DNA from: Acidimicrobiales bacterium
GTDB taxonomy: Bacteria > Actinomycetota > Actinomycetes > Mycobacteriales > QHCE01
Direction of reading: 5' to 3'
Assembly (NCBI GenBank): GCA_003243955.1
Contig: QHCE01000007.1
Span: 1-56,612 of the forward strand
DNA length: 56,612 nucleotides
Positions within the stretch are counted from its first letter, which is position 1, and every line of letters begins with the position of its first letter. Position numbers and translations under genes: made by a program. Below are positions 1-56,612 of this stretch, one piece after another. Below the pieces are notes generated by a model, which saw nothing but the letters and a program-made list of their open reading frames with translations, did no database searches and had not been told where the DNA came from.

Positions 1-62
1 ACCCTTAAATACACAGACCCCTCGGATCCGATGAAAACGTACTTGACGGCCTGTTAACACGG

Positions 63-1226
63 TCATGACGCGGGTTTCATTACCGAGACGTAGCGCTTAC
101 GAGCGATCAGTGCTGAGGTGACAACTACGGCTGATAGTAGAGCTGCGCACGCGAACAATATTTTCGTATGCCCGGCATCGAGTAAGCGACCACCAATCGC
201 CGTTCCAGCTCCGCTGCCCAGAAACAAGGCGGAGGTCATGAGCGCGACACAGGTTGCTCTTGCTTCGGGTACCGTCGTTGTCATCCAGGTTTGCAACGAA
301 GAATGAAATGCCGCCCAGACAATGCCTAATAAAATGGCAGTAACTACCAGCGGAGCGACACCATCAATGACCGATGGAACCGCATGGGCGATTATCAGAG
401 CTGCGCCTCCAATGGCCAAGGGAATGAGCGGATTGGATGAGATCCGTTTCACCGCACGAGTTGCCGCCAACATCGATACGCCATAAGCGGCGGCAATAGC
501 TCCCGCGCTGGCAGCGCTTGGGCCGTGTTGTTCTATTACGCTCGGCAACAACGCGAACAACCCAAGAACGAGACCGCCTTCTAGGAAAGCAAACACCATC
601 ACAAGGAGCGCCCAACGTGACCGCAACACCATTCCAACACGTGCCAGAGGGTGGGCAGGGTTTGTCGTCGAGAGCAAGGTCTCTTTAGTGCCAGAAAGCT
701 GCAGCAAGGCGGCAACTGATACACCCGTTACCGCCGCGAAAAGCACTCGCCAGCTAGTGAACTCAGCGACCGCACCCGCCATGGCGGTCGCAAGTGCGCT
801 GCCAACCGCCATGGCTGCAAGCATGTCCGCGAGCGCTGCTTGCCTGCACTTTGTATCGACCGTGTCTCCAATGAACGTTATAGTTGCGGGAATTAGGGCT
901 CCAAAGGCCGCACCCGTAAGCGCCCGCGCGGTTGAGAGCAACAAAATCGAAGGTGCCATCGCTGACAGCGCACTACCCACAGCACCAACCGTTAAGCCAA
1001 TACGAATGACTCTTATTCTGCCATAGCGGTCGGACAAGACGCCCCAAACAGGTTGCGAGACGCCATAGGAGATGAAATAAGCGGTCGCCGCGGCAGCGGC
1101 TGTGGAAACCGACACCGAAAAGGTAGCGGCGAACGCGAAGAGCATCGGTCCAACAGCGAACCGATCAAAGTTGGAGAACCCGGCTACCAGCAGCATCGAA
1201 CGGGGCGGATCGTTGCGGGCGCTCAT
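63..1226 (-). CDS. MFS transporter
   Basis: 387-aa multi-TM ORF; MFS-like motif VWGVLSDRYGRIRV; downstream of pyrE. Confidence 0.85.
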   Translation of the reverse strand: MSARNDPPRSMLLVAGFSNFDRFAVGPMLFAFAATFSVSVSTAAAAATAYFISYGVSQPVWGVLSDRYGRIRVIRIGLTVGAVGSALSAMAPSILLLSTARALTGAAFGALIPATITFIGDTVDTKCRQAALADMLAAMAVGSALATAMAGAVAEFTSWRVLFAAVTGVSVAALLQLSGTKETLLSTTNPAHPLARVGMVLRSRWALLVMVFAFLEGGLVLGLFALLPSVIEQHGPSAASAGAIAAAYGVSMLAATRAVKRISSNPLIPLAIGGAALIIAHAVPSVIDGVAPLVVTAILLGIVWAAFHSSLQTWMTTTVPEARATCVALMTSALFLGSGAGTAIGGRLLDAGHTKILFACAALLSAVVVTSALIARKRYVSVMKPAS

Positions 1227-1259
1227 CTCGTGACCACTAGGCTTCTGCTGGGTAAGCAG

Positions 1260-1919
1260 CTACGAAGCGGTATTCAGGCTGACGTAGCCACCCTTGCACT
1301 CCGGGTGTTCGGCCCTGTATGTGCCGCCGTGCCCAATGTTGTCGACGATCGGTGTGCCCTCCTGGCAGAGCGGGCATGCGTCGGCATCAATAGCGGCAAA
1401 GCTGACTGACGTAAGAGTTTCGAGTCTAGGAATACCGAGTTGCTGGGCGGTAACCCCGCCACGATTGCACACAACACTAGCGCCGATCACCTCCGCTCCG
1501 TGGAACTCTGCCTGCCGACAGACCTTTCGCACCGAGCCTCCGGTTGTCAGTAAGTCTTCAACGACGAGAACACGTTTGCCGTACAGCTGCTCGACGAAGC
1601 CCGCGCGTTCGAACGCAAAATCATCACCGTCCTTATCCGCCCATACCGCGCTGACATTGCGGCCAGCATCGCGGAATGCGCGACCCGACAGTACGGACAG
1701 CACAATACCTCCGACTGCGGGTGCTGCAACCGTGTCAATGCTGTCAATGCCATCAAGAAACGGTTTGATCAGGTCGACACAAATGTCAGACATTAAACCA
1801 ACGTTCGGAAAGATGATGTCGAGGTTGATGTAACCGGACCCATGCTTTCCGCTCTTGTACACGAAGTGGTGATCAAGGAATACAGCCCCGGCGCGCTCAA
1901 GTTCGGCCATGATTTCCAT
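1260..1919 (-). CDS. pyrE: orotate phosphoribosyltransferase
   Basis: PRPP-binding motif VLVVEDLLTTGGSV; adjacent to pyrF. Confidence 0.9.
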   Translation of the reverse strand: MEIMAELERAGAVFLDHHFVYKSGKHGSGYINLDIIFPNVGLMSDICVDLIKPFLDGIDSIDTVAAPAVGGIVLSVLSGRAFRDAGRNVSAVWADKDGDDFAFERAGFVEQLYGKRVLVVEDLLTTGGSVRKVCRQAEFHGAEVIGASVVCNRGGVTAQQLGIPRLETLTSVSFAAIDADACPLCQEGTPIVDNIGHGGTYRAEHPECKGGYVSLNTAS

Positions 1920-2677
1920 CAGTGAGCTCCCAAGGCTGCGGTGATTTCTTTTCCGATAGCGATTGCGGCGGCGCTGGGCGTGCCGATTTCTGGTGGGGGG
2001 CTCGTTATCGGCCGCCCAACAACCAAGTAAGTAGCTCCTTTACTGATTGCTTCGGCCGGCGTCATCACACGCTTTTGATCATTCGCGCAGGCCCAGCTCG
2101 GTCGAACTCCGGGAGTAACCCGAGCAAGTGCGGCCAGCTGCGGATGGGAGCTGCCGGCTTGGGCGAGTACATCGAGTTCTTGGGGAGAACAAACGATCCC
2201 AGCAACTTCCGCCTGGGCGGCAAGAACCGCGAAACGGACAACTACTTCTTCTGGTGATGCGCCAAAGATCGCTGCGCACTCCTGGGCTCCAATGCTCGTG
2301 AGCACAGTAACGGCGAGCACGTCAGTCGTGGGGTTGCTTGCGGCAACGGCGGCACGCATTGCCGCAACACCCGCGGACGCGTGAACAGTAATGAGCTGGG
2401 GATCAAAACGGGCGACCTGACGCGCACCTTCGGCGACGGTGTTGGGTATGTCGTCGAACTTCCCGTCCACAAAAAGCTGACCGCCGTGGGACCGGACGAG
2501 ATGCGCGGCCGCTTGCCAACCCGCTCCGTATCCGAGCTGATAGCCGATCTTAAACGCTCCGACATGCGGCGCAAGCTCTCGCACTAGCTCTTTGGCTATG
2601 CCGAGATCGCCCACGTCGAGCGGAACAATTATTCGGTCCTTTGGCGCTAGCTCTTTCATGCTGGGAGCTGTCTGCAT
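1919..2677 (-). CDS. pyrF: orotidine 5'-phosphate decarboxylase
   Basis: DGKFDDIPNTV active-site motif; overlaps pyrE start. Confidence 0.92.
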   Translation of the reverse strand: MQTAPSMKELAPKDRIIVPLDVGDLGIAKELVRELAPHVGAFKIGYQLGYGAGWQAAAHLVRSHGGQLFVDGKFDDIPNTVAEGARQVARFDPQLITVHASAGVAAMRAAVAASNPTTDVLAVTVLTSIGAQECAAIFGASPEEVVVRFAVLAAQAEVAGIVCSPQELDVLAQAGSSHPQLAALARVTPGVRPSWACANDQKRVMTPAEAISKGATYLVVGRPITSPPPEIGTPSAAAIAIGKEITAALGAH

Positions 2678-2778
2678 CGCATAGCTGAAGCTTATCCAAA
2701 CTACCAGCTCGGCACACCGTCGCCGTTAAATAAGCCCGCGACTAACTCATCACTACGGGCAGAACTAAGCTCTACAGT

Positions 2779-3486
2779 GTGGCACACCAAGATTCAGAGC
2801 TCACCGTGGTGCATATGGTTCGGCATGGCGAGGTATACAACCCGGAGAAGATTCTGTACGGCCGGGCGCCGGGTTTTCGGCTCAGTGATCGTGGCACGCG
2901 GATGGCTGAAGCGGCTGGGGAGTACCTATCTAAACTCTCCGCTGAGCGGCCCATCACCCACATGGTGTCTAGTCCGTTGGAGCGGGCGGCGCAAACCGCC
3001 GCGGCGATTAGCCAGCGGTTAGACCTGCAGTTCACCACCGACGAACGCTTGCTGGAGTCGCAGAACATTTTCGCCGGTCGCAAATTGCGTCGCCGGGATC
3101 TATTCGCTAACGCTCACCGGCTCTACAACCCGTTCCGGCCGTCATGGGATGAGGCCTACGCCAGTGTCGCGGCCCGGATGGCCGAAGCTGTGCGCAGCGC
3201 GCGCCAGGCCGCGGCCGGAGCCGCGGCGGTGCTGGTAAGTCATCAGCTTCCAATCTGGATTGTGCGGCGTCACCTGTCCGGGCTGCGGTTGTGGCACTCG
3301 CCATCGCGCCGGCAGTGCGCACTGGGCAGCGTGACCTCGTTCACGTTCGGCAGCGATGAAGACAGCGACGGTATTCTCACCGCCATCGACTACCACGTTC
3401 CCGCTCCGGATCTGGTGGCTGCCGCGCTCGTCGAGGATCGGGCCGCGGGAGTCATGTCCGCACGCGCTAAACCGGTCGCGCGATGA
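2779..3486 (+). CDS. histidine phosphatase family protein
   Basis: N-terminal VRHGEVYNP and SPLERAAQTA motifs. Confidence 0.88.
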   Translation: MAHQDSELTVVHMVRHGEVYNPEKILYGRAPGFRLSDRGTRMAEAAGEYLSKLSAERPITHMVSSPLERAAQTAAAISQRLDLQFTTDERLLESQNIFAGRKLRRRDLFANAHRLYNPFRPSWDEAYASVAARMAEAVRSARQAAAGAAAVLVSHQLPIWIVRRHLSGLRLWHSPSRRQCALGSVTSFTFGSDEDSDGILTAIDYHVPAPDLVAAALVEDRAAGVMSARAKPVAR

Positions 3487-4142
3487 GCCGCGGCTGGCGC
3501 GTATCGCTGTTGCGTCTACGAACTCGGCAAAACAGCGAATTTTCAGCCGGAAAACAACAGAACCGTCGAGTTCGTCGACGGATTGCGGTCATGGCTTGCT
3601 TAGGTTTGCTGCTGGCGGGCTGCGCTAACGGTCATGACGCGGTAGACCAGTCAGCAGGTACTGCGCAACGGTTTGTCTCCGGCGACGGCACACTCACGCA
3701 GTATCCGCGCGGAGCTCGTCCGATTGCCCCGACTGTCACTGGAGATTTGGTGAGCGGGGGAAAGTTTTCGCTGGCCAGCTACCGCGGATCGATGGCAGTC
3801 CTGAACTTCTGGGGATCGTGGTGCGCGCCATGCCGCGCGGAAATCATCCACCTGGTAGAGGTCGCCGACACCACCAAAGACCTCGGGGTGCGGTTTGTGG
3901 GCGTGAATGTGCGGGATTCCCGAGATAAAGCGGCCGCGTTTGACCGGGCACACCAGGTGCCCTATCCCAGCCTGTTCGACCCGGCCGGCCGGGTGGCACT
4001 GGCATTCCGAGACACCCCACCCAATGCCATTCCCGCCACAATCGTGATCGACCGCGAGGGGCGGGTTGCCGCCGTGTTCCGTAAACCGCTCGTAGTTCAC
4101 GAACTACGACCCGTGGTGACAAAGATCGCAGCGGAGAACTAG
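3483..4142 (+). CDS. TlpA/ResA-like thiol-disulfide lipoprotein (start uncertain)
   Basis: lipobox LLLAGC; WGSWCAPC thioredoxin motif; cytochrome c biogenesis context. Confidence 0.9.
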   Translation: MSRGWRVSLLRLRTRQNSEFSAGKQQNRRVRRRIAVMACLGLLLAGCANGHDAVDQSAGTAQRFVSGDGTLTQYPRGARPIAPTVTGDLVSGGKFSLASYRGSMAVLNFWGSWCAPCRAEIIHLVEVADTTKDLGVRFVGVNVRDSRDKAAAFDRAHQVPYPSLFDPAGRVALAFRDTPPNAIPATIVIDREGRVAAVFRKPLVVHELRPVVTKIAAEN

Positions 4143-4148
4143 TAATGC

Positions 4149-4166
4149 TTAGTGAGGCTTGCCTAA
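4149..4166 (+). promoter_or_regulatory. putative DtxR/IdeR-type iron box
   Basis: TTAGTGAGGCTTGCCTAA, imperfect palindrome resembling the DtxR-family consensus TTAGGTTAGGCTAACCTAA, just upstream of a -10-like GATACT and the ATG at 4185. Confidence 0.5.
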
Positions 4167-4184
4167 GTTAGATACTGTAGCCGC

Positions 4185-5129
4185 ATGAAGCCGTGGGTAC
4201 CCTGCACTTGGCGACCGCGTGCGCAACTGCGCGAACGGCTGGCCGTCATCGCCAAGCTCGGTAAAAAACTGAGCGACAACCCCCGAGAATGGCTGCGGGC
4301 CGGTGTTTTCGGCGGCATGGATGGAATGTCTAGCACTGCGGGCTTGATTGCGGGCATGGACGTCGGCGGGGCCACACCGTCAACCGTTCTTTTTACCGCG
4401 GTAGCGGCTGGCGTTGCCGGGGCAGGTTCGATGGGCGGAGGGGAGTACGTTTCGGTAAAGACCGATAACGAACGCCTAGTACAGCAGGTGCAAGAGGCGG
4501 AGAAGCTCGAGAAGCGCTTTAAGAGCAATCCTGGGAAAGTTATTGCGGAGACAGCCCGTCTGTTGATAGAGAAAAACTCCCTCACGGAAGAAGCGGCCCA
4601 AGCACAGGCCGAAGCGTTGTGGAAAAATCCGAAATTTGCCGCAGGTTCACACGTTGCATGGGAGCACGGCGAGTTCGCGGGGAATCCAGTAAAACCACTC
4701 AACGCCGCAGGGTCGTCTTTCGTGGCTTTCGGTACTGGATCTTTGCTGCCGGTACTTCCTTACATCGCTGCTACCAACGGAGTGCTCCCCGCCGCCGCGG
4801 CGTTGCCGCTTGCCCTCGCCGCAGGCGGCGCCGGTTTGTTAGGCGCGGGCGCTTTTGCCAGCTTATTCTCCGACCGTCAATGGTGGAAACACGGGCGACG
4901 TCAACTAGCCGTGGGTGGAACCTCGGCGGGACTGTCCTCCGCCGCTATGGGACTCACAACGATCTCGGGCACCACCCTCGCGGATGTCGCCCCGGCCGCA
5001 GCTATCGCCTCGGGGATTGGCGCGGCCGTGATTGCTGGATATCGCCGGCTCAAACACCGCCGGCAACCTTCGAGCCGCTCCAGCAGTGGACCCGGCACTA
5101 ACCGCGATACCGGGGCGCCGCCCCGCTGA
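4185..5129 (+). CDS. VIT1/CCC1-family iron/manganese transporter
   Basis: GVFGGMDGMSSTAGLIAGMDVGG and AGSMGGGEYVSVKTDNE motifs; TM segments at the C-terminus. Confidence 0.85.
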   Translation: MKPWVPCTWRPRAQLRERLAVIAKLGKKLSDNPREWLRAGVFGGMDGMSSTAGLIAGMDVGGATPSTVLFTAVAAGVAGAGSMGGGEYVSVKTDNERLVQQVQEAEKLEKRFKSNPGKVIAETARLLIEKNSLTEEAAQAQAEALWKNPKFAAGSHVAWEHGEFAGNPVKPLNAAGSSFVAFGTGSLLPVLPYIAATNGVLPAAAALPLALAAGGAGLLGAGAFASLFSDRQWWKHGRRQLAVGGTSAGLSSAAMGLTTISGTTLADVAPAAAIASGIGAAVIAGYRRLKHRRQPSSRSSSGPGTNRDTGAPPR

Positions 5130-5156
5130 AGAGCTGTTGACCCTCGCGGTGTCAGA

Positions 5157-5993
5157 ATGCCGGAGTGGTTCTTACCCTTGTATTGTCGCTGCTCCGTGCC
5201 ACTCGCTAACGGAGCCGCCGACGCCGCGACGCACGGGCCTCTCCTGATCGCCCTGGCGGTAAGTGTGCTTGCTGGGATGGTCAGTTTCGCCTCTCCGTGT
5301 GTGCTGCCGCTGGTGCCCGGCTACCTCTCCTATGTCGCTGGGTTGAGCGGGGCCGACGTTGAGCAGACCCGAGCCTCGGAAGATTCGCGGCGCCGCCGCG
5401 GGTTTCTTCGTTCGCTGAGCTCACCAACTGTGCTCGGCACGTTGCTATTCATCGCCGGCTTCGCCACAGTCTTCACGCTGCTCGGCGCCGCTTTCGGTGA
5501 GGCCGGGCGTTGGTTGCTGGCCTATCAGCCGGTCATCGAGGCAGTGGTAGGTGCGCTAGTGCTACTGATGGGGCTGGCGTTTCTCGGCTGGATTCCTGGG
5601 CTGAGCCGCGAGCTTCGCCTACGCACACTGCCAACAGCTGGTCTCGCCGGTGCTCCAGTGTTGGGTGCCGTGTTCGCGCTCGGATGGACTCCTTGCTTGG
5701 GTCCAACCCTCGCCGCGGTGCAGGGGCTGTCCTTCGTGGAAGGCTCGGCCACCCGCGGCGCGGTGCTTTCAGCAGCCTATGCGTTGGGGCTCGGCATCCC
5801 GTTTCTATGCTGCGCTTTGGGTTTCCGCTGGTTTGCGATCTCTATTGGCTGGCTGCGTAGGCACGCGGGCTGGGTACGCTGGATCGGTGGCGGTCTGCTG
5901 GTAATAGTAGGCGCACTGCTGCTTAGTGGCTTATGGAATGACGCCGTGATCTGGCTCCGCGGCTACGTTGGCGTGGGTGAGATTGGAATTTGA
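5157..5993 (+). CDS. ccdA: cytochrome c biogenesis protein CcdA (start uncertain)
   Basis: SFASPCVLPLVPGYLSYVAG and GWTPCLGPTL motifs. Confidence 0.9.
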   Translation: MPEWFLPLYCRCSVPLANGAADAATHGPLLIALAVSVLAGMVSFASPCVLPLVPGYLSYVAGLSGADVEQTRASEDSRRRRGFLRSLSSPTVLGTLLFIAGFATVFTLLGAAFGEAGRWLLAYQPVIEAVVGALVLLMGLAFLGWIPGLSRELRLRTLPTAGLAGAPVLGAVFALGWTPCLGPTLAAVQGLSFVEGSATRGAVLSAAYALGLGIPFLCCALGFRWFAISIGWLRRHAGWVRWIGGGLLVIVGALLLSGLWNDAVIWLRGYVGVGEIGI

Positions 5994-7609
5994 TGCGAGT
6001 TTCAAGCGTGATGCACGTAAAGATACTGGGCAGACTGGCGTTGCAAGGCCGCCAGCTCTGGGGCCAGCTGGTTAGCATGCGCACCGCCCTGGTGCTGCTG
6101 TTTCTGCTGGCCATTGCCGCCATCCCCGGCGCCACTTTTCCGCAACGCGCCCTTAACCCCGCAAAAGTCACCCGGTACTACAACGACCATCCCACGCTTG
6201 CCCCGATCCTGGATCGGCTCTGGGGCTTTGATGTTTTCGCCTCGCCGTGGTTCGCCGCGATCTACCTCCTGCTGTTCATCTCACTCACCGGGTGCTTGAT
6301 CTCGCGGATACGTGTGCATTTACTGCCCCTGATCCTCGGGCCGCCGAAGGTACCAGCCCAGCTGAGCAAACTCCCGCTGTATGCTGTGCTGGATACGTCG
6401 GCGCAGACGCCGGAGGCCACGGCGAGTTCGGTGCTGGCAGCGCTGCGGAGGCTGCATTGGCGGCGGATACGGCAGCGCATCCACGGCGAGGCTGAAGGCG
6501 CTGCCGAAATCACGCTGTCGGCCGAACGTGGCCAGCTGCGAGAACTCGGTAATCTGGTCTTTCATTTCGCGTTGGTAGTAGTGCTGATCGGTGTCGCGGT
6601 CGGTTCGCTGTGGGGATGGAAAGGCGGCGCGCTGATCGTGGAAGGCGGCCAGTTCTGCAACGCCGTGCAGTCTTACGACCAGTTCAGTCCCGGACGTTTA
6701 GTCAAAGACGAGGGCATTACCCCGTTTTGTGTGTCATTGCGGAAATTCCACGCCTCCTACTTGCCCAACGGTCAGCCGGTGAATTACTCAGCGCAGCTGC
6801 GCTATACGGATGGGGCAGCGGCCGGGCAGCGCGAGCCGCGCCACCCTTACACGTTGGAAGTGAACCATCCGTTGCGCATGGATGGTGCCGGCATGTTTCT
6901 GATCAACCACGGCTATGCCCCCGTCCTGCGTTACACCGACCGTTACGGCACCGTGTTTGAGAGTCCCACCCCGTTCCTTCCCCGGGATTCGGCGCTGCGC
7001 AGCGAGGGCGTGGTGGTACTTCCCGACGCTAACCAGGACCCGGCCACACGAAAGCGAACTCGCAACTCTGAGGTTGCGTTTGAGGGCTTGTACGTGCCCA
7101 CGGCTGGTTCGATACCGCCGTTTGTTCGTTCGCTATATCCGGCCCGAGGCAACGAAGGAATCACGTTGTTGGCCTACCGGGGCAACACTGGACTGGATTC
7201 GGGTGTGCCGCGCTCGGTGTATTCGCTGGACCAAAGCCGAGTAAGTTCCGGTGATTTGAAACTCCTTGGTTCGAAGTTTCTGCGCCCGGGCCAGAGCTGG
7301 AAACTTGACGATGGTTCACAGGTGGAATTCGTCGGCTCTAAGCAGTGGATGAGTGTGGAAGTCTCCCATGATCCGGGCCGGCTTACCGCGTTGACCGGAG
7401 CGGTGGCGATGGTGCTGGGGCTGCTGGTGTCCCTATTCACCCGTCGTCGACGGCTCTTCGTCCGGCTACGCCCCACCACCGGTGGTACCCGGGTGGAGCT
7501 TGCTGGTCTGACCCGTGCAGACTCCGAGGCATTCGCTGCCGAGTTCGATCGGATCGAAGGAGCCATACGCAATGCGGTTTCGGCTGAACCCACGGATAAT
7601 AAGGAGTAG
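5990..7609 (+). CDS. resB: cytochrome c biogenesis protein ResB
   Basis: 539 aa; ResB-type sequence between ccdA and ccsB. Confidence 0.9.
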   Translation: MMRVSSVMHVKILGRLALQGRQLWGQLVSMRTALVLLFLLAIAAIPGATFPQRALNPAKVTRYYNDHPTLAPILDRLWGFDVFASPWFAAIYLLLFISLTGCLISRIRVHLLPLILGPPKVPAQLSKLPLYAVLDTSAQTPEATASSVLAALRRLHWRRIRQRIHGEAEGAAEITLSAERGQLRELGNLVFHFALVVVLIGVAVGSLWGWKGGALIVEGGQFCNAVQSYDQFSPGRLVKDEGITPFCVSLRKFHASYLPNGQPVNYSAQLRYTDGAAAGQREPRHPYTLEVNHPLRMDGAGMFLINHGYAPVLRYTDRYGTVFESPTPFLPRDSALRSEGVVVLPDANQDPATRKRTRNSEVAFEGLYVPTAGSIPPFVRSLYPARGNEGITLLAYRGNTGLDSGVPRSVYSLDQSRVSSGDLKLLGSKFLRPGQSWKLDDGSQVEFVGSKQWMSVEVSHDPGRLTALTGAVAMVLGLLVSLFTRRRRLFVRLRPTTGGTRVELAGLTRADSEAFAAEFDRIEGAIRNAVSAEPTDNKE

Positions 7610-7611
7610 GC

Positions 7612-8649
7612 ATGCCCATCGATCAGAGTCTTGCGGATGTGTCCAACACTTTCTTCTTGTGGACCATCGTGGCCTACACGGTGGCTATGAGCTGCTATGC
7701 GATCGAGTACGCATTTGGTACGCGTGGTGCGGTCGCGGCTGCCGCTCGTAGTTCGGCCGCGCCCGTTCGGCAGCGCGAGCTCGTCGGTGTGGCCCCCGGC
7801 GGACCGGCCACAACCCCCACGCCGCCGGAGCCACCAGACGAACTGGAGACGGCTGCACCGGGGCTACGGTCGGACGCCAACCGAGTTCTGGGTGGTATCG
7901 CGGTGGCGGCTACGTTCTTAGGCTTCGCGCTTGCGCTGACATCGTTAGTTACCCGTGGCGTGTCAGTGGGCCGCGTGCCATGGGGCAACATGTACGAGTT
8001 CGTCTGCCTTGCGTGCCTGGTAGGCGTGCTGTGCTGGCTGATTGTGATCATCCGCCGGCCTCAGCTGCGCCACTTGGGGCTGTTCGTACTGTTGCCAGTG
8101 GTGCTGCTGCTCGGGCTGGCCGGCACGGTACTCTACGCCGAGGCGGCTCCCCTGGTTCCAGCGCTGAACTCCGTCTGGCTGAAGATTCATGTCAGCGCGG
8201 CCGCAACCTCCAGCGGTATTTTCCTATTTGGATTTGTCTGCGCGGTGCTGTATCTGCTTCGGCAGGGTTACGACGCGCGAATCGCTGAGGGCCGTGTGGT
8301 GAAGTTTCCGTTTACGCTTGCACCCAGGCTTCCGGTCGCGGAGAGTTTGGAGCGTCTGACGTTTCGCGTTCACGCGCTCGCTTTCCCGTTGTGGACGTTC
8401 GCGGTGATCGCCGGTGCGATTTGGGCTGAAGCCGCCTGGACTCGGTACTGGGGATGGGATCCGAAGGAGACGTGGGCTTTCATCTCCTGGGTGGTGTACG
8501 CCGCGTACTTACATGCTCGCGCCACCGCAGGTTGGTGGGGCAAGCGAGCCACATTCATTGTGGTGTTGGGCTGGGCAACCATGATGGTGAATCTGTTCGT
8601 CATCAACTTGGTGCAAACTGGGCTGCACTCTTACGCGGGGGTGAATTAG
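7612..8649 (+). CDS. ccsB: c-type cytochrome biogenesis protein CcsB/ResC
   Basis: WGWDPKETWAFISW tryptophan-rich motif. Confidence 0.93.
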   Translation: MPIDQSLADVSNTFFLWTIVAYTVAMSCYAIEYAFGTRGAVAAAARSSAAPVRQRELVGVAPGGPATTPTPPEPPDELETAAPGLRSDANRVLGGIAVAATFLGFALALTSLVTRGVSVGRVPWGNMYEFVCLACLVGVLCWLIVIIRRPQLRHLGLFVLLPVVLLLGLAGTVLYAEAAPLVPALNSVWLKIHVSAAATSSGIFLFGFVCAVLYLLRQGYDARIAEGRVVKFPFTLAPRLPVAESLERLTFRVHALAFPLWTFAVIAGAIWAEAAWTRYWGWDPKETWAFISWVVYAAYLHARATAGWWGKRATFIVVLGWATMMVNLFVINLVQTGLHSYAGVN

Positions 8650-8869
8650 AAGCTGACGCGGGGGTAGAAGTTGCCCATCTAGGCAGTTGAATTGCATCAG
8701 CAGCACTTTCCATGGCACCTTCGGGTCATTGCGGTGGCCGTTCGGTGGGTTAGGGGGATAGGCAGGCAGCCCACCCGCCGCCGCAAACGGCCGGTATCGA
8801 GTGGTAAATCTGGACATAAACGCCCCAAACATGCCCACTTCTACACTTTCGGGTCCTAGCATTTGTGGA

Positions 8870-9871
8870 ATGAAGCTTCGGTGGGGACAGCTGCGTGGCG
8901 CTCTGAGCGCCACGGTCACGATCGCGCTTGTCGCGGTCGTCACTGGCGTGTCGGTGCTATGGCATCCAGTAGCCGCGAACGCTGATCCGGCGCTAGACGA
9001 GGCGCGCTCGCAGGTCAAACAGCTCCTCACCAAGATGCGTAACGCCAATGAGAACCTTAACCGGGCGCGGGACGACCTAGACGATAGCCAGAAACGGCAG
9101 GATGACCTCCAGTCTAAACTCGGTGAGTTACAGCGCCGTTATGATCAAACCAGTGCCAAAGTTGGCAAGCTGGGCGCCGCGGCGTATCAAAACGGTGGAA
9201 ATGTCTCTACGAGCGGAATGCTCAAGAGTGGTAGTCCGCAGACGATGCTTGACCAGCTCTCCTACATCGATGTGCTCAATGCGGAAAACGCTAGATTGCT
9301 GCGTGAGTACACGTCGGCCCGCAAGCAGCTGAGTAAAACCAAAGATGGAATTGACGCAGAGGTCGTCCGCCGTAAGGAAACCGCTAACTCCGCACAAGAG
9401 CTAAAGAAGCAGTTGCAGGCCGACTTCGATAAGTGGAAGAAGCTTCGTGACCGGCTTTCGCCCAGTGACGCCCGTCAAGATGGCATCGCGGGTACCTACG
9501 ATGGCTCAGCATCTGGAAAAGCTGAGGCCGTGGTGAAGTACGCTTATGCGCAACTGGGTAAGCCGTATGTGTTCGGCGCGGCGGGGCCAAGTGCATTCGA
9601 TTGTTCGGGCCTCGCGCTGATGGCATGGCAGCAATCGGGGGTCAAGCTCCCGCACTCCGCGCTCCAGCAATGGTTGCTGCTTGCCCACAAAGTGTCATAT
9701 GACTCTTTGCAGCCGGGAGATCTAGTATTCTTTTTCAGCGGTGTGTCCCATATGGGAATTTACATTGGCAACGGAAACATGATTCATGCCCCTGAGCCCG
9801 GCGATAAGGTTAAAATCGGGAAGGTTCGAGTGAGCGGGTTGCCATTCAAGGGCGCGGCTCGTCCCGGGTAA
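8870..9871 (+). CDS. NlpC/P60 family cell-wall hydrolase with coiled coil
   Basis: signal peptide from MKLRWGQ; coiled-coil; FDCSGLALMAWQQSG...LQPGDLVFFFSGVSHMGIYIG. Confidence 0.88.
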   Translation: MKLRWGQLRGALSATVTIALVAVVTGVSVLWHPVAANADPALDEARSQVKQLLTKMRNANENLNRARDDLDDSQKRQDDLQSKLGELQRRYDQTSAKVGKLGAAAYQNGGNVSTSGMLKSGSPQTMLDQLSYIDVLNAENARLLREYTSARKQLSKTKDGIDAEVVRRKETANSAQELKKQLQADFDKWKKLRDRLSPSDARQDGIAGTYDGSASGKAEAVVKYAYAQLGKPYVFGAAGPSAFDCSGLALMAWQQSGVKLPHSALQQWLLLAHKVSYDSLQPGDLVFFFSGVSHMGIYIGNGNMIHAPEPGDKVKIGKVRVSGLPFKGAARPG

Positions 9872-9925
9872 CAGAGCGATGGATGGGAACAGCACGGAAA
9901 TCTATCGCCAGGAACCGGTAGCGCT

Positions 9926-11098
9926 CTAATCTTCGATCAGCAGATTGCGACCGTGTTCGGGTTCGAAAAGGATCATATCGCTGGGGTTGAACCATAGCTG
10001 TAGATCTTCGCTTTCTTGTGCAGGTGACCTGGAGTCCAGTTGCGCGACCAGCTGAGAGTCCCTGAAAACCTCATCCGCTCCAGTTTCTTCGTCCAGCTCG
10101 GTTATCCGACTGGGCCTGTCGGTTGAAGCCAGGTTGAGATAGGCGAACTTGGCTGAACCCACCGATTCCATAATGTCGACGCATTGGGTGAACGTCGCCC
10201 CATGAGTCCTATCGCCTACTAGTGCGGCATCCTCAAAGGCTTCCGGCCGCAGCCCCACCACAACCTCGCGGGTTCCGCTCAGATGTGCCTCCAGCGCGCG
10301 GCGATGCTTATCCGGAAGTGGGATGTTTCCTATCACGGTCGATACCGTGTTATCAACAACCTCGCCGGTGAAGAAGTTCATTGCCGGTGAGCCGATGAAG
10401 CCGGCGACGAAAAGGTTCGCCGGCTGTTCGTAGAGCTCTTGTGGAGATCCGATCTGCTGCACAACACCGCGAAGCATTAGCGCTATCCGGTCCCCCAGTG
10501 TCATGGCCTCAATCTGGTCATGCGTGACGTAAACCATTGTGGTACCAAGGCTCTTTTGCAGCCGAGCTATCGCGGTGCGCATCTGCACCCGCAGCTTTGC
10601 GTCGAGATTCGACAGTGGTTCGTCCATCAGGAATGCCTGTGGGCTGCGGACAATTGCGCGGCCCATCGCGACTCGCTGCCGCTGGCCACCGGAGAGATGC
10701 CCAGGCTTGCGATTCAGGTATGCGGTGAGCTCTAAAATCTCGGCAGTGTGTTCTACCTTGTTTTTTATGGTGGCTTTGTCCACTCCGGCGAGCTTGAGCG
10801 GAAAAGCCATATTTTCGGCCACGCTCATGTGGGGGTACAGCGCATAAGACTGGAACACCATCGCTATGTCACGGTCTCGTGGTGCACGTTCGTTCATACG
10901 TTTACCACTGATGCGTAGCTCGCCATCGGTGATGTTTTCCAGCCCAGCGATCATGTTCAGCGTGGTGGATTTTCCGCAGCCCGAGGGTCCTACCAAGATG
11001 AGCAGCTCATGATCGGCGATGGAGATGTCGAGGTCGCGTACCGCCGTGCTTCCATCGTCATACCGCTTGGTGACGCCATCTAGAACAATGTCGGCCAT
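9926..11098 (-). CDS. sugC: ABC transporter ATP-binding protein (SugC-like)
   Basis: Walker [24 protein letters not shown]; adjacent LpqY/SugA/SugB homologues. Confidence 0.8.
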
Positions 11099-11107
11099 GG
11101 GTTTCGC

Positions 11108-11947
11108 TTAACCTTTCACTGCGCCAGAGGTAAGACCACTGACAATCCGACTTTGGAAGACGAGCACGAAGATCACGATCGGGATCGTGATCACTACGGC
11201 CGCGGCGGCGATGGATCCGGTGGGGTCCTCGAATTGCGAGGCTCCGGTGAAGAAGGAGATCGCCGCTGGCGCGGTGCGGGCCGAATCTGATGATGTGAGC
11301 GCAATGGCGAACAGGAAGTCGTTCCAGCACTGGATGAACGCCAAGATCGTCGCGGTGACTACGCCGGGAACGGCCAGCGGGACGATCACGTGTCGGAACG
11401 CTTGGAAGGGCGTAGCGCCGTCCATCTTGGCGGCTTTCTCCAGCTCCCAAGGGATCTCGCGGAAGAACGCCGAGAGCGTGTAGATCGTCAGCGGCAACGT
11501 GAATGTCACGTACGGCAGGATCAGTCCAGGCCAGGTGTTGAATAGGTGTAGGGAACGTTCAATCTGGAACAGCGGCGTCACCAGTGAAACCTGTGGAAAC
11601 ATCGCGATGAGCAGCGACGCGCCGAGCATGACGCGCCGGCCAGGAAAGTTCAGCCGGGCGATCGCATACGCGGCGAATACGCCGAGCACGATCGCGATAG
11701 CGGTGGAGATCAGGCCGATGCCGATCGAGTTGAGCAGCGGACGAGCGAATCCGCCGGTGCGGAAGATGCCGAGATAGTTGTCGAAGGTGATCTTGCGTGG
11801 AATGAAACTTCCGTCGGTAAAGGTGCTGGGTTGTTTGAGGGAGAGCGATACGATCCAGAGCACGGGTGTGATCGCGAAGAACACCACGATCAGATTGATC
11901 GCACTCCAACGTATTTTACTCCCAGTCACTGCTTGTCCGGTGGTCAT
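11108..11947 (-). CDS. sugB: carbohydrate ABC transporter permease (SugB-like)
   Basis: [29 protein letters not shown] loop; start set at ATG overlapping the sugA stop (the longer track ORF is over-extended). Confidence 0.8.
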
Positions 11948-12870
11948 CAGCGGCGCTCCTTCGGATCTGCGCCAGGCGCCGTTCCAGGTGACGAGGCGCC
12001 GAAAACTTTGATGAAGATGAACGCGATGAGGGCCACAGTGAGAAAGATCAGCACCGCCAAGGTAGAGCCAATTCCAAGGTTCAGGCCGCCTATGAGGTTG
12101 TGATAGGTGGTGATCGAGACCGATGCGGTGGATTGGGCGCCGTTGGTCAAAACGTAGATGTTGTCGTAAATGCGGAACGCATCCAGCGCACGAAACAGCA
12201 ACGCTACGAGGATTGCCGGCTTCATCAGCGGGAGCGTGATGTGGATAAACCGTTGCCACCTACTCGCGCCATCCATCTCCGCGGCCCGGTGTAGCTCATC
12301 CGGGATCAGTGCGAGCCCCGCGAGCAACAACAGGGCCATGAAGGGAGTCGTCTTCCACACTTCAGCTAGCACGATGATGCCCAGCGCTGGGATCTGCTGA
12401 GTCAGCGGCGCCGAGTTCTCGGGTAAGAACCCAGCCAACCAGCCGGTGCCTGGAGTCCAAGCGTACTTCCAACCGTATGCAGCTACCACGCTGACGATGC
12501 CGTATGGGATCAGCACCGCGGTTCGTAACAAGCCTCGTGCGACAAGTGTGCGGTGCATGACCACGGCCAGCGCCATGCCAAGCACCAGTTCGATGGCGAC
12601 GCTGACAACCATGATGAGCACGGTGACGCCGAAAGCAACCCACCAGTAGTGGTTGGTGAGCACGGTGGCGTAATTATCCAACCCGATCCAGCCACGGGCT
12701 TGGGGAAAACGCAGATCATAGCGCTGAAAAGACAGTAAGAACGAATAGATGATCGGCCACCCCGCGACCACCAGCATCACTGCCGCGGCCGGAGCGCAGA
12801 GCAGTAGACCTAGCCTGTGTTCGGCACGCATACCGTCTGTAGTTGGTTCTTCGCGGACATGCCGACTCAT
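11947..12870 (-). CDS. sugA: carbohydrate ABC transporter permease (SugA-like)
   Basis: [28 protein letters not shown] loop. Confidence 0.8.
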
Positions 12871-14144
12871 GGCAGTACCCCCTTGGACTGCAGTGCATCA
12901 GCGATCTCCGCTCGAAGCCGGCTCAGCGTTGCCTGGGGGGCAATGGCCTGCGGTGGCGACAGTACCGTTGAGACGATGGTCGAGATGTTTTGGTAGAACG
13001 GCGTGCTAGGTCGCTCGCCGGCGGTTTCAAGCGCTTGCAGAATGGCGTCCCGCATAGGGTACTTGGCTATGAACTCTCGATCGTCATATACCGATCGGAT
13101 TGTGGGGGGTAGACCGTCCTTGACCGCCGCGATCTTCTGGCTTTCCGGATCACGTAAGCAGGTAGCGGCAGCAAATGCTTCATGCGGATGTTTGGAGTAC
13201 TTACCGACCGCGAAGACCGCGCCGCCTAAAGGTGACGACCCTGGGCCGTCGATTCCCGGGTACGGCGCCCAACGAAGTTTTTTCAACAACTCTGGATTCG
13301 AGTCTCGAGTAGCGGCATATACGAAAGGCCAGATGACTTGAAATGGAGCTTTGCCGGCCTGAAACGCCAGATTGGCTTCCTGCTCATGAGTGTTGGACAG
13401 CGAGGGGTCTGCCGCACGCGAGGTAGCGAATTTCTTCATCACTTCAAGTGCTTTGCGGGCCTTGGAGTCCAGTACAACACGTTTGCCGTCCGCGGAGAGG
13501 ATACTGCTTCCCGCCGAGGTGACCAGAGCGTTGAACCACACCACTAGACCTTCGTATTGCGCGCCAGTCACTTCGACGTAGTGCGGCTTTCCTTGGTCGG
13601 CGAGTTTTTCAGCAGCAGTGATCAGCTCATCCCAGGTCGCGGGAGGGGTGGGGACCAAGTCTGATCGGTACCACAATAGCTGCACGTTGGTGTTGTATGG
13701 CGCGGCGTAGAGCTTGTTGTTCCAGCGGGCGGTCTTGAGTGGCTTTTCTAGCGTTCCCCGCTCCACGCTTTTCTTGTCCTCACCGGTCCACTCCTTAATC
13801 CAACCTGCTTCGGCGAGCTCGGCGACCCAGGTGATGTCCATGTCCATCAGGTCGAGCCCAGAATCGCGGGCGGCCAGCCGTCTAACCAGTTGTTCCCGCT
13901 GGCCTTCGGCATCGCGCGGCAGCTGGTTGAGCTTGATCCGGTAGTTGCCGTGAGCTAGAGAGTTGCAACGGTCAACAATGCTGGAGAAGTTTTCCTCCGG
14001 ACCGTTGAAAATGTTGATCACGACGCCCGCGTTTTCCGTGCCACAAGAGACCAACAGGGGGCTGGCTACGGCGAGTGAGATGACCAGTATCAGGCAGCGC
14101 CAGCGTGGACGGCTGACTGCTGGCGTAGAAGGCCACTTGCCCAC
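12867..14144 (-). CDS. lpqY: trehalose-type solute-binding lipoprotein (LpqY-like)
   Basis: lipobox LLVSCG; LpqY-like segments WNNKLYAAPYNTNVQLLWYRSDLV and GLVVWFNALVTSAGSSILSADGK. Confidence 0.8.
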   Translation of the reverse strand: MGKWPSTPAVSRPRWRCLILVISLAVASPLLVSCGTENAGVVINIFNGPEENFSSIVDRCNSLAHGNYRIKLNQLPRDAEGQREQLVRRLAARDSGLDLMDMDITWVAELAEAGWIKEWTGEDKKSVERGTLEKPLKTARWNNKLYAAPYNTNVQLLWYRSDLVPTPPATWDELITAAEKLADQGKPHYVEVTGAQYEGLVVWFNALVTSAGSSILSADGKRVVLDSKARKALEVMKKFATSRAADPSLSNTHEQEANLAFQAGKAPFQVIWPFVYAATRDSNPELLKKLRWAPYPGIDGPGSSPLGGAVFAVGKYSKHPHEAFAAATCLRDPESQKIAAVKDGLPPTIRSVYDDREFIAKYPMRDAILQALETAGERPSTPFYQNISTIVSTVLSPPQAIAPQATLSRLRAEIADALQSKGVLP

Positions 14145-14284
14145 CGAAGGCTCCTGTTCATGTGCCGAACGTGCTTAGCGGGACTGTAGCACGTCACTAA
14201 CCCATTACGACATAGGAATCAGCAAAGCCCTCAGCGCAGACAGAGGCATGGCGGCGGCGCTCCCGATTCGCCTAAGAAGCGCGC

Positions 14285-14485
14285 CTACATTGGTTCGTCA
14301 TCCATAAGCGCCCCGCCGGAAGCCAGTAAGGCGCGAACCTCCGATTCGCGGAATCTGCGGTGGCCGCCAGGAGTGCGGATACTGCTGATACGACCGGCCG
14401 CTGCCCATCGAGTTACCGTTTTAGGGTCGACTCGGAACAGGGCGGCGACCTCGCTGGGGGTCAGGAGTCGCTCACCTACCTCCAC
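14285..14485 (-). CDS. bldC: BldC-like MerR-type helix-turn-helix regulator
   Basis: LLTPSEVAALFRVDPKTVTRWAAAGRISSIRTPGGHRRF. Confidence 0.9.
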   Translation of the reverse strand: MEVGERLLTPSEVAALFRVDPKTVTRWAAAGRISSIRTPGGHRRFRESEVRALLASGGALMDDEPM

Positions 14486-14678
14486 GTTTACTTCAACTCC
14501 TTGCGTTGGTGGGATGCTTTATGACCGGGTTACGTTCTTTGCCCGTTATAAACTCGATTTTTCATTACAGCACTATTGCCGTGCGGCGTCAGCAAAACTG
14601 AACAACTTACTTGATTTTTGGCAGCAGAGGCAACGCGGTGTGTTTGGTTAGCGCCGACGTAGGTAGTGTCGTTTTTGC

Positions 14679-15071
14679 TTGGCGAAACGTCACACTTCAT
14701 CGCAGGATCGCCAGCTCACACAGCCAGTCGCACGTTCGGTCGGTGAGTTGACGGGCGAGGCTCTTTACCATGTCGGAGGCGCAGCTGTGAAGATTCATCC
14801 AGCCCTCACCTACACCGCTGGTCGCACCGCATTGATGGCCGCCGTAGCGGCGGCCCTCTTCGCGGTGGGCTTTCGTAGCTGGGCTCTAGTTCTGCTGGCC
14901 ATTGTGATCTCGATGCCGCTGTCGTGGTTTGTGCTGCGCCGACAGCGTGAACAGCTTGCCGAACGGGCGGCCGTACATCAACAACGCAGGCAGCAAGAGC
15001 GTGCGGCGCTGCGCGCGGTGCTAGACGAGCAAAACCTAGACGAGCAGACAGCGGAACCAGACCGTAGCTAG
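14679..15071 (+). CDS. DUF4229-like small membrane protein (start uncertain)
   Basis: two TM helices plus charged tail; located upstream of nuoA. Confidence 0.6.
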   Translation: MAKRHTSSQDRQLTQPVARSVGELTGEALYHVGGAAVKIHPALTYTAGRTALMAAVAAALFAVGFRSWALVLLAIVISMPLSWFVLRRQREQLAERAAVHQQRRQQERAALRAVLDEQNLDEQTAEPDRS

Positions 15072-15083
15072 GCGCAACTTCCC

Positions 15084-15110
15084 AACGACAACTTGTGCCA
15101 AGTTGTCGTT
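15084..15110. repeat. palindrome AACGACAACTTG-TGC-CAAGTTGTCGTT
   Basis: perfect 12-bp inverted repeat, 3-nt loop, 12 nt after the upstream stop; same core as 19174-19196 and 23231-23253. Confidence 0.85.
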
Positions 15111-15301
15111 GCTAGCTGGATAGCCCTGACCGATTACGTGCTTTGGTAAGGGCCACCTTGGTTTGCAGCCAGGGTATGTGGGGAATACACTCCCGGCAGC
15201 AGCTCGCGGAGTAGCTCACTATCTCAGGTGTAGCTGCGTGAAGCTGGGGTGTATCCACACGGCGGCACCCTGTGACGCCTGAAAAGGAAGCGGTATAGAT
15301 C

Positions 15302-15667
15302 ATGCCGTTTAACCAGTATCTGCCGATCGTGTTGTTGTTTGGGCTAGCGACTGGTTTTACTATTTTTTCGGTTGCGATCGCCCCACTGATTGGTCCTCGC
15401 CGGTTCAACCGCGCCAAGCTGGACCCTTACGAATGCGGTATCGAACCCGCTCCACGGCCGCCCGGCGGTGGGCGGTTTCCGGTCAAGTATTTCCTCACTG
15501 CGATGCTGTTTATTTTGTTTGACATCGAAATTGTCTTTCTGTACCCGTGGGCTGTGGCAAACAAAGCGCTGGGTGTCTTCGGCTTGGTAGAAATGCTGCT
15601 ATTCGTCGTTACAGTGTTCATCGCTTACGCCTACGTGTGGCGCCGCGGCGCGCTGGATTGGCGCTGA
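15302..15667 (+). CDS. nuoA: NADH-quinone oxidoreductase subunit A
   Basis: KLDPYECGIEP and KYFLTAMLFILFDIEIVFLYPWA. Confidence 0.95.
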   Translation: MPFNQYLPIVLLFGLATGFTIFSVAIAPLIGPRRFNRAKLDPYECGIEPAPRPPGGGRFPVKYFLTAMLFILFDIEIVFLYPWAVANKALGVFGLVEMLLFVVTVFIAYAYVWRRGALDWR

Positions 15668-15670
15668 TCC

Positions 15671-16429
15671 ATGGGGCTGGAAGAGAAAGTTCCCACCGGA
15701 ATTTTGCTGGCCTCGGTGGAGAAGCTGGTCAACTGGAGCCGAACGTCGTCGCTGTGGCCCGCAACATTTGGACTGGCGTGCTGCGCTATCGAGATGATGA
15801 CCACCGGCGCCGCTCGATACGACATGGGTCGCTTCGGTATGGAGGTGTTCCGAGCAAGTCCTCGACAGGCCGACTTGATGATAGTGGCCGGTCGGGTTAG
15901 TCAAAAAATGGCTCCAGTGCTGCGCCAGATATACGACCAAATGCCTGAGCCCAAGTGGGTGCTCTCCATGGGCGTCTGCGCTTCTTCCGGCGGAATGTTC
16001 AACAACTACGCCATCGTGCAGGGGGTGGACCACATTGTGCCGGTGGACATCTACCTTCCGGGCTGCCCACCACGGCCTGAAATGCTGCTCGACGCGATTC
16101 TGCGGCTACACGAAAAGATCAAGGATGAGCCGCTAGGCGCCAAACGTGCCAGCCAGAAGAAGTTGGAGTTACAGAAGTTAGAGGTACAGAAGTTGGCGGT
16201 ACAGAAGGTAGAGGAGCACAGTGGCGCGACACAGGACCTTCCAGCTCCGCGGCTGCGTCCGGGTGTCATGCCGTCCTCCTTCCGCTTCAATAAAGCCAGA
16301 CGCAAGAGCTGGGAGCAGGCCGCGGAGCGCGGAGAGGCGGAACAGCTACGGGTGCGTGAGCACATGGAACATCTGCTGTCTCTTAACGCACAGCAGCGCG
16401 ACACTGATCAGAAGGAAGAGCGACCGTGA
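15671..16429 (+). CDS. nuoB: NADH-quinone oxidoreductase subunit B with extended C-terminus
   Basis: [30 protein letters not shown]; extra C-terminal repeat. Confidence 0.95.
16168..16212 (+). repeat. 15-bp tandem repeat within nuoB (consensus GGTACAGAAGTTGGC)
   Basis: units GTTACAGAAGTTAGA, GGTACAGAAGTTGGC, GGTACAGAAGGTAGA. Confidence 0.85.
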
Positions 16430-17163
16430 ACGCGCCTCCCACGCCGGACATCGCAGCCGGATCTGAGGTGGCGCCAGCGTCGAAAGCTCAGCACGCCGAA
16501 CGCGTCAGTACTGGCATGTTCGGTGTCTCCGGCACCGGAGACACTTCGGGTTTTGGCGGCCTAGTTCGCCGATTTGTGCCTGTGAAGTCCTCGCCACGAC
16601 CGTTCGGGGGGTACTTTGACGAACTGGTAGATGCGCTGACCACCGCGCTGGCTGAGGTAGGCGCTGTTGCTGACGCGATTATGCGGGTGGTCGTTGATCG
16701 CTGCGAGTTGACGCTGCATATCCGTCCCGATGTGCTGCTCACCGTTGCCGGGCAGCTGCGAGACTCACCCGCGCTGCGTTTCGAGTTGTGTTCGTCGGTC
16801 TCTGGAGTGGACTACTTTGATCCTGATGCCCCACAGGAGATTGCCCCCCAGCGGCTACATGCGGTATATCATCTCATGTCGATGACGTATCGTCGGCGGC
16901 TTCGGCTCGAGGTTGCCGTGGACGCGCAACACCCTCGCGTTCCCTCTGTCACATCGGTGTATCCGACCGCGGACTGGCAGGAGCGAGAGGCCTATGACAT
17001 GTTCGGCATCGTCTTCGACGGTCACCCCGCGCTTACCCGCATCTTGATGCCTGACGATTGGGATGGTCACCCGCAGCGCAAGGACTACCCGCTTGGCGGG
17101 GTTCCGGTGGAATACAAAGGTGCGCAGATCCCGCCGCCGGATAACCGGAGGGCCTACCGGTGA
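16426..17163 (+). CDS. nuoC: NADH-quinone oxidoreductase subunit C
   Basis: [35 protein letters not shown]. Confidence 0.94.
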
Positions 17164-18491
17164 CTCAACCGCCCAATCCCGATGCTTACGCCACCGCCCG
17201 CGAAACTACTCAGGGGCGGATCTACACCCTGACTGGGGGTGACTGGGATAGTTTGTTGGCCGAGACCGATCCGCTCTCGGCTGAGCGCCTTGTGGTCAAC
17301 ATGGGGCCGCAGCACCCCTCCACCCACGGCGTGCTGCGACTGGTGCTGGAACTGCAAGGCGAGACCGTGACGCAAGCCCGGTCTGTGATTGGTTACCTGC
17401 ATACCGGGATTGAAAAAAACGCTGAGTACCGAACGTGGACTCAAGGCGTCACGTTTGTCACCCGCATGGACTACCTCTCACCAGTTTTCAATGAGACTGG
17501 TTACTGTCTCGCGGTAGAGAAACTGCTCGGAATTTCCGCGCCCGAGCGCGCACAGACGATCCGGGTGTTACTCATGGAGCTGAATCGGATCTCCTCGCAT
17601 CTGGTGTGGCTTGCCACCGCTGGCATGGAGCTGGGTGCGCTATCGATGATGATCTACGGCTTTCGGGAACGCGAGCTGATTCTCGATATTTTCGAGTTGA
17701 TCACCGGTCTTCGGATGAACATGGCCTACGTGCGACCTGGCGGCGTGGTAGCCGATCTTCCGCCGCAGGCGCACGCCAAGATCTCTGAGTTCCTCCGCGT
17801 CATGCCGGGGCACATCAAGTCCTATGAAGATCTGCTCTCTGGTAATCCGGTGTGGCGAGCCCGCACGCAGGGCATTGGTTTTCTGGATTTGACCGGCTGC
17901 ATGGCGCTGGGAATCACCGGTCCAGTGCTCCGCTCGGCTGGTCTGGGTTGGGACCTACGCAAAACCGAGCCGTACTGCGGGTATGAGAACTACACCTTCG
18001 ACGTGCCAACGCAGACCACCGGCGACGTGTGGGGTCGCTACCTGGTTCGGCTGGCCGAGATGCGTGAGTCGCTCACAATAGTCGAGCAGGCGTTGGACAA
18101 CTTGCGACCCGGTCCGGTGATGGTGACCGACAAAAAGATCGCTTGGCCCGCGCAGCTGGCCCTCGGTGCCGACGGTTTGGGGAACTCACTCGAGCACATT
18201 CGTACCATAATGGGCCAGTCGATGGAGTCGCTGATTCACCACTTCAAGCTGGTGACAGAAGGGTTTAGGGTGCCAGAGGGCCAAGTGTATGTGCCGATTG
18301 AATCACCACGTGGGGAGCTGGGCATGCATCTGGTCTCTTCGGGGGGTACTCGGCCGTACCGGCTGCACGTGCGGGAGCCTTCTTTTGTGAATTTGCAGGC
18401 GTTTCCGGCGATGGTGGAGGGCGCGCCGATCGCGGATGTGATTGCCGCCGGTGCTTCATTGGATCCTGTGATGGGCGGAGTGGATCGGTGA
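17160..18491 (+). CDS. nuoD: NADH-quinone oxidoreductase subunit D
   Basis: [22 protein letters not shown]. Confidence 0.96.
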
Positions 18492-19282
18492 GTACGAATG
18501 AACCTGGAGTTAACGAACCTAGAATTGCAGCCAAGCCCTCAGTCGGATCTTCAACTATGCCGCGGCGGGTTTATCCGACACCACGACAGCCGCTGGATGA
18601 AGGCGCGTTGATCGATGACGCGAACGCCATCATCGCGCGGTATCCGGCAGGCCGTTCCCGTTCAGCGCTGCTGCCGATGTTGCATTTGGTGCAGTCGGCG
18701 CAGGGTTATGTCACCTCCGACGGCATTGCTTTCTGCGCGAAGCTGCTTCACCTCACCCGGGCCGAAGTGGCGGCCGTGTCCACGTTTTACACCATGTACA
18801 AGCGCCGCCCGACTGGTGAATATTTGATCAGTGTCTGCACGAATACCATGTGTGGGGTACTGGGCGGACAGCGCAGCTACGACGAGCTGAGCGAGCAACT
18901 GGGCGTAGGTCACAACCAGACCACCGCCGACGGCGTGATCACGCTGGAGCACGCCGAATGCCTGGCAGCGTGTGACTACGCCCCGGTGCTGACCGTGAAC
19001 TACGAGTTTTTCGATCAGGTGGATGCAGACAAGGCCAAAGAGATTGTGGCACAGCTGCGAGCTGGGAAGCGGCCACATCCCGACCGCGGCGGCCCGCTGT
19101 GCGGCTTCAAGCAGATCTCCCGTCAGTTGGCAGGGTTCGACGACGCAGTTGTCGGCGGTCATGCAGCCGACAACGACAACTTGTGCCAAGTTGTCGGGAG
19201 GGAAGCCGGTGACGTCGCTGGTGAACCTACGCTGGCCGGCAATCGGTGCTCCGTAGCCACGGCTGATCGGGATAACACATGA
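18488..19282 (+). CDS. nuoE: NADH-quinone oxidoreductase subunit E with extended C-terminus
   Basis: [11 protein letters not shown] and [12 protein letters not shown] 2Fe-2S motifs. Confidence 0.94.
19174..19196. repeat. palindrome CGACAACTTG-TGC-CAAGTTGTCG inside the nuoE 3' end
   Basis: identical to the core of 15084-15110; encodes DNLCQVVG. Confidence 0.85.
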
Positions 19283-20604
19283 CGGGCGCCGCGGCAATCC
19301 AGGCCGCTTCAGTGACTCCAGTGCTGACGCAGCGCTGGCCACACCAGCCGTGGAAGCTGGCCAACTATGAGCGACTCGACGGCTATGCCGGGCTTCGACA
19401 AGCCCTGCGCCAGACGCCGGACGCGCTCATCGAGCTGGTGAAACAATCTGGGCTGCGCGGTCGAGGTGGTGCGGGTTTCCCCACCGGCCTGAAGTGGTCG
19501 TTTCTGCCCAAAGACGTCGGTGCACCGCATTACCTGGTGATCAACGCCGATGAGGGCGAGCCAGGTACCTGTAAGGACCTGCCGCTTATGATGGTGGACC
19601 CGCATTCGTTACTGGAAGGCGCGATCATCACCGCTTACGCGATCGGAGCCCACCAGGCGTTTATCTACGTACGGGGCGAAGCGGTGCACGCCGCGCGTCG
19701 GCTGCGCCAGGCGGTGCGTGAAGCGCGGGCTAAGAACTACCTTGGTCGCAACATTCTGGGCTCAGGCTTCGGTTTAGATGTGGTTGTGCATGCGGGTGCT
19801 GGGGCCTACATCTGCGGTGAAGAGACGGCGTTATTGGAGTCGCTGGAGGGCTTCCGGGGTCAGCCGCGGCTCAAGCCGCCTTTTCCGGCGACACATGGCT
19901 TATACGCCTCTCCGACCGTGGTGAACAACGTGGAGACCATCGCCAGCGTGCCGTTCATAGTTCGGCATGGTGCTGATTGGTTCAAGTCGATGGGGACCGA
20001 AAAATCTCCGGGACCCAAGATTTACTCCATTTCTGGACACGTGAAACACCCTGGCCAGTACGAGTGCGAGCTGGGAATCACGCTGCGGCAGCTACTGGAG
20101 CTGGCCGGAGGAGTGCGCGCCGGTAGGTCCTTGAAGTTCTGGACTCCCGGTGGCTCGTCCACGCCGTATTTCACCGCGGAGCACTCCGACGTTCCGCTGG
20201 ATTTTGAAGGTGCCGCTGCGGCGGGCTCCATGCTGGGTACCACCGCGATCATGGTGTTTGACGAAACCACGTGCATTGTTGGGGCCACGCTGCGGTTCAT
20301 CGAGTTTTACGCCCATGAATCGTGCGGTAAATGCACGCCATGCCGGGAGGGCACCTACTGGATGGAGCAAGTGCTGCGCCGTCTGGAGGCCGGAGAAGGC
20401 ACCGAAGAAGACCTCTCCACGCTGCTGGACACGTGCGACAACATTTTCGGCCGCTCGTTTTGCGCTCTGGGTGATGGCGCCACCAGCTGCGTGGTGAGCT
20501 CGATCAAGTACTTCCGGGACGAATACATTGCCCATGTTAGGCAGCGACGCTGCCCGCTCGCCAGCCATGCAAGCGCTCCCTTAGCCGCGCAGGGGGTTCA
20601 TTGA
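19279..20604 (+). CDS. nuoF: NADH-quinone oxidoreductase subunit F
   Basis: [26 protein letters not shown]. Confidence 0.96.
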
Positions 20605-23309
20605 TGACTATCGCGCCGCAAACCGAGCACACCGCAACCTCGGTGGGGGGGAGCGCTCCTCCACCTGTCACGCTCACTATCGATGGTGTGAGCATTACGG
20701 TGCCGCGAGGCACATTGGTGATCCGAGCCGCCGAGCAGTTGGGCATTCCAATTCCGCGTTTCTGCGACCATCCACTGTTAGACCCAGTCGGTGCGTGCCG
20801 ACAGTGCATCGTCGCGGTCGAGGGTCAGCGTAAGCCGCTGACTGCTTGCACCACTGTGGTCACCGAAGGCATGGTGGTGCAAACGCAGCACAGCAGCCAG
20901 GTGGCGGCCAAGGCCCAAAGCGGCACCATGGAGCTGCTGCTCATCAACCACCCGTTGGACTGCCCGATGTGCGACAAGGGTGGTGAATGCCCACTGCAAA
21001 ACCAGGCGATGAGTTCAGGCCGGGCCGCCTCCCGATTTCACGATGTTAAGCGGACGTACCCCAAACCGGTGCCGATCTCTTCGGAGGTGTTACTGGATCG
21101 GGAGCGCTGTGTGTTGTGCGCCCGATGCACCCGATTTTCGGCTCAGATTGCCGGTGATCCGTTCATCGAGCTGTTCGAGCGCAGCGCGGGCGAGCAGGTG
21201 TCGGTGTACCGGGGGGAGCAGCTGGATTCGCCCGACATAATTTCCGGCTCTGAACCCTTTAACTCGTACTTTTCAGGGAATACAATCCAGATCTGCCCGG
21301 TGGGGGCGCTGACCAGCGCAACCTACCGGTTTCGTTCTCGACCATTTGATTTGGTCTCCACACCAAGCGTGTGCGAACATTGCTCGTCGGGCTGTGCGCA
21401 GCGCACGGACTGGCGCCGCAACCGCGTGTTGCGTCGGCTTGCTGGCGATGACCCGGAAGTGAACGAGGAGTGGAACTGCGACAAAGGTCGGTTCGCGTTC
21501 ACCTATCCCACAAGCCAAGGCCGGATCACGACTCCGCTGATTCGGGACGAATCTGGCCAGCTGGTCACCGCGTCCTGGAGTCAGGCGCTCACTATCGCTG
21601 CCGAGGGTCTACGTGAGGCGCGCGACGCCGCAGGAGTTGGTGTACTCACCGGTGGTCGGCTCACCGTGGAGGATTCTTACGCCTACAGCGTCTTTGCCCG
21701 TCTCGCGCTGAACACCAATGACATCGACTTTCGGGCACGGCCGCACTCGGTAGAGGAAGCCGATTTCCTGATCATGCACGTCGCTGGGCTCACTCCCGCT
21801 ACTGGTGGCCTGCGATATCGCGATCTGGATACCGCGCCGACTGTGTTGCTAGTGGGCCTTGAACCCGAAGAAGAGTCCCCGATCGTGTTCCTGCGGCTGC
21901 GCAAGGCCAGCCGCCGCTTAGACGCGCCGAGTACAACCGTGTACTCGGTGGCGCCGTGGGCAACTCGAGGTTTAGAAAAGCTCTCGGGAACGCTGGTGGA
22001 AGCGGTTCCCGGCACAGAGGCATGCGTGCTCGATGCGCTTACCGATGATGATGGTACTGATGGCGCGGGTCAGATCTCGGGGACAAGCCCCGAGGGTGGC
22101 CAGATCTCGGCGCTTGCCGCCGCGTTGCGTAAGCCAGGTTCGGTGGTGCTGCTCGGCGAGCGTGCCGCGAGCGCGCCAGGAGCGTTATCGGCCGCGGCGC
22201 GGCTAGCCCGCGCAACCGGGGCGCGGCTGGCTTGGATTCCGCGACGAGCCGGGGATCGCGGTGCGGTGGAAGCCGGGGCGCTGCCCGATCTGCTGCCGGG
22301 CGCTCGCTGGGTGGTTGACCGGGCAGCGCGGGCGGAGTTGGAGCAGCTGTGGGGCGTGGCGCCAGGCAGTATTCCAGCTACTCCAGGTCGCAGCACTACC
22401 CGAATACTGGCCGCTGCGGCCAACGCCGAGCTGAATGCATTGCTCATAGCGGGGGTCGATCTCGACGACTTGGCCGATCCGGCCGCCGCGCGCAACGCGC
22501 TGCGTAATGTGGGGTTCGTAGTCAGCTTGGAACTGCGGGAATCCAGCGTGACGGAGTACGCCGATGTCGTCCTCCCGGTTGCTGCCTCGGTAGAAAAAGC
22601 TGGCACGTATTACACCTGGGAGGGACGTGCACGTCCGTTCGGGAGGGCGTTGCCGGAATCCGACGCGCTTCCCGACTCGCGAGTGCTGGACGCGCTTGCC
22701 GCCGAGCTGGACGTCTTTTTGAGTCTGGGGAGCGTGGAGCAGGTGCGTGCTGGCTATGCGGCGGCCGTCTCGGGTGTAACTGGCCCGGCGTCGAGTACAG
22801 GACTCAGGGGTACAGGTTTGGGCGGCACAGAGCTTGGTGGTACAGAATTTAGCGGCACAGAATTTAGCGGCTTCCAACATCGTGCGAGCGCCAAGCCTGA
22901 ACGGGGCGAGGCAGTGTTGGCGACTTGGCATCACCTGCTGGATGCCGGGACTCTGCAGCTCGGCGAGCCGCATCTGGCCGGAACCGCTCCCAGAGCGCTC
23001 GCTCGGCTGTGCGAAGCCACAGCGAGCGAAATCGGGCTGACCGATGGCGACGCACTGACAGTAACCACGGACGCTGGTTCGATTACACTGCCGTTGGAGA
23101 TCACTCGGATGCCGCAGCGAGTGGTATGGCTGCCAACGAACTCGCCGGGCAGCGCTGTGCGGCGTCAGCTTGCCGCCGACTCTGGTGACATCGTCAAGGT
23201 CTCAGCCGGCACAACCTCGCCGCTACCAGACGACAACTTGGCACAAGTTGCCGGAGGAGACGCGGAAGGCGCGGGGGAAGGCCCCCAATCCCATGGTGGT
23301 GAGCGTTGA
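20604..23309 (+). CDS. nuoG: NADH-quinone oxidoreductase subunit G with in-frame repeat insertions
   Basis: [32 protein letters not shown]; large molybdopterin-like domain. Confidence 0.95.
22794..22868 (+). repeat. 15-bp tandem repeat within nuoG
   Basis: GGTACAGGTTTGGGC, GGCACAGAGCTTGGT, GGTACAGAATTTAGC, GGCACAGAATTTAGC, plus a degenerate first unit. Confidence 0.85.
23231..23253. repeat. palindrome CGACAACTTGGCACAAGTTGCCG inside the nuoG 3' end
   Basis: reverse complement differs by one base from the nuoE copy. Confidence 0.85.
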
Positions 23310-24646
23310 TGTTCTCCCCCAGCCTGAGCGGCGCGAGCTATAGCTCAACGGTCCCCTCCGCGGTTATGCGCCCGGTGGCAGAATTCGGCAATGAGCCGGT
23401 CTGGCTGCTACTGGCGAAAGTGCTCGCGATCTTTGGGTTCTTAGTGCTGATGACGTTGGTCACCATTGTGGCCGAGCGCAAAATAGTTGCCTGGATGCAG
23501 GTGCGTCCCGGCCCTAACCGCGTCGGTCCGTGGGGCGTGCTGCAGAGTCTGGCTGACGGGCTGAAGCTGGCATTCAAAGAAGACATCATGCCCACTCTCG
23601 CCGACAAGGGCGTGTACTTCATCGCTCCGGCGCTCTCCTGTATTCCGGCACTAGTGGCCTTCGCGGTGATCCCACTCGGGCCGCAAGTGAGTGTGTTCGG
23701 CCACTTGACGCCGCTGCAGCTTACTGACACTCCCATCGCGGTGTTGTTTATGTTGGCCAGCTCGTCGTTAGGCGTGTACGGGATTGTGCTGGGTGGTTGG
23801 GCTTCGGGCTCGACATACCCGCTGTTAGGCGGGCTGCGCTCGGCCGCGCAGATGATCTCGTATGAAATCTCAATGGGGCTGTCAGTCGTCGGCGTATTTT
23901 TGGCTGCCGGCACGTTCTCCACAAGCGAGATTGTGGCCGCGCAGCACGACATGTGGTACTTCGTGCTGCTGGCACCCAGTTTTTTGATCTACGCGATCTC
24001 GGCGGTGGGTGAGACCAACCGGGCGCCCTTCGACTTACCGGAAGCCGAGTCTGAGCTTGTGGGAGGTTTCCACACTGAATACTCATCACTGAAGTTCGCG
24101 CTGTTCTTCCTGGCCGAATACGTCAACATGGTCACCGTTTCCGCGCTCGCGGTCACACTGTTCTTTGGCGGCTGGCAAGCACCGTTCGGTATCGTTGCCG
24201 CGTGGGCCGGCGCCAATACGGGCTGGTGGCCGGTGCTGTGGTTTGTCGGGAAAGTTTTCACGTGTTTGTTCGTGTTCATCTGGCTGCGGGCCACGCTACC
24301 TCGGCTGCGCTATGACCAGTTCATGCGATTTGGCTGGAAGTTGCTGGTGCCGGTGAGTCTGGGTTGGATTCTGGCGCTGTCAGCGACGAGAGTGTTCAGT
24401 GCACAGTACGACATCGGCTCACGTTGGCCGCAAGTGGCGCTCGGTGCGACGATCGTTGCCGCTATGCTGCTCGGTCTTGCGATCCGGACTCGCCGCACAG
24501 CTGTGTCGAGGACCCAGGCGCTAGTCTCACACCCCGATGCCGACTATCCAGTACCACCACTGGACCTGCGGGTGCCCGATCCGCCACGGGCCGAGGCGCT
24601 GGCTGGCCCGCTAGCTGGTGCTGCACAGCTACAAAGGAGGGAATAG
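23306..24646 (+). CDS. nuoH: NADH-quinone oxidoreductase subunit H
   Basis: [44 protein letters not shown]. Confidence 0.96.
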
Positions 24647-24649
24647 CCG

Positions 24650-25207
24650 ATGTTTGCCTCCATGAAAGGCTTTGCGGTCACGTTCGGCCACATGTTCAAA
24701 CGCCGGGTAACGGTGAAGTATCCCGAGGTAATGAAGCCCACTGAGCCGCGCTATCACGGCCGGCACCTGCTGAACCGCCATCCCGATGGTCTGGAAAAGT
24801 GCATCGGCTGCGAGCTGTGCGCATGGGCGTGTCCAGCTGACGCGATTTACGTGGAAGGGGCTGACAACACCCCTGAACGCAGATTTTCGCCGGGTGAGCG
24901 CTACGCGGCGGTGTATCAGATCAACTACGCGCGCTGCATCTTTTGCGGCCTGTGTATTGAGGCCTGCCCCACCCGGTCGTTGACGATGACCAACGAGTAC
25001 GAGCTTGCCAGTGATAGTAGAGCCGACCTCATTTACACCAAAGAGCAGCTGTTGGCGCCGCTGCTGGAAGGTATGGAAGCACCACCGCATCCGATGCGTT
25101 TGGGTGAAACGGATATTGACTATTACGTCGACGCGCTTGCCAATCCCGGCACATCGGTGGGTGCCGAACGACTCGATTCGCCGCGCCCACCCAAGGAGGC
25201 CGCATGA
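24650..25207 (+). CDS. nuoI: NADH-quinone oxidoreductase subunit I
   Basis: two 4Fe-4S motifs [12 protein letters not shown] and [12 protein letters not shown]. Confidence 0.96.
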
Positions 25208-26004
25208 GTGTGGTTGCCGAGCTGACCAATACAGTGCTGGCCGCGGCGTTCAAGAGCTCCGGAAACACTGGAGCTATGAGTACGGGGGAAAAGGTCGGAT
25301 TTTGGTGCCTTGCCCCGGTAGCTTTGGGCGGAGCGATGGGGATGGTGCTGGCCCGCAACGCGGTGCATTCGGCGCTGTTTCTGGTCTCGACCATGTTTAG
25401 CCTAGGCGTATTTTACGTGCTGCAATCTGGGCCGTTCATCGGCATGGTGCAGATTATTGTGTACACCGGCGCGATCATGATCCTGTTCCTGTTCGTGCTG
25501 ATGCTGATCGGTCGCGACTCGGAAGACTCGTTGATCGAGACGCTGCGCGGGCAGCGAATCGCCGCGGTCGTGCTCGGCATCGGGCTCGCTGGACTTGTTG
25601 GCAGTGGGTTGTCTCGGGCGCTGGGCGTCGTGCACGCCCGTGGTTTGAATGCTGCCGCGGGCCAGTCCGATGGCCACGTGCCGGAGTTGGCGGAGCTGCT
25701 GTTCACCCGATACGTGTTCGCGTTTGAGCTTACCAGCGCGCTACTGATCATCGCCGCCGTCGGCGCGATGGTGCTGGGTCATTCGGACTCGCAAAGTGAT
25801 GTGGCGTCACAACCGGAGCAGTCGCGGGCGCGTTTTCGCCGCGGCAACTATCCGGCACCTGTGCCTGGGCCTGGCGTGTACGCCTTAGCGGATTCGGTGG
25901 CTACACCTGCTCTACTTCCCGATGGAAGCACCACACCGGCGAGCGTCGTGGATACTGTCGAGCGGCGCCGGCTCGATCCCAACATCAGTGATACGAAAAG
26001 CTAG
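25204..26004 (+). CDS. nuoJ: NADH-quinone oxidoreductase subunit J
   Basis: [24 protein letters not shown]. Confidence 0.95.
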
Positions 26005-26024
26005 AAGGTTTATCTATGTATTTC

Positions 26025-26189
26025 AACCATCCCCCAATTGGTTCCTGCCAAGACCGCAGGAGCCGCCGCGTACGGCAATACTTCTTAACTTCGGCGAAGC
26101 GTGGCGGAGTGGGTACGCAAGGCGACCGCCTGGGTGGCGGGTATCCCGCGATTAGCATGGTGTCGGCAGGGAGCAATTGGGGGATGGTT
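26025..26189. mobile_element. MITE-like element with 25-bp terminal inverted repeats
   Basis: AACCATCCCCCAATTGGTTCCTGCC (26025-26049) and GGCAGGGAGCAATTGGGGGATGGTT (26165-26189): 23/25 complementary, outer 16 bp perfect. Confidence 0.65.
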
Positions 26190-26192
26190 TAG

Positions 26193-26492
26193 ATGTCACC
26201 TACTTATTACCTGATACTGGCCGCCGCGCTGTTCACTATCGGCGCGGTGGGCGTGTTGGTGCGCCGTAACGCCATTGTGGTGTTCATGTGCGTGGAGTTG
26301 ATGCTAAACGCGCTGAACCTCACCCTGGTGACGTTTTCCAGGATCAACGGCACACTCGACGGCCAAGTTATGGCCTTTTTTGTCATGGTCGTGGCGGCTG
26401 CTGAGGTAGTCATCGGGCTGGCGATCATTATGGCAATATTTCGCTCGCGTAGCTCAACTTCCGTAGACGACGCCAACATCCTGAAGTATTAG
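26193..26492 (+). CDS. nuoK: NADH-quinone oxidoreductase subunit K
   Basis: 99-aa 3-TM protein; [17 protein letters not shown]. Confidence 0.95.
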
Positions 26493-26579
26493 GGGCTCTT
26501 AATGGGATCTGTACATAGTGGGCCGGGGTCTGTGGGAATGATGGCGGTTCTGGATAGCGTGACGGCAAGGAGTGTATAG

Positions 26580-28484
26580 GTGTCGAGCATTCTTGATGTG
26601 CTGTGGCTACTGATCGCGCTGCCGCTGGGAAGTGCGGTGGTGCTGCTACTAGCCGGCCGGCGGGCTGATAGATGGGGACATTACCTTGGCTGCGCCACGG
26701 TGGCTGCCAGCTTCGTACTCGGTGTGTTGGCGTTTCTCGCGCTGCAGGCTCGCACTGACCGTAGCGTCGAGGAAACGCTGTTCCGGTTTCTGGGCGTCGG
26801 AAGCCTCAAGGTTGACATCGGGCTGCTCTACGATCCGTTATCGGCGGTTTTCGTGTTGCTGATCACCGGTGTCGGTCTGCTCATCCACGTATATTCGATC
26901 GGATACATGGCGCACGACTCTGCCCGTCGGCGGTTTTTTGCCTATCTCAATTTGTTCGTTGCGGCGATGCTACTGCTGGTGCTCGCCAATAACTTCGTGG
27001 TTGTGTACATCGGTTGGGAAGGCGTGGGTTTAGCGTCGTATTTACTGATCGCATTCTGGTATTACAAACCGGCTGCTGCCAGTGCGGCTAAGAAAGCCTT
27101 CCTAATGAACCGGGTCGGCGATGTCGGTCTGGCGTTGGCGATCTTCTTGATGTTTGCCAACCTGGGCACCACGTCATATAGCGGAGTCTTCGCTGGGGTA
27201 GGGAACCTTTCTAGCGTCACGGCCACCACAGTGGGGATACTGCTGCTACTGGGCGCTTGCGGTAAGTCTGGCCAGTTTCCGCTGCAGGCGTGGCTGCCCG
27301 ACGCGATGGAAGGCCCCACGCCGGTGTCCGCGCTGATTCACGCCGCGACCATGGTCACCGCTGGGGTGTACCTGATCGTGCGGGCAAGCCCTATCTTCAA
27401 CGCCAGCCCCACCGCTCAACTGATGGTATGCATCGTCGGTGCGGTGACGTTGTTGATTGGGTGCATCATCGGCTGCGCAAAGGACGACATCAAACGGGTG
27501 CTGGCCTATTCTACGATGTCGCAAATCGGCTACATGTTCCTCGCAGCCGGACTGGGCGGTCCGGCCTATGCGTTGGCGATTCTGCACTTGCTCACACACG
27601 GTTTCTTCAAAGCGGGCCTGTTTTTGGGCGCCGGATCGGTGATGCACGGTATGAAAGATCAGACCGATATCCGCCGTTTCGGAGGGCTGGCTCGGGTCAT
27701 GCCGGCGACCGCGATCACGTTCGGGCTGGGCTACTTGGCGATCATTGGGCTTCCTCCGCTGTCTGGTTTCTTTTCTAAAGATCCCATCATCCAGCATGCC
27801 TTCGACCGTCCGGGCTGGAGCGGTTGGGCCTTCGGCGGGGCCGCCCTGCTCGGTGCCGGACTCACCGCGTTCTACATGACGCGTTTGATGGTGCTGACAT
27901 TCTTTGGCCGCCGCCGCTGGGCGGCAGCTTCGGGCGGGCAGCTGCCCGAACCGAAAGAGTCGCCGTGGGTGATGACTGCCCCGATGGGAGCGCTCGCGGT
28001 CGGTTCAGTCGCCGCTGGTTTTTTGCTCAGCAACGCTGACGCGCTGAGCAACTGGCTCGCACCGGTAGTCGGCGCGCCGGTGGAATCTGTTGCACACAAG
28101 CTGGAGCCGCTCACGGTTACGTGGTCGGTGCTGGGGGCTGTGATGTTGGGCGTGGTGATAGCGGCGGCGATGTTCGCGCGCGGCACCGCGCGCAGCGAAC
28201 CCGTAACCGCCAACCCGATCGTGCTTGCCGCGCGGCGCAACTTGTATGCCGACGTGATTAACGAGGCGGTTTTTGTGCGCCTGGGTGCGTGGGCGATGCG
28301 GGTGTTGGTGTTCGTTGATAGTCGGGGTGTGGACGGCACGATCAACGGTTTGGCGGCAGTGTGTGGGGGGACGTCTGCCCGGCTGCGCCGGCTGCAAACC
28401 GGTTTCGTCCGTTCTTATTCGCTGACCATGCTTGTTGGTGTGGTCGCGGTGATACTCGCGTTTTCTCTGGCAGTTTTTCGATAG
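26580..28484 (+). CDS. nuoL: NADH-quinone oxidoreductase subunit L
   Basis: GWEGVGLASYLLIAFWY; LQAWLPDAMEGPTPVSALIHAATMVTAGVYL. Confidence 0.96.
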   Translation: MSSILDVLWLLIALPLGSAVVLLLAGRRADRWGHYLGCATVAASFVLGVLAFLALQARTDRSVEETLFRFLGVGSLKVDIGLLYDPLSAVFVLLITGVGLLIHVYSIGYMAHDSARRRFFAYLNLFVAAMLLLVLANNFVVVYIGWEGVGLASYLLIAFWYYKPAAASAAKKAFLMNRVGDVGLALAIFLMFANLGTTSYSGVFAGVGNLSSVTATTVGILLLLGACGKSGQFPLQAWLPDAMEGPTPVSALIHAATMVTAGVYLIVRASPIFNASPTAQLMVCIVGAVTLLIGCIIGCAKDDIKRVLAYSTMSQIGYMFLAAGLGGPAYALAILHLLTHGFFKAGLFLGAGSVMHGMKDQTDIRRFGGLARVMPATAITFGLGYLAIIGLPPLSGFFSKDPIIQHAFDRPGWSGWAFGGAALLGAGLTAFYMTRLMVLTFFGRRRWAAASGGQLPEPKESPWVMTAPMGALAVGSVAAGFLLSNADALSNWLAPVVGAPVESVAHKLEPLTVTWSVLGAVMLGVVIAAAMFARGTARSEPVTANPIVLAARRNLYADVINEAVFVRLGAWAMRVLVFVDSRGVDGTINGLAAVCGGTSARLRRLQTGFVRSYSLTMLVGVVAVILAFSLAVFR

Positions 28485-30028
28485 TGGCGGTGTCTGGTTT
28501 TATGGCTCATGTTCCGTTGTTCAGTCTGCTGATCGCGGTCCCGCTGCTGGGCGTGGCGCTCATCGCGCTGCTGCCGCGCAGAGCGGAGCAGCTGGCCAAG
28601 CCGATCGCGCTAGGCGCCGCGCTGGTAGTTTTCTCTGGCACGGTCGCCATGTGGTTCGGCTGGCGCACCGACGGCCCACGTTTCCAGTATCCCGAGAGCT
28701 ACACCTGGATTCCGCAGTTCGGCAGCGCTTTTACGTTGGGAGCCGACGGTATAGCGGCGGTCATGGTGGCGCTGGTCGGCGTGCTGGTGCCGATTGTGGT
28801 GCTGGCCTCTTGGCATGATGCCGAGCCGGGCAAACATAGCGTGCGGGCTTTCTTTGCGTTGGTGCTGGTGCTGGAAAGCTTCATGCTGGGCGTGTTCGCC
28901 GCCACTGACGTGTTGGTTTTCTACGTGTTTTTTGAAGTCATGCTGGTCCCGATGTATTTCCTGATCAGTTCCTATGGCGGTCCACGCCGGCAGTACGCCG
29001 CGGTGAAGTTTTTTCTGTATTCACTGGTAGGGGGGCTGCTGATGCTCGCCTCAGTGATCGGGCTGTACGCGATTAGCTCGAATCAGCTGGGGAAAGGAAC
29101 ATTCTCCTTTGAGGCGTTGCTGTCGCTGCACATTGATCCAGTCACACAGCGTTGGCTGTTCTTGGGATTCTTTATCGCGTTCGCGATCAAGGCGCCGCTG
29201 ATACCGTTCCACACCTGGTTGCCCGATGCTAGCGCTCAGGCTCCCATAGGAGTGTCTGTACTACTGGTCGGAGCGCTCGATAAGGTCGGCACCTACGGCA
29301 TGCTGCGGTACTGCCTTCCGCTATTTGGCAGCGCCGCCTACGATTTCGCTCCCTGGATCATTGGCCTTTCCGTCGCCGGGATCCTCTATGGCGCGATACT
29401 CGCTGTGGGGCAGAGCGATATGAAGCGCCTGGTCGCCTACACCTCGATCGCCCATTTCGGCTTCATCGCGTTGGGAGTATTTGCCTTCACCGCTCAGGCC
29501 GGCACGGGCGCGGTGCTGTATATGGTCAACCATGGGCTATCCGTCGGAGCGCTGTTTCTGGTCGTCGGCTTCCTGATTTCGCGGCGGAACTCCTCGCTGA
29601 TATCGGACTTCGGCGGGATGGCGCGTCTGATGCCATGGATCGCTGGTGTCTTCTTGATCGCTGGGCTATCAGCGCTGTCGTTGCCGGGCACGAACTCGTT
29701 CGCAAGCGAGTTTTTGATCCTTATCGGCGCCTTCGGTGCCCATAAAGCGGCCACTATCGTTGCCACGGTGGGCATTATCTTTGCCGCGTTGTTTGTGTTG
29801 TGGCTGTATCAGCAGACCATGCATGGTCCGCTGATACCGGAGCTAGCCGTCACCGATTCCCCTGCTCGGCTGGCGGTCAGGGATATCACCCGTCGTGAAG
29901 TGGCTGTTATTTCGCCGTTGATCGGGTTGATCTTGCTGTTGGGTGTATATCCGCAGCCAGTGATCGACGTGATTAACCCTGCCGTGGACCGTACGCTCGC
30001 CGATCTACATATCAGCTCCGGAAGGTAA
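28484..30028 (+). CDS. nuoM: NADH-quinone oxidoreductase subunit M
   Basis: FEVMLVPMYFLI; IPFHTWLPDASAQAPIGVSVLL; in-frame GTG overlapping the nuoL stop. Confidence 0.94.
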   Translation: MAVSGFMAHVPLFSLLIAVPLLGVALIALLPRRAEQLAKPIALGAALVVFSGTVAMWFGWRTDGPRFQYPESYTWIPQFGSAFTLGADGIAAVMVALVGVLVPIVVLASWHDAEPGKHSVRAFFALVLVLESFMLGVFAATDVLVFYVFFEVMLVPMYFLISSYGGPRRQYAAVKFFLYSLVGGLLMLASVIGLYAISSNQLGKGTFSFEALLSLHIDPVTQRWLFLGFFIAFAIKAPLIPFHTWLPDASAQAPIGVSVLLVGALDKVGTYGMLRYCLPLFGSAAYDFAPWIIGLSVAGILYGAILAVGQSDMKRLVAYTSIAHFGFIALGVFAFTAQAGTGAVLYMVNHGLSVGALFLVVGFLISRRNSSLISDFGGMARLMPWIAGVFLIAGLSALSLPGTNSFASEFLILIGAFGAHKAATIVATVGIIFAALFVLWLYQQTMHGPLIPELAVTDSPARLAVRDITRREVAVISPLIGLILLLGVYPQPVIDVINPAVDRTLADLHISSGR

Positions 30029-30031
30029 CGC

Positions 30032-31696
30032 ATGATTGAGTCACTCGGGGCGCACGTCGCGGCACTCTATAGCGCGAAGCCAGGGAGCGTGCACGCGCCA
30101 TCGATCGATTACGCGGCACTGTCGCCGATCCTGATCGTGCTCGGCGCTGCGTGTTTGGGGATCGTCGTGGAAGCTTTTTCCCCGCGTCGTGCGCGCCGCG
30201 CCATCCAGTTTGTGCTTGCTGTCGCCGCCTTGCTGACCGCTGGAGCCGCCGTTGTCTGGCAGGCGGGCGCAAACCTCACCACCGCCTCCGGCGCGGTGGC
30301 CATCGATTCGGCTGGGTTGTTCTTCCAAGGCAGCATCATTGTGCTGGGATTACTTGCTGTGCTGCTGATTGCTGAGCAGAAACTGGAGCGCGGCGGGGCA
30401 TTTGCTGTCCAGCCGGCTGGGCCGGATCGATCTGTCAGTTCAGGTACCGGAGGCGTTGGGGGCACTCAGGGCGCCGGGGTCGCTGGGGGAGCCGGGGGTA
30501 TGGCGAGTTCGGAATCCGTGCGAGTTCCCACGAACACTGAGGTTTTTCCGCTCACGATGTTTGCGCTGGCCGGGATGTTGCTGTTCGTTACCGCGAATGA
30601 TCTTCTAGTGATGTTCGTTGCGCTGGAAGTGTTATCCCTTCCGTTGTATCTGCTCTGTGGTCTCGCTAGACGCCGCCGGCTGCTTTCGCAGGAAGCGGCG
30701 ATGAAGTACTTCCTCTTGGGGGCGTTCGCCTCCGCGTTCTTCCTATACGGTGTTGCGCTGCTGTATGGCTACGCTGGAACGGTATCGCTGGGGGGTATTG
30801 CAGGCGCTATTGCGCATGGCCCCAGCCCAACCTTGGGTGGACACGCTAGCCAGACGCTGCTGTTGCTGGGGCTTTCGCTGCTGATCGTGGGATTGTTGTT
30901 TAAAGCGGGTGCGGCGCCGTTTCATTCCTGGACACCGGACGTGTACCAAGGCGCCCCTACGCCGATAACCGCACTCATGGCGGCCTGCACCAAGGTCGCC
31001 GCTTTCGGTGCTATTGCCCGTGTGCTTTATATCTGCTTTGACAAAGCCGCACAGGACTGGCGGCCCATTCTGATCACAGTAGCTATCGTCACCATGGTGA
31101 CGGGAGCCGTCCTGGCTATCACTCAGACAGACATCAAACGGCTGCTGGCGTACTCCTCGATCGCCAATGCTGGTTTCATTCTCACCGGAACAGTGACGTT
31201 GAGTGCGGCCGGCTTGTCGGCCACCATGTTTTACCTTGTCGCATATGGTTTCATGACGCTGGGCGCGCTGGGTGTGGTGATGACCGTTCGTGACGCTGGT
31301 GGCGAAGCCAATCACATTTCGCGCTGGGCAGGGCTCGCGCGCCGCTCTCCAGCGGTGGCTGGTGTCATGACGTTTTTCCTGCTTGCTTTCGCTGGCATTC
31401 CGTTAACGAGTGGATTCACCAGTAAGTTTGCGGTGTTTTCGGCAGCATTTGGTGCTGGACGGTTGGAGCTGGTGATCGTCGGTGTGATCGCCAGCATGGT
31501 GTTGGTTTTTCCGTATCTGCGGCTGGTGGTGTTGATGTATGCCGCAGAACCAGCGGCCGATAGCGCCACCGTCCAGCTTCCGGGTGGTCCAACTCGGCTG
31601 GCGATCGCAGTGGGGGCGCTGGCGACGCTGGCATTGGGTGTAGCACCGGGACCACTGCTGCAGTTAGCCAGCAATGCGGCCCACTTCGTGGCGTGA
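30032..31696 (+). CDS. nuoN: NADH-quinone oxidoreductase subunit N
   Basis: APFHSWTPDVYQGAPTPITALMAACTK. Confidence 0.95.
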   Translation: MIESLGAHVAALYSAKPGSVHAPSIDYAALSPILIVLGAACLGIVVEAFSPRRARRAIQFVLAVAALLTAGAAVVWQAGANLTTASGAVAIDSAGLFFQGSIIVLGLLAVLLIAEQKLERGGAFAVQPAGPDRSVSSGTGGVGGTQGAGVAGGAGGMASSESVRVPTNTEVFPLTMFALAGMLLFVTANDLLVMFVALEVLSLPLYLLCGLARRRRLLSQEAAMKYFLLGAFASAFFLYGVALLYGYAGTVSLGGIAGAIAHGPSPTLGGHASQTLLLLGLSLLIVGLLFKAGAAPFHSWTPDVYQGAPTPITALMAACTKVAAFGAIARVLYICFDKAAQDWRPILITVAIVTMVTGAVLAITQTDIKRLLAYSSIANAGFILTGTVTLSAAGLSATMFYLVAYGFMTLGALGVVMTVRDAGGEANHISRWAGLARRSPAVAGVMTFFLLAFAGIPLTSGFTSKFAVFSAAFGAGRLELVIVGVIASMVLVFPYLRLVVLMYAAEPAADSATVQLPGGPTRLAIAVGALATLALGVAPGPLLQLASNAAHFVA

Positions 31697-31703
31697 AGTG
31701 GTC
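31625..31703 (+). repeat. left direct repeat: native nuoN 3' end
   Basis: 79 nt, 70 identical to 32594-32672. Confidence 0.9.
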
Positions 31704-31731
31704 AAGTTATGGCGAGCCGCGGTAAGTTAAT

Positions 31732-32400
31732 TCAGCGGCTAGTTGCATGCAATGCCACTGGTCGGGTGGCGAGCGTACTGCGGACTGTGGAGTGGGCTTC
31801 GATCCAGTTTCGTAGTTGCGGGTTGATCCACTGGACAAGGGTGAGTAGATCGTTGTGGTGCTGTGCGAGCGGTTGTCGATGGATGGGCTCATGGTGAGCG
31901 ATGCGATTACGTAGCCCATGGAGGCGGGAAAGCCGATCATGTAGTGGCCTTCTGCGTGGCTGACCAGCAAAACCGTGGTGCAAACACCATCGCCACAGAG
32001 TCAGCTCGTAATGTCCGGATACTAGGAACCGCCAGAATCCTAAGGGTATTTCGGCAATGACTCGACCGGGGGTTTCAGGTTTAGGCCGATGACCATCGGT
32101 TAGCCGGGCACGCGCTATTGCGATGTCTGTTGTTCTGCGCGGCGTCAAAATACCCGCAGGGTCCAGATACCAGCGGGGCTCATTGTGTTGTTTGATGCTC
32201 CACTGAGTGAGCTGCATATGCATGGCGTTGCGAACAAAAATCTCAAGGTGCGCAATGTCTATCCAGAAGGCGCCAGATATGGCGGCATTCCAAATATAGA
32301 GCTGTACGGCTGCATCAAGGTCACCGCCACTAACGTGGCAGTAGGGCGATAGTCGTTCAACGGATATCGCTTCCTCAACAGTGGTCACTGACTTAGCCAC
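31732..32400 (-). CDS. Abi_2-family (AbiD/AbiF-like) HEPN abortive-infection protein
   Basis: LSPYCHVSGGDLDAAVQLYIWNAAISGAFWIDIAHLEIFVRNAMH; HEPN RxxxxH motif in GLRNRIAHHEPI; GTG start. Confidence 0.85.
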   Translation of the reverse strand: MAKSVTTVEEAISVERLSPYCHVSGGDLDAAVQLYIWNAAISGAFWIDIAHLEIFVRNAMHMQLTQWSIKQHNEPRWYLDPAGILTPRRTTDIAIARARLTDGHRPKPETPGRVIAEIPLGFWRFLVSGHYELTLWRWCLHHGFAGQPRRRPLHDRLSRLHGLRNRIAHHEPIHRQPLAQHHNDLLTLVQWINPQLRNWIEAHSTVRSTLATRPVALHATSR

Positions 32401-32402
32401 AT

Positions 32403-32476
32403 CGAGCCCTTTCGTGTATGCTCGTTTTGTACACCCCGGTGGCCTCTACCCGCGAGAGCGGGCACGACGCCGGGGT
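32403..32476 (-). ncRNA. candidate structured RNA upstream of the Abi_2 gene (hairpin plus H-type pseudoknot)
   Basis: stem 32433-32439/32470-32476, inner stem 32449-32453/32458-32462, and interleaved stems 32430-32434/32414-32418 with 32420-32424/32403-32407. Confidence 0.6.
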
Positions 32477-32593
32477 TTCGTATGTTACGGAGTATCCGCC
32501 TTGCCTAGACGGGGCTCCATGACCGGCCTAGATTTTTCTGCCCGGCTGGCCGTGCTTTAACCGGCACGGAACGCTTACCAAGCTGCAGTGGAG

Positions 32594-32672
32594 GCGCTGG
32601 CCTTGGGTGTGGCACCGGGGCCGCTGCTGGAGTTAGCCAGCAACGCGGCTCACTTCGTAGCGTGAAGTGGTC
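32594..32672 (+). repeat. right direct repeat: orphan copy of the nuoN 3' end
   Basis: encodes ALALGVAPGPLLELASNAAHFVA*; 88.6% identical to 31625-31703. Confidence 0.9.
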
Positions 32673-32688
32673 GATGAGCATCGCGTAA

Positions 32689-32889
32689 GGAAGGAAGGTA
32701 AAAACCATCGATGGCGACATCGCGGACTTGGCCAAGCGGCGAGAACGTGAACTGCGCTGGACCGAAATACGCCAAGCCTATGATCGGTTGCGTCAGGATA
32801 TACCAGCATGGAACGACTACCAGGCCGAAGCCCATCTTCTCGATCAGGCAACGGCAGACGGTCTGGACAGTGAGCCGCCATACCACTAG
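32689..32889 (+). pseudogene. 5'-truncated antitoxin remnant
   Basis: frame reads GRKVKTIDGDIADLAKRRERELRWTEIRQAYDRLRQDIPAWNDYQAEAHLLDQATADGLDSEPPYH*; no ATG/GTG/TTG start before the TAA at 32686-32688. Confidence 0.5.
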
Positions 32890-33285
32890 AAGCCCCGAGA
32901 TCATCGGTACAGAGCGTGCGGCATACCGCATAGCACTATTCGCCAAGGTGATATCTACCTGTGCGAGTTCCGAACACCACCCGGTCATGAGCAGCACGGC
33001 CTTCGGCCAGTAGTGGTCATTGCCAATGAGCCTTATCATTTGAGCATTCCGCGCATGACCATCGTGATTGCTTTGACGTCGGTGAACCGCAGATTGCCCC
33101 ACCACGTCGAAATACAGCCGGACCCAGCGAACGGACTGCGTTACACCAGCTATGCCATTACCGAACAACCAAAAGCCGTCTCTGCGGAAAGGCTGCGAGG
33201 GGACCCGTCAAGGCTCGCTCGCGGCGCAACCTCTAGAGCAGATCTTGGCATACGTCCCGATGTTCATAGAGCCAACGAGCTTGTA
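32890..33285 (+). pseudogene. MazF/PemK-like toxin remnant
   Basis: RQGDIYLCEFRTPPGHEQHGLRPVVVIANEPYHLSIPRMTIVIALTS...HHVEIQPDPANGLRYTSYAITEQPKAVSAERL; no canonical start; C-terminal LEQILAYVPMFIEP lies in another frame. Confidence 0.65.
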
Positions 33286-33393
33286 GGGCCGAGCGATGGT
33301 TGACTCGGCAATTAGCCGATAGCAATGAACGCGCTCCACCTCACATGTCGGCGCTGCTGAGCTGTCGTAAACAGGGACTATACGATGCAAGGG

Positions 33394-33693
33394 TTATGAG
33401 ATGGACTCCGTAATTCGTGTTTTCTCTAGGCGTCCGTTAATGAAATAGGAACCGAAACCCGTGATAGAACCACCACCGGTGCCCGTAAGCTGTAAGGACT
33501 GAACATGCTGCTCACCTGTGTAGGCACCATTAGGACCTGCTACGCTTAGGAAATTAACATCGCGACGATTCGCGCTGACTGTTGCAGTCCAGTGGTTTGA
33601 ATCCCCTGTTACCGCGAAGCAAATATACTCATTGCAGTCCCTAACGTCGGCCATTGCGGCGGGAGATGATACAAATACGCCCATCAACGCCAT
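33394..33693 (-). CDS. small putative secreted protein (start uncertain)
   Basis: signal-peptide-like MALMGVFVSSPAAMA followed by a short Cys-containing domain. Confidence 0.5.
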   Translation of the reverse strand: MALMGVFVSSPAAMADVRDCNEYICFAVTGDSNHWTATVSANRRDVNFLSVAGPNGAYTGEQHVQSLQLTGTGGGSITGFGSYFINGRLEKTRITESIS

Positions 33694-34035
33694 CGAAACG
33701 CCGCAAACTCCTTGAGAATTGATCCCATATTCTACACCTTCTACTCGAATGCAGGGCTGCCGTGCCGCCCGCTGGCGAATTACCGTATCACCGCTCGAAC
33801 GCTCATGTAGACGATTGCGGCAACTATCGCCGCTTAGATGTAAGCATCGTGAGTCACCGACGATGAAATCTATGGCAGACCGGCCATGCTTAGCTCCTTA
33901 AGCCGTCAAGTGAAAACATCATATGGTCTAGCTGCCGTTGCTGAGCTATCAATGCGGAAGCTGACGATGACGGTCCACTACACCACATAATAAGGAGTAC
34001 ACTCCTGAGGAGTTCATTCCTCTCTTGGAGCGCAT

Positions 34036-35490
34036 TTGCTGAAGAAACCGGATCACGTCTTTGATCGCGAAGCGCAATGGCGCGCTCTCGCGCAGTTCGT
34101 GGATCGCGTCGGCCAACGACCGCAGTTCGGCGTGGTCAGCGGGCGACGCCGACAGGGTAAGACTTATCTCTTGGAGAGCCTTGCCACGGCCAGCGGTGGT
34201 TTCTACTTTGGAGCTACAGAGGCTACAGAGGCTGATTCCTTGCGTCAGCTTTCAACTGAGCTCACTAGATACTTAAAGTTACCTGCCCCGCTCCGCTTCG
34301 CCGATTGGCGTGAGGCGGTTAGCTACCTATTCGCTGAACCTCGTTTGCGTTCTGTACCCATAATTATTGACGAGTTTCCGTTTCTCAGTAAGGCTTCGCC
34401 TGCGCTTCCCTCAATTTTGCAGCATGCCATCGACCGGACGGCGATCCCACGGAAAGGCCCTTCGCTATTGATTTGCGGCTCGGCGCAGTCAATAATGGGG
34501 CGTTTACTCGCAGGTCAAGCCCCGCTACGTGGGCGGGCCAACCTTGAACTACGGCTACGCCCTTTCGACCATTGGATTGCGGCACGGTACTGGGGGATCA
34601 GCGATCCGGAGCTCGCCATTATGGTGCATGCCATTGTTGGTGGAACGCCCGCCTATCGAGAGTTCGTATCAGGTGACGCTCCAGGAGATCGCGGCGATTT
34701 TGACGATTGGGTGACTCGAACTGTGCTCAATCCTGCGACGCCGTTGTTCTTGGAGGCCCGCTATCAGCTAGCCGAGGAGGTGACCGATCACCGGGAAACC
34801 GGGCTGTATCCGTCGCTGTTAGCAGCGATTGCCACTGGCAGTAACACCCGTGGTGGTATCGCCTCGGTGGTCGGTCGGAAAAGCAACGACTTGACCCATT
34901 ACCTCAACGTGCTGGAAGACACCGGACTCATCATGCGGGTTCAGGATGCGTTCCGGTCCGGACGTTCTATCTACCGGATCGCTGAGCCACTGATCACGTT
35001 TCATCAGGCCATCGTGCGTACAGAACTCGGTCCACTGGAATCCGGGCGGGCCGGGCAAGTATGGGCACGTAAGCAACCCCAGTTCCTAGCCCAAGTTCTA
35101 GGGCCGCACTTTGAGGCATTGTGTCGCTCCTATACTGAACTTGCCCCCGCTGAGCTGTTCGGCGCCCGGCCAAGCCAGGTGCAATCAGGTGTGGTTACCG
35201 ATTCCGTTCATCGCACCCAGATCGAGATTGACGTCGTCGCTTTCGACGTTCCAGAGCCAGGTAAGCCGCCCCGTGTTTTAGCGCTCGGCGAGGCCAAATG
35301 GGGCAAAGTATTGGGGATACGCCACATTGAACGCTTGCGACGAGCGCGGGAGCTACTGACCGAGCGGGGGTATGACACCCGAGACACCACCTTGGCTTGC
35401 TACAGCGGCGCCGGATTTGAGGCGGGTTTGAGCGGAAGTGGTGAAAGGGTGAGGCTGATCGGACTTGAGGACCTCTACACTCCCACGTGA
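34036..35490 (+). CDS. AAA ATPase, archaeal-ATPase/DUF234-like
   Basis: Walker A GRRRQGKTYLLE; IIIDEFPFL; C-terminal nuclease-like region IEIDVVAFD...LALGEAKWG. Confidence 0.8.
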   Translation: MLKKPDHVFDREAQWRALAQFVDRVGQRPQFGVVSGRRRQGKTYLLESLATASGGFYFGATEATEADSLRQLSTELTRYLKLPAPLRFADWREAVSYLFAEPRLRSVPIIIDEFPFLSKASPALPSILQHAIDRTAIPRKGPSLLICGSAQSIMGRLLAGQAPLRGRANLELRLRPFDHWIAARYWGISDPELAIMVHAIVGGTPAYREFVSGDAPGDRGDFDDWVTRTVLNPATPLFLEARYQLAEEVTDHRETGLYPSLLAAIATGSNTRGGIASVVGRKSNDLTHYLNVLEDTGLIMRVQDAFRSGRSIYRIAEPLITFHQAIVRTELGPLESGRAGQVWARKQPQFLAQVLGPHFEALCRSYTELAPAELFGARPSQVQSGVVTDSVHRTQIEIDVVAFDVPEPGKPPRVLALGEAKWGKVLGIRHIERLRRARELLTERGYDTRDTTLACYSGAGFEAGLSGSGERVRLIGLEDLYTPT

Positions 35491-35494
35491 GCTT

Positions 35495-35806
35495 CTACAG
35501 CGCGCCGCGGCCGGCACGCAGCAGCAGCATCGCCAGCTGGGTGCCTAGCGGACCTAGCTCGTGGTGGAACTTGTGAATAATTTCTTGCTCCCTGGAGAGC
35601 ACGATTCGGGTACCTCCGGCCGCGACTCGACGCGCACCGACCTCTTTGCTTGCCGCGGAACGTTCCCGCCACAGCTTGATCATCGCCGCGTCGGCTTCGT
35701 CGATACGTTTCCGTAGAGCATCAATGTCGCGGGCATCCAGCGATGGCGCAGTGCCATCCTCAGTCCATGGGGTGCTGCTGATGTCCTCACTGGTCGCAGT
35801 GGGCAT
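35495..35806 (-). CDS. chorismate mutase
   Basis: IDALRKRIDEADAAMIKLWRERSAASKEVGARRVAAGGTRIVLSREQEII. Confidence 0.88.
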   Translation of the reverse strand: MPTATSEDISSTPWTEDGTAPSLDARDIDALRKRIDEADAAMIKLWRERSAASKEVGARRVAAGGTRIVLSREQEIIHKFHHELGPLGTQLAMLLLRAGRGAL

Positions 35807-36094
35807 TTTCGTTCTCCTCCAACTGTTGGTGTGGGCGACCCTCCCGAGGAGACGTCCGCCCCAGATGTCTCTGTGGGCGATAGTGAACTCAGGCTAGAAC
35901 GCTTCGGCCACTAATACCCGGTGGTGGAAAAAACAAAAGGCCGAGGGTGTCTGCATGATGTATATCGTGTCATATGTGGTAAAGCATTTTAGATGCGGGC
36001 CGACGTTGGCTGGCAGCAATCCACTTCATGGGTGATAGGCGTTAAGCCGGTGCAAGCGCGTAGCCATCGCGCTGAGCAATAGACTCTAGTCACA

Positions 36095-38689
36095 ATGCTT
36101 GCCTCGCCTTTCTCATCTTCCCTGTCTGTCGCGTTGCTTCCCGACGGGCCCCTCGGCATGCCTGCGCGGCCGGCCTTGGGCAGTAGTCAAGCTACCGAAG
36201 CGGTGCTAAGTGGCCTAAACGAAGCCCAGCGCGCGGCGGTGACCCATGCTGGCGCGCCATTGCTGATCGTGGCGGGCGCCGGGTCGGGCAAAACTGCCGT
36301 GCTCACTCGCCGCATCGGTTACATCTTGGCTACCGGTCGGGCGCATCCGGGCGAGATAGTGGCAATCACGTTCACGAATAAAGCCGCGGCGCAGCTGCGC
36401 GAACGAGTGACGGCGCTAGTAGGCCGCCGTGCCCGTTTCATGTGGGTCTCGACGTTTCATTCCGCTTGTGTTCGCATGCTGCGGGAGCAGGCGAAAAACG
36501 TTGGGTTGCGCCCCGGTTTTTCTATCTACGATTCTGATGACGCGCAGCGCCTGATCACGCTGGTTACTCGAGAGCTGGAACTTGACCCCAAGCGTTATCA
36601 CGCACGATCGCTGGCGGCACAGATCAGTAATCTCAAGAATGAACTTATTGATCCCGAAACATGGTCGCAGCAGGCGCAGAGCCCGTGGCAGAAGATTATT
36701 GCTCAGGTATACCGCGAATATCAGCGGTACCTAAGCCAGGCAAACGCGCTCGATTTTGATGACCTAATCATGACCACAGTAAATATGCTGCAAGCATTTC
36801 CCGAAGTCGCACAATATTATCGCCGTCGATTTCGCCATGTGCTTGTCGACGAATATCAAGACACCAACCACGCGCAGTATGTGCTGGTTCGCGAGCTGGT
36901 GGGTGCGCGCGGCGCTGAAAAGGATATTCCACCTGCCGAGTTGTGCGTGGTGGGTGATGCCGACCAGTCTATTTATGCATTTCGTGGTGCGACCATCCGT
37001 AACATTTTAGAGTTCGAGAAAGACTATCCCGACGCTCGCACCATTTTGCTAGAACAGAATTACCGCTCTACGCAGAATATCCTCATCGCCGCGAACGCGG
37101 TTATCTCCCGTAATAGTGAGCGTAAACCTAAGAATCTGTGGTCGGAATCCGGCGCTGGGGAGCAGCTTGTTGGCTGGGTAGCAGACGATGAGCATCAAGA
37201 AGCGGCGCTTATCTCCGCTGAGATCAGTCGGCTCCGTGAGCAGGAGAACTGCCGGCCCGCGGATACTGCGATCTTTTACCGCACAAATGCGCAATCCCGG
37301 GTTTTGGAAGAGGCATTCATCCGAGCGGGACTGCCGTACAAGGTCGTGGGTGGCGTGCGGTTCTATGAACGCAAAGAGGTCAGAGACTTACTGGCTTACC
37401 TTAGGGTATTGGCTAATCCTGACGACGAGGTGAGTTTGCGTCGGATTGTAAATACCCCACGGCGTGGAGTGGGAGACCGTGCGCAAGCATGTGTTACCGC
37501 TCTAGCCGAGTCGCAACGCTGCTCTTTTGGAGCAGCTTTAGGGCAAGCCGCGCAAGCGCCGGGTATTAGCAGCCGAGCCGTGGCCGCCATCGAACAGCTC
37601 ACCACCTTGCTGGACCAGCTGCGCTTGCGAGCGGTCACTCAACCGCCGAGCGTATTACTGGAAGACATTCTGGCGAGTACCGGATATTTGACCGAATGGG
37701 AGAAAAGCGCGGAGCCGCAAGACCAGGGCCGGGTAGAAAACGTGCAGGAGCTCGTGAGCGTGGCACGAGAGTTCGAAGACCGCGCCGAGCTCGCGGCGCT
37801 GGGAGAACTGAGCGGCGCTGAACCTGGGGGCACCGAAGTTGGCGGTACCGAAGTTGGCGGTACCGAAGTTGGGGACGCCGAACCTGGGAGTGCTGAACTT
37901 AGCGGCACTGAGCTCGAGGCTGCCACCGACAGCGCTGTCGAGGCCGATTCTGGCACGTCAAGTCAGCTGCTGGCATTTTTGGAGCGCGTCGCGCTGGTGG
38001 CAGATGCCGACGCTGTTCCCACCGCACCGGCCACGGCGGCCGAAGGTGCTCAGATTCCCGACGATCCGGGAGTGGTGACGTTGATGACGTTGCACACCGC
38101 GAAAGGCTTGGAGTTTGATGTGGTATTTCTGACCGGGATGGAGCACGGAATTTTCCCGCACGAACGATCGTTGGGGGAGCCGAGTGATCTGGAAGAAGAA
38201 CGCCGGCTGGCCTATGTCGGTATTACCCGTGCTCGGCAGCGGCTGTACGTATCCCGGGCAGTGACCCGTAGCGCGTGGGGGCAACCGCAGTACTCCCCAG
38301 CTTCCTGTTTTTTGCAAGAAATCCCCGATACTGTGCTCCGGTGGGAGCGGGAAGTATTTAGTGATCCGCGTGACCTGCTCAGCCGAGGTAGTTCCGACTA
38401 TCGCGATGTCGGGTTGCGTGCTGGGCCAACAACCCAGTACACCGCTCCGAACCGTCCGTTGGGAACGCGCCCCCGTAGCCCTGTGTCTCGTTCTCGCGCA
38501 CCACAGCCGGGCCGAAGCCGGGCAGTGCCTATTCTGGCCCTGGGCGACCGGGTCAACCACGACGCCCACGGCATGGGCACCGTTGCTGAGCTCCGCGGCG
38601 AGGCCGAGAAGGCTCAGGCCGGAGTGGACTTCGGAGACGGCATCGTGCGTTGGTTCGTGCTGCGCTTCGCGCCGCTGGAGAAGCTGTAG
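36095..38689 (+). CDS. pcrA: ATP-dependent DNA helicase PcrA/UvrD1
   Basis: GAGSGKTAVLTRRI; VDEYQDTNHAQY; VTLMTLHTAKGLEFDVVFLTGMEHGIFPH. Confidence 0.95.
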   Translation: MLASPFSSSLSVALLPDGPLGMPARPALGSSQATEAVLSGLNEAQRAAVTHAGAPLLIVAGAGSGKTAVLTRRIGYILATGRAHPGEIVAITFTNKAAAQLRERVTALVGRRARFMWVSTFHSACVRMLREQAKNVGLRPGFSIYDSDDAQRLITLVTRELELDPKRYHARSLAAQISNLKNELIDPETWSQQAQSPWQKIIAQVYREYQRYLSQANALDFDDLIMTTVNMLQAFPEVAQYYRRRFRHVLVDEYQDTNHAQYVLVRELVGARGAEKDIPPAELCVVGDADQSIYAFRGATIRNILEFEKDYPDARTILLEQNYRSTQNILIAANAVISRNSERKPKNLWSESGAGEQLVGWVADDEHQEAALISAEISRLREQENCRPADTAIFYRTNAQSRVLEEAFIRAGLPYKVVGGVRFYERKEVRDLLAYLRVLANPDDEVSLRRIVNTPRRGVGDRAQACVTALAESQRCSFGAALGQAAQAPGISSRAVAAIEQLTTLLDQLRLRAVTQPPSVLLEDILASTGYLTEWEKSAEPQDQGRVENVQELVSVAREFEDRAELAALGELSGAEPGGTEVGGTEVGGTEVGDAEPGSAELSGTELEAATDSAVEADSGTSSQLLAFLERVALVADADAVPTAPATAAEGAQIPDDPGVVTLMTLHTAKGLEFDVVFLTGMEHGIFPHERSLGEPSDLEEERRLAYVGITRARQRLYVSRAVTRSAWGQPQYSPASCFLQEIPDTVLRWEREVFSDPRDLLSRGSSDYRDVGLRAGPTTQYTAPNRPLGTRPRSPVSRSRAPQPGRSRAVPILALGDRVNHDAHGMGTVAELRGEAEKAQAGVDFGDGIVRWFVLRFAPLEKL
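37814..37918 (+). repeat. 15-bp tandem repeat within pcrA (7 units)
   Basis: GGCACCGAAGTTGGC, GGTACCGAAGTTGGC, GGTACCGAAGTTGGG and degenerate flanking units. Confidence 0.9.
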
Positions 38690-38747
38690 CGCGACTTGGC
38701 GTGAGGTCATCATCAACGCGACTGTGATGTCACCCCGATGTTGGAAG

Positions 38748-38804
38748 GGCGCTGACCGGGAAGCCTTTAGGAACCGGGAGATTTACACATTCCCGGTCAG
38801 CGCC
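38748..38804. terminator. inverted repeat between convergent pcrA and the M23 gene
   Basis: GGCGCTGACCGGGA (38748-38761) / TCCCGGTCAGCGCC (38791-38804), perfect 14 bp. Confidence 0.55.
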
Positions 38805-38956
38805 AAACCCACCGACGCCGGTTAAGCGTCACAGCGCCGGTGGGGACTACAGAACATTAGATCCTCATCCACCTATGAAGTAATACCAATTACGCAAAGT
38901 ATGCGTTCAACTTTTCACCACTCAAGCCGATGTTGACGTGGTGCTCGCGGTTTGTC

Positions 38957-39667
38957 CTAGATTGCTACTCCGTGCTCATGCAGCCACGGCATCGGATCTT
39001 GGTGGACGCCATTGATCCTTACCTCAAAGTGACAGTGTGGGCCGGTGGATTGCCCAGTGTTGCCGCGCAATGAAATCACGTCTCCGGCCTGCACTTCATC
39101 CCCTTCGTGAGCGATAAGCACAGAATTATGACCGTAGTAGGTAACTACGCCGCCTTCATGTTGAATTATGACCAGGTAGCCGTAGCCCCTCTGAACTCCG
39201 GAGAAAATGACCTTGCCGGCCGCCGCCGCGTGAATGGGGCTTCCTATGGGGCCCGCAATATCGAGGCCGTAGTGAAATTCTGTACCACCAAAGCGCAAGC
39301 CGTATGTAGAGCTGATGTAACCGTCCACTGGTCGCACCCAATCCGGCAGTCTTTCGGGTGCTGGTGCGGCGATACGCAGCTGCACACCGCCGTCATTAAG
39401 CAGAGCTGTGCGCTCTTGGGCTACAGAGGAGTTCGCGCTAGCGCCCGATGTGGCTTTCGCCGAAGAGGCATTTGCTTGGCTTCCGGTGAGGGAGCTTCCC
39501 GCAAGTGTGGCACTGGCGCTATCCGGTGAAGGCAGCACCGAGCCGGCACCAAAAGCAACAACGCCGGCGCCCAGCAGCGCGGTGCTGATGGCTACGGTGT
39601 ATCGGGTTCTAGGGTCCACTAAGGCACGGTGGTGCCCCCGGTATTTCCGAGGCTTTGCGTGATGCAC
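38957..39667 (-). CDS. M23 family metallopeptidase
   Basis: EFHYGLDIAGPIGSPIHAAAAGKV; GPHCHFEVRINGV. Confidence 0.93.
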   Translation of the reverse strand: MHHAKPRKYRGHHRALVDPRTRYTVAISTALLGAGVVAFGAGSVLPSPDSASATLAGSSLTGSQANASSAKATSGASANSSVAQERTALLNDGGVQLRIAAPAPERLPDWVRPVDGYISSTYGLRFGGTEFHYGLDIAGPIGSPIHAAAAGKVIFSGVQRGYGYLVIIQHEGGVVTYYGHNSVLIAHEGDEVQAGDVISLRGNTGQSTGPHCHFEVRINGVHQDPMPWLHEHGVAI

Positions 39668-39914
39668 TCAGTTTCCTTGGTCCGGGAAATAGGACGTTCC
39701 GCGCAGTAACTAGTTCAACTGCGATTTCGACCCAGCTAAAGGTACAGGTTCGAAGCGGCAGTGAAAGCTACGCGGGCGGTTGAAGCCAGGCGTTTAGTTC
39801 ACCGGCGCCAATCCACCTCGAGGTACGCTACTGGCAGTTGGCCATACGAGCAAGCCCGGGTTGCTTTGCGCCCTCCATTTATGGTTCGACTCCCATGCCT
39901 GGAGCGCTTAATTG

Positions 39915-40352
39915 TCACCGAGCCTCTGGCGCCACGGTGTGCCGTACCCATTCGATGATGTCGTGGGTGTTTGCGCCTGGAGTGAAAATCCGGGCAACGC
40001 CCAGCTCGGCTAGTTCGGCAGCATCGGCGTCGGAAATGATTCCGCCGCCAAAAACCACCACGTCCTGCGCTCCCTGCTCAGCTAGCAGCTGGATGACGCG
40101 GGAAAATAGCGTCATATGGGCACCGGAAAGCACAGACAGACCCACGCAGTCGGCGTCTTCTTGGATGACCGCTTCCACGATCTGCTCTGGCGTTTGGTGC
40201 AGGCCCGTGTAAATGACTTCCATTCCGGCGTCTCGTAACGCGCGGGCCACGACTTTAGCGCCGCGGTCGTGGCCGTCCAGACCAGGCTTAGCGATGACCA
40301 CGCGAATTCGGGATTGATTGTTCGGCTGCACTAGGAGACTCCTTGCTGACAC
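39915..40352 (-). CDS. cobalamin B12-binding domain protein
   Basis: [36 protein letters not shown]. Confidence 0.93.
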
Positions 40353-40591
40353 TGGTGACGCTACTGCGACAAAGACAGCGAATCGTTACGCCACGCTGAA
40401 ATGTCCTGTCCCTATGCACTTGTCGTGCGGAGGGCCAGCTGAAGTCAAAGTTGCTGGAGAGTGTGACTGAGGCCACCGCGGCCTAGGCGGCGCGGCGGCG
40501 TGTAGGCACTCCTACTAGCCTGGCACTGGCGCGTAATTGGCTCATGTACCGCGCGTAGGCCCCCCGTAGGTTAAGGATGGATCGCCGAAAC

Positions 40592-41776
40592 ATGGACCTC
40601 TTCGAGTACCAGGCGAAGGAGCTTTTCGCCGCGCATGGTGTACCGGTACTACCTGGCGTCGTGGTTACGACACCGGAGCAAGCTCGAGACGCCGCTGCTG
40701 AGCTCGGCGGAGCCGTCGTGGTGAAGGCCCAAGTGAAGGCCGGTGGACGCGGCAAGGCCGGCGGGGTGAAGCTGGCTCAGAACGCCGATGAGGCTTACCA
40801 GAAAGCCCAGGCCATTCTAGGCATGGATATTAAGGGTCACACCGTGCATCGCGTGCTGGTGACTCAAGCCAGCGACATCGAGTCCGAGTACTACTTCTCC
40901 TTCCTGCTGGATCGCACCAACCGCACCTTTCTGGCGATGGCCTCAGCCGAAGGTGGGGTGGAGATCGAGCAGGTCGCGGTCGAGAACCCCGACGCGTTGG
41001 CCAAGGTGCCCGTCAATCCTATCGACGGAGTCGATCTCGAATTAGCAAAAGACATCCTCACCCAAGGTAAGTTCCCGCTCGAAGTGATCGAGCCGGCAGC
41101 GCATGCGGTGGTGAAACTCTGGGCGGCGTTTCTAGCCGAAGACGCCACCTTGATGGAGATCAACCCACTGGTGAAGACTCCGGCCGGTGACATTGTGGCG
41201 CTGGATGGAAAAGTGACGCTGGACGCTAATGCCGCCTTCCGACATCCAGACCACGAACGGTTCGCTGATTCTGATGCGGTGGATCCGCTGGAGCGAGCGG
41301 CAAAAGAAAAGAACCTCAACTATGTCAAGCTTGACGGTGAGGTCGGCATCATTGGTAATGGTGCTGGCTTGGTGATGAGCACGCTCGATGTGGTCGCCTA
41401 CGCGGGTGAATCCTTCGGTGGCGTGAAGCCGGCAAACTTCCTCGACATTGGCGGCGGTGCGAACGCTACAGTGATGGCCAACGGTTTGGAGGTCATTCTC
41501 TCTGATGCCAGCGTGCGCAGCGTATTTGTGAACGTCTTCGGCGGCATTACCGCGTGCGACCAAGTAGCACACGGCATCTTGCAAGCGTTGCAGCTGATGG
41601 AGCAGCGCGGTGAAACGGTAACCAAGCCGCTGGTAGTCCGGTTGGACGGTAACAATGTAGAGGTTGGCCGCAAAATTCTGGACGCGGCGAGGCATCCGCT
41701 GGTGGAACAAGTAGCAACCATGGACGGGGCGGCGCAGCGAGCCGCCGAACTCGCCGCGACTGGAGGTCGTGCGTAA
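40592..41776 (+). CDS. sucC: succinyl-CoA synthetase beta subunit
   Basis: [40 protein letters not shown]. Confidence 0.96.
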
Positions 41777-41778
41777 CC

Positions 41779-42681
41779 ATGTCGATTTTTCTTAACGAAA
41801 AAAGCCGGGTCATCGTTTCGGGAATGACCGGCTCTGAAGGCAGCAAACATACCCGACGCATGCTCGGTGCCGGAACGCAGATCGTAGGTGGGGTAACCCC
41901 GGGCAAAGGCGGCCAGTCGGTCGATTTCAGCGATGTCGGTGCCTCCGCGATCCCAGTCTTCGACTCGGTGGCTCAAGCCATGGCCGAGACCGGAGCTGAC
42001 GTCACCGTGGTCTTTGTGCCACCCAAGTTCGCCAAAGCAGCTGTCCTGGAGGCGATTGACGCCGGTATCGGGCTATGCGTCGTGATCACTGAGGGCATCC
42101 CCGTGCACGACACCATTGCATTTTGGACTCATGCACAGCAAGGACTAAGGGCCGGTCAGACGCGCATCATTGGCCCCAACTGCCCTGGCCTGATCACGCC
42201 CGGTGCTAGCAACGCAGGCATCATTCCACCAGACATTGCTAGCTCCGGCCCGATTGGCCTGGTAAGCAAGTCCGGCACGCTGACCTACCAGATGATGTAT
42301 GAGCTGGGTGATCTCGGATTTTCCAGTTGCGTGGGTATCGGCGGCGACCCGGTCATTGGCACCACCCATATCGATTGTCTCGCGGCGTTTGAGGCCGATC
42401 CCGACACCGCCGCAATGGTCATGATCGGTGAGATCGGGGGTGACGCAGAGGAGCGCGCGGCTGCCTACATCGCCGAGCATGTGGCAAAACCCGTGGTTGC
42501 CTACGTTGCCGGATTTACTGCTCCCGAGGGCAAGACCATGGGCCACGCTGGCGCGATCATCTCTGGTTCGGCCGGTACCGCCCAGGCCAAGAAAGAGGCC
42601 TTGGAGGCCGTCGGGGTGAAGGTGGGTAAAACGCCCAGTGAGACCGCGCGCCTCATGCGGGAGATCGTGGAGTCGCTCTAA
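41779..42681 (+). CDS. sucD: succinyl-CoA synthetase alpha subunit
   Basis: [29 protein letters not shown]. Confidence 0.96.
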
Positions 42682-42690
42682 CGTTGGCGT

Positions 42691-43926
42691 GTGCCTCCCG
42701 ACATTCTGCGCGCTACCGCTGACGGCGAACCCGAGGCTGCGGCGTCGCTTCCGGTAGCCGCGCTGATAGCTACCGGCTGGGCCGTGTTGGCCGTGTTAGC
42801 TCCGCTGCTGAGCCTGTCTTTGCTGGCGTGGGTGGCCGATAGCAGATCTACCGCGCCAGCACCGGATGCGGTGCGGCTGGCATTGGACTTCTGGTTGGCC
42901 GCGCATGGTGTTCCGCTGCTGCTGGAGCAGGGTTCATTTCGGTTCCTTCCGCTACTTGTGACAGCCTTCATGTGCTGGCAGCTGGGCCGAGCGGGCGCTA
43001 CTACCGCCCGGGCTGTCCAGGCCAACGGTGTGGCGGCTTTTGTGCGGGTAGGAACAGCGATCGGGGTCTGGTACGCCGCGGCCGGAGCGGCCGCGGCGGT
43101 GTGGGGACAGCTTCCTAGCGTCCACGCGACGCCATGGGTTGCAACTGCGGTATTCGCAGCGGTGGCTTTAGTGTGCGGCGTGGTCGGCGCTGTCCTGGGC
43201 ACGGCTTCGGGACGGGAGCTGCTCGGTCGTGTACCCGCGCTGATTGCTGACGTTTTCCGGGCGAGTGCGAGCGTGGTCATTCTGATCGCCGCCGCGGCTG
43301 CGTTGCTGACGGTGATCATGCTGGCGGTCTCCGCGCGCGGCGTCATCGACACGCTGAGCGGTTACTCGCTGGGTGTGATCGGCGGCATGGGAATGTTGCT
43401 GCTGTGCTTGATCTACCTGCCGACCATGATGCTGTGGACGGCGGCTTATGTGGTGGGTCCAGGCTTTGCCGTGGGTGCGGGAACGTTGGTGAGCATCCAT
43501 CGGGTGGAGTTTTCTTCGCTTCCGGCGTTTCCGCTGCTTGCTGCTGTACCAACCACGCCAGGGAGCGTGACGGTGCAACTGCTGATGGCAATACCGGCGA
43601 TTGCGGGCGTGTTCGGCGGGGCGCAGCTATCCCGTAAGCAGCGCCAAAGCTCAGCAAGAGCGCTGCTGCTAGGTGCCGCGTTGGTCGGGGTGTTGTCGGG
43701 GATGGTACTAGGAGGGGTTGCTTTCCTGGCTAGCGGCTCGTTAGGGGATGGCCGGCTCGCCGATTTTGGGCCGCTCGCGTGGCAGGTTGCGGTAGTCACT
43801 GCCGCAAGCATTGCGGCGGGTAGCGTGCTGGGCGCTGTCATCCACCGCTGGCTGGTACCACGGGTGCTGCGGCTGTTCCCTGGACCGATTGACAGTAAAG
43901 CCGCTGAGCCCGTGCATTTTCCCTGA
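42691..43926 (+). CDS. DUF6350-like multi-TM membrane protein
   Basis: 411-aa multi-TM ORF between sucD and purN. Confidence 0.7.
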   Translation: MPPDILRATADGEPEAAASLPVAALIATGWAVLAVLAPLLSLSLLAWVADSRSTAPAPDAVRLALDFWLAAHGVPLLLEQGSFRFLPLLVTAFMCWQLGRAGATTARAVQANGVAAFVRVGTAIGVWYAAAGAAAAVWGQLPSVHATPWVATAVFAAVALVCGVVGAVLGTASGRELLGRVPALIADVFRASASVVILIAAAAALLTVIMLAVSARGVIDTLSGYSLGVIGGMGMLLLCLIYLPTMMLWTAAYVVGPGFAVGAGTLVSIHRVEFSSLPAFPLLAAVPTTPGSVTVQLLMAIPAIAGVFGGAQLSRKQRQSSARALLLGAALVGVLSGMVLGGVAFLASGSLGDGRLADFGPLAWQVAVVTAASIAAGSVLGAVIHRWLVPRVLRLFPGPIDSKAAEPVHFP

Positions 43927-43973
43927 AAACGTCGTTATTCAGCTGCACTTTGCGACGTTTTCAGGGAAAATGC
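43914..43973. terminator. long bidirectional hairpin
   Basis: GCATTTTCCCTGAAAACGTCG / CGACGTTTTCAGGGAAAATGC, perfect 21-bp inverted repeat including the upstream stop codon. Confidence 0.7.
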
Positions 43974-44004
43974 CACCCCGGTGCGGTTCGCATCCCGGTG
44001 CCGC

Positions 44005-44727
44005 TTACCGGTGCTCGGGGTTGTCGGAGCCGGCGGCTCGGGCGGCTTTCCACACCTCCGGCTGATTGCCCTGCGCGGGAAAGCCGCCGAGGCTTTTCAA
44101 GGCCGCGGCCAAATGCATCAGGTTCCAGGTCGCGAACTCGGTGTTGCGATTGGTGAAGTCATTCTCCGGCCCGCCCGACCCAGGGTCCAGATATGACGGT
44201 CCGGGCCCGGCTTCGCCGATCCACCCGGCGTCGGCCGCTGGCGGGATGCTGTAACCGATGTGTTGCAAGCTGTAGAGGATGTTCATGGCGCAATGCTTGA
44301 TGCCGTCCTCGTTGCCGGTGATCAGACACCCACCCACCCGGCCGTAGTAGGCGTACTGGCCGGCGTCGTTCAGCAGGCTCGAACACGAGTACAGCCGTTC
44401 GATGACTCGCTTCATCACCGAACTGTTGTCTCCCAGCCAGATCGGTCCGCAAAGCACCAGAATGTCGGCGTGAAGCACCCGCTGATACAGCTGCGGCCAT
44501 TCATCGGTGACGGCGCCGTGCTCGGTCATGTCTGGCCATACACCGGTGGTGATGTCGTGATCAACGGCGCGGAATGCGTCCACGGTAACGCCGTGGCGCT
44601 CCATGAGCTCCCGGCTGCGGTCGATCAGGCCCTGGGTGTGGCTGTGCTCGGGGGAGTGCTTAAGCGTGGCGTTAATGTACAGCGCACGCAGCTGGGAAAA
44701 TTGAGTACTGTTGGCCGAATCAGCCAT
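44005..44727 (-). CDS. flavodoxin/NAD(P)H-dependent oxidoreductase family protein
   Basis: ALYINATLKHSPEHSHTQGLIDRSRELMERHGV; ADILVLCGPIWLGDNSSVMKRVIERL. Confidence 0.82.
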   Translation of the reverse strand: MADSANSTQFSQLRALYINATLKHSPEHSHTQGLIDRSRELMERHGVTVDAFRAVDHDITTGVWPDMTEHGAVTDEWPQLYQRVLHADILVLCGPIWLGDNSSVMKRVIERLYSCSSLLNDAGQYAYYGRVGGCLITGNEDGIKHCAMNILYSLQHIGYSIPPAADAGWIGEAGPGPSYLDPGSGGPENDFTNRNTEFATWNLMHLAAALKSLGGFPAQGNQPEVWKAARAAGSDNPEHR

Positions 44728-44927
44728 GAAGCTTCTCCTTGCTGGGGGGCACCTTGGCTACATATAGGCTCAACGTATGACCCGTCGCGACAAGAGTGGC
44801 ACATCGGACCGGTTTTTGGCGACAACTAGGAACAAATTGTCAACTCCTACCGTGCCATATGTCGTTTACAAGCCTAGCCCAGTACCGTTACTAACATAGT
44901 GTCGCTGAGGTGAGGAGCTGCTGAGAC

Positions 44928-45527
44928 GTGCGTGTGGTGGTCTTGGTATCCGGCACTGGTTCGTTGCTTCAAGCGCTGCTGAACGCTAGTGTCGATCCTG
45001 ACTACGGCGTGCAGGTGGTAGCCGTTGGCGCCGACCGCGCTGGAATCGAGGCCTTGGCTCGAGCGGAGCGATCTGGGGTGCCGACGTTCATCGAACGGGT
45101 TGGTGACTACCCCAATCGGCAGCTGTGGGACGCGGCGCTCGCGGCCCGCGTGGCGCAATTCCAGCCGGATCTGGTGATCTCGGCCGGATTTTTGAAACTT
45201 GTCGGGCACGATTTTTTGGTCGCATTTGGCGACCGGTTTATCAATACCCACCCCTCACTGCTGCCGGCGTTTCCTGGCGCGCACCCCGTACGCGACGCGC
45301 TGGCCTACGGCAACACTGTTACGGGCGCTACGGTGTTCTTCGTCGACGCTGGCACTGACACCGGGCCCATCATCGAGCAGCGTGCCGTCTCGATTCAGCC
45401 ACAAGACACCGAAGCCAGTCTGCACGAGCGCATCAAACAGGTAGAACGAGAGATGTTGGTAGAAGTTGTTGGGCGGCTGGCGCGCCAGAGTTGGACCATT
45501 ACCGGAAGGAACGTCACGCTGCGATGA
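44928..45527 (+). CDS. purN: phosphoribosylglycinamide formyltransferase
   Basis: [37 protein letters not shown]. Confidence 0.93.
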
Positions 45528-47185
45528 GCGTTACTGCCAAGGACACTTTCGACTCAGTTAACCCACCGCGGCGCACAGGGGTGCGTAGGGCGCTGATCAG
45601 CGTCTATGACAAGACTGGCTTGTCAGAACTCGCCGCCGCTTTGGCGGCGGCCGGGGTGCAGATCGTCTCTACCGGTTCCACGGCGGCCAGGATCGCCGAG
45701 CTGGGCGTCGATGTCACCAGTGTGAGCGAGGTGACCGGATTCGCCGAGTGCCTGGACGGGCGGGTGAAGACGTTGCATCCCCGCATCCATGCTGGAATCT
45801 TGGCTGATCGCGGCAATCCGGAACATGTGCAAACGCTTCGCGAGCTCGACATCGCCGGATTCGACCTGGTGGTGGTGAACCTCTACCCATTCTCCAAGAC
45901 GCTCGCGGCAATGAAAGCCGACGGCGAGGTCGACCCGGCTCGCGCTATTGAGCAGATCGATATTGGCGGTCCCGCGATGATCCGCGCCGCGGCGAAAAAT
46001 CACGGCAGCGTCGCTGTGGTGGTCGATCCAGCCGACTACGTCGCTGTCGCCAGGGCTGTGGCTGCCGAGGGTTTCGATTCCGCCTCCCGGCACCGGCTCG
46101 CGGCGAAGGCTTTTGCGCACACCGCACGCTACGACGCGGCGGTTGCCAGCTGGTTCGGCCGAGACATCGCCGCACAAACCGAGCAGATGTGGCCGTCATT
46201 TGTTGGCGTCACACTGGAGCGTGCCGAGGTACTGCGTTATGGAGAAAATCCACACCAAGAGGCCGCGCTATATGTGGCCGCTGGCAGCAACGGCTCGGCT
46301 CCGGCGGGCAATGAATGGTTGGGAGCCGGAATCGCGCAAGCCGAGCAGCTGCATGGCAAAGCCATGTCCTACAACAATTACGTGGATGCCGATGCCGCGC
46401 TTCGCGCCGTGCACGACTTCGATCAGCCGGCCGTAGCGATCATCAAACACACTAATCCGTGTGGCATCGCGGTCGGTTTGGATGGTGAGGGCGCCGAGGA
46501 TATTGCGCGAGTGTATGCCAGCGCGCATGCCTGTGACCCGGTCTCGGCTTTTGGTGGCGTCATCGCCACGAATCGCCCGGTGAGCGTCGCAATGGCCGCG
46601 CAGGTGGTGGAGATCTTCACCGAGGTAATCGTGGCGCCGGCCTATGCGGAAGGAGCGCTGGAGCTGCTGACCGCGAAACCCTCCATCCGAGTACTGCGTG
46701 CCGAGCATATTCACCGGGCGGGTAGCGATACACGAGTGATTTCGGGTGGGGTGCTCATGCAGTGCACCGACTACGTAGATGCCCCAGGTGACGATCCCGC
46801 CACCTGGCAGTTCGTCAGCGGAGATGCCGTCGACGAGCGGTTGCTAGCCGACGCGGTGTTCGCCTGGCGCGCGGTTCGGGCGGTGAAGTCCAACGCGATC
46901 GTGCTGGCATCCGGTGGCGCCACCGTGGGCGTAGGAATGGGGCAGGTGAACCGAGTGGATTCCGCTCGGCTGGCTGTCTCGCGGGCCGGAGAACGCGCCG
47001 CGGGCAGCGTGGCGGCATCGGATGCGTTCTTCCCATTCCCCGATGGATTGCAGGTGCTCATTGACGCTGGTGTTCGCGTGGTCGTACAGCCGGGCGGCAG
47101 CGTTCGTGACTCCGAAGTCGTTGCCGCCGCACAGGCTGCCGGCGTGACCATGTACCTCACCGGCACCCGGCACTTCGCGCACTAG
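45524..47185 (+). CDS. purH: AICAR formyltransferase/IMP cyclohydrolase
   Basis: [44 protein letters not shown]. Confidence 0.96.
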
Positions 47186-47189
47186 TTCT

Positions 47190-47582
47190 CTATCGCGGCG
47201 CGACAACGTTCAGCCCGGCGGCTTCCGCCGCCTCAGCTAGTCGCGTGTCGTACGCGACGAACGCCGTCAGGTGCTCGGTGAGCTGCAACGCGCTGGCCAG
47301 ATGGATCGCGTCCAGTGACCGCAGCGCTGGCGGCGGCATGGTGGCGGCCAGAGCTAACACTCGGGGAGTGATCGGTACGATTTGCATGCCACTCGTAATT
47401 TGCATAGCGCTTGGCAGCATGATCGGGTTAGATCGAGCTACTGCTCTAGGCAGTTCGACATGCACAATTTCGCTACTGACCTTTGCCGAGCTTGCACGCT
47501 GGTCCAGCCAGGTACGCAAGGCGCTGCTCTCTGCTTCTGTAAGCACTAGCTTCACCAATGCGGAAGTGTCGAGGTAAATCAC
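47190..47582 (-). CDS. vapC: PIN-domain toxin (VapC-like)
   Basis: MIYLDTSALVKLVLTE; RSLDAIHLASALQL; AYDTRLAEAAEAAGL. Confidence 0.9.
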   Translation of the reverse strand: MIYLDTSALVKLVLTEAESSALRTWLDQRASSAKVSSEIVHVELPRAVARSNPIMLPSAMQITSGMQIVPITPRVLALAATMPPPALRSLDAIHLASALQLTEHLTAFVAYDTRLAEAAEAAGLNVVAPR

Positions 47583-47878
47583 AGCCGGTCTTCACGCTGT
47601 TCCTGTAACGCCTCCGAGACCGAGGGATGACCTGGCAGGGGTGATAAGGGTGTGATACCAGTCAAGTCCCACGGTTCCTCCGCCTCGCGGATGATGCCGG
47701 CCGCGATTAGCTCGGCGACCGGGTCGTCCGGGTCTACAGCTGGAATCAGCCGAGCCATTAATTCACCGCGGTTAGTTACCTCGATGGGCTGACCGCTGTG
47801 AGCTTTCTTCACCCATTTGCTGGTGTACTGCTTGAGCTCCCGAATGCCAATGCGTTCCATTCCATGAGTGTAGCCCAT
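47579..47878 (-). CDS. Phd/YefM-type antitoxin (start may be 47860)
   Basis: MERIGIRELKQYTSKWVKKAHSGQPIEVTNRGELMARLIP; overlaps the PIN gene. Confidence 0.88.
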   Translation of the reverse strand: MGYTHGMERIGIRELKQYTSKWVKKAHSGQPIEVTNRGELMARLIPAVDPDDPVAELIAAGIIREAEEPWDLTGITPLSPLPGHPSVSEALQEQREDRL

Positions 47879-47888
47879 GATGGGCTAC
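47870..47888. promoter_or_regulatory. putative TA autoregulatory operator palindrome
   Basis: GTAGCCCAT-G-ATGGGCTAC, perfect 9-bp inverted repeat at the antitoxin 5' end. Confidence 0.6.
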
Positions 47889-47942
47889 CGTTGAAACGTA
47901 GCGCGGTGGACCGCCCTTAGCGGGCTAGGGGAGAATCTTGCT

Positions 47943-48809
47943 ATGACGGCGACGATTCTGGATGGCAAAGCGGCAGCGGCGGCGATTAAGGCCGACCTCA
48001 CCGTGCGTGTGAGCAAGCTGCGGGAGCGAGGCGTTGTTCCCGGTTTGGGTACGTTGTTGGTCGGGGAGGATCCAGGCTCGGCAGCTTACGTTGCCGGCAA
48101 GCACCGCGACTGTGCCGAGGTTGGTATCGCCAGTATCCGAGCTGATCTACCCGCCTCGGCCACGCAAGCCGATGTGGATGCGGCGGTCTCCGAACTCAAC
48201 GTCAATCCCGCCTGCACTGGTTATCTGGTGCAGCTGCCACTCCCGGCGGGGCTCAACGAACAGCGCACGCTAGAGGCAGTGGAACCCGGCAAGGATGCCG
48301 ATGGCCTGCATCCGGTCAACCTAGGGCGGCTGGTGCTGGGTTACCCTGCCCCACGGCCGTGCACTCCCCGCGCTTGTGTTGAGCTGCTGCGCCGCTATGA
48401 CGTTCCCATCGCCGGTGCCCACGTCGTTGTGATTGGTCGAGGCATCACCGTTGGCCGCCCCCTGGGTCTGCTGCTCACCCGCAAGAGCGAGAACGCCACT
48501 GTCACGCTCTGCCACACTGGTACTCGTGACCTGACTGCCCATACTCGCTCCGCGGACATCGTGGTGGTGGCAGCTGGCCGGCCGGGATTGCTTACGCCGG
48601 AGATGATCAAGCCAGGCGCGGCAGTACTCGATGTGGGGATCACTCGTACCGAGGCTGGCCTGATCGGCGATGTGCGCCCCGATGTGGCGGAGGTGGCTGG
48701 TTTCCTCGCACCCATGCCGGGAGGTGTGGGCCCGATGACTCGCGCCATGCTGCTGACCAACGTGGTGGAAGCCGCCGAGCGACAGGTCGATTCCAGCAGG
48801 TTCGGGTAA
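47943..48809 (+). CDS. folD: methylenetetrahydrofolate dehydrogenase/cyclohydrolase
   Basis: [49 protein letters not shown]. Confidence 0.96.
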
Positions 48810-48873
48810 TTCCAACTCTTGCCACCTCGGTAGCGGTTACTGTCTCCTCTGACAAGGGCAAAGGAGGATGGTC

Positions 48874-49965
48874 ATGACTCCATGGCGGTTAGATGGCGCG
48901 GCTCGAATGGCATTCATTGGGAGCGGACCCTACGTGCTCCCGCCAGTTGAGGTGTTCGACCCAGTTCAGAAAGTATGGACGGAGCAAGACCCTCATGATG
49001 ATCGCTGGCTGCCAATAGAGGGTGAATCTGACCCCGTCCGGATCAATAAGTACGCGGACAACGAACCGCGTCTATACGATGTATATGCGGGAACATATGG
49101 AGAGTTATTGGCCCTGAGTGATCAGCCCAGGCGAGTGGCCCCTGGCAAGAGTGAGACCGAAGACTTTACCCCTGCTATCCAGATTTTGGCACCGTCTGTC
49201 GTCTCGCTATACGATAGGAATGAATTCATCGGGAGGGCACGTGGGTTGGCCTCAGGTTTTAGATGGCCCGAGGAACCTTTTGAACTACCTCCTTGGCAGT
49301 GGCGGCGGCGCTTAGAGGATCTTTTGGGGTCTGCCTCCGAATTAATAGAGCCTGCGGTCCCTGTCATAGTTGACGAGATGCTGCACCGAGGAGCTTTTCT
49401 CATGCTCAATGCTTCTCCTGGACCGGCTACCCAAAACGCTTACTTCGTAGCCCGTCCCGGTGAGGCTAAAGCTGTTGTCCTGAGATTAGATGGGGAAACG
49501 GCATATCGGTCGATGCCTCTAGTTGATCTAGATCTCGGCTGGGGCACGCTGGAAGGAGCGTTACATGAAGCTGCTAGCGTGCGAGACGATCAGCTGGAAC
49601 TCACCCTCTTCGTCACCGACGGTCTTGGAGGTCAAGTAACCCTCCGCCGGCCCCCACTCTTGCAAAAGTTCCAATGGGAATTGGTCAAAGCGGATGGCTC
49701 TAGGGAGGTTATGGCCGCAGGTGAGGGACCAAGCCCCGGACCGACAGTCAAGGATGCCCTTGAGACCGCGACGTGGATGGTGTCTCAATCTGAGGGTAAA
49801 GGTAACCCGGACTGGAGGAGTGTCCTAGAGAGAGCCTTCCTTCCAGCGGTCGCTACCAAGCTGACGGAGCTGGATGCACAGCCAGCTGCGTTGCCTTGGC
49901 GTACTGCCCGCAGTATTCCTGATGTCCAAAGGATACGACGAGGAGATGATAGGCAGGCAAGGTGA
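48874..49965 (+). CDS. uncharacterised protein, paralogue A
   Basis: SD AAGGAGG upstream of ATG 48874; homologous to the next ORF. Confidence 0.7.
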   Translation: MTPWRLDGAARMAFIGSGPYVLPPVEVFDPVQKVWTEQDPHDDRWLPIEGESDPVRINKYADNEPRLYDVYAGTYGELLALSDQPRRVAPGKSETEDFTPAIQILAPSVVSLYDRNEFIGRARGLASGFRWPEEPFELPPWQWRRRLEDLLGSASELIEPAVPVIVDEMLHRGAFLMLNASPGPATQNAYFVARPGEAKAVVLRLDGETAYRSMPLVDLDLGWGTLEGALHEAASVRDDQLELTLFVTDGLGGQVTLRRPPLLQKFQWELVKADGSREVMAAGEGPSPGPTVKDALETATWMVSQSEGKGNPDWRSVLERAFLPAVATKLTELDAQPAALPWRTARSIPDVQRIRRGDDRQAR

Positions 49966-50007
49966 ATTCCGTCATTTTGGATTCCGGAAGCGGCTACTGT
50001 CTTTGGC

Positions 50008-51135
50008 GTGGACCAAAAAATACAGACGACGATGGAACCATGGCGGCTAGAGGGTGCATGCCGAATGGCATTTCCTTCTCGTTTCAACCCACTTTCACGC
50101 CCGGCGGTTGCGGTATTTAACCTAGTACAACGAGTGTGGTGGGCTAAGCAAACGTCCGATGGCGAGTGGGAACCGGTACCGGCTTACGGAAGGGATCCTG
50201 ATTCAATTCTCTGGTCTGCCGATAAGGAGACACAGCCGTATATATTCGACGTGTATACCGGACCTCATGGGGATTTTTTGGCCTACTGGGATTGCAAAGT
50301 CTGGAGGATGTCTCCTATCGGGGACACGGCTCGGTCCTTCGACCTCGAGTTCGATGAAGATGTCGCTATGCCTGGAATTGTCTCTCCGGAGGACAGACTG
50401 GAAGCTCTAAAGCAGCTACGCCGACTTTCGGATCTATGCGAGATAGAGGGGCATCCTGAGCTGCCCCCCTGGCAGTGGCGGGAGCGAGTAAACAAGGTGT
50501 TGGGGCCAGCTTCCCAACTGGTGCAGCCGGAGGGAAACGCTGGGGTCGCTGAAATGCTGCAGCGTGGAGCCTTTCTGACCTTACAACACACCCGAGCCCC
50601 TGCCCCATACTTAATCGCACCGGTAGGTTCCGACGCTGGTGTCTTGTATGGAGCCAAAGGAACGAAAAATTGCCGCCTAGACGATCTCGATCTTCAAGGG
50701 AGCTGGCGCGAGGTTGAGCAACAACTTGGTCAAGCTATCCATCTCATAAAAGGTGCGCCGTATAAGCTAAGCATCTTCGTCGCGGACGGTTCGGGTGGCC
50801 ACCTCAGCCTTAGTTACTCGCCGAACCAGTATGACCAACCTCAATGGGACCAAGTTGGGAGCGGTTAGCCTCCGAAGCCTGACTTTGAGCCGGCTCCTGG
50901 ATCATCTGTTAAAGATGCGGTCCAGACCGCGATGTGGGTCGCATCTAGAAGATGGTCGACAGATTCTCCCAAACTCAACTGGCATAACGAATCGGAAGCA
51001 ATTTTTGCGGCGGCTACACGAATTACTACCGCTATCGCGAGGGCCAACGCTGCTTCGGTCCAGCGCGGCGCTTTAGATATGCAGAAAGTTAGTACGCCCT
51101 GGCTCAGAGAGCCAGGGCGTACTAACAAAAGGTAG
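50008..51135 (+). pseudogene. uncharacterised protein, paralogue B, interrupted by in-frame TAG at 50866-50868
   Basis: same frame continues after TAG with PPKPDFEPAPGSSVKDAVQTAMWVAS, matching paralogue A PSPGPTVKDALETATWMVS. Confidence 0.75.
51088..51126. terminator. bidirectional hairpin between paralogue B and rpsD
   Basis: GTTAGTACGCCCTGGCT-CAGAG-AGCCAGGGCGTACTAAC, perfect 17-bp stem. Confidence 0.8.
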
Positions 51136-51190
51136 TTCCCTCATGCGTCTAACCCGAATGGTTAAGCGAGCCGGGGAACCTCAGCGTGTT

Positions 51191-51829
51191 CTATCGGCTG
51201 TAGTACTCCACCACGAGCTGGTCGTTGCAGAGCACAGGAACCTCTTCGCGAGTCGGGGTGCGCAGCACCACAAGCCGCACCGATTCGCGCTGTACGTCCA
51301 GGTAGCCGACTCCGACGCCTTCGCCGGCGTAGGCACCTTGCGACGCGAGCACTAGCGGATCTTTGTCGCGGCTCTTCTCGTGCACCTCAACAACGTCACC
51401 AGGCTCTAGCCGGTAGGACGGGATGTTCACCCGCTGTCCGTTTACGGTGAAGTGGCGATGGCTCACTAGCTGGCGGGCTTGGTAAATCGTACGAGCAAAG
51501 CCCGCACGCATGACGGTAGCGTCCAACCGGCTCTCCAAGACAGCGATCAGGTTGTCGCCAGTCTTGCCTTCCATGCGCACGGCGTCATCGAAGGCGCGGC
51601 GCATCTGCTTTTCGCTGATGTTGTACTGCTCGCGTAGCAGCTGCTTCTGGTGTAGCCGCAAGCTGTAGTCGCTGGCGGTGCGTCGACGTCGACCATGCAG
51701 GCCAGGCCGGTACGGGCGCTTCTCAAAATACTTGACGCTCTTAGGGGTCAACGGAGTATTGAGCGCGCGCGAACGCTTGACTTGCTTGCGCCGGCGAATG
51801 CCCTTGCCTTTAATGCTACTGGCTGCCAC
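51191..51829 (-). CDS. rpsD: 30S ribosomal protein S4
   Basis: YFEKRPYRPGLHGRRRRTASDYSLRLHQKQLLREQYNISEKQMRRAF; S4 RNA-binding domain. Confidence 0.97.
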   Translation of the reverse strand: MAASSIKGKGIRRRKQVKRSRALNTPLTPKSVKYFEKRPYRPGLHGRRRRTASDYSLRLHQKQLLREQYNISEKQMRRAFDDAVRMEGKTGDNLIAVLESRLDATVMRAGFARTIYQARQLVSHRHFTVNGQRVNIPSYRLEPGDVVEVHEKSRDKDPLVLASQGAYAGEGVGVGYLDVQRESVRLVVLRTPTREEVPVLCNDQLVVEYYSR

Positions 51830-52228
51830 TACTTCTCCATGCTGCTAAGTCGATTGCTAATAGGGGCGCAAGCTGCACCCCGAAACCTCTTTTATGATGT
51901 GTGCGTGAGCCTGATGGCTGCTAGTGCTCAGCGGTACTACTGCTTGGTGCTGCCGAGCTGATCTCTATTCCGCAGTCGCGCTACGCGAAAAAAGCTCGTT
52001 GTCATGCTACATGCGTCTCCGCCACCTACACGCACCACCCGCACCTGTCCGTCAACGCCGGGGTTTCTCGTGAGTCGAGCTGGTTTCGCCGGGTCTGTTT
52101 GTTACTGGAGTAACGTCATGCGCGTAGCCTAACGCCGCGCGGGTCAGGTTACCTGCTAGCAGTACTTCAGGCACGCTTGCAATGCAATTTCTAGTCCTCT
52201 TCGTCAGTCCTCAAGGAGTGAAGACCAC

Positions 52229-53191
52229 ATGGGCGGTAAAGTCACGGTTATAGGGGCGGGCTTCTACGGCTCGACCACCGCGCAACGGCTGGCCGAATTC
52301 GACATTTTCGACTCGGTGGTACTCACCGATGTTGTCGAGGGTAAGCCGGAGGGCGTGGCGCTTGATATCAACCAGTCTCGTCCTATCGAGGGCTTTGAAA
52401 CAGTAGTGATTGGTGTCACTACCAGCAGTAACGGTGGCGGATACGCGGCCATAGCCGGATCCGATGTGGTAATCATCACCGCCGGCGTGGCCCGCAAACC
52501 GGGCATGAGTCGCATGGATCTGCTCGGGGTTAACGCCACAATCGTGCGCGGCGTCAGTGAGCAAATCGCGCGGCATGCGCCGAATGCTGTGGTCATCGTG
52601 GTGTCTAACCCGTTGGATGAGATGACTGCGTTGGTCTCGCGGGTCACTGGTTTTCCGCATGAGCGTGTGCTTGGCCAGGCTGGGATGTTAGATACCGCCC
52701 GGTTTAGCCACTTTGTGGCCGAGAAGCTCGATGTGCCGATTTCAATGGTCGGCACCCTCACGCTCGGCTCGCACGGCGACACCATGGTTCCTGTGCCGTC
52801 ACAGTGCAGTGTGACTGTGGATGGTTCAGCGCAACCGTTGAGCAAGCTGCTGGATTCTGCCGCTATCGACGAGTTAGTGACGCGGACCCGTAACGGTGGC
52901 GCGGAGATTATCGCGTTACTGAAAACGGGATCGGCATATTATGCGCCGTCTGCCGCGGCCGCACGAATGGCGCAAGCTGTGATGCAGGATTCGGGTGCGG
53001 TAATGCCGGTGTGTGCGTGGGTGGACGGACAGTACGGCATTTCTGGCGTCTACTTGGGTGTGCAAGCTGAGTTGGGCGCGCAAGGTGTGCGCCGGGTGGT
53101 GGAGACCCCGCTGACTGATGCCGAGCTCGCCGCGCTTCGGCAAGCCGCCGAAGCGGTCCGCGGTAAGCAAGCCGACGTCGCTTCGCTGTAG
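52229..53191 (+). CDS. mdh: malate dehydrogenase
   Basis: KVTVIGAGFYGSTTAQRLAE; GVARKPGMSRMDLLGVN; TLGSHGDTMVPVPSQ. Confidence 0.9.
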   Translation: MGGKVTVIGAGFYGSTTAQRLAEFDIFDSVVLTDVVEGKPEGVALDINQSRPIEGFETVVIGVTTSSNGGGYAAIAGSDVVIITAGVARKPGMSRMDLLGVNATIVRGVSEQIARHAPNAVVIVVSNPLDEMTALVSRVTGFPHERVLGQAGMLDTARFSHFVAEKLDVPISMVGTLTLGSHGDTMVPVPSQCSVTVDGSAQPLSKLLDSAAIDELVTRTRNGGAEIIALLKTGSAYYAPSAAAARMAQAVMQDSGAVMPVCAWVDGQYGISGVYLGVQAELGAQGVRRVVETPLTDAELAALRQAAEAVRGKQADVASL

Positions 53192-53231
53192 GGCGTGCTG
53201 TAGGAATCCGTACGAGGTGGAGCGGTTCGAT

Positions 53232-53277
53232 GCCAAGTTAGGAGAAGTTGTGTGAACACAACTTCTCCTAACTTGGC
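53232..53277. terminator. perfect 22-bp inverted repeat between mdh and icd
   Basis: GCCAAGTTAGGAGAAGTTGTGT-GA-ACACAACTTCTCCTAACTTGGC. Confidence 0.75.
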
Positions 53278-53300
53278 GAAAAGGTTGAGGGAGAGGGTTC

Positions 53301-54593
53301 ATGAACAGAATCAAGGTCGCCGGTCCGGTGGTCGAGCTCGATGGCGACGAGATGACTCGGATCATCTGGTCGCTGATCAAAGAACAGCTCATTGCGCCCT
53401 ACCTCGATATTGACCTGCGCTACTACGACCTGTCGATCCAGAATCGCGACGCAACCGCCGACCAGATCACCATCGATGCCGCGCATGCGATTGCTGAGCA
53501 CAATGTCGGGGTGAAATGCGCCACTATCACGCCCGATGAAGCTCGAGTTGCCGAGTTCGGCCTGCACAAGATGTGGCGCTCGCCAAACGGCACCATTCGT
53601 AACATCTTGGGCGGTGTGATCTTCCGAGAGCCAATCATCATGACGAATGTGCCGCGACTGGTGCCCGGCTGGAAGAAGCCGATCATCGTGGGCCGTCACG
53701 CGCACGCCGACCAGTACCGTGCCAGCGACTTCACCGTGCCCGGTCCCGGCACGGTCACCATCAGTTACACCCCCGATAGCAGCGCGTCGGGCGAGCCGTT
53801 CGAGTTCGAAGTGGCTAAGTTCACCGGTCCGGGTGTGGCGCTGGGCATGTTCAACTTTGACGATTCGATCCGTGACTTTGCCCGCGCATCCCTGCGCTAC
53901 GGACTGCAACGCGGCTTACCGGTGTATCTATCCACAAAAAATACTATCTTGAAAGCCTACGACGGCCGGTTCAAAGACATCTTCGCTGAAGTGTTCGAGT
54001 CCGAATTCAAGGCTGACTTCGAGCAGGCGGAACTGACTTACGAACACCGGCTTATTGACGACATGGTCGCCGCCGCTCTCAAGTGGGAGGGCGGCTTCGT
54101 TTGGGCCTGCAAGAATTACGACGGCGATGTGCAGTCCGACGTGGTGGCACAGGGTTTCGGCTCACTCGGTTTAATGACCAGCGTGCTGCTGAGCCCGGAT
54201 GGTAAGACCATGGAGGCTGAGGCAGCGCACGGCACCGTGACCCGGCACTATCGCGCACACCAGCGGGGCGAGAGAACCTCAACAAACCCCGTTGCTTCTA
54301 TCTTCGCCTGGACCCGAGGGCTGGCTCATCGCGGCGAGCTCGATGGCACGCCGGAGTTGATCGCTTTCGCGCGCACGTTGGAGCAGGTCTGCGTCAGTAC
54401 CGTGGAATCCGGCCAGATGACGAAGGACCTTGCCCTTCTAGTCGACTCTGTCGATCAGGGGCACAGCGACTCTGTCGATCGGTCACATGGTGACTCTGTG
54501 GATCCGGAACGCGAGGGCGGAGGGACTCCATGGTTGTCGACCGAAGAGTTCCTGGCCGCCATAGCTGAAAAACTGAGTGCCAAAAGAGCGTAA
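53301..54593 (+). CDS. icd: isocitrate dehydrogenase (NADP)
   Basis: [54 protein letters not shown]. Confidence 0.96.
54444..54509 (+). repeat. 24-bp repeat in the icd 3' region
   Basis: GACTCTGTCGATCAGGGGCACAGC / GACTCTGTCGATCGGTCACATGGT / GACTCTGTGGATCCGGAA (DSVDxxHx). Confidence 0.8.
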
Positions 54594-54807
54594 AACTCGT
54601 GTAAATCGGACTTTCATTTCCAGTGGCGGCATGGTAAATGCTGTTAAAATCCCAAACCTTTAATGAGAATCTGTACCTTATTTCCGTAACGAGATTCAGC
54701 CCCCAAGCGCTTCGTAAACTATCTATAAAAACGAGTGACGTATGTGGCCGTCGCGGTATAGAGTGCTCCAAACTACTTGCCAGTAGAAAATTTTCGGGGG
54801 TGGAAAC

Positions 54808-56037
54808 GTGGCGAAAAAATTACGCGTACTATCAGTTTATGAAGGTTTTTTTGCTGGCGGTGCCAGAATTCTTCATAGTGATGTTCTCGTTGGCCTGGAA
54901 CGACAAGGTTCGCGTAATTTTGTGCTCAGCTTGAATGAAGTGATGCGGCGTGACGCGACCATTCAAAATATGAGAGAAAACAGCTGCTATCAGCATCTAA
55001 CTTCAGCTGGTATCATAGTGGACTCTCTGCGCCCCTATTCTGAGGAACTACCTGACCCGACAGTTTTTAACGAGGCGGAGCTACTACGCTTCGAGCAGTA
55101 TGCTAGCCGAGCCGATGTTATTCTCTCTCTTAAAGAACAGCCCCTGCATCTCATAAACCAAGCCAACACTGGCGGAAAACCCATTATTGTATGTTTGCAC
55201 CGATCTGATCCGGAGAATCAAGGTGCGGCGCTTTTCGAACTACAAAAGGCTATTCTCACTGGCCAGGTCGTAGCGTGTATATGCTGTGCTGAATCCACCA
55301 GGGACGCATACTTTCGAGCAGGGATTCCAGCGGAAAAACTACATGTTGTCACTAATGGAGTAAATTTACTGCGCTTCAAACCTGATCCGATTGGCCGGGT
55401 GCGGCTCCGGGCCGAGTTAGGTATACCACAAGAATCTCCGGTGGTGGTTTTTGCGGCTCGATACGATCGAATGAAAAATGTTCCGCTTTTTCTGCGCAGC
55501 GCAAAGCTGTATCTGGAGCAGGAACCGAAAGCGCATATCACCATGTGTGGTTCTGGGATGAGCTTTGATAATCAAGATCTCTATAAACACCTGACCAAAA
55601 TCTTTAAAAGTACCTCGGCTCTACTTGAGCGAATCCATCTGTTATCGATACGTCGCGACATTGAGGTGGTGTATGCGGCGGCTGACATCGTCACACTAAC
55701 CTCATCAGTCGGCGAGGCGTACCCGCTATCGCTGGTGGAAGGAATGATGTGTGGGGCGGTTCCCGTGGCTACTGACATAGGCGACAGTGCTGCAATTGTC
55801 ACTAATCGCGGAATTGTAGTATCCAGTAATCCTACTGCAATTGTATCGGCCTGGCAGCAGGCATACGTGCGGCGCGGCGAATTTGCCGCTACAGCGGCTC
55901 AGGATCGTAGCCTTTTCAGCAGAGAAAAAATGGTAGCGGCGTATTGGTTAATTATTCGTCGGTTGCACAAACAAAGCCAAGTTCGGAGTCCGCAGGGCCA
56001 GCCCAATAATGCAGACCTTGCTCCGGCTGTGGCATAA
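54808..56037 (+). CDS. glycosyltransferase family 4 (GT-B)
   Basis: VVTNGVNLLRFKPDPIGRVRLRAELGIP; GEAYPLSLVEGMMCGAVPVATDIGD; GTG start. Confidence 0.85.
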   Translation: MAKKLRVLSVYEGFFAGGARILHSDVLVGLERQGSRNFVLSLNEVMRRDATIQNMRENSCYQHLTSAGIIVDSLRPYSEELPDPTVFNEAELLRFEQYASRADVILSLKEQPLHLINQANTGGKPIIVCLHRSDPENQGAALFELQKAILTGQVVACICCAESTRDAYFRAGIPAEKLHVVTNGVNLLRFKPDPIGRVRLRAELGIPQESPVVVFAARYDRMKNVPLFLRSAKLYLEQEPKAHITMCGSGMSFDNQDLYKHLTKIFKSTSALLERIHLLSIRRDIEVVYAAADIVTLTSSVGEAYPLSLVEGMMCGAVPVATDIGDSAAIVTNRGIVVSSNPTAIVSAWQQAYVRRGEFAATAAQDRSLFSREKMVAAYWLIIRRLHKQSQVRSPQGQPNNADLAPAVA

Positions 56038-56086
56038 ATTGAAAGGAAATTAGAACTCTGTACACACCAAGTTATGATTCTGCCTT

Positions 56087-56612
56087 ATGACCTACGCGCA
56101 ATTGTCCGTAATTACCGCAGCGCATCCCGCTGCGTATCAATGGTTACGTGAAGCGGGAGCGTCCTTGCTGGATCAAACAGTGCCGCTGCAGTGGATAGTC
56201 GTAGCCGACGACTTCGATACGAATGGAGTGACCAACCAACTGGCTACACTACCGGAGCAGCTTCGAAAGCGCACTACTGTGTTAGCCACCGGAACGCTCG
56301 GTCTTGGTGCTGCGGTTGCTCGTACTGTAGCGCTGACGGAGGTCCGGACTCCCTGGTTGTCAATTTTGGACGCAGATGATCAGTGGTTACCAGGTGGGTT
56401 GGATACGCTATTAGCTGCGGCTACTACCCGGAATGTGAGTTGGGCAGTAGGTCGATGTGATGAGCTCACCCCCGCTGGCCGTCGCTCCCACCGTCCTGAC
56501 AGTTATGTTCCCAATCAGTATTTTTGGCGTGGGGAAACGCCGAGAGTGGTAGAAACCGGTTTATTACCCTGGCATGCCTGCGTCATGGTCGCCCGGGCAG
56601 CGGCGGTGCGGG
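56087..56612 (+). CDS. glycosyltransferase family 2, partial (runs off the window end)
   Basis: ATG 56087; MTYAQLSVITAAHPAAYQWLREAGASLLDQTVPLQWIVVADD...PWLSILDADDQWLPGGL; absent from the ORF track because it is open at the edge. Confidence 0.75.
   Translation, partial: MTYAQLSVITAAHPAAYQWLREAGASLLDQTVPLQWIVVADDFDTNGVTNQLATLPEQLRKRTTVLATGTLGLGAAVARTVALTEVRTPWLSILDADDQWLPGGLDTLLAAATTRNVSWAVGRCDELTPAGRRSHRPDSYVPNQYFWRGETPRVVETGLLPWHACVMVARAAAVR

Follow-up and report, generated by a model that had tools for sequence, protein, structure and literature searches.

The toxin gene and its product

The window (the whole analyzed stretch of 56,612 nucleotides, from contig QHCE01000007.1 of an Acidimicrobiales bacterium) contains on its minus strand an intact open reading frame with a GTG start (31732..32400) that specifies a 222-residue protein of predicted AbiF type, and next to its start a short structured element (32426..32489) that is predicted to be an RNA gene of the plus strand. 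The reading frame and the RNRIAH motif of its product are as the first-pass annotation of this DNA had described them.

The AlphaFold (AF2) model of the protein (pLDDT 92.7, pTM 0.87) has as its best fold match in the PDB entry 8vz6, the PbAbiF dimer with its ncRNA (Foldseek probability 1.00, TM 0.62 by query length, E 0.017); all other matches have probabilities of 0.06 or less. Sequence identity to PbAbiF is 16%, and a sequence search of the PDB yields only 8vz6 as a match of note, at E 0.82. RNRIAH conforms to the HEPN R-polar-xxx-H pattern, and residues R57-N58 and R164-N165-R166-x-x-H169-H170 are invariant in an alignment of 15 members of the family. On the basis of the structural model, the product is a HEPN protein with an AbiF fold. 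(The prior assignment of the gene to Abi_2, PF07751, is borne out by fold and motif and not by the Pfam profile itself: the window protein scores 18.5 bits against a gathering threshold of 25.6. Matches to Abi_2 are also weak in 14 of 15 relatives, the best being 1.5e-7; some plasmid relatives pass the threshold.)

The nearest defense profile is that of PD-T4-5, at E 3.2e-7 over residues 8-65 (a PADLOC profile E-value, not a system call). Among the 15 relatives, the PD-T4-5 profile is matched by all 15 (best 2.3e-17) and the AbiD profile by 13. PD-T4-5 is a validated anti-T4 system of E. coli plasmids, a distant relative of AbiF/D with toxin-antitoxin-like character (PMC9519451).

Distribution and genome setting

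The same 2.4-Mb genome has four further Abi loci, one of them broken, for a total of five copies. Relatives of the toxin are found in 22 of 101 genomes at the level of the order and 73 of 395 at the level of the class, at no fewer than 518 places in the genome collection, and in 779 plasmid records; judged by these sequence matches, the toxin family is large. Plasmids pZZM401 of Zymomonas mobilis ZM4 (toxin gene at 28438-29112) and pCG4 of Corynebacterium glutamicum each hold a relative. On contig C29 of the window's genome (3381-19485), three Abi copies, one broken, lie within ~16 kb, each with its own RNA.

In the window, an 84-nt direct repeat (88% identical; 31620-31703 and 32589-32672) brackets the toxin-RNA cassette. 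The repeated sequence is the 3' end of a nuoN-like gene, stop codon included, and is found nowhere else in the genome, which suggests that a ~1-kb cassette was inserted at this end of the gene. In plasmid relatives (L329, L330, L332, L333, L336 and L337) the toxin gene is often preceded, at a distance of ~130-155 nt, by a small co-directional gene, which on C. glutamicum pCG4 belongs to the YfbU family. Because of these co-directional genes, transcription of the toxin gene may begin at a promoter further upstream and run through the RNA gene.

A conserved structured RNA at the toxin gene

Read on the plus strand, the element consists of an outer stem with 5' arm ACCCCGG (32433..32439) and 3' arm CCGGGGT (32470..32476, followed by TTCG), enclosing a GGCCTCT core (AAGCCTCT; 32441..32447) and an apical hairpin, CCCGC-GAGA-GCGGG (32449..32462). 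The outer stem is a palindrome, and its arms had been located in the first-pass annotation at the same sites in the minus-strand reading (ACCCCGG at 32476-32470, CCGGGGT at 32439-32433), together with the internal CCCGC/GCGGG hairpin.

A GC-rich hairpin with conserved internal loops is anchored upstream of the toxin gene in 100 of 144 relatives; in two rounds of simple search, 35 and 44 of the 144, respectively, gave no hairpin. In an alignment of 66 homologues (A2), a 15-pair structure forms in 91.6% of cells, as against 81.6% in shuffled alignments and at most 47% when the pairing is slid out of register. Cells in which both partners have changed number 102 (34 in shuffles), with changes on both sides in 10 of the 15 pairs, and none of 500 shuffles equalled these pairing and double-change values. 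The compensatory changes fall in a pair of inner helices that flank a conserved CUCU. Thus the covariation analysis that the earlier annotation had proposed for its stems favors an RNA, and the conservation of the outer stem and internal hairpin has been upheld.

A covariance model built from these sequences (R1) matches the window's genome at five sites and no more, one beside each Abi copy and all on the strand opposite to the toxin gene. The window RNA, at 49.7 bits, is the lowest-scoring of the five. (R1 E-values are rough, and the sequences used in training match by construction.) Distances between RNAs follow distances between toxins (Mantel r 0.58, not equalled in 2000 permutations), which shows, at the level of sequence, co-inheritance rather than binding. 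By these comparative criteria, a conserved structured RNA adjoins the toxin gene. A strong R1-type RNA (56 bits) also occurs at 1501-1561, minus strand, of L204, in an actinobacterial genome with Abi copies at other loci; a hidden Abi gene was sought beside this RNA and none was found.

Predicted strand and promoter of the RNA

Ten nt before the stem on the plus strand lies TATGCT (32417..32422), a predicted -10 element whose position is conserved in homologues: on the opposite strand, 71 of 79 non-redundant loci have a TAnnnT hexamer 9-12 nt (mostly 11) before the stem (shuffles: mean 4, maximum 12), as against 2 of 78 on the gene strand. A -35 element matching at four or more of six positions, at a spacing of 16-18 nt, accompanies the hexamer at 43 of the 71 loci (0.4 in shuffles), and perfect TTGACA is present at 10 loci. 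In the window the corresponding element is a predicted weak -35, TAGCCA (32394..32399; four of six positions, 17-nt spacing), which overlaps the toxin start codon. The start codon stands over the -35 element in this same register at 31 of the 71 loci, and the overlap is apparent in the sequence itself, ATGTCAA on the gene strand being TTGACAT on the other. Hexamers that can be read as -10 elements on both strands (TAnnnTA) occur at only ~7 loci, and a search of the gene strand found no promoter at a constant position on either side of the hairpin.

The phage locus L115 has TTGACA-18-TATAAT, then the hairpin, then a run of T. Ten proteobacterial plasmid relatives (L358-L365, L367 and L368) have TTGAYR-17-TATRNT or a close variant on the opposite strand, followed on that strand by a conserved RNA body and an intrinsic terminator, whose stem varies in sequence between plasmids while its pairing is kept and a T tract follows; L366 is the exception to this pattern. 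(A simple scan finds no good promoter in L332, L333 and L337.) The RNA of these ten loci, which lies opposite Abi-like genes, is a second subtype, ACTAGCCACGGGACT..GCCTCCCCCCGAGGACATACGATAG with a terminator; the smallest of the plasmids is 3.6 kb. It has no Rfam family, and most of the proteobacterial plasmid RNAs, being of a different subtype, are not matched by R1.

On the opposite-strand reading, G.U cells outnumber A.C cells by 31 to 19 (29 to 13 when one badly aligned pair is left out), a wobble excess that weakly favors this strand. Promoters, terminators, wobbles, the abiF-like core and the orientation of solitary phage copies (see below) agree, and the RNA is predicted to be transcribed from the plus strand, away from the toxin gene, rather than being simply the 5' leader of toxin mRNA. 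The gene-strand RNA of the first-pass annotation is accordingly not what the promoter signal of the homologues points to.

The window copy has lost the conserved GAAG leader, has one mismatch in its inner stem, and has no strong terminator at its locus. With its weak -35, diverged 5' leader and inner-stem mismatch, it may be less active than other members of the family.

Relation to abiF RNA and to known systems

In the AbiF system of Clostridioides difficile phages, the abiF RNA, RCd22, binds AbiF and neutralizes it in trans; the catalytic R and H of the toxin are required for its action, and the RNA, encoded on the same strand as the gene, is co-transcribed with it (PMC12373285). The Rfam model of abiF RNA (RF03085) has no match in the window leader even at E<=10, so that direct membership in the Rfam family, as entertained for this locus before, does not hold; what stands of that proposal is an AbiF-like HEPN gene with a conserved RNA of abiF character. 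The model also has no match in 13 relatives at E<=1, and at permissive thresholds Rfam offers no family for the window RNA. As a positive control, RF03085 does match in C. difficile phage phiC2, with the abiF RNA just upstream of the gene and on the same strand. (There is likewise no match in 149 genomes of the phylum, but a control set is also without a match, so this is not evidence of absence.)

The resemblance is in the consensus. That of Rfam abiF RNA is CCCGCC-A-AGC-CUCU..GCU-CAAAUC-GGCGGG; that of the opposite-strand RNA (A2) is ACCCCGG-nn-cGGC-CUCU-GCC..GGC-AY-GCCg-CCGGGGU. The GCCUCU core and the inner pairs are common to both, and the A2 consensus has the outer stem, bulge, GC inner pairs and CUCU loop of RCd22-type RNA. 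Four classical abiF RNAs are in turn matched by R1 over their core, weakly and on the strand from which they are read. The missing Rfam match is attributable to the lower stem, which is a variant.

The locus thus resembles AbiF/RCd22 in combining an Abi_2-kind HEPN toxin with a cognate structured RNA immediately upstream. It differs in that the RNA lies on the opposite strand with its own predicted promoter and is without the CAAAU lower loop; the same-strand order is not what is found here (promoter hexamers at 71/79 loci opposite, 2/78 on the gene strand). The likeness to PbAbiF-AbiFr, a protein-RNA pair described in PMC12737573, is one of protein fold. PD-T4-5 has been described as a single gene, and comparison with it is through its profile relatives: L329-L331 and L358 have the opposite-strand promoter, and L331 and L358 also the terminator.

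Type III toxin-antitoxin systems such as ToxIN are comparable in that the RNA antitoxin would here, too, act on a protein. Their toxin has a different fold, and their repeated RNA is read on the toxin's strand.

Solitary RNAs in phages

A scan of viral contigs for the core pattern yielded 19 contigs, 10 of which have confident R1 matches (>33 bits), only one with an Abi gene beside it; the count of orphans is approximate because some contigs are near-duplicates and some matches lie near contig ends. (A second search pattern found nothing.) R1-type RNAs with no neighboring Abi gene lie directly after a tRNA-Asn (L357, 3703-3759), in short gaps of head-tail operons (L348, 785-842; L354, 2108-2165) and elsewhere on phage contigs (L343, 4812-4870; L347, 39-96; L350, 608-669). 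With the tRNAs, abiF RNA and structural genes beside them as reference, the phage copies are mostly oriented as in the opposite-strand reading, L350 being an exception.

In a non-coding stretch of ~530 nt on the IMG/VR contig L266 (8056-8581), a single strand holds a tRNA-Val, a second, weak match to abiF, an Rfam abiF RNA (50.8 bits), a tRNA-Asn, a tmRNA-like segment and an R1-type RNA, and the stretch has no Abi gene. It is possible, from this arrangement, that the stretch is an array of decoy antitoxin RNAs. Among viral contigs L207-L286 of the pattern scan, most classical abiF RNAs are also without a nearby AbiF-like gene; only L252 clearly has one, on the same strand.

Phages are known to encode solitary copies of a defense system's RNA as RNA anti-CRISPRs, or Racrs (PMC10651486). 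Analogy with these suggests that the phage orphans are decoys of a comparable kind, with the differences that they resemble AbiF-type antitoxins and that their decoy role is putative.

Interpretation and alternatives

The locus is likely, in our judgment, to be a two-component system of AbiF type, in which a HEPN ribonuclease toxin encoded on the minus strand and a ~60-nt divergent abiF-type RNA encoded on the plus strand form a phage-defense toxin-antitoxin pair; by analogy with the characterized systems it is probably a two-part phage-defense switch whose RNA half has been overlooked. The protein fold and motif, the RNA structure and its covariation, the predicted RNA strand in homologues and the presence of one RNA per toxin have been computed here; transcription, binding, inhibition, toxicity and defense are parts of the proposal that we infer.

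The mechanism might be as follows. From a promoter situated between the two genes and reaching into the toxin start codon, the RNA would be made continuously, most likely folding into a stem, an internal loop and a GCC hairpin. The folded RNA would keep the HEPN dimer inactive, as suggested by RCd22-AbiF and PbAbiF-AbiFr. When host transcription is disrupted, as in phage takeover, or when the element is lost, the RNA would run out, and the freed toxin would cleave cellular RNA, aborting the infection. A further layer of control may be superimposed: RNA polymerase at the RNA promoter would occupy the start of the toxin gene, and toxin mRNA coming from further upstream would carry the complement of the RNA.

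Such complementarity could also be the basis of the whole mechanism, the opposite-strand RNA acting in a type I-like manner by base-pairing with upstream-initiated toxin mRNA and not by binding protein. The position of the RNA gene, between the toxin gene and its upstream sequence, makes any longer toxin mRNA complementary to the RNA; the lack of a gene-strand promoter at a fixed place and the co-directional genes just upstream in several plasmid relatives are in keeping with such a transcript. Perfect antisense, however, needs neither a conserved internal-loop sequence nor compensatory changes, the core matches that of abiF RNA, for which the characterized system shows protein binding (PMC12373285), and the orphan copies of phages have no adjacent mRNA to pair with. 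We regard antisense action in place of protein binding as unlikely.

AbiF has been proposed as the ancestor of Cas13, which is guided by crRNA (PMC12737573), and AbiF RNA as the forerunner of the guide, raising the idea that the RNA activates or guides the HEPN protein and is not an antitoxin. Yet the loop is of variable length and has no spacer-like segment, the window's genome has one RNA per toxin and no arrays, and the abiF RNAs examined to date are toxin inhibitors (PMC12373285); a Cas13-like role is quite improbable.

The first-pass annotation had placed the structure in the 5' leader of toxin mRNA, with an H-type pseudoknot ending at the start codon and in a position to control translation. 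The hairpin does fold on the minus strand as well (z -3.39), and the complementarity exists: GTGTA (32434-32430) with TACAC (32418-32414), interleaved with CGAGC (32424-32420) and GCTCG (32407-32403). The pseudoknot is nonetheless no commoner than chance predicts, and it is not conserved. When the 100-nt leader is shuffled with dinucleotides preserved, 676 of 5000 shuffles contain two interleaved perfect 5-bp stems; over a comparable 45 nt, such stems occur in one of 79 homologous leaders (that of the window), with 0.5 expected; and the first arm overlaps the outer stem by two bases. The region of the pseudoknot and of its GAAAGG is instead the conserved place of the opposite-strand promoter (TATGCT, 32417-32422, plus strand), and the terminators of relatives are also on that other strand. 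A translation-controlling leader is thus a very remote prospect. Least credible is the palindrome's being only a DNA operator or transcription terminator with no functional RNA: a GC-rich stem beside a promoter, with a T-rich tract following on the plus strand, is what such an element would look like, but the compensatory changes of the inner helices flanking CUCU, and a core in common with abiF RNA, are not.

Implications

Extending the toxin-antitoxin reading to the family leads to a broader conjecture that, as we weigh it, stands about evenly between true and false: that a large branch of AbiF-type systems, PD-T4-5 included, consists of a toxin and a hidden RNA antitoxin encoded on the opposite strand, its promoter lying over the toxin start, and that the orphan RNAs of phages, some arrayed with classical abiF RNAs and tRNAs, serve anti-defense. 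Such a branch, with its RNA inverted, would be widespread, missed by Rfam and represented in annotations mostly by lone 'Abi family' or 'hypothetical' genes. If the conjecture is true, the list of loci to be treated as two-component systems has to be redrawn, and cloning and testing of such genes should take in the upstream region as well. RNA-based counter-defense of phages against AbiF-type toxins would then become directly testable.
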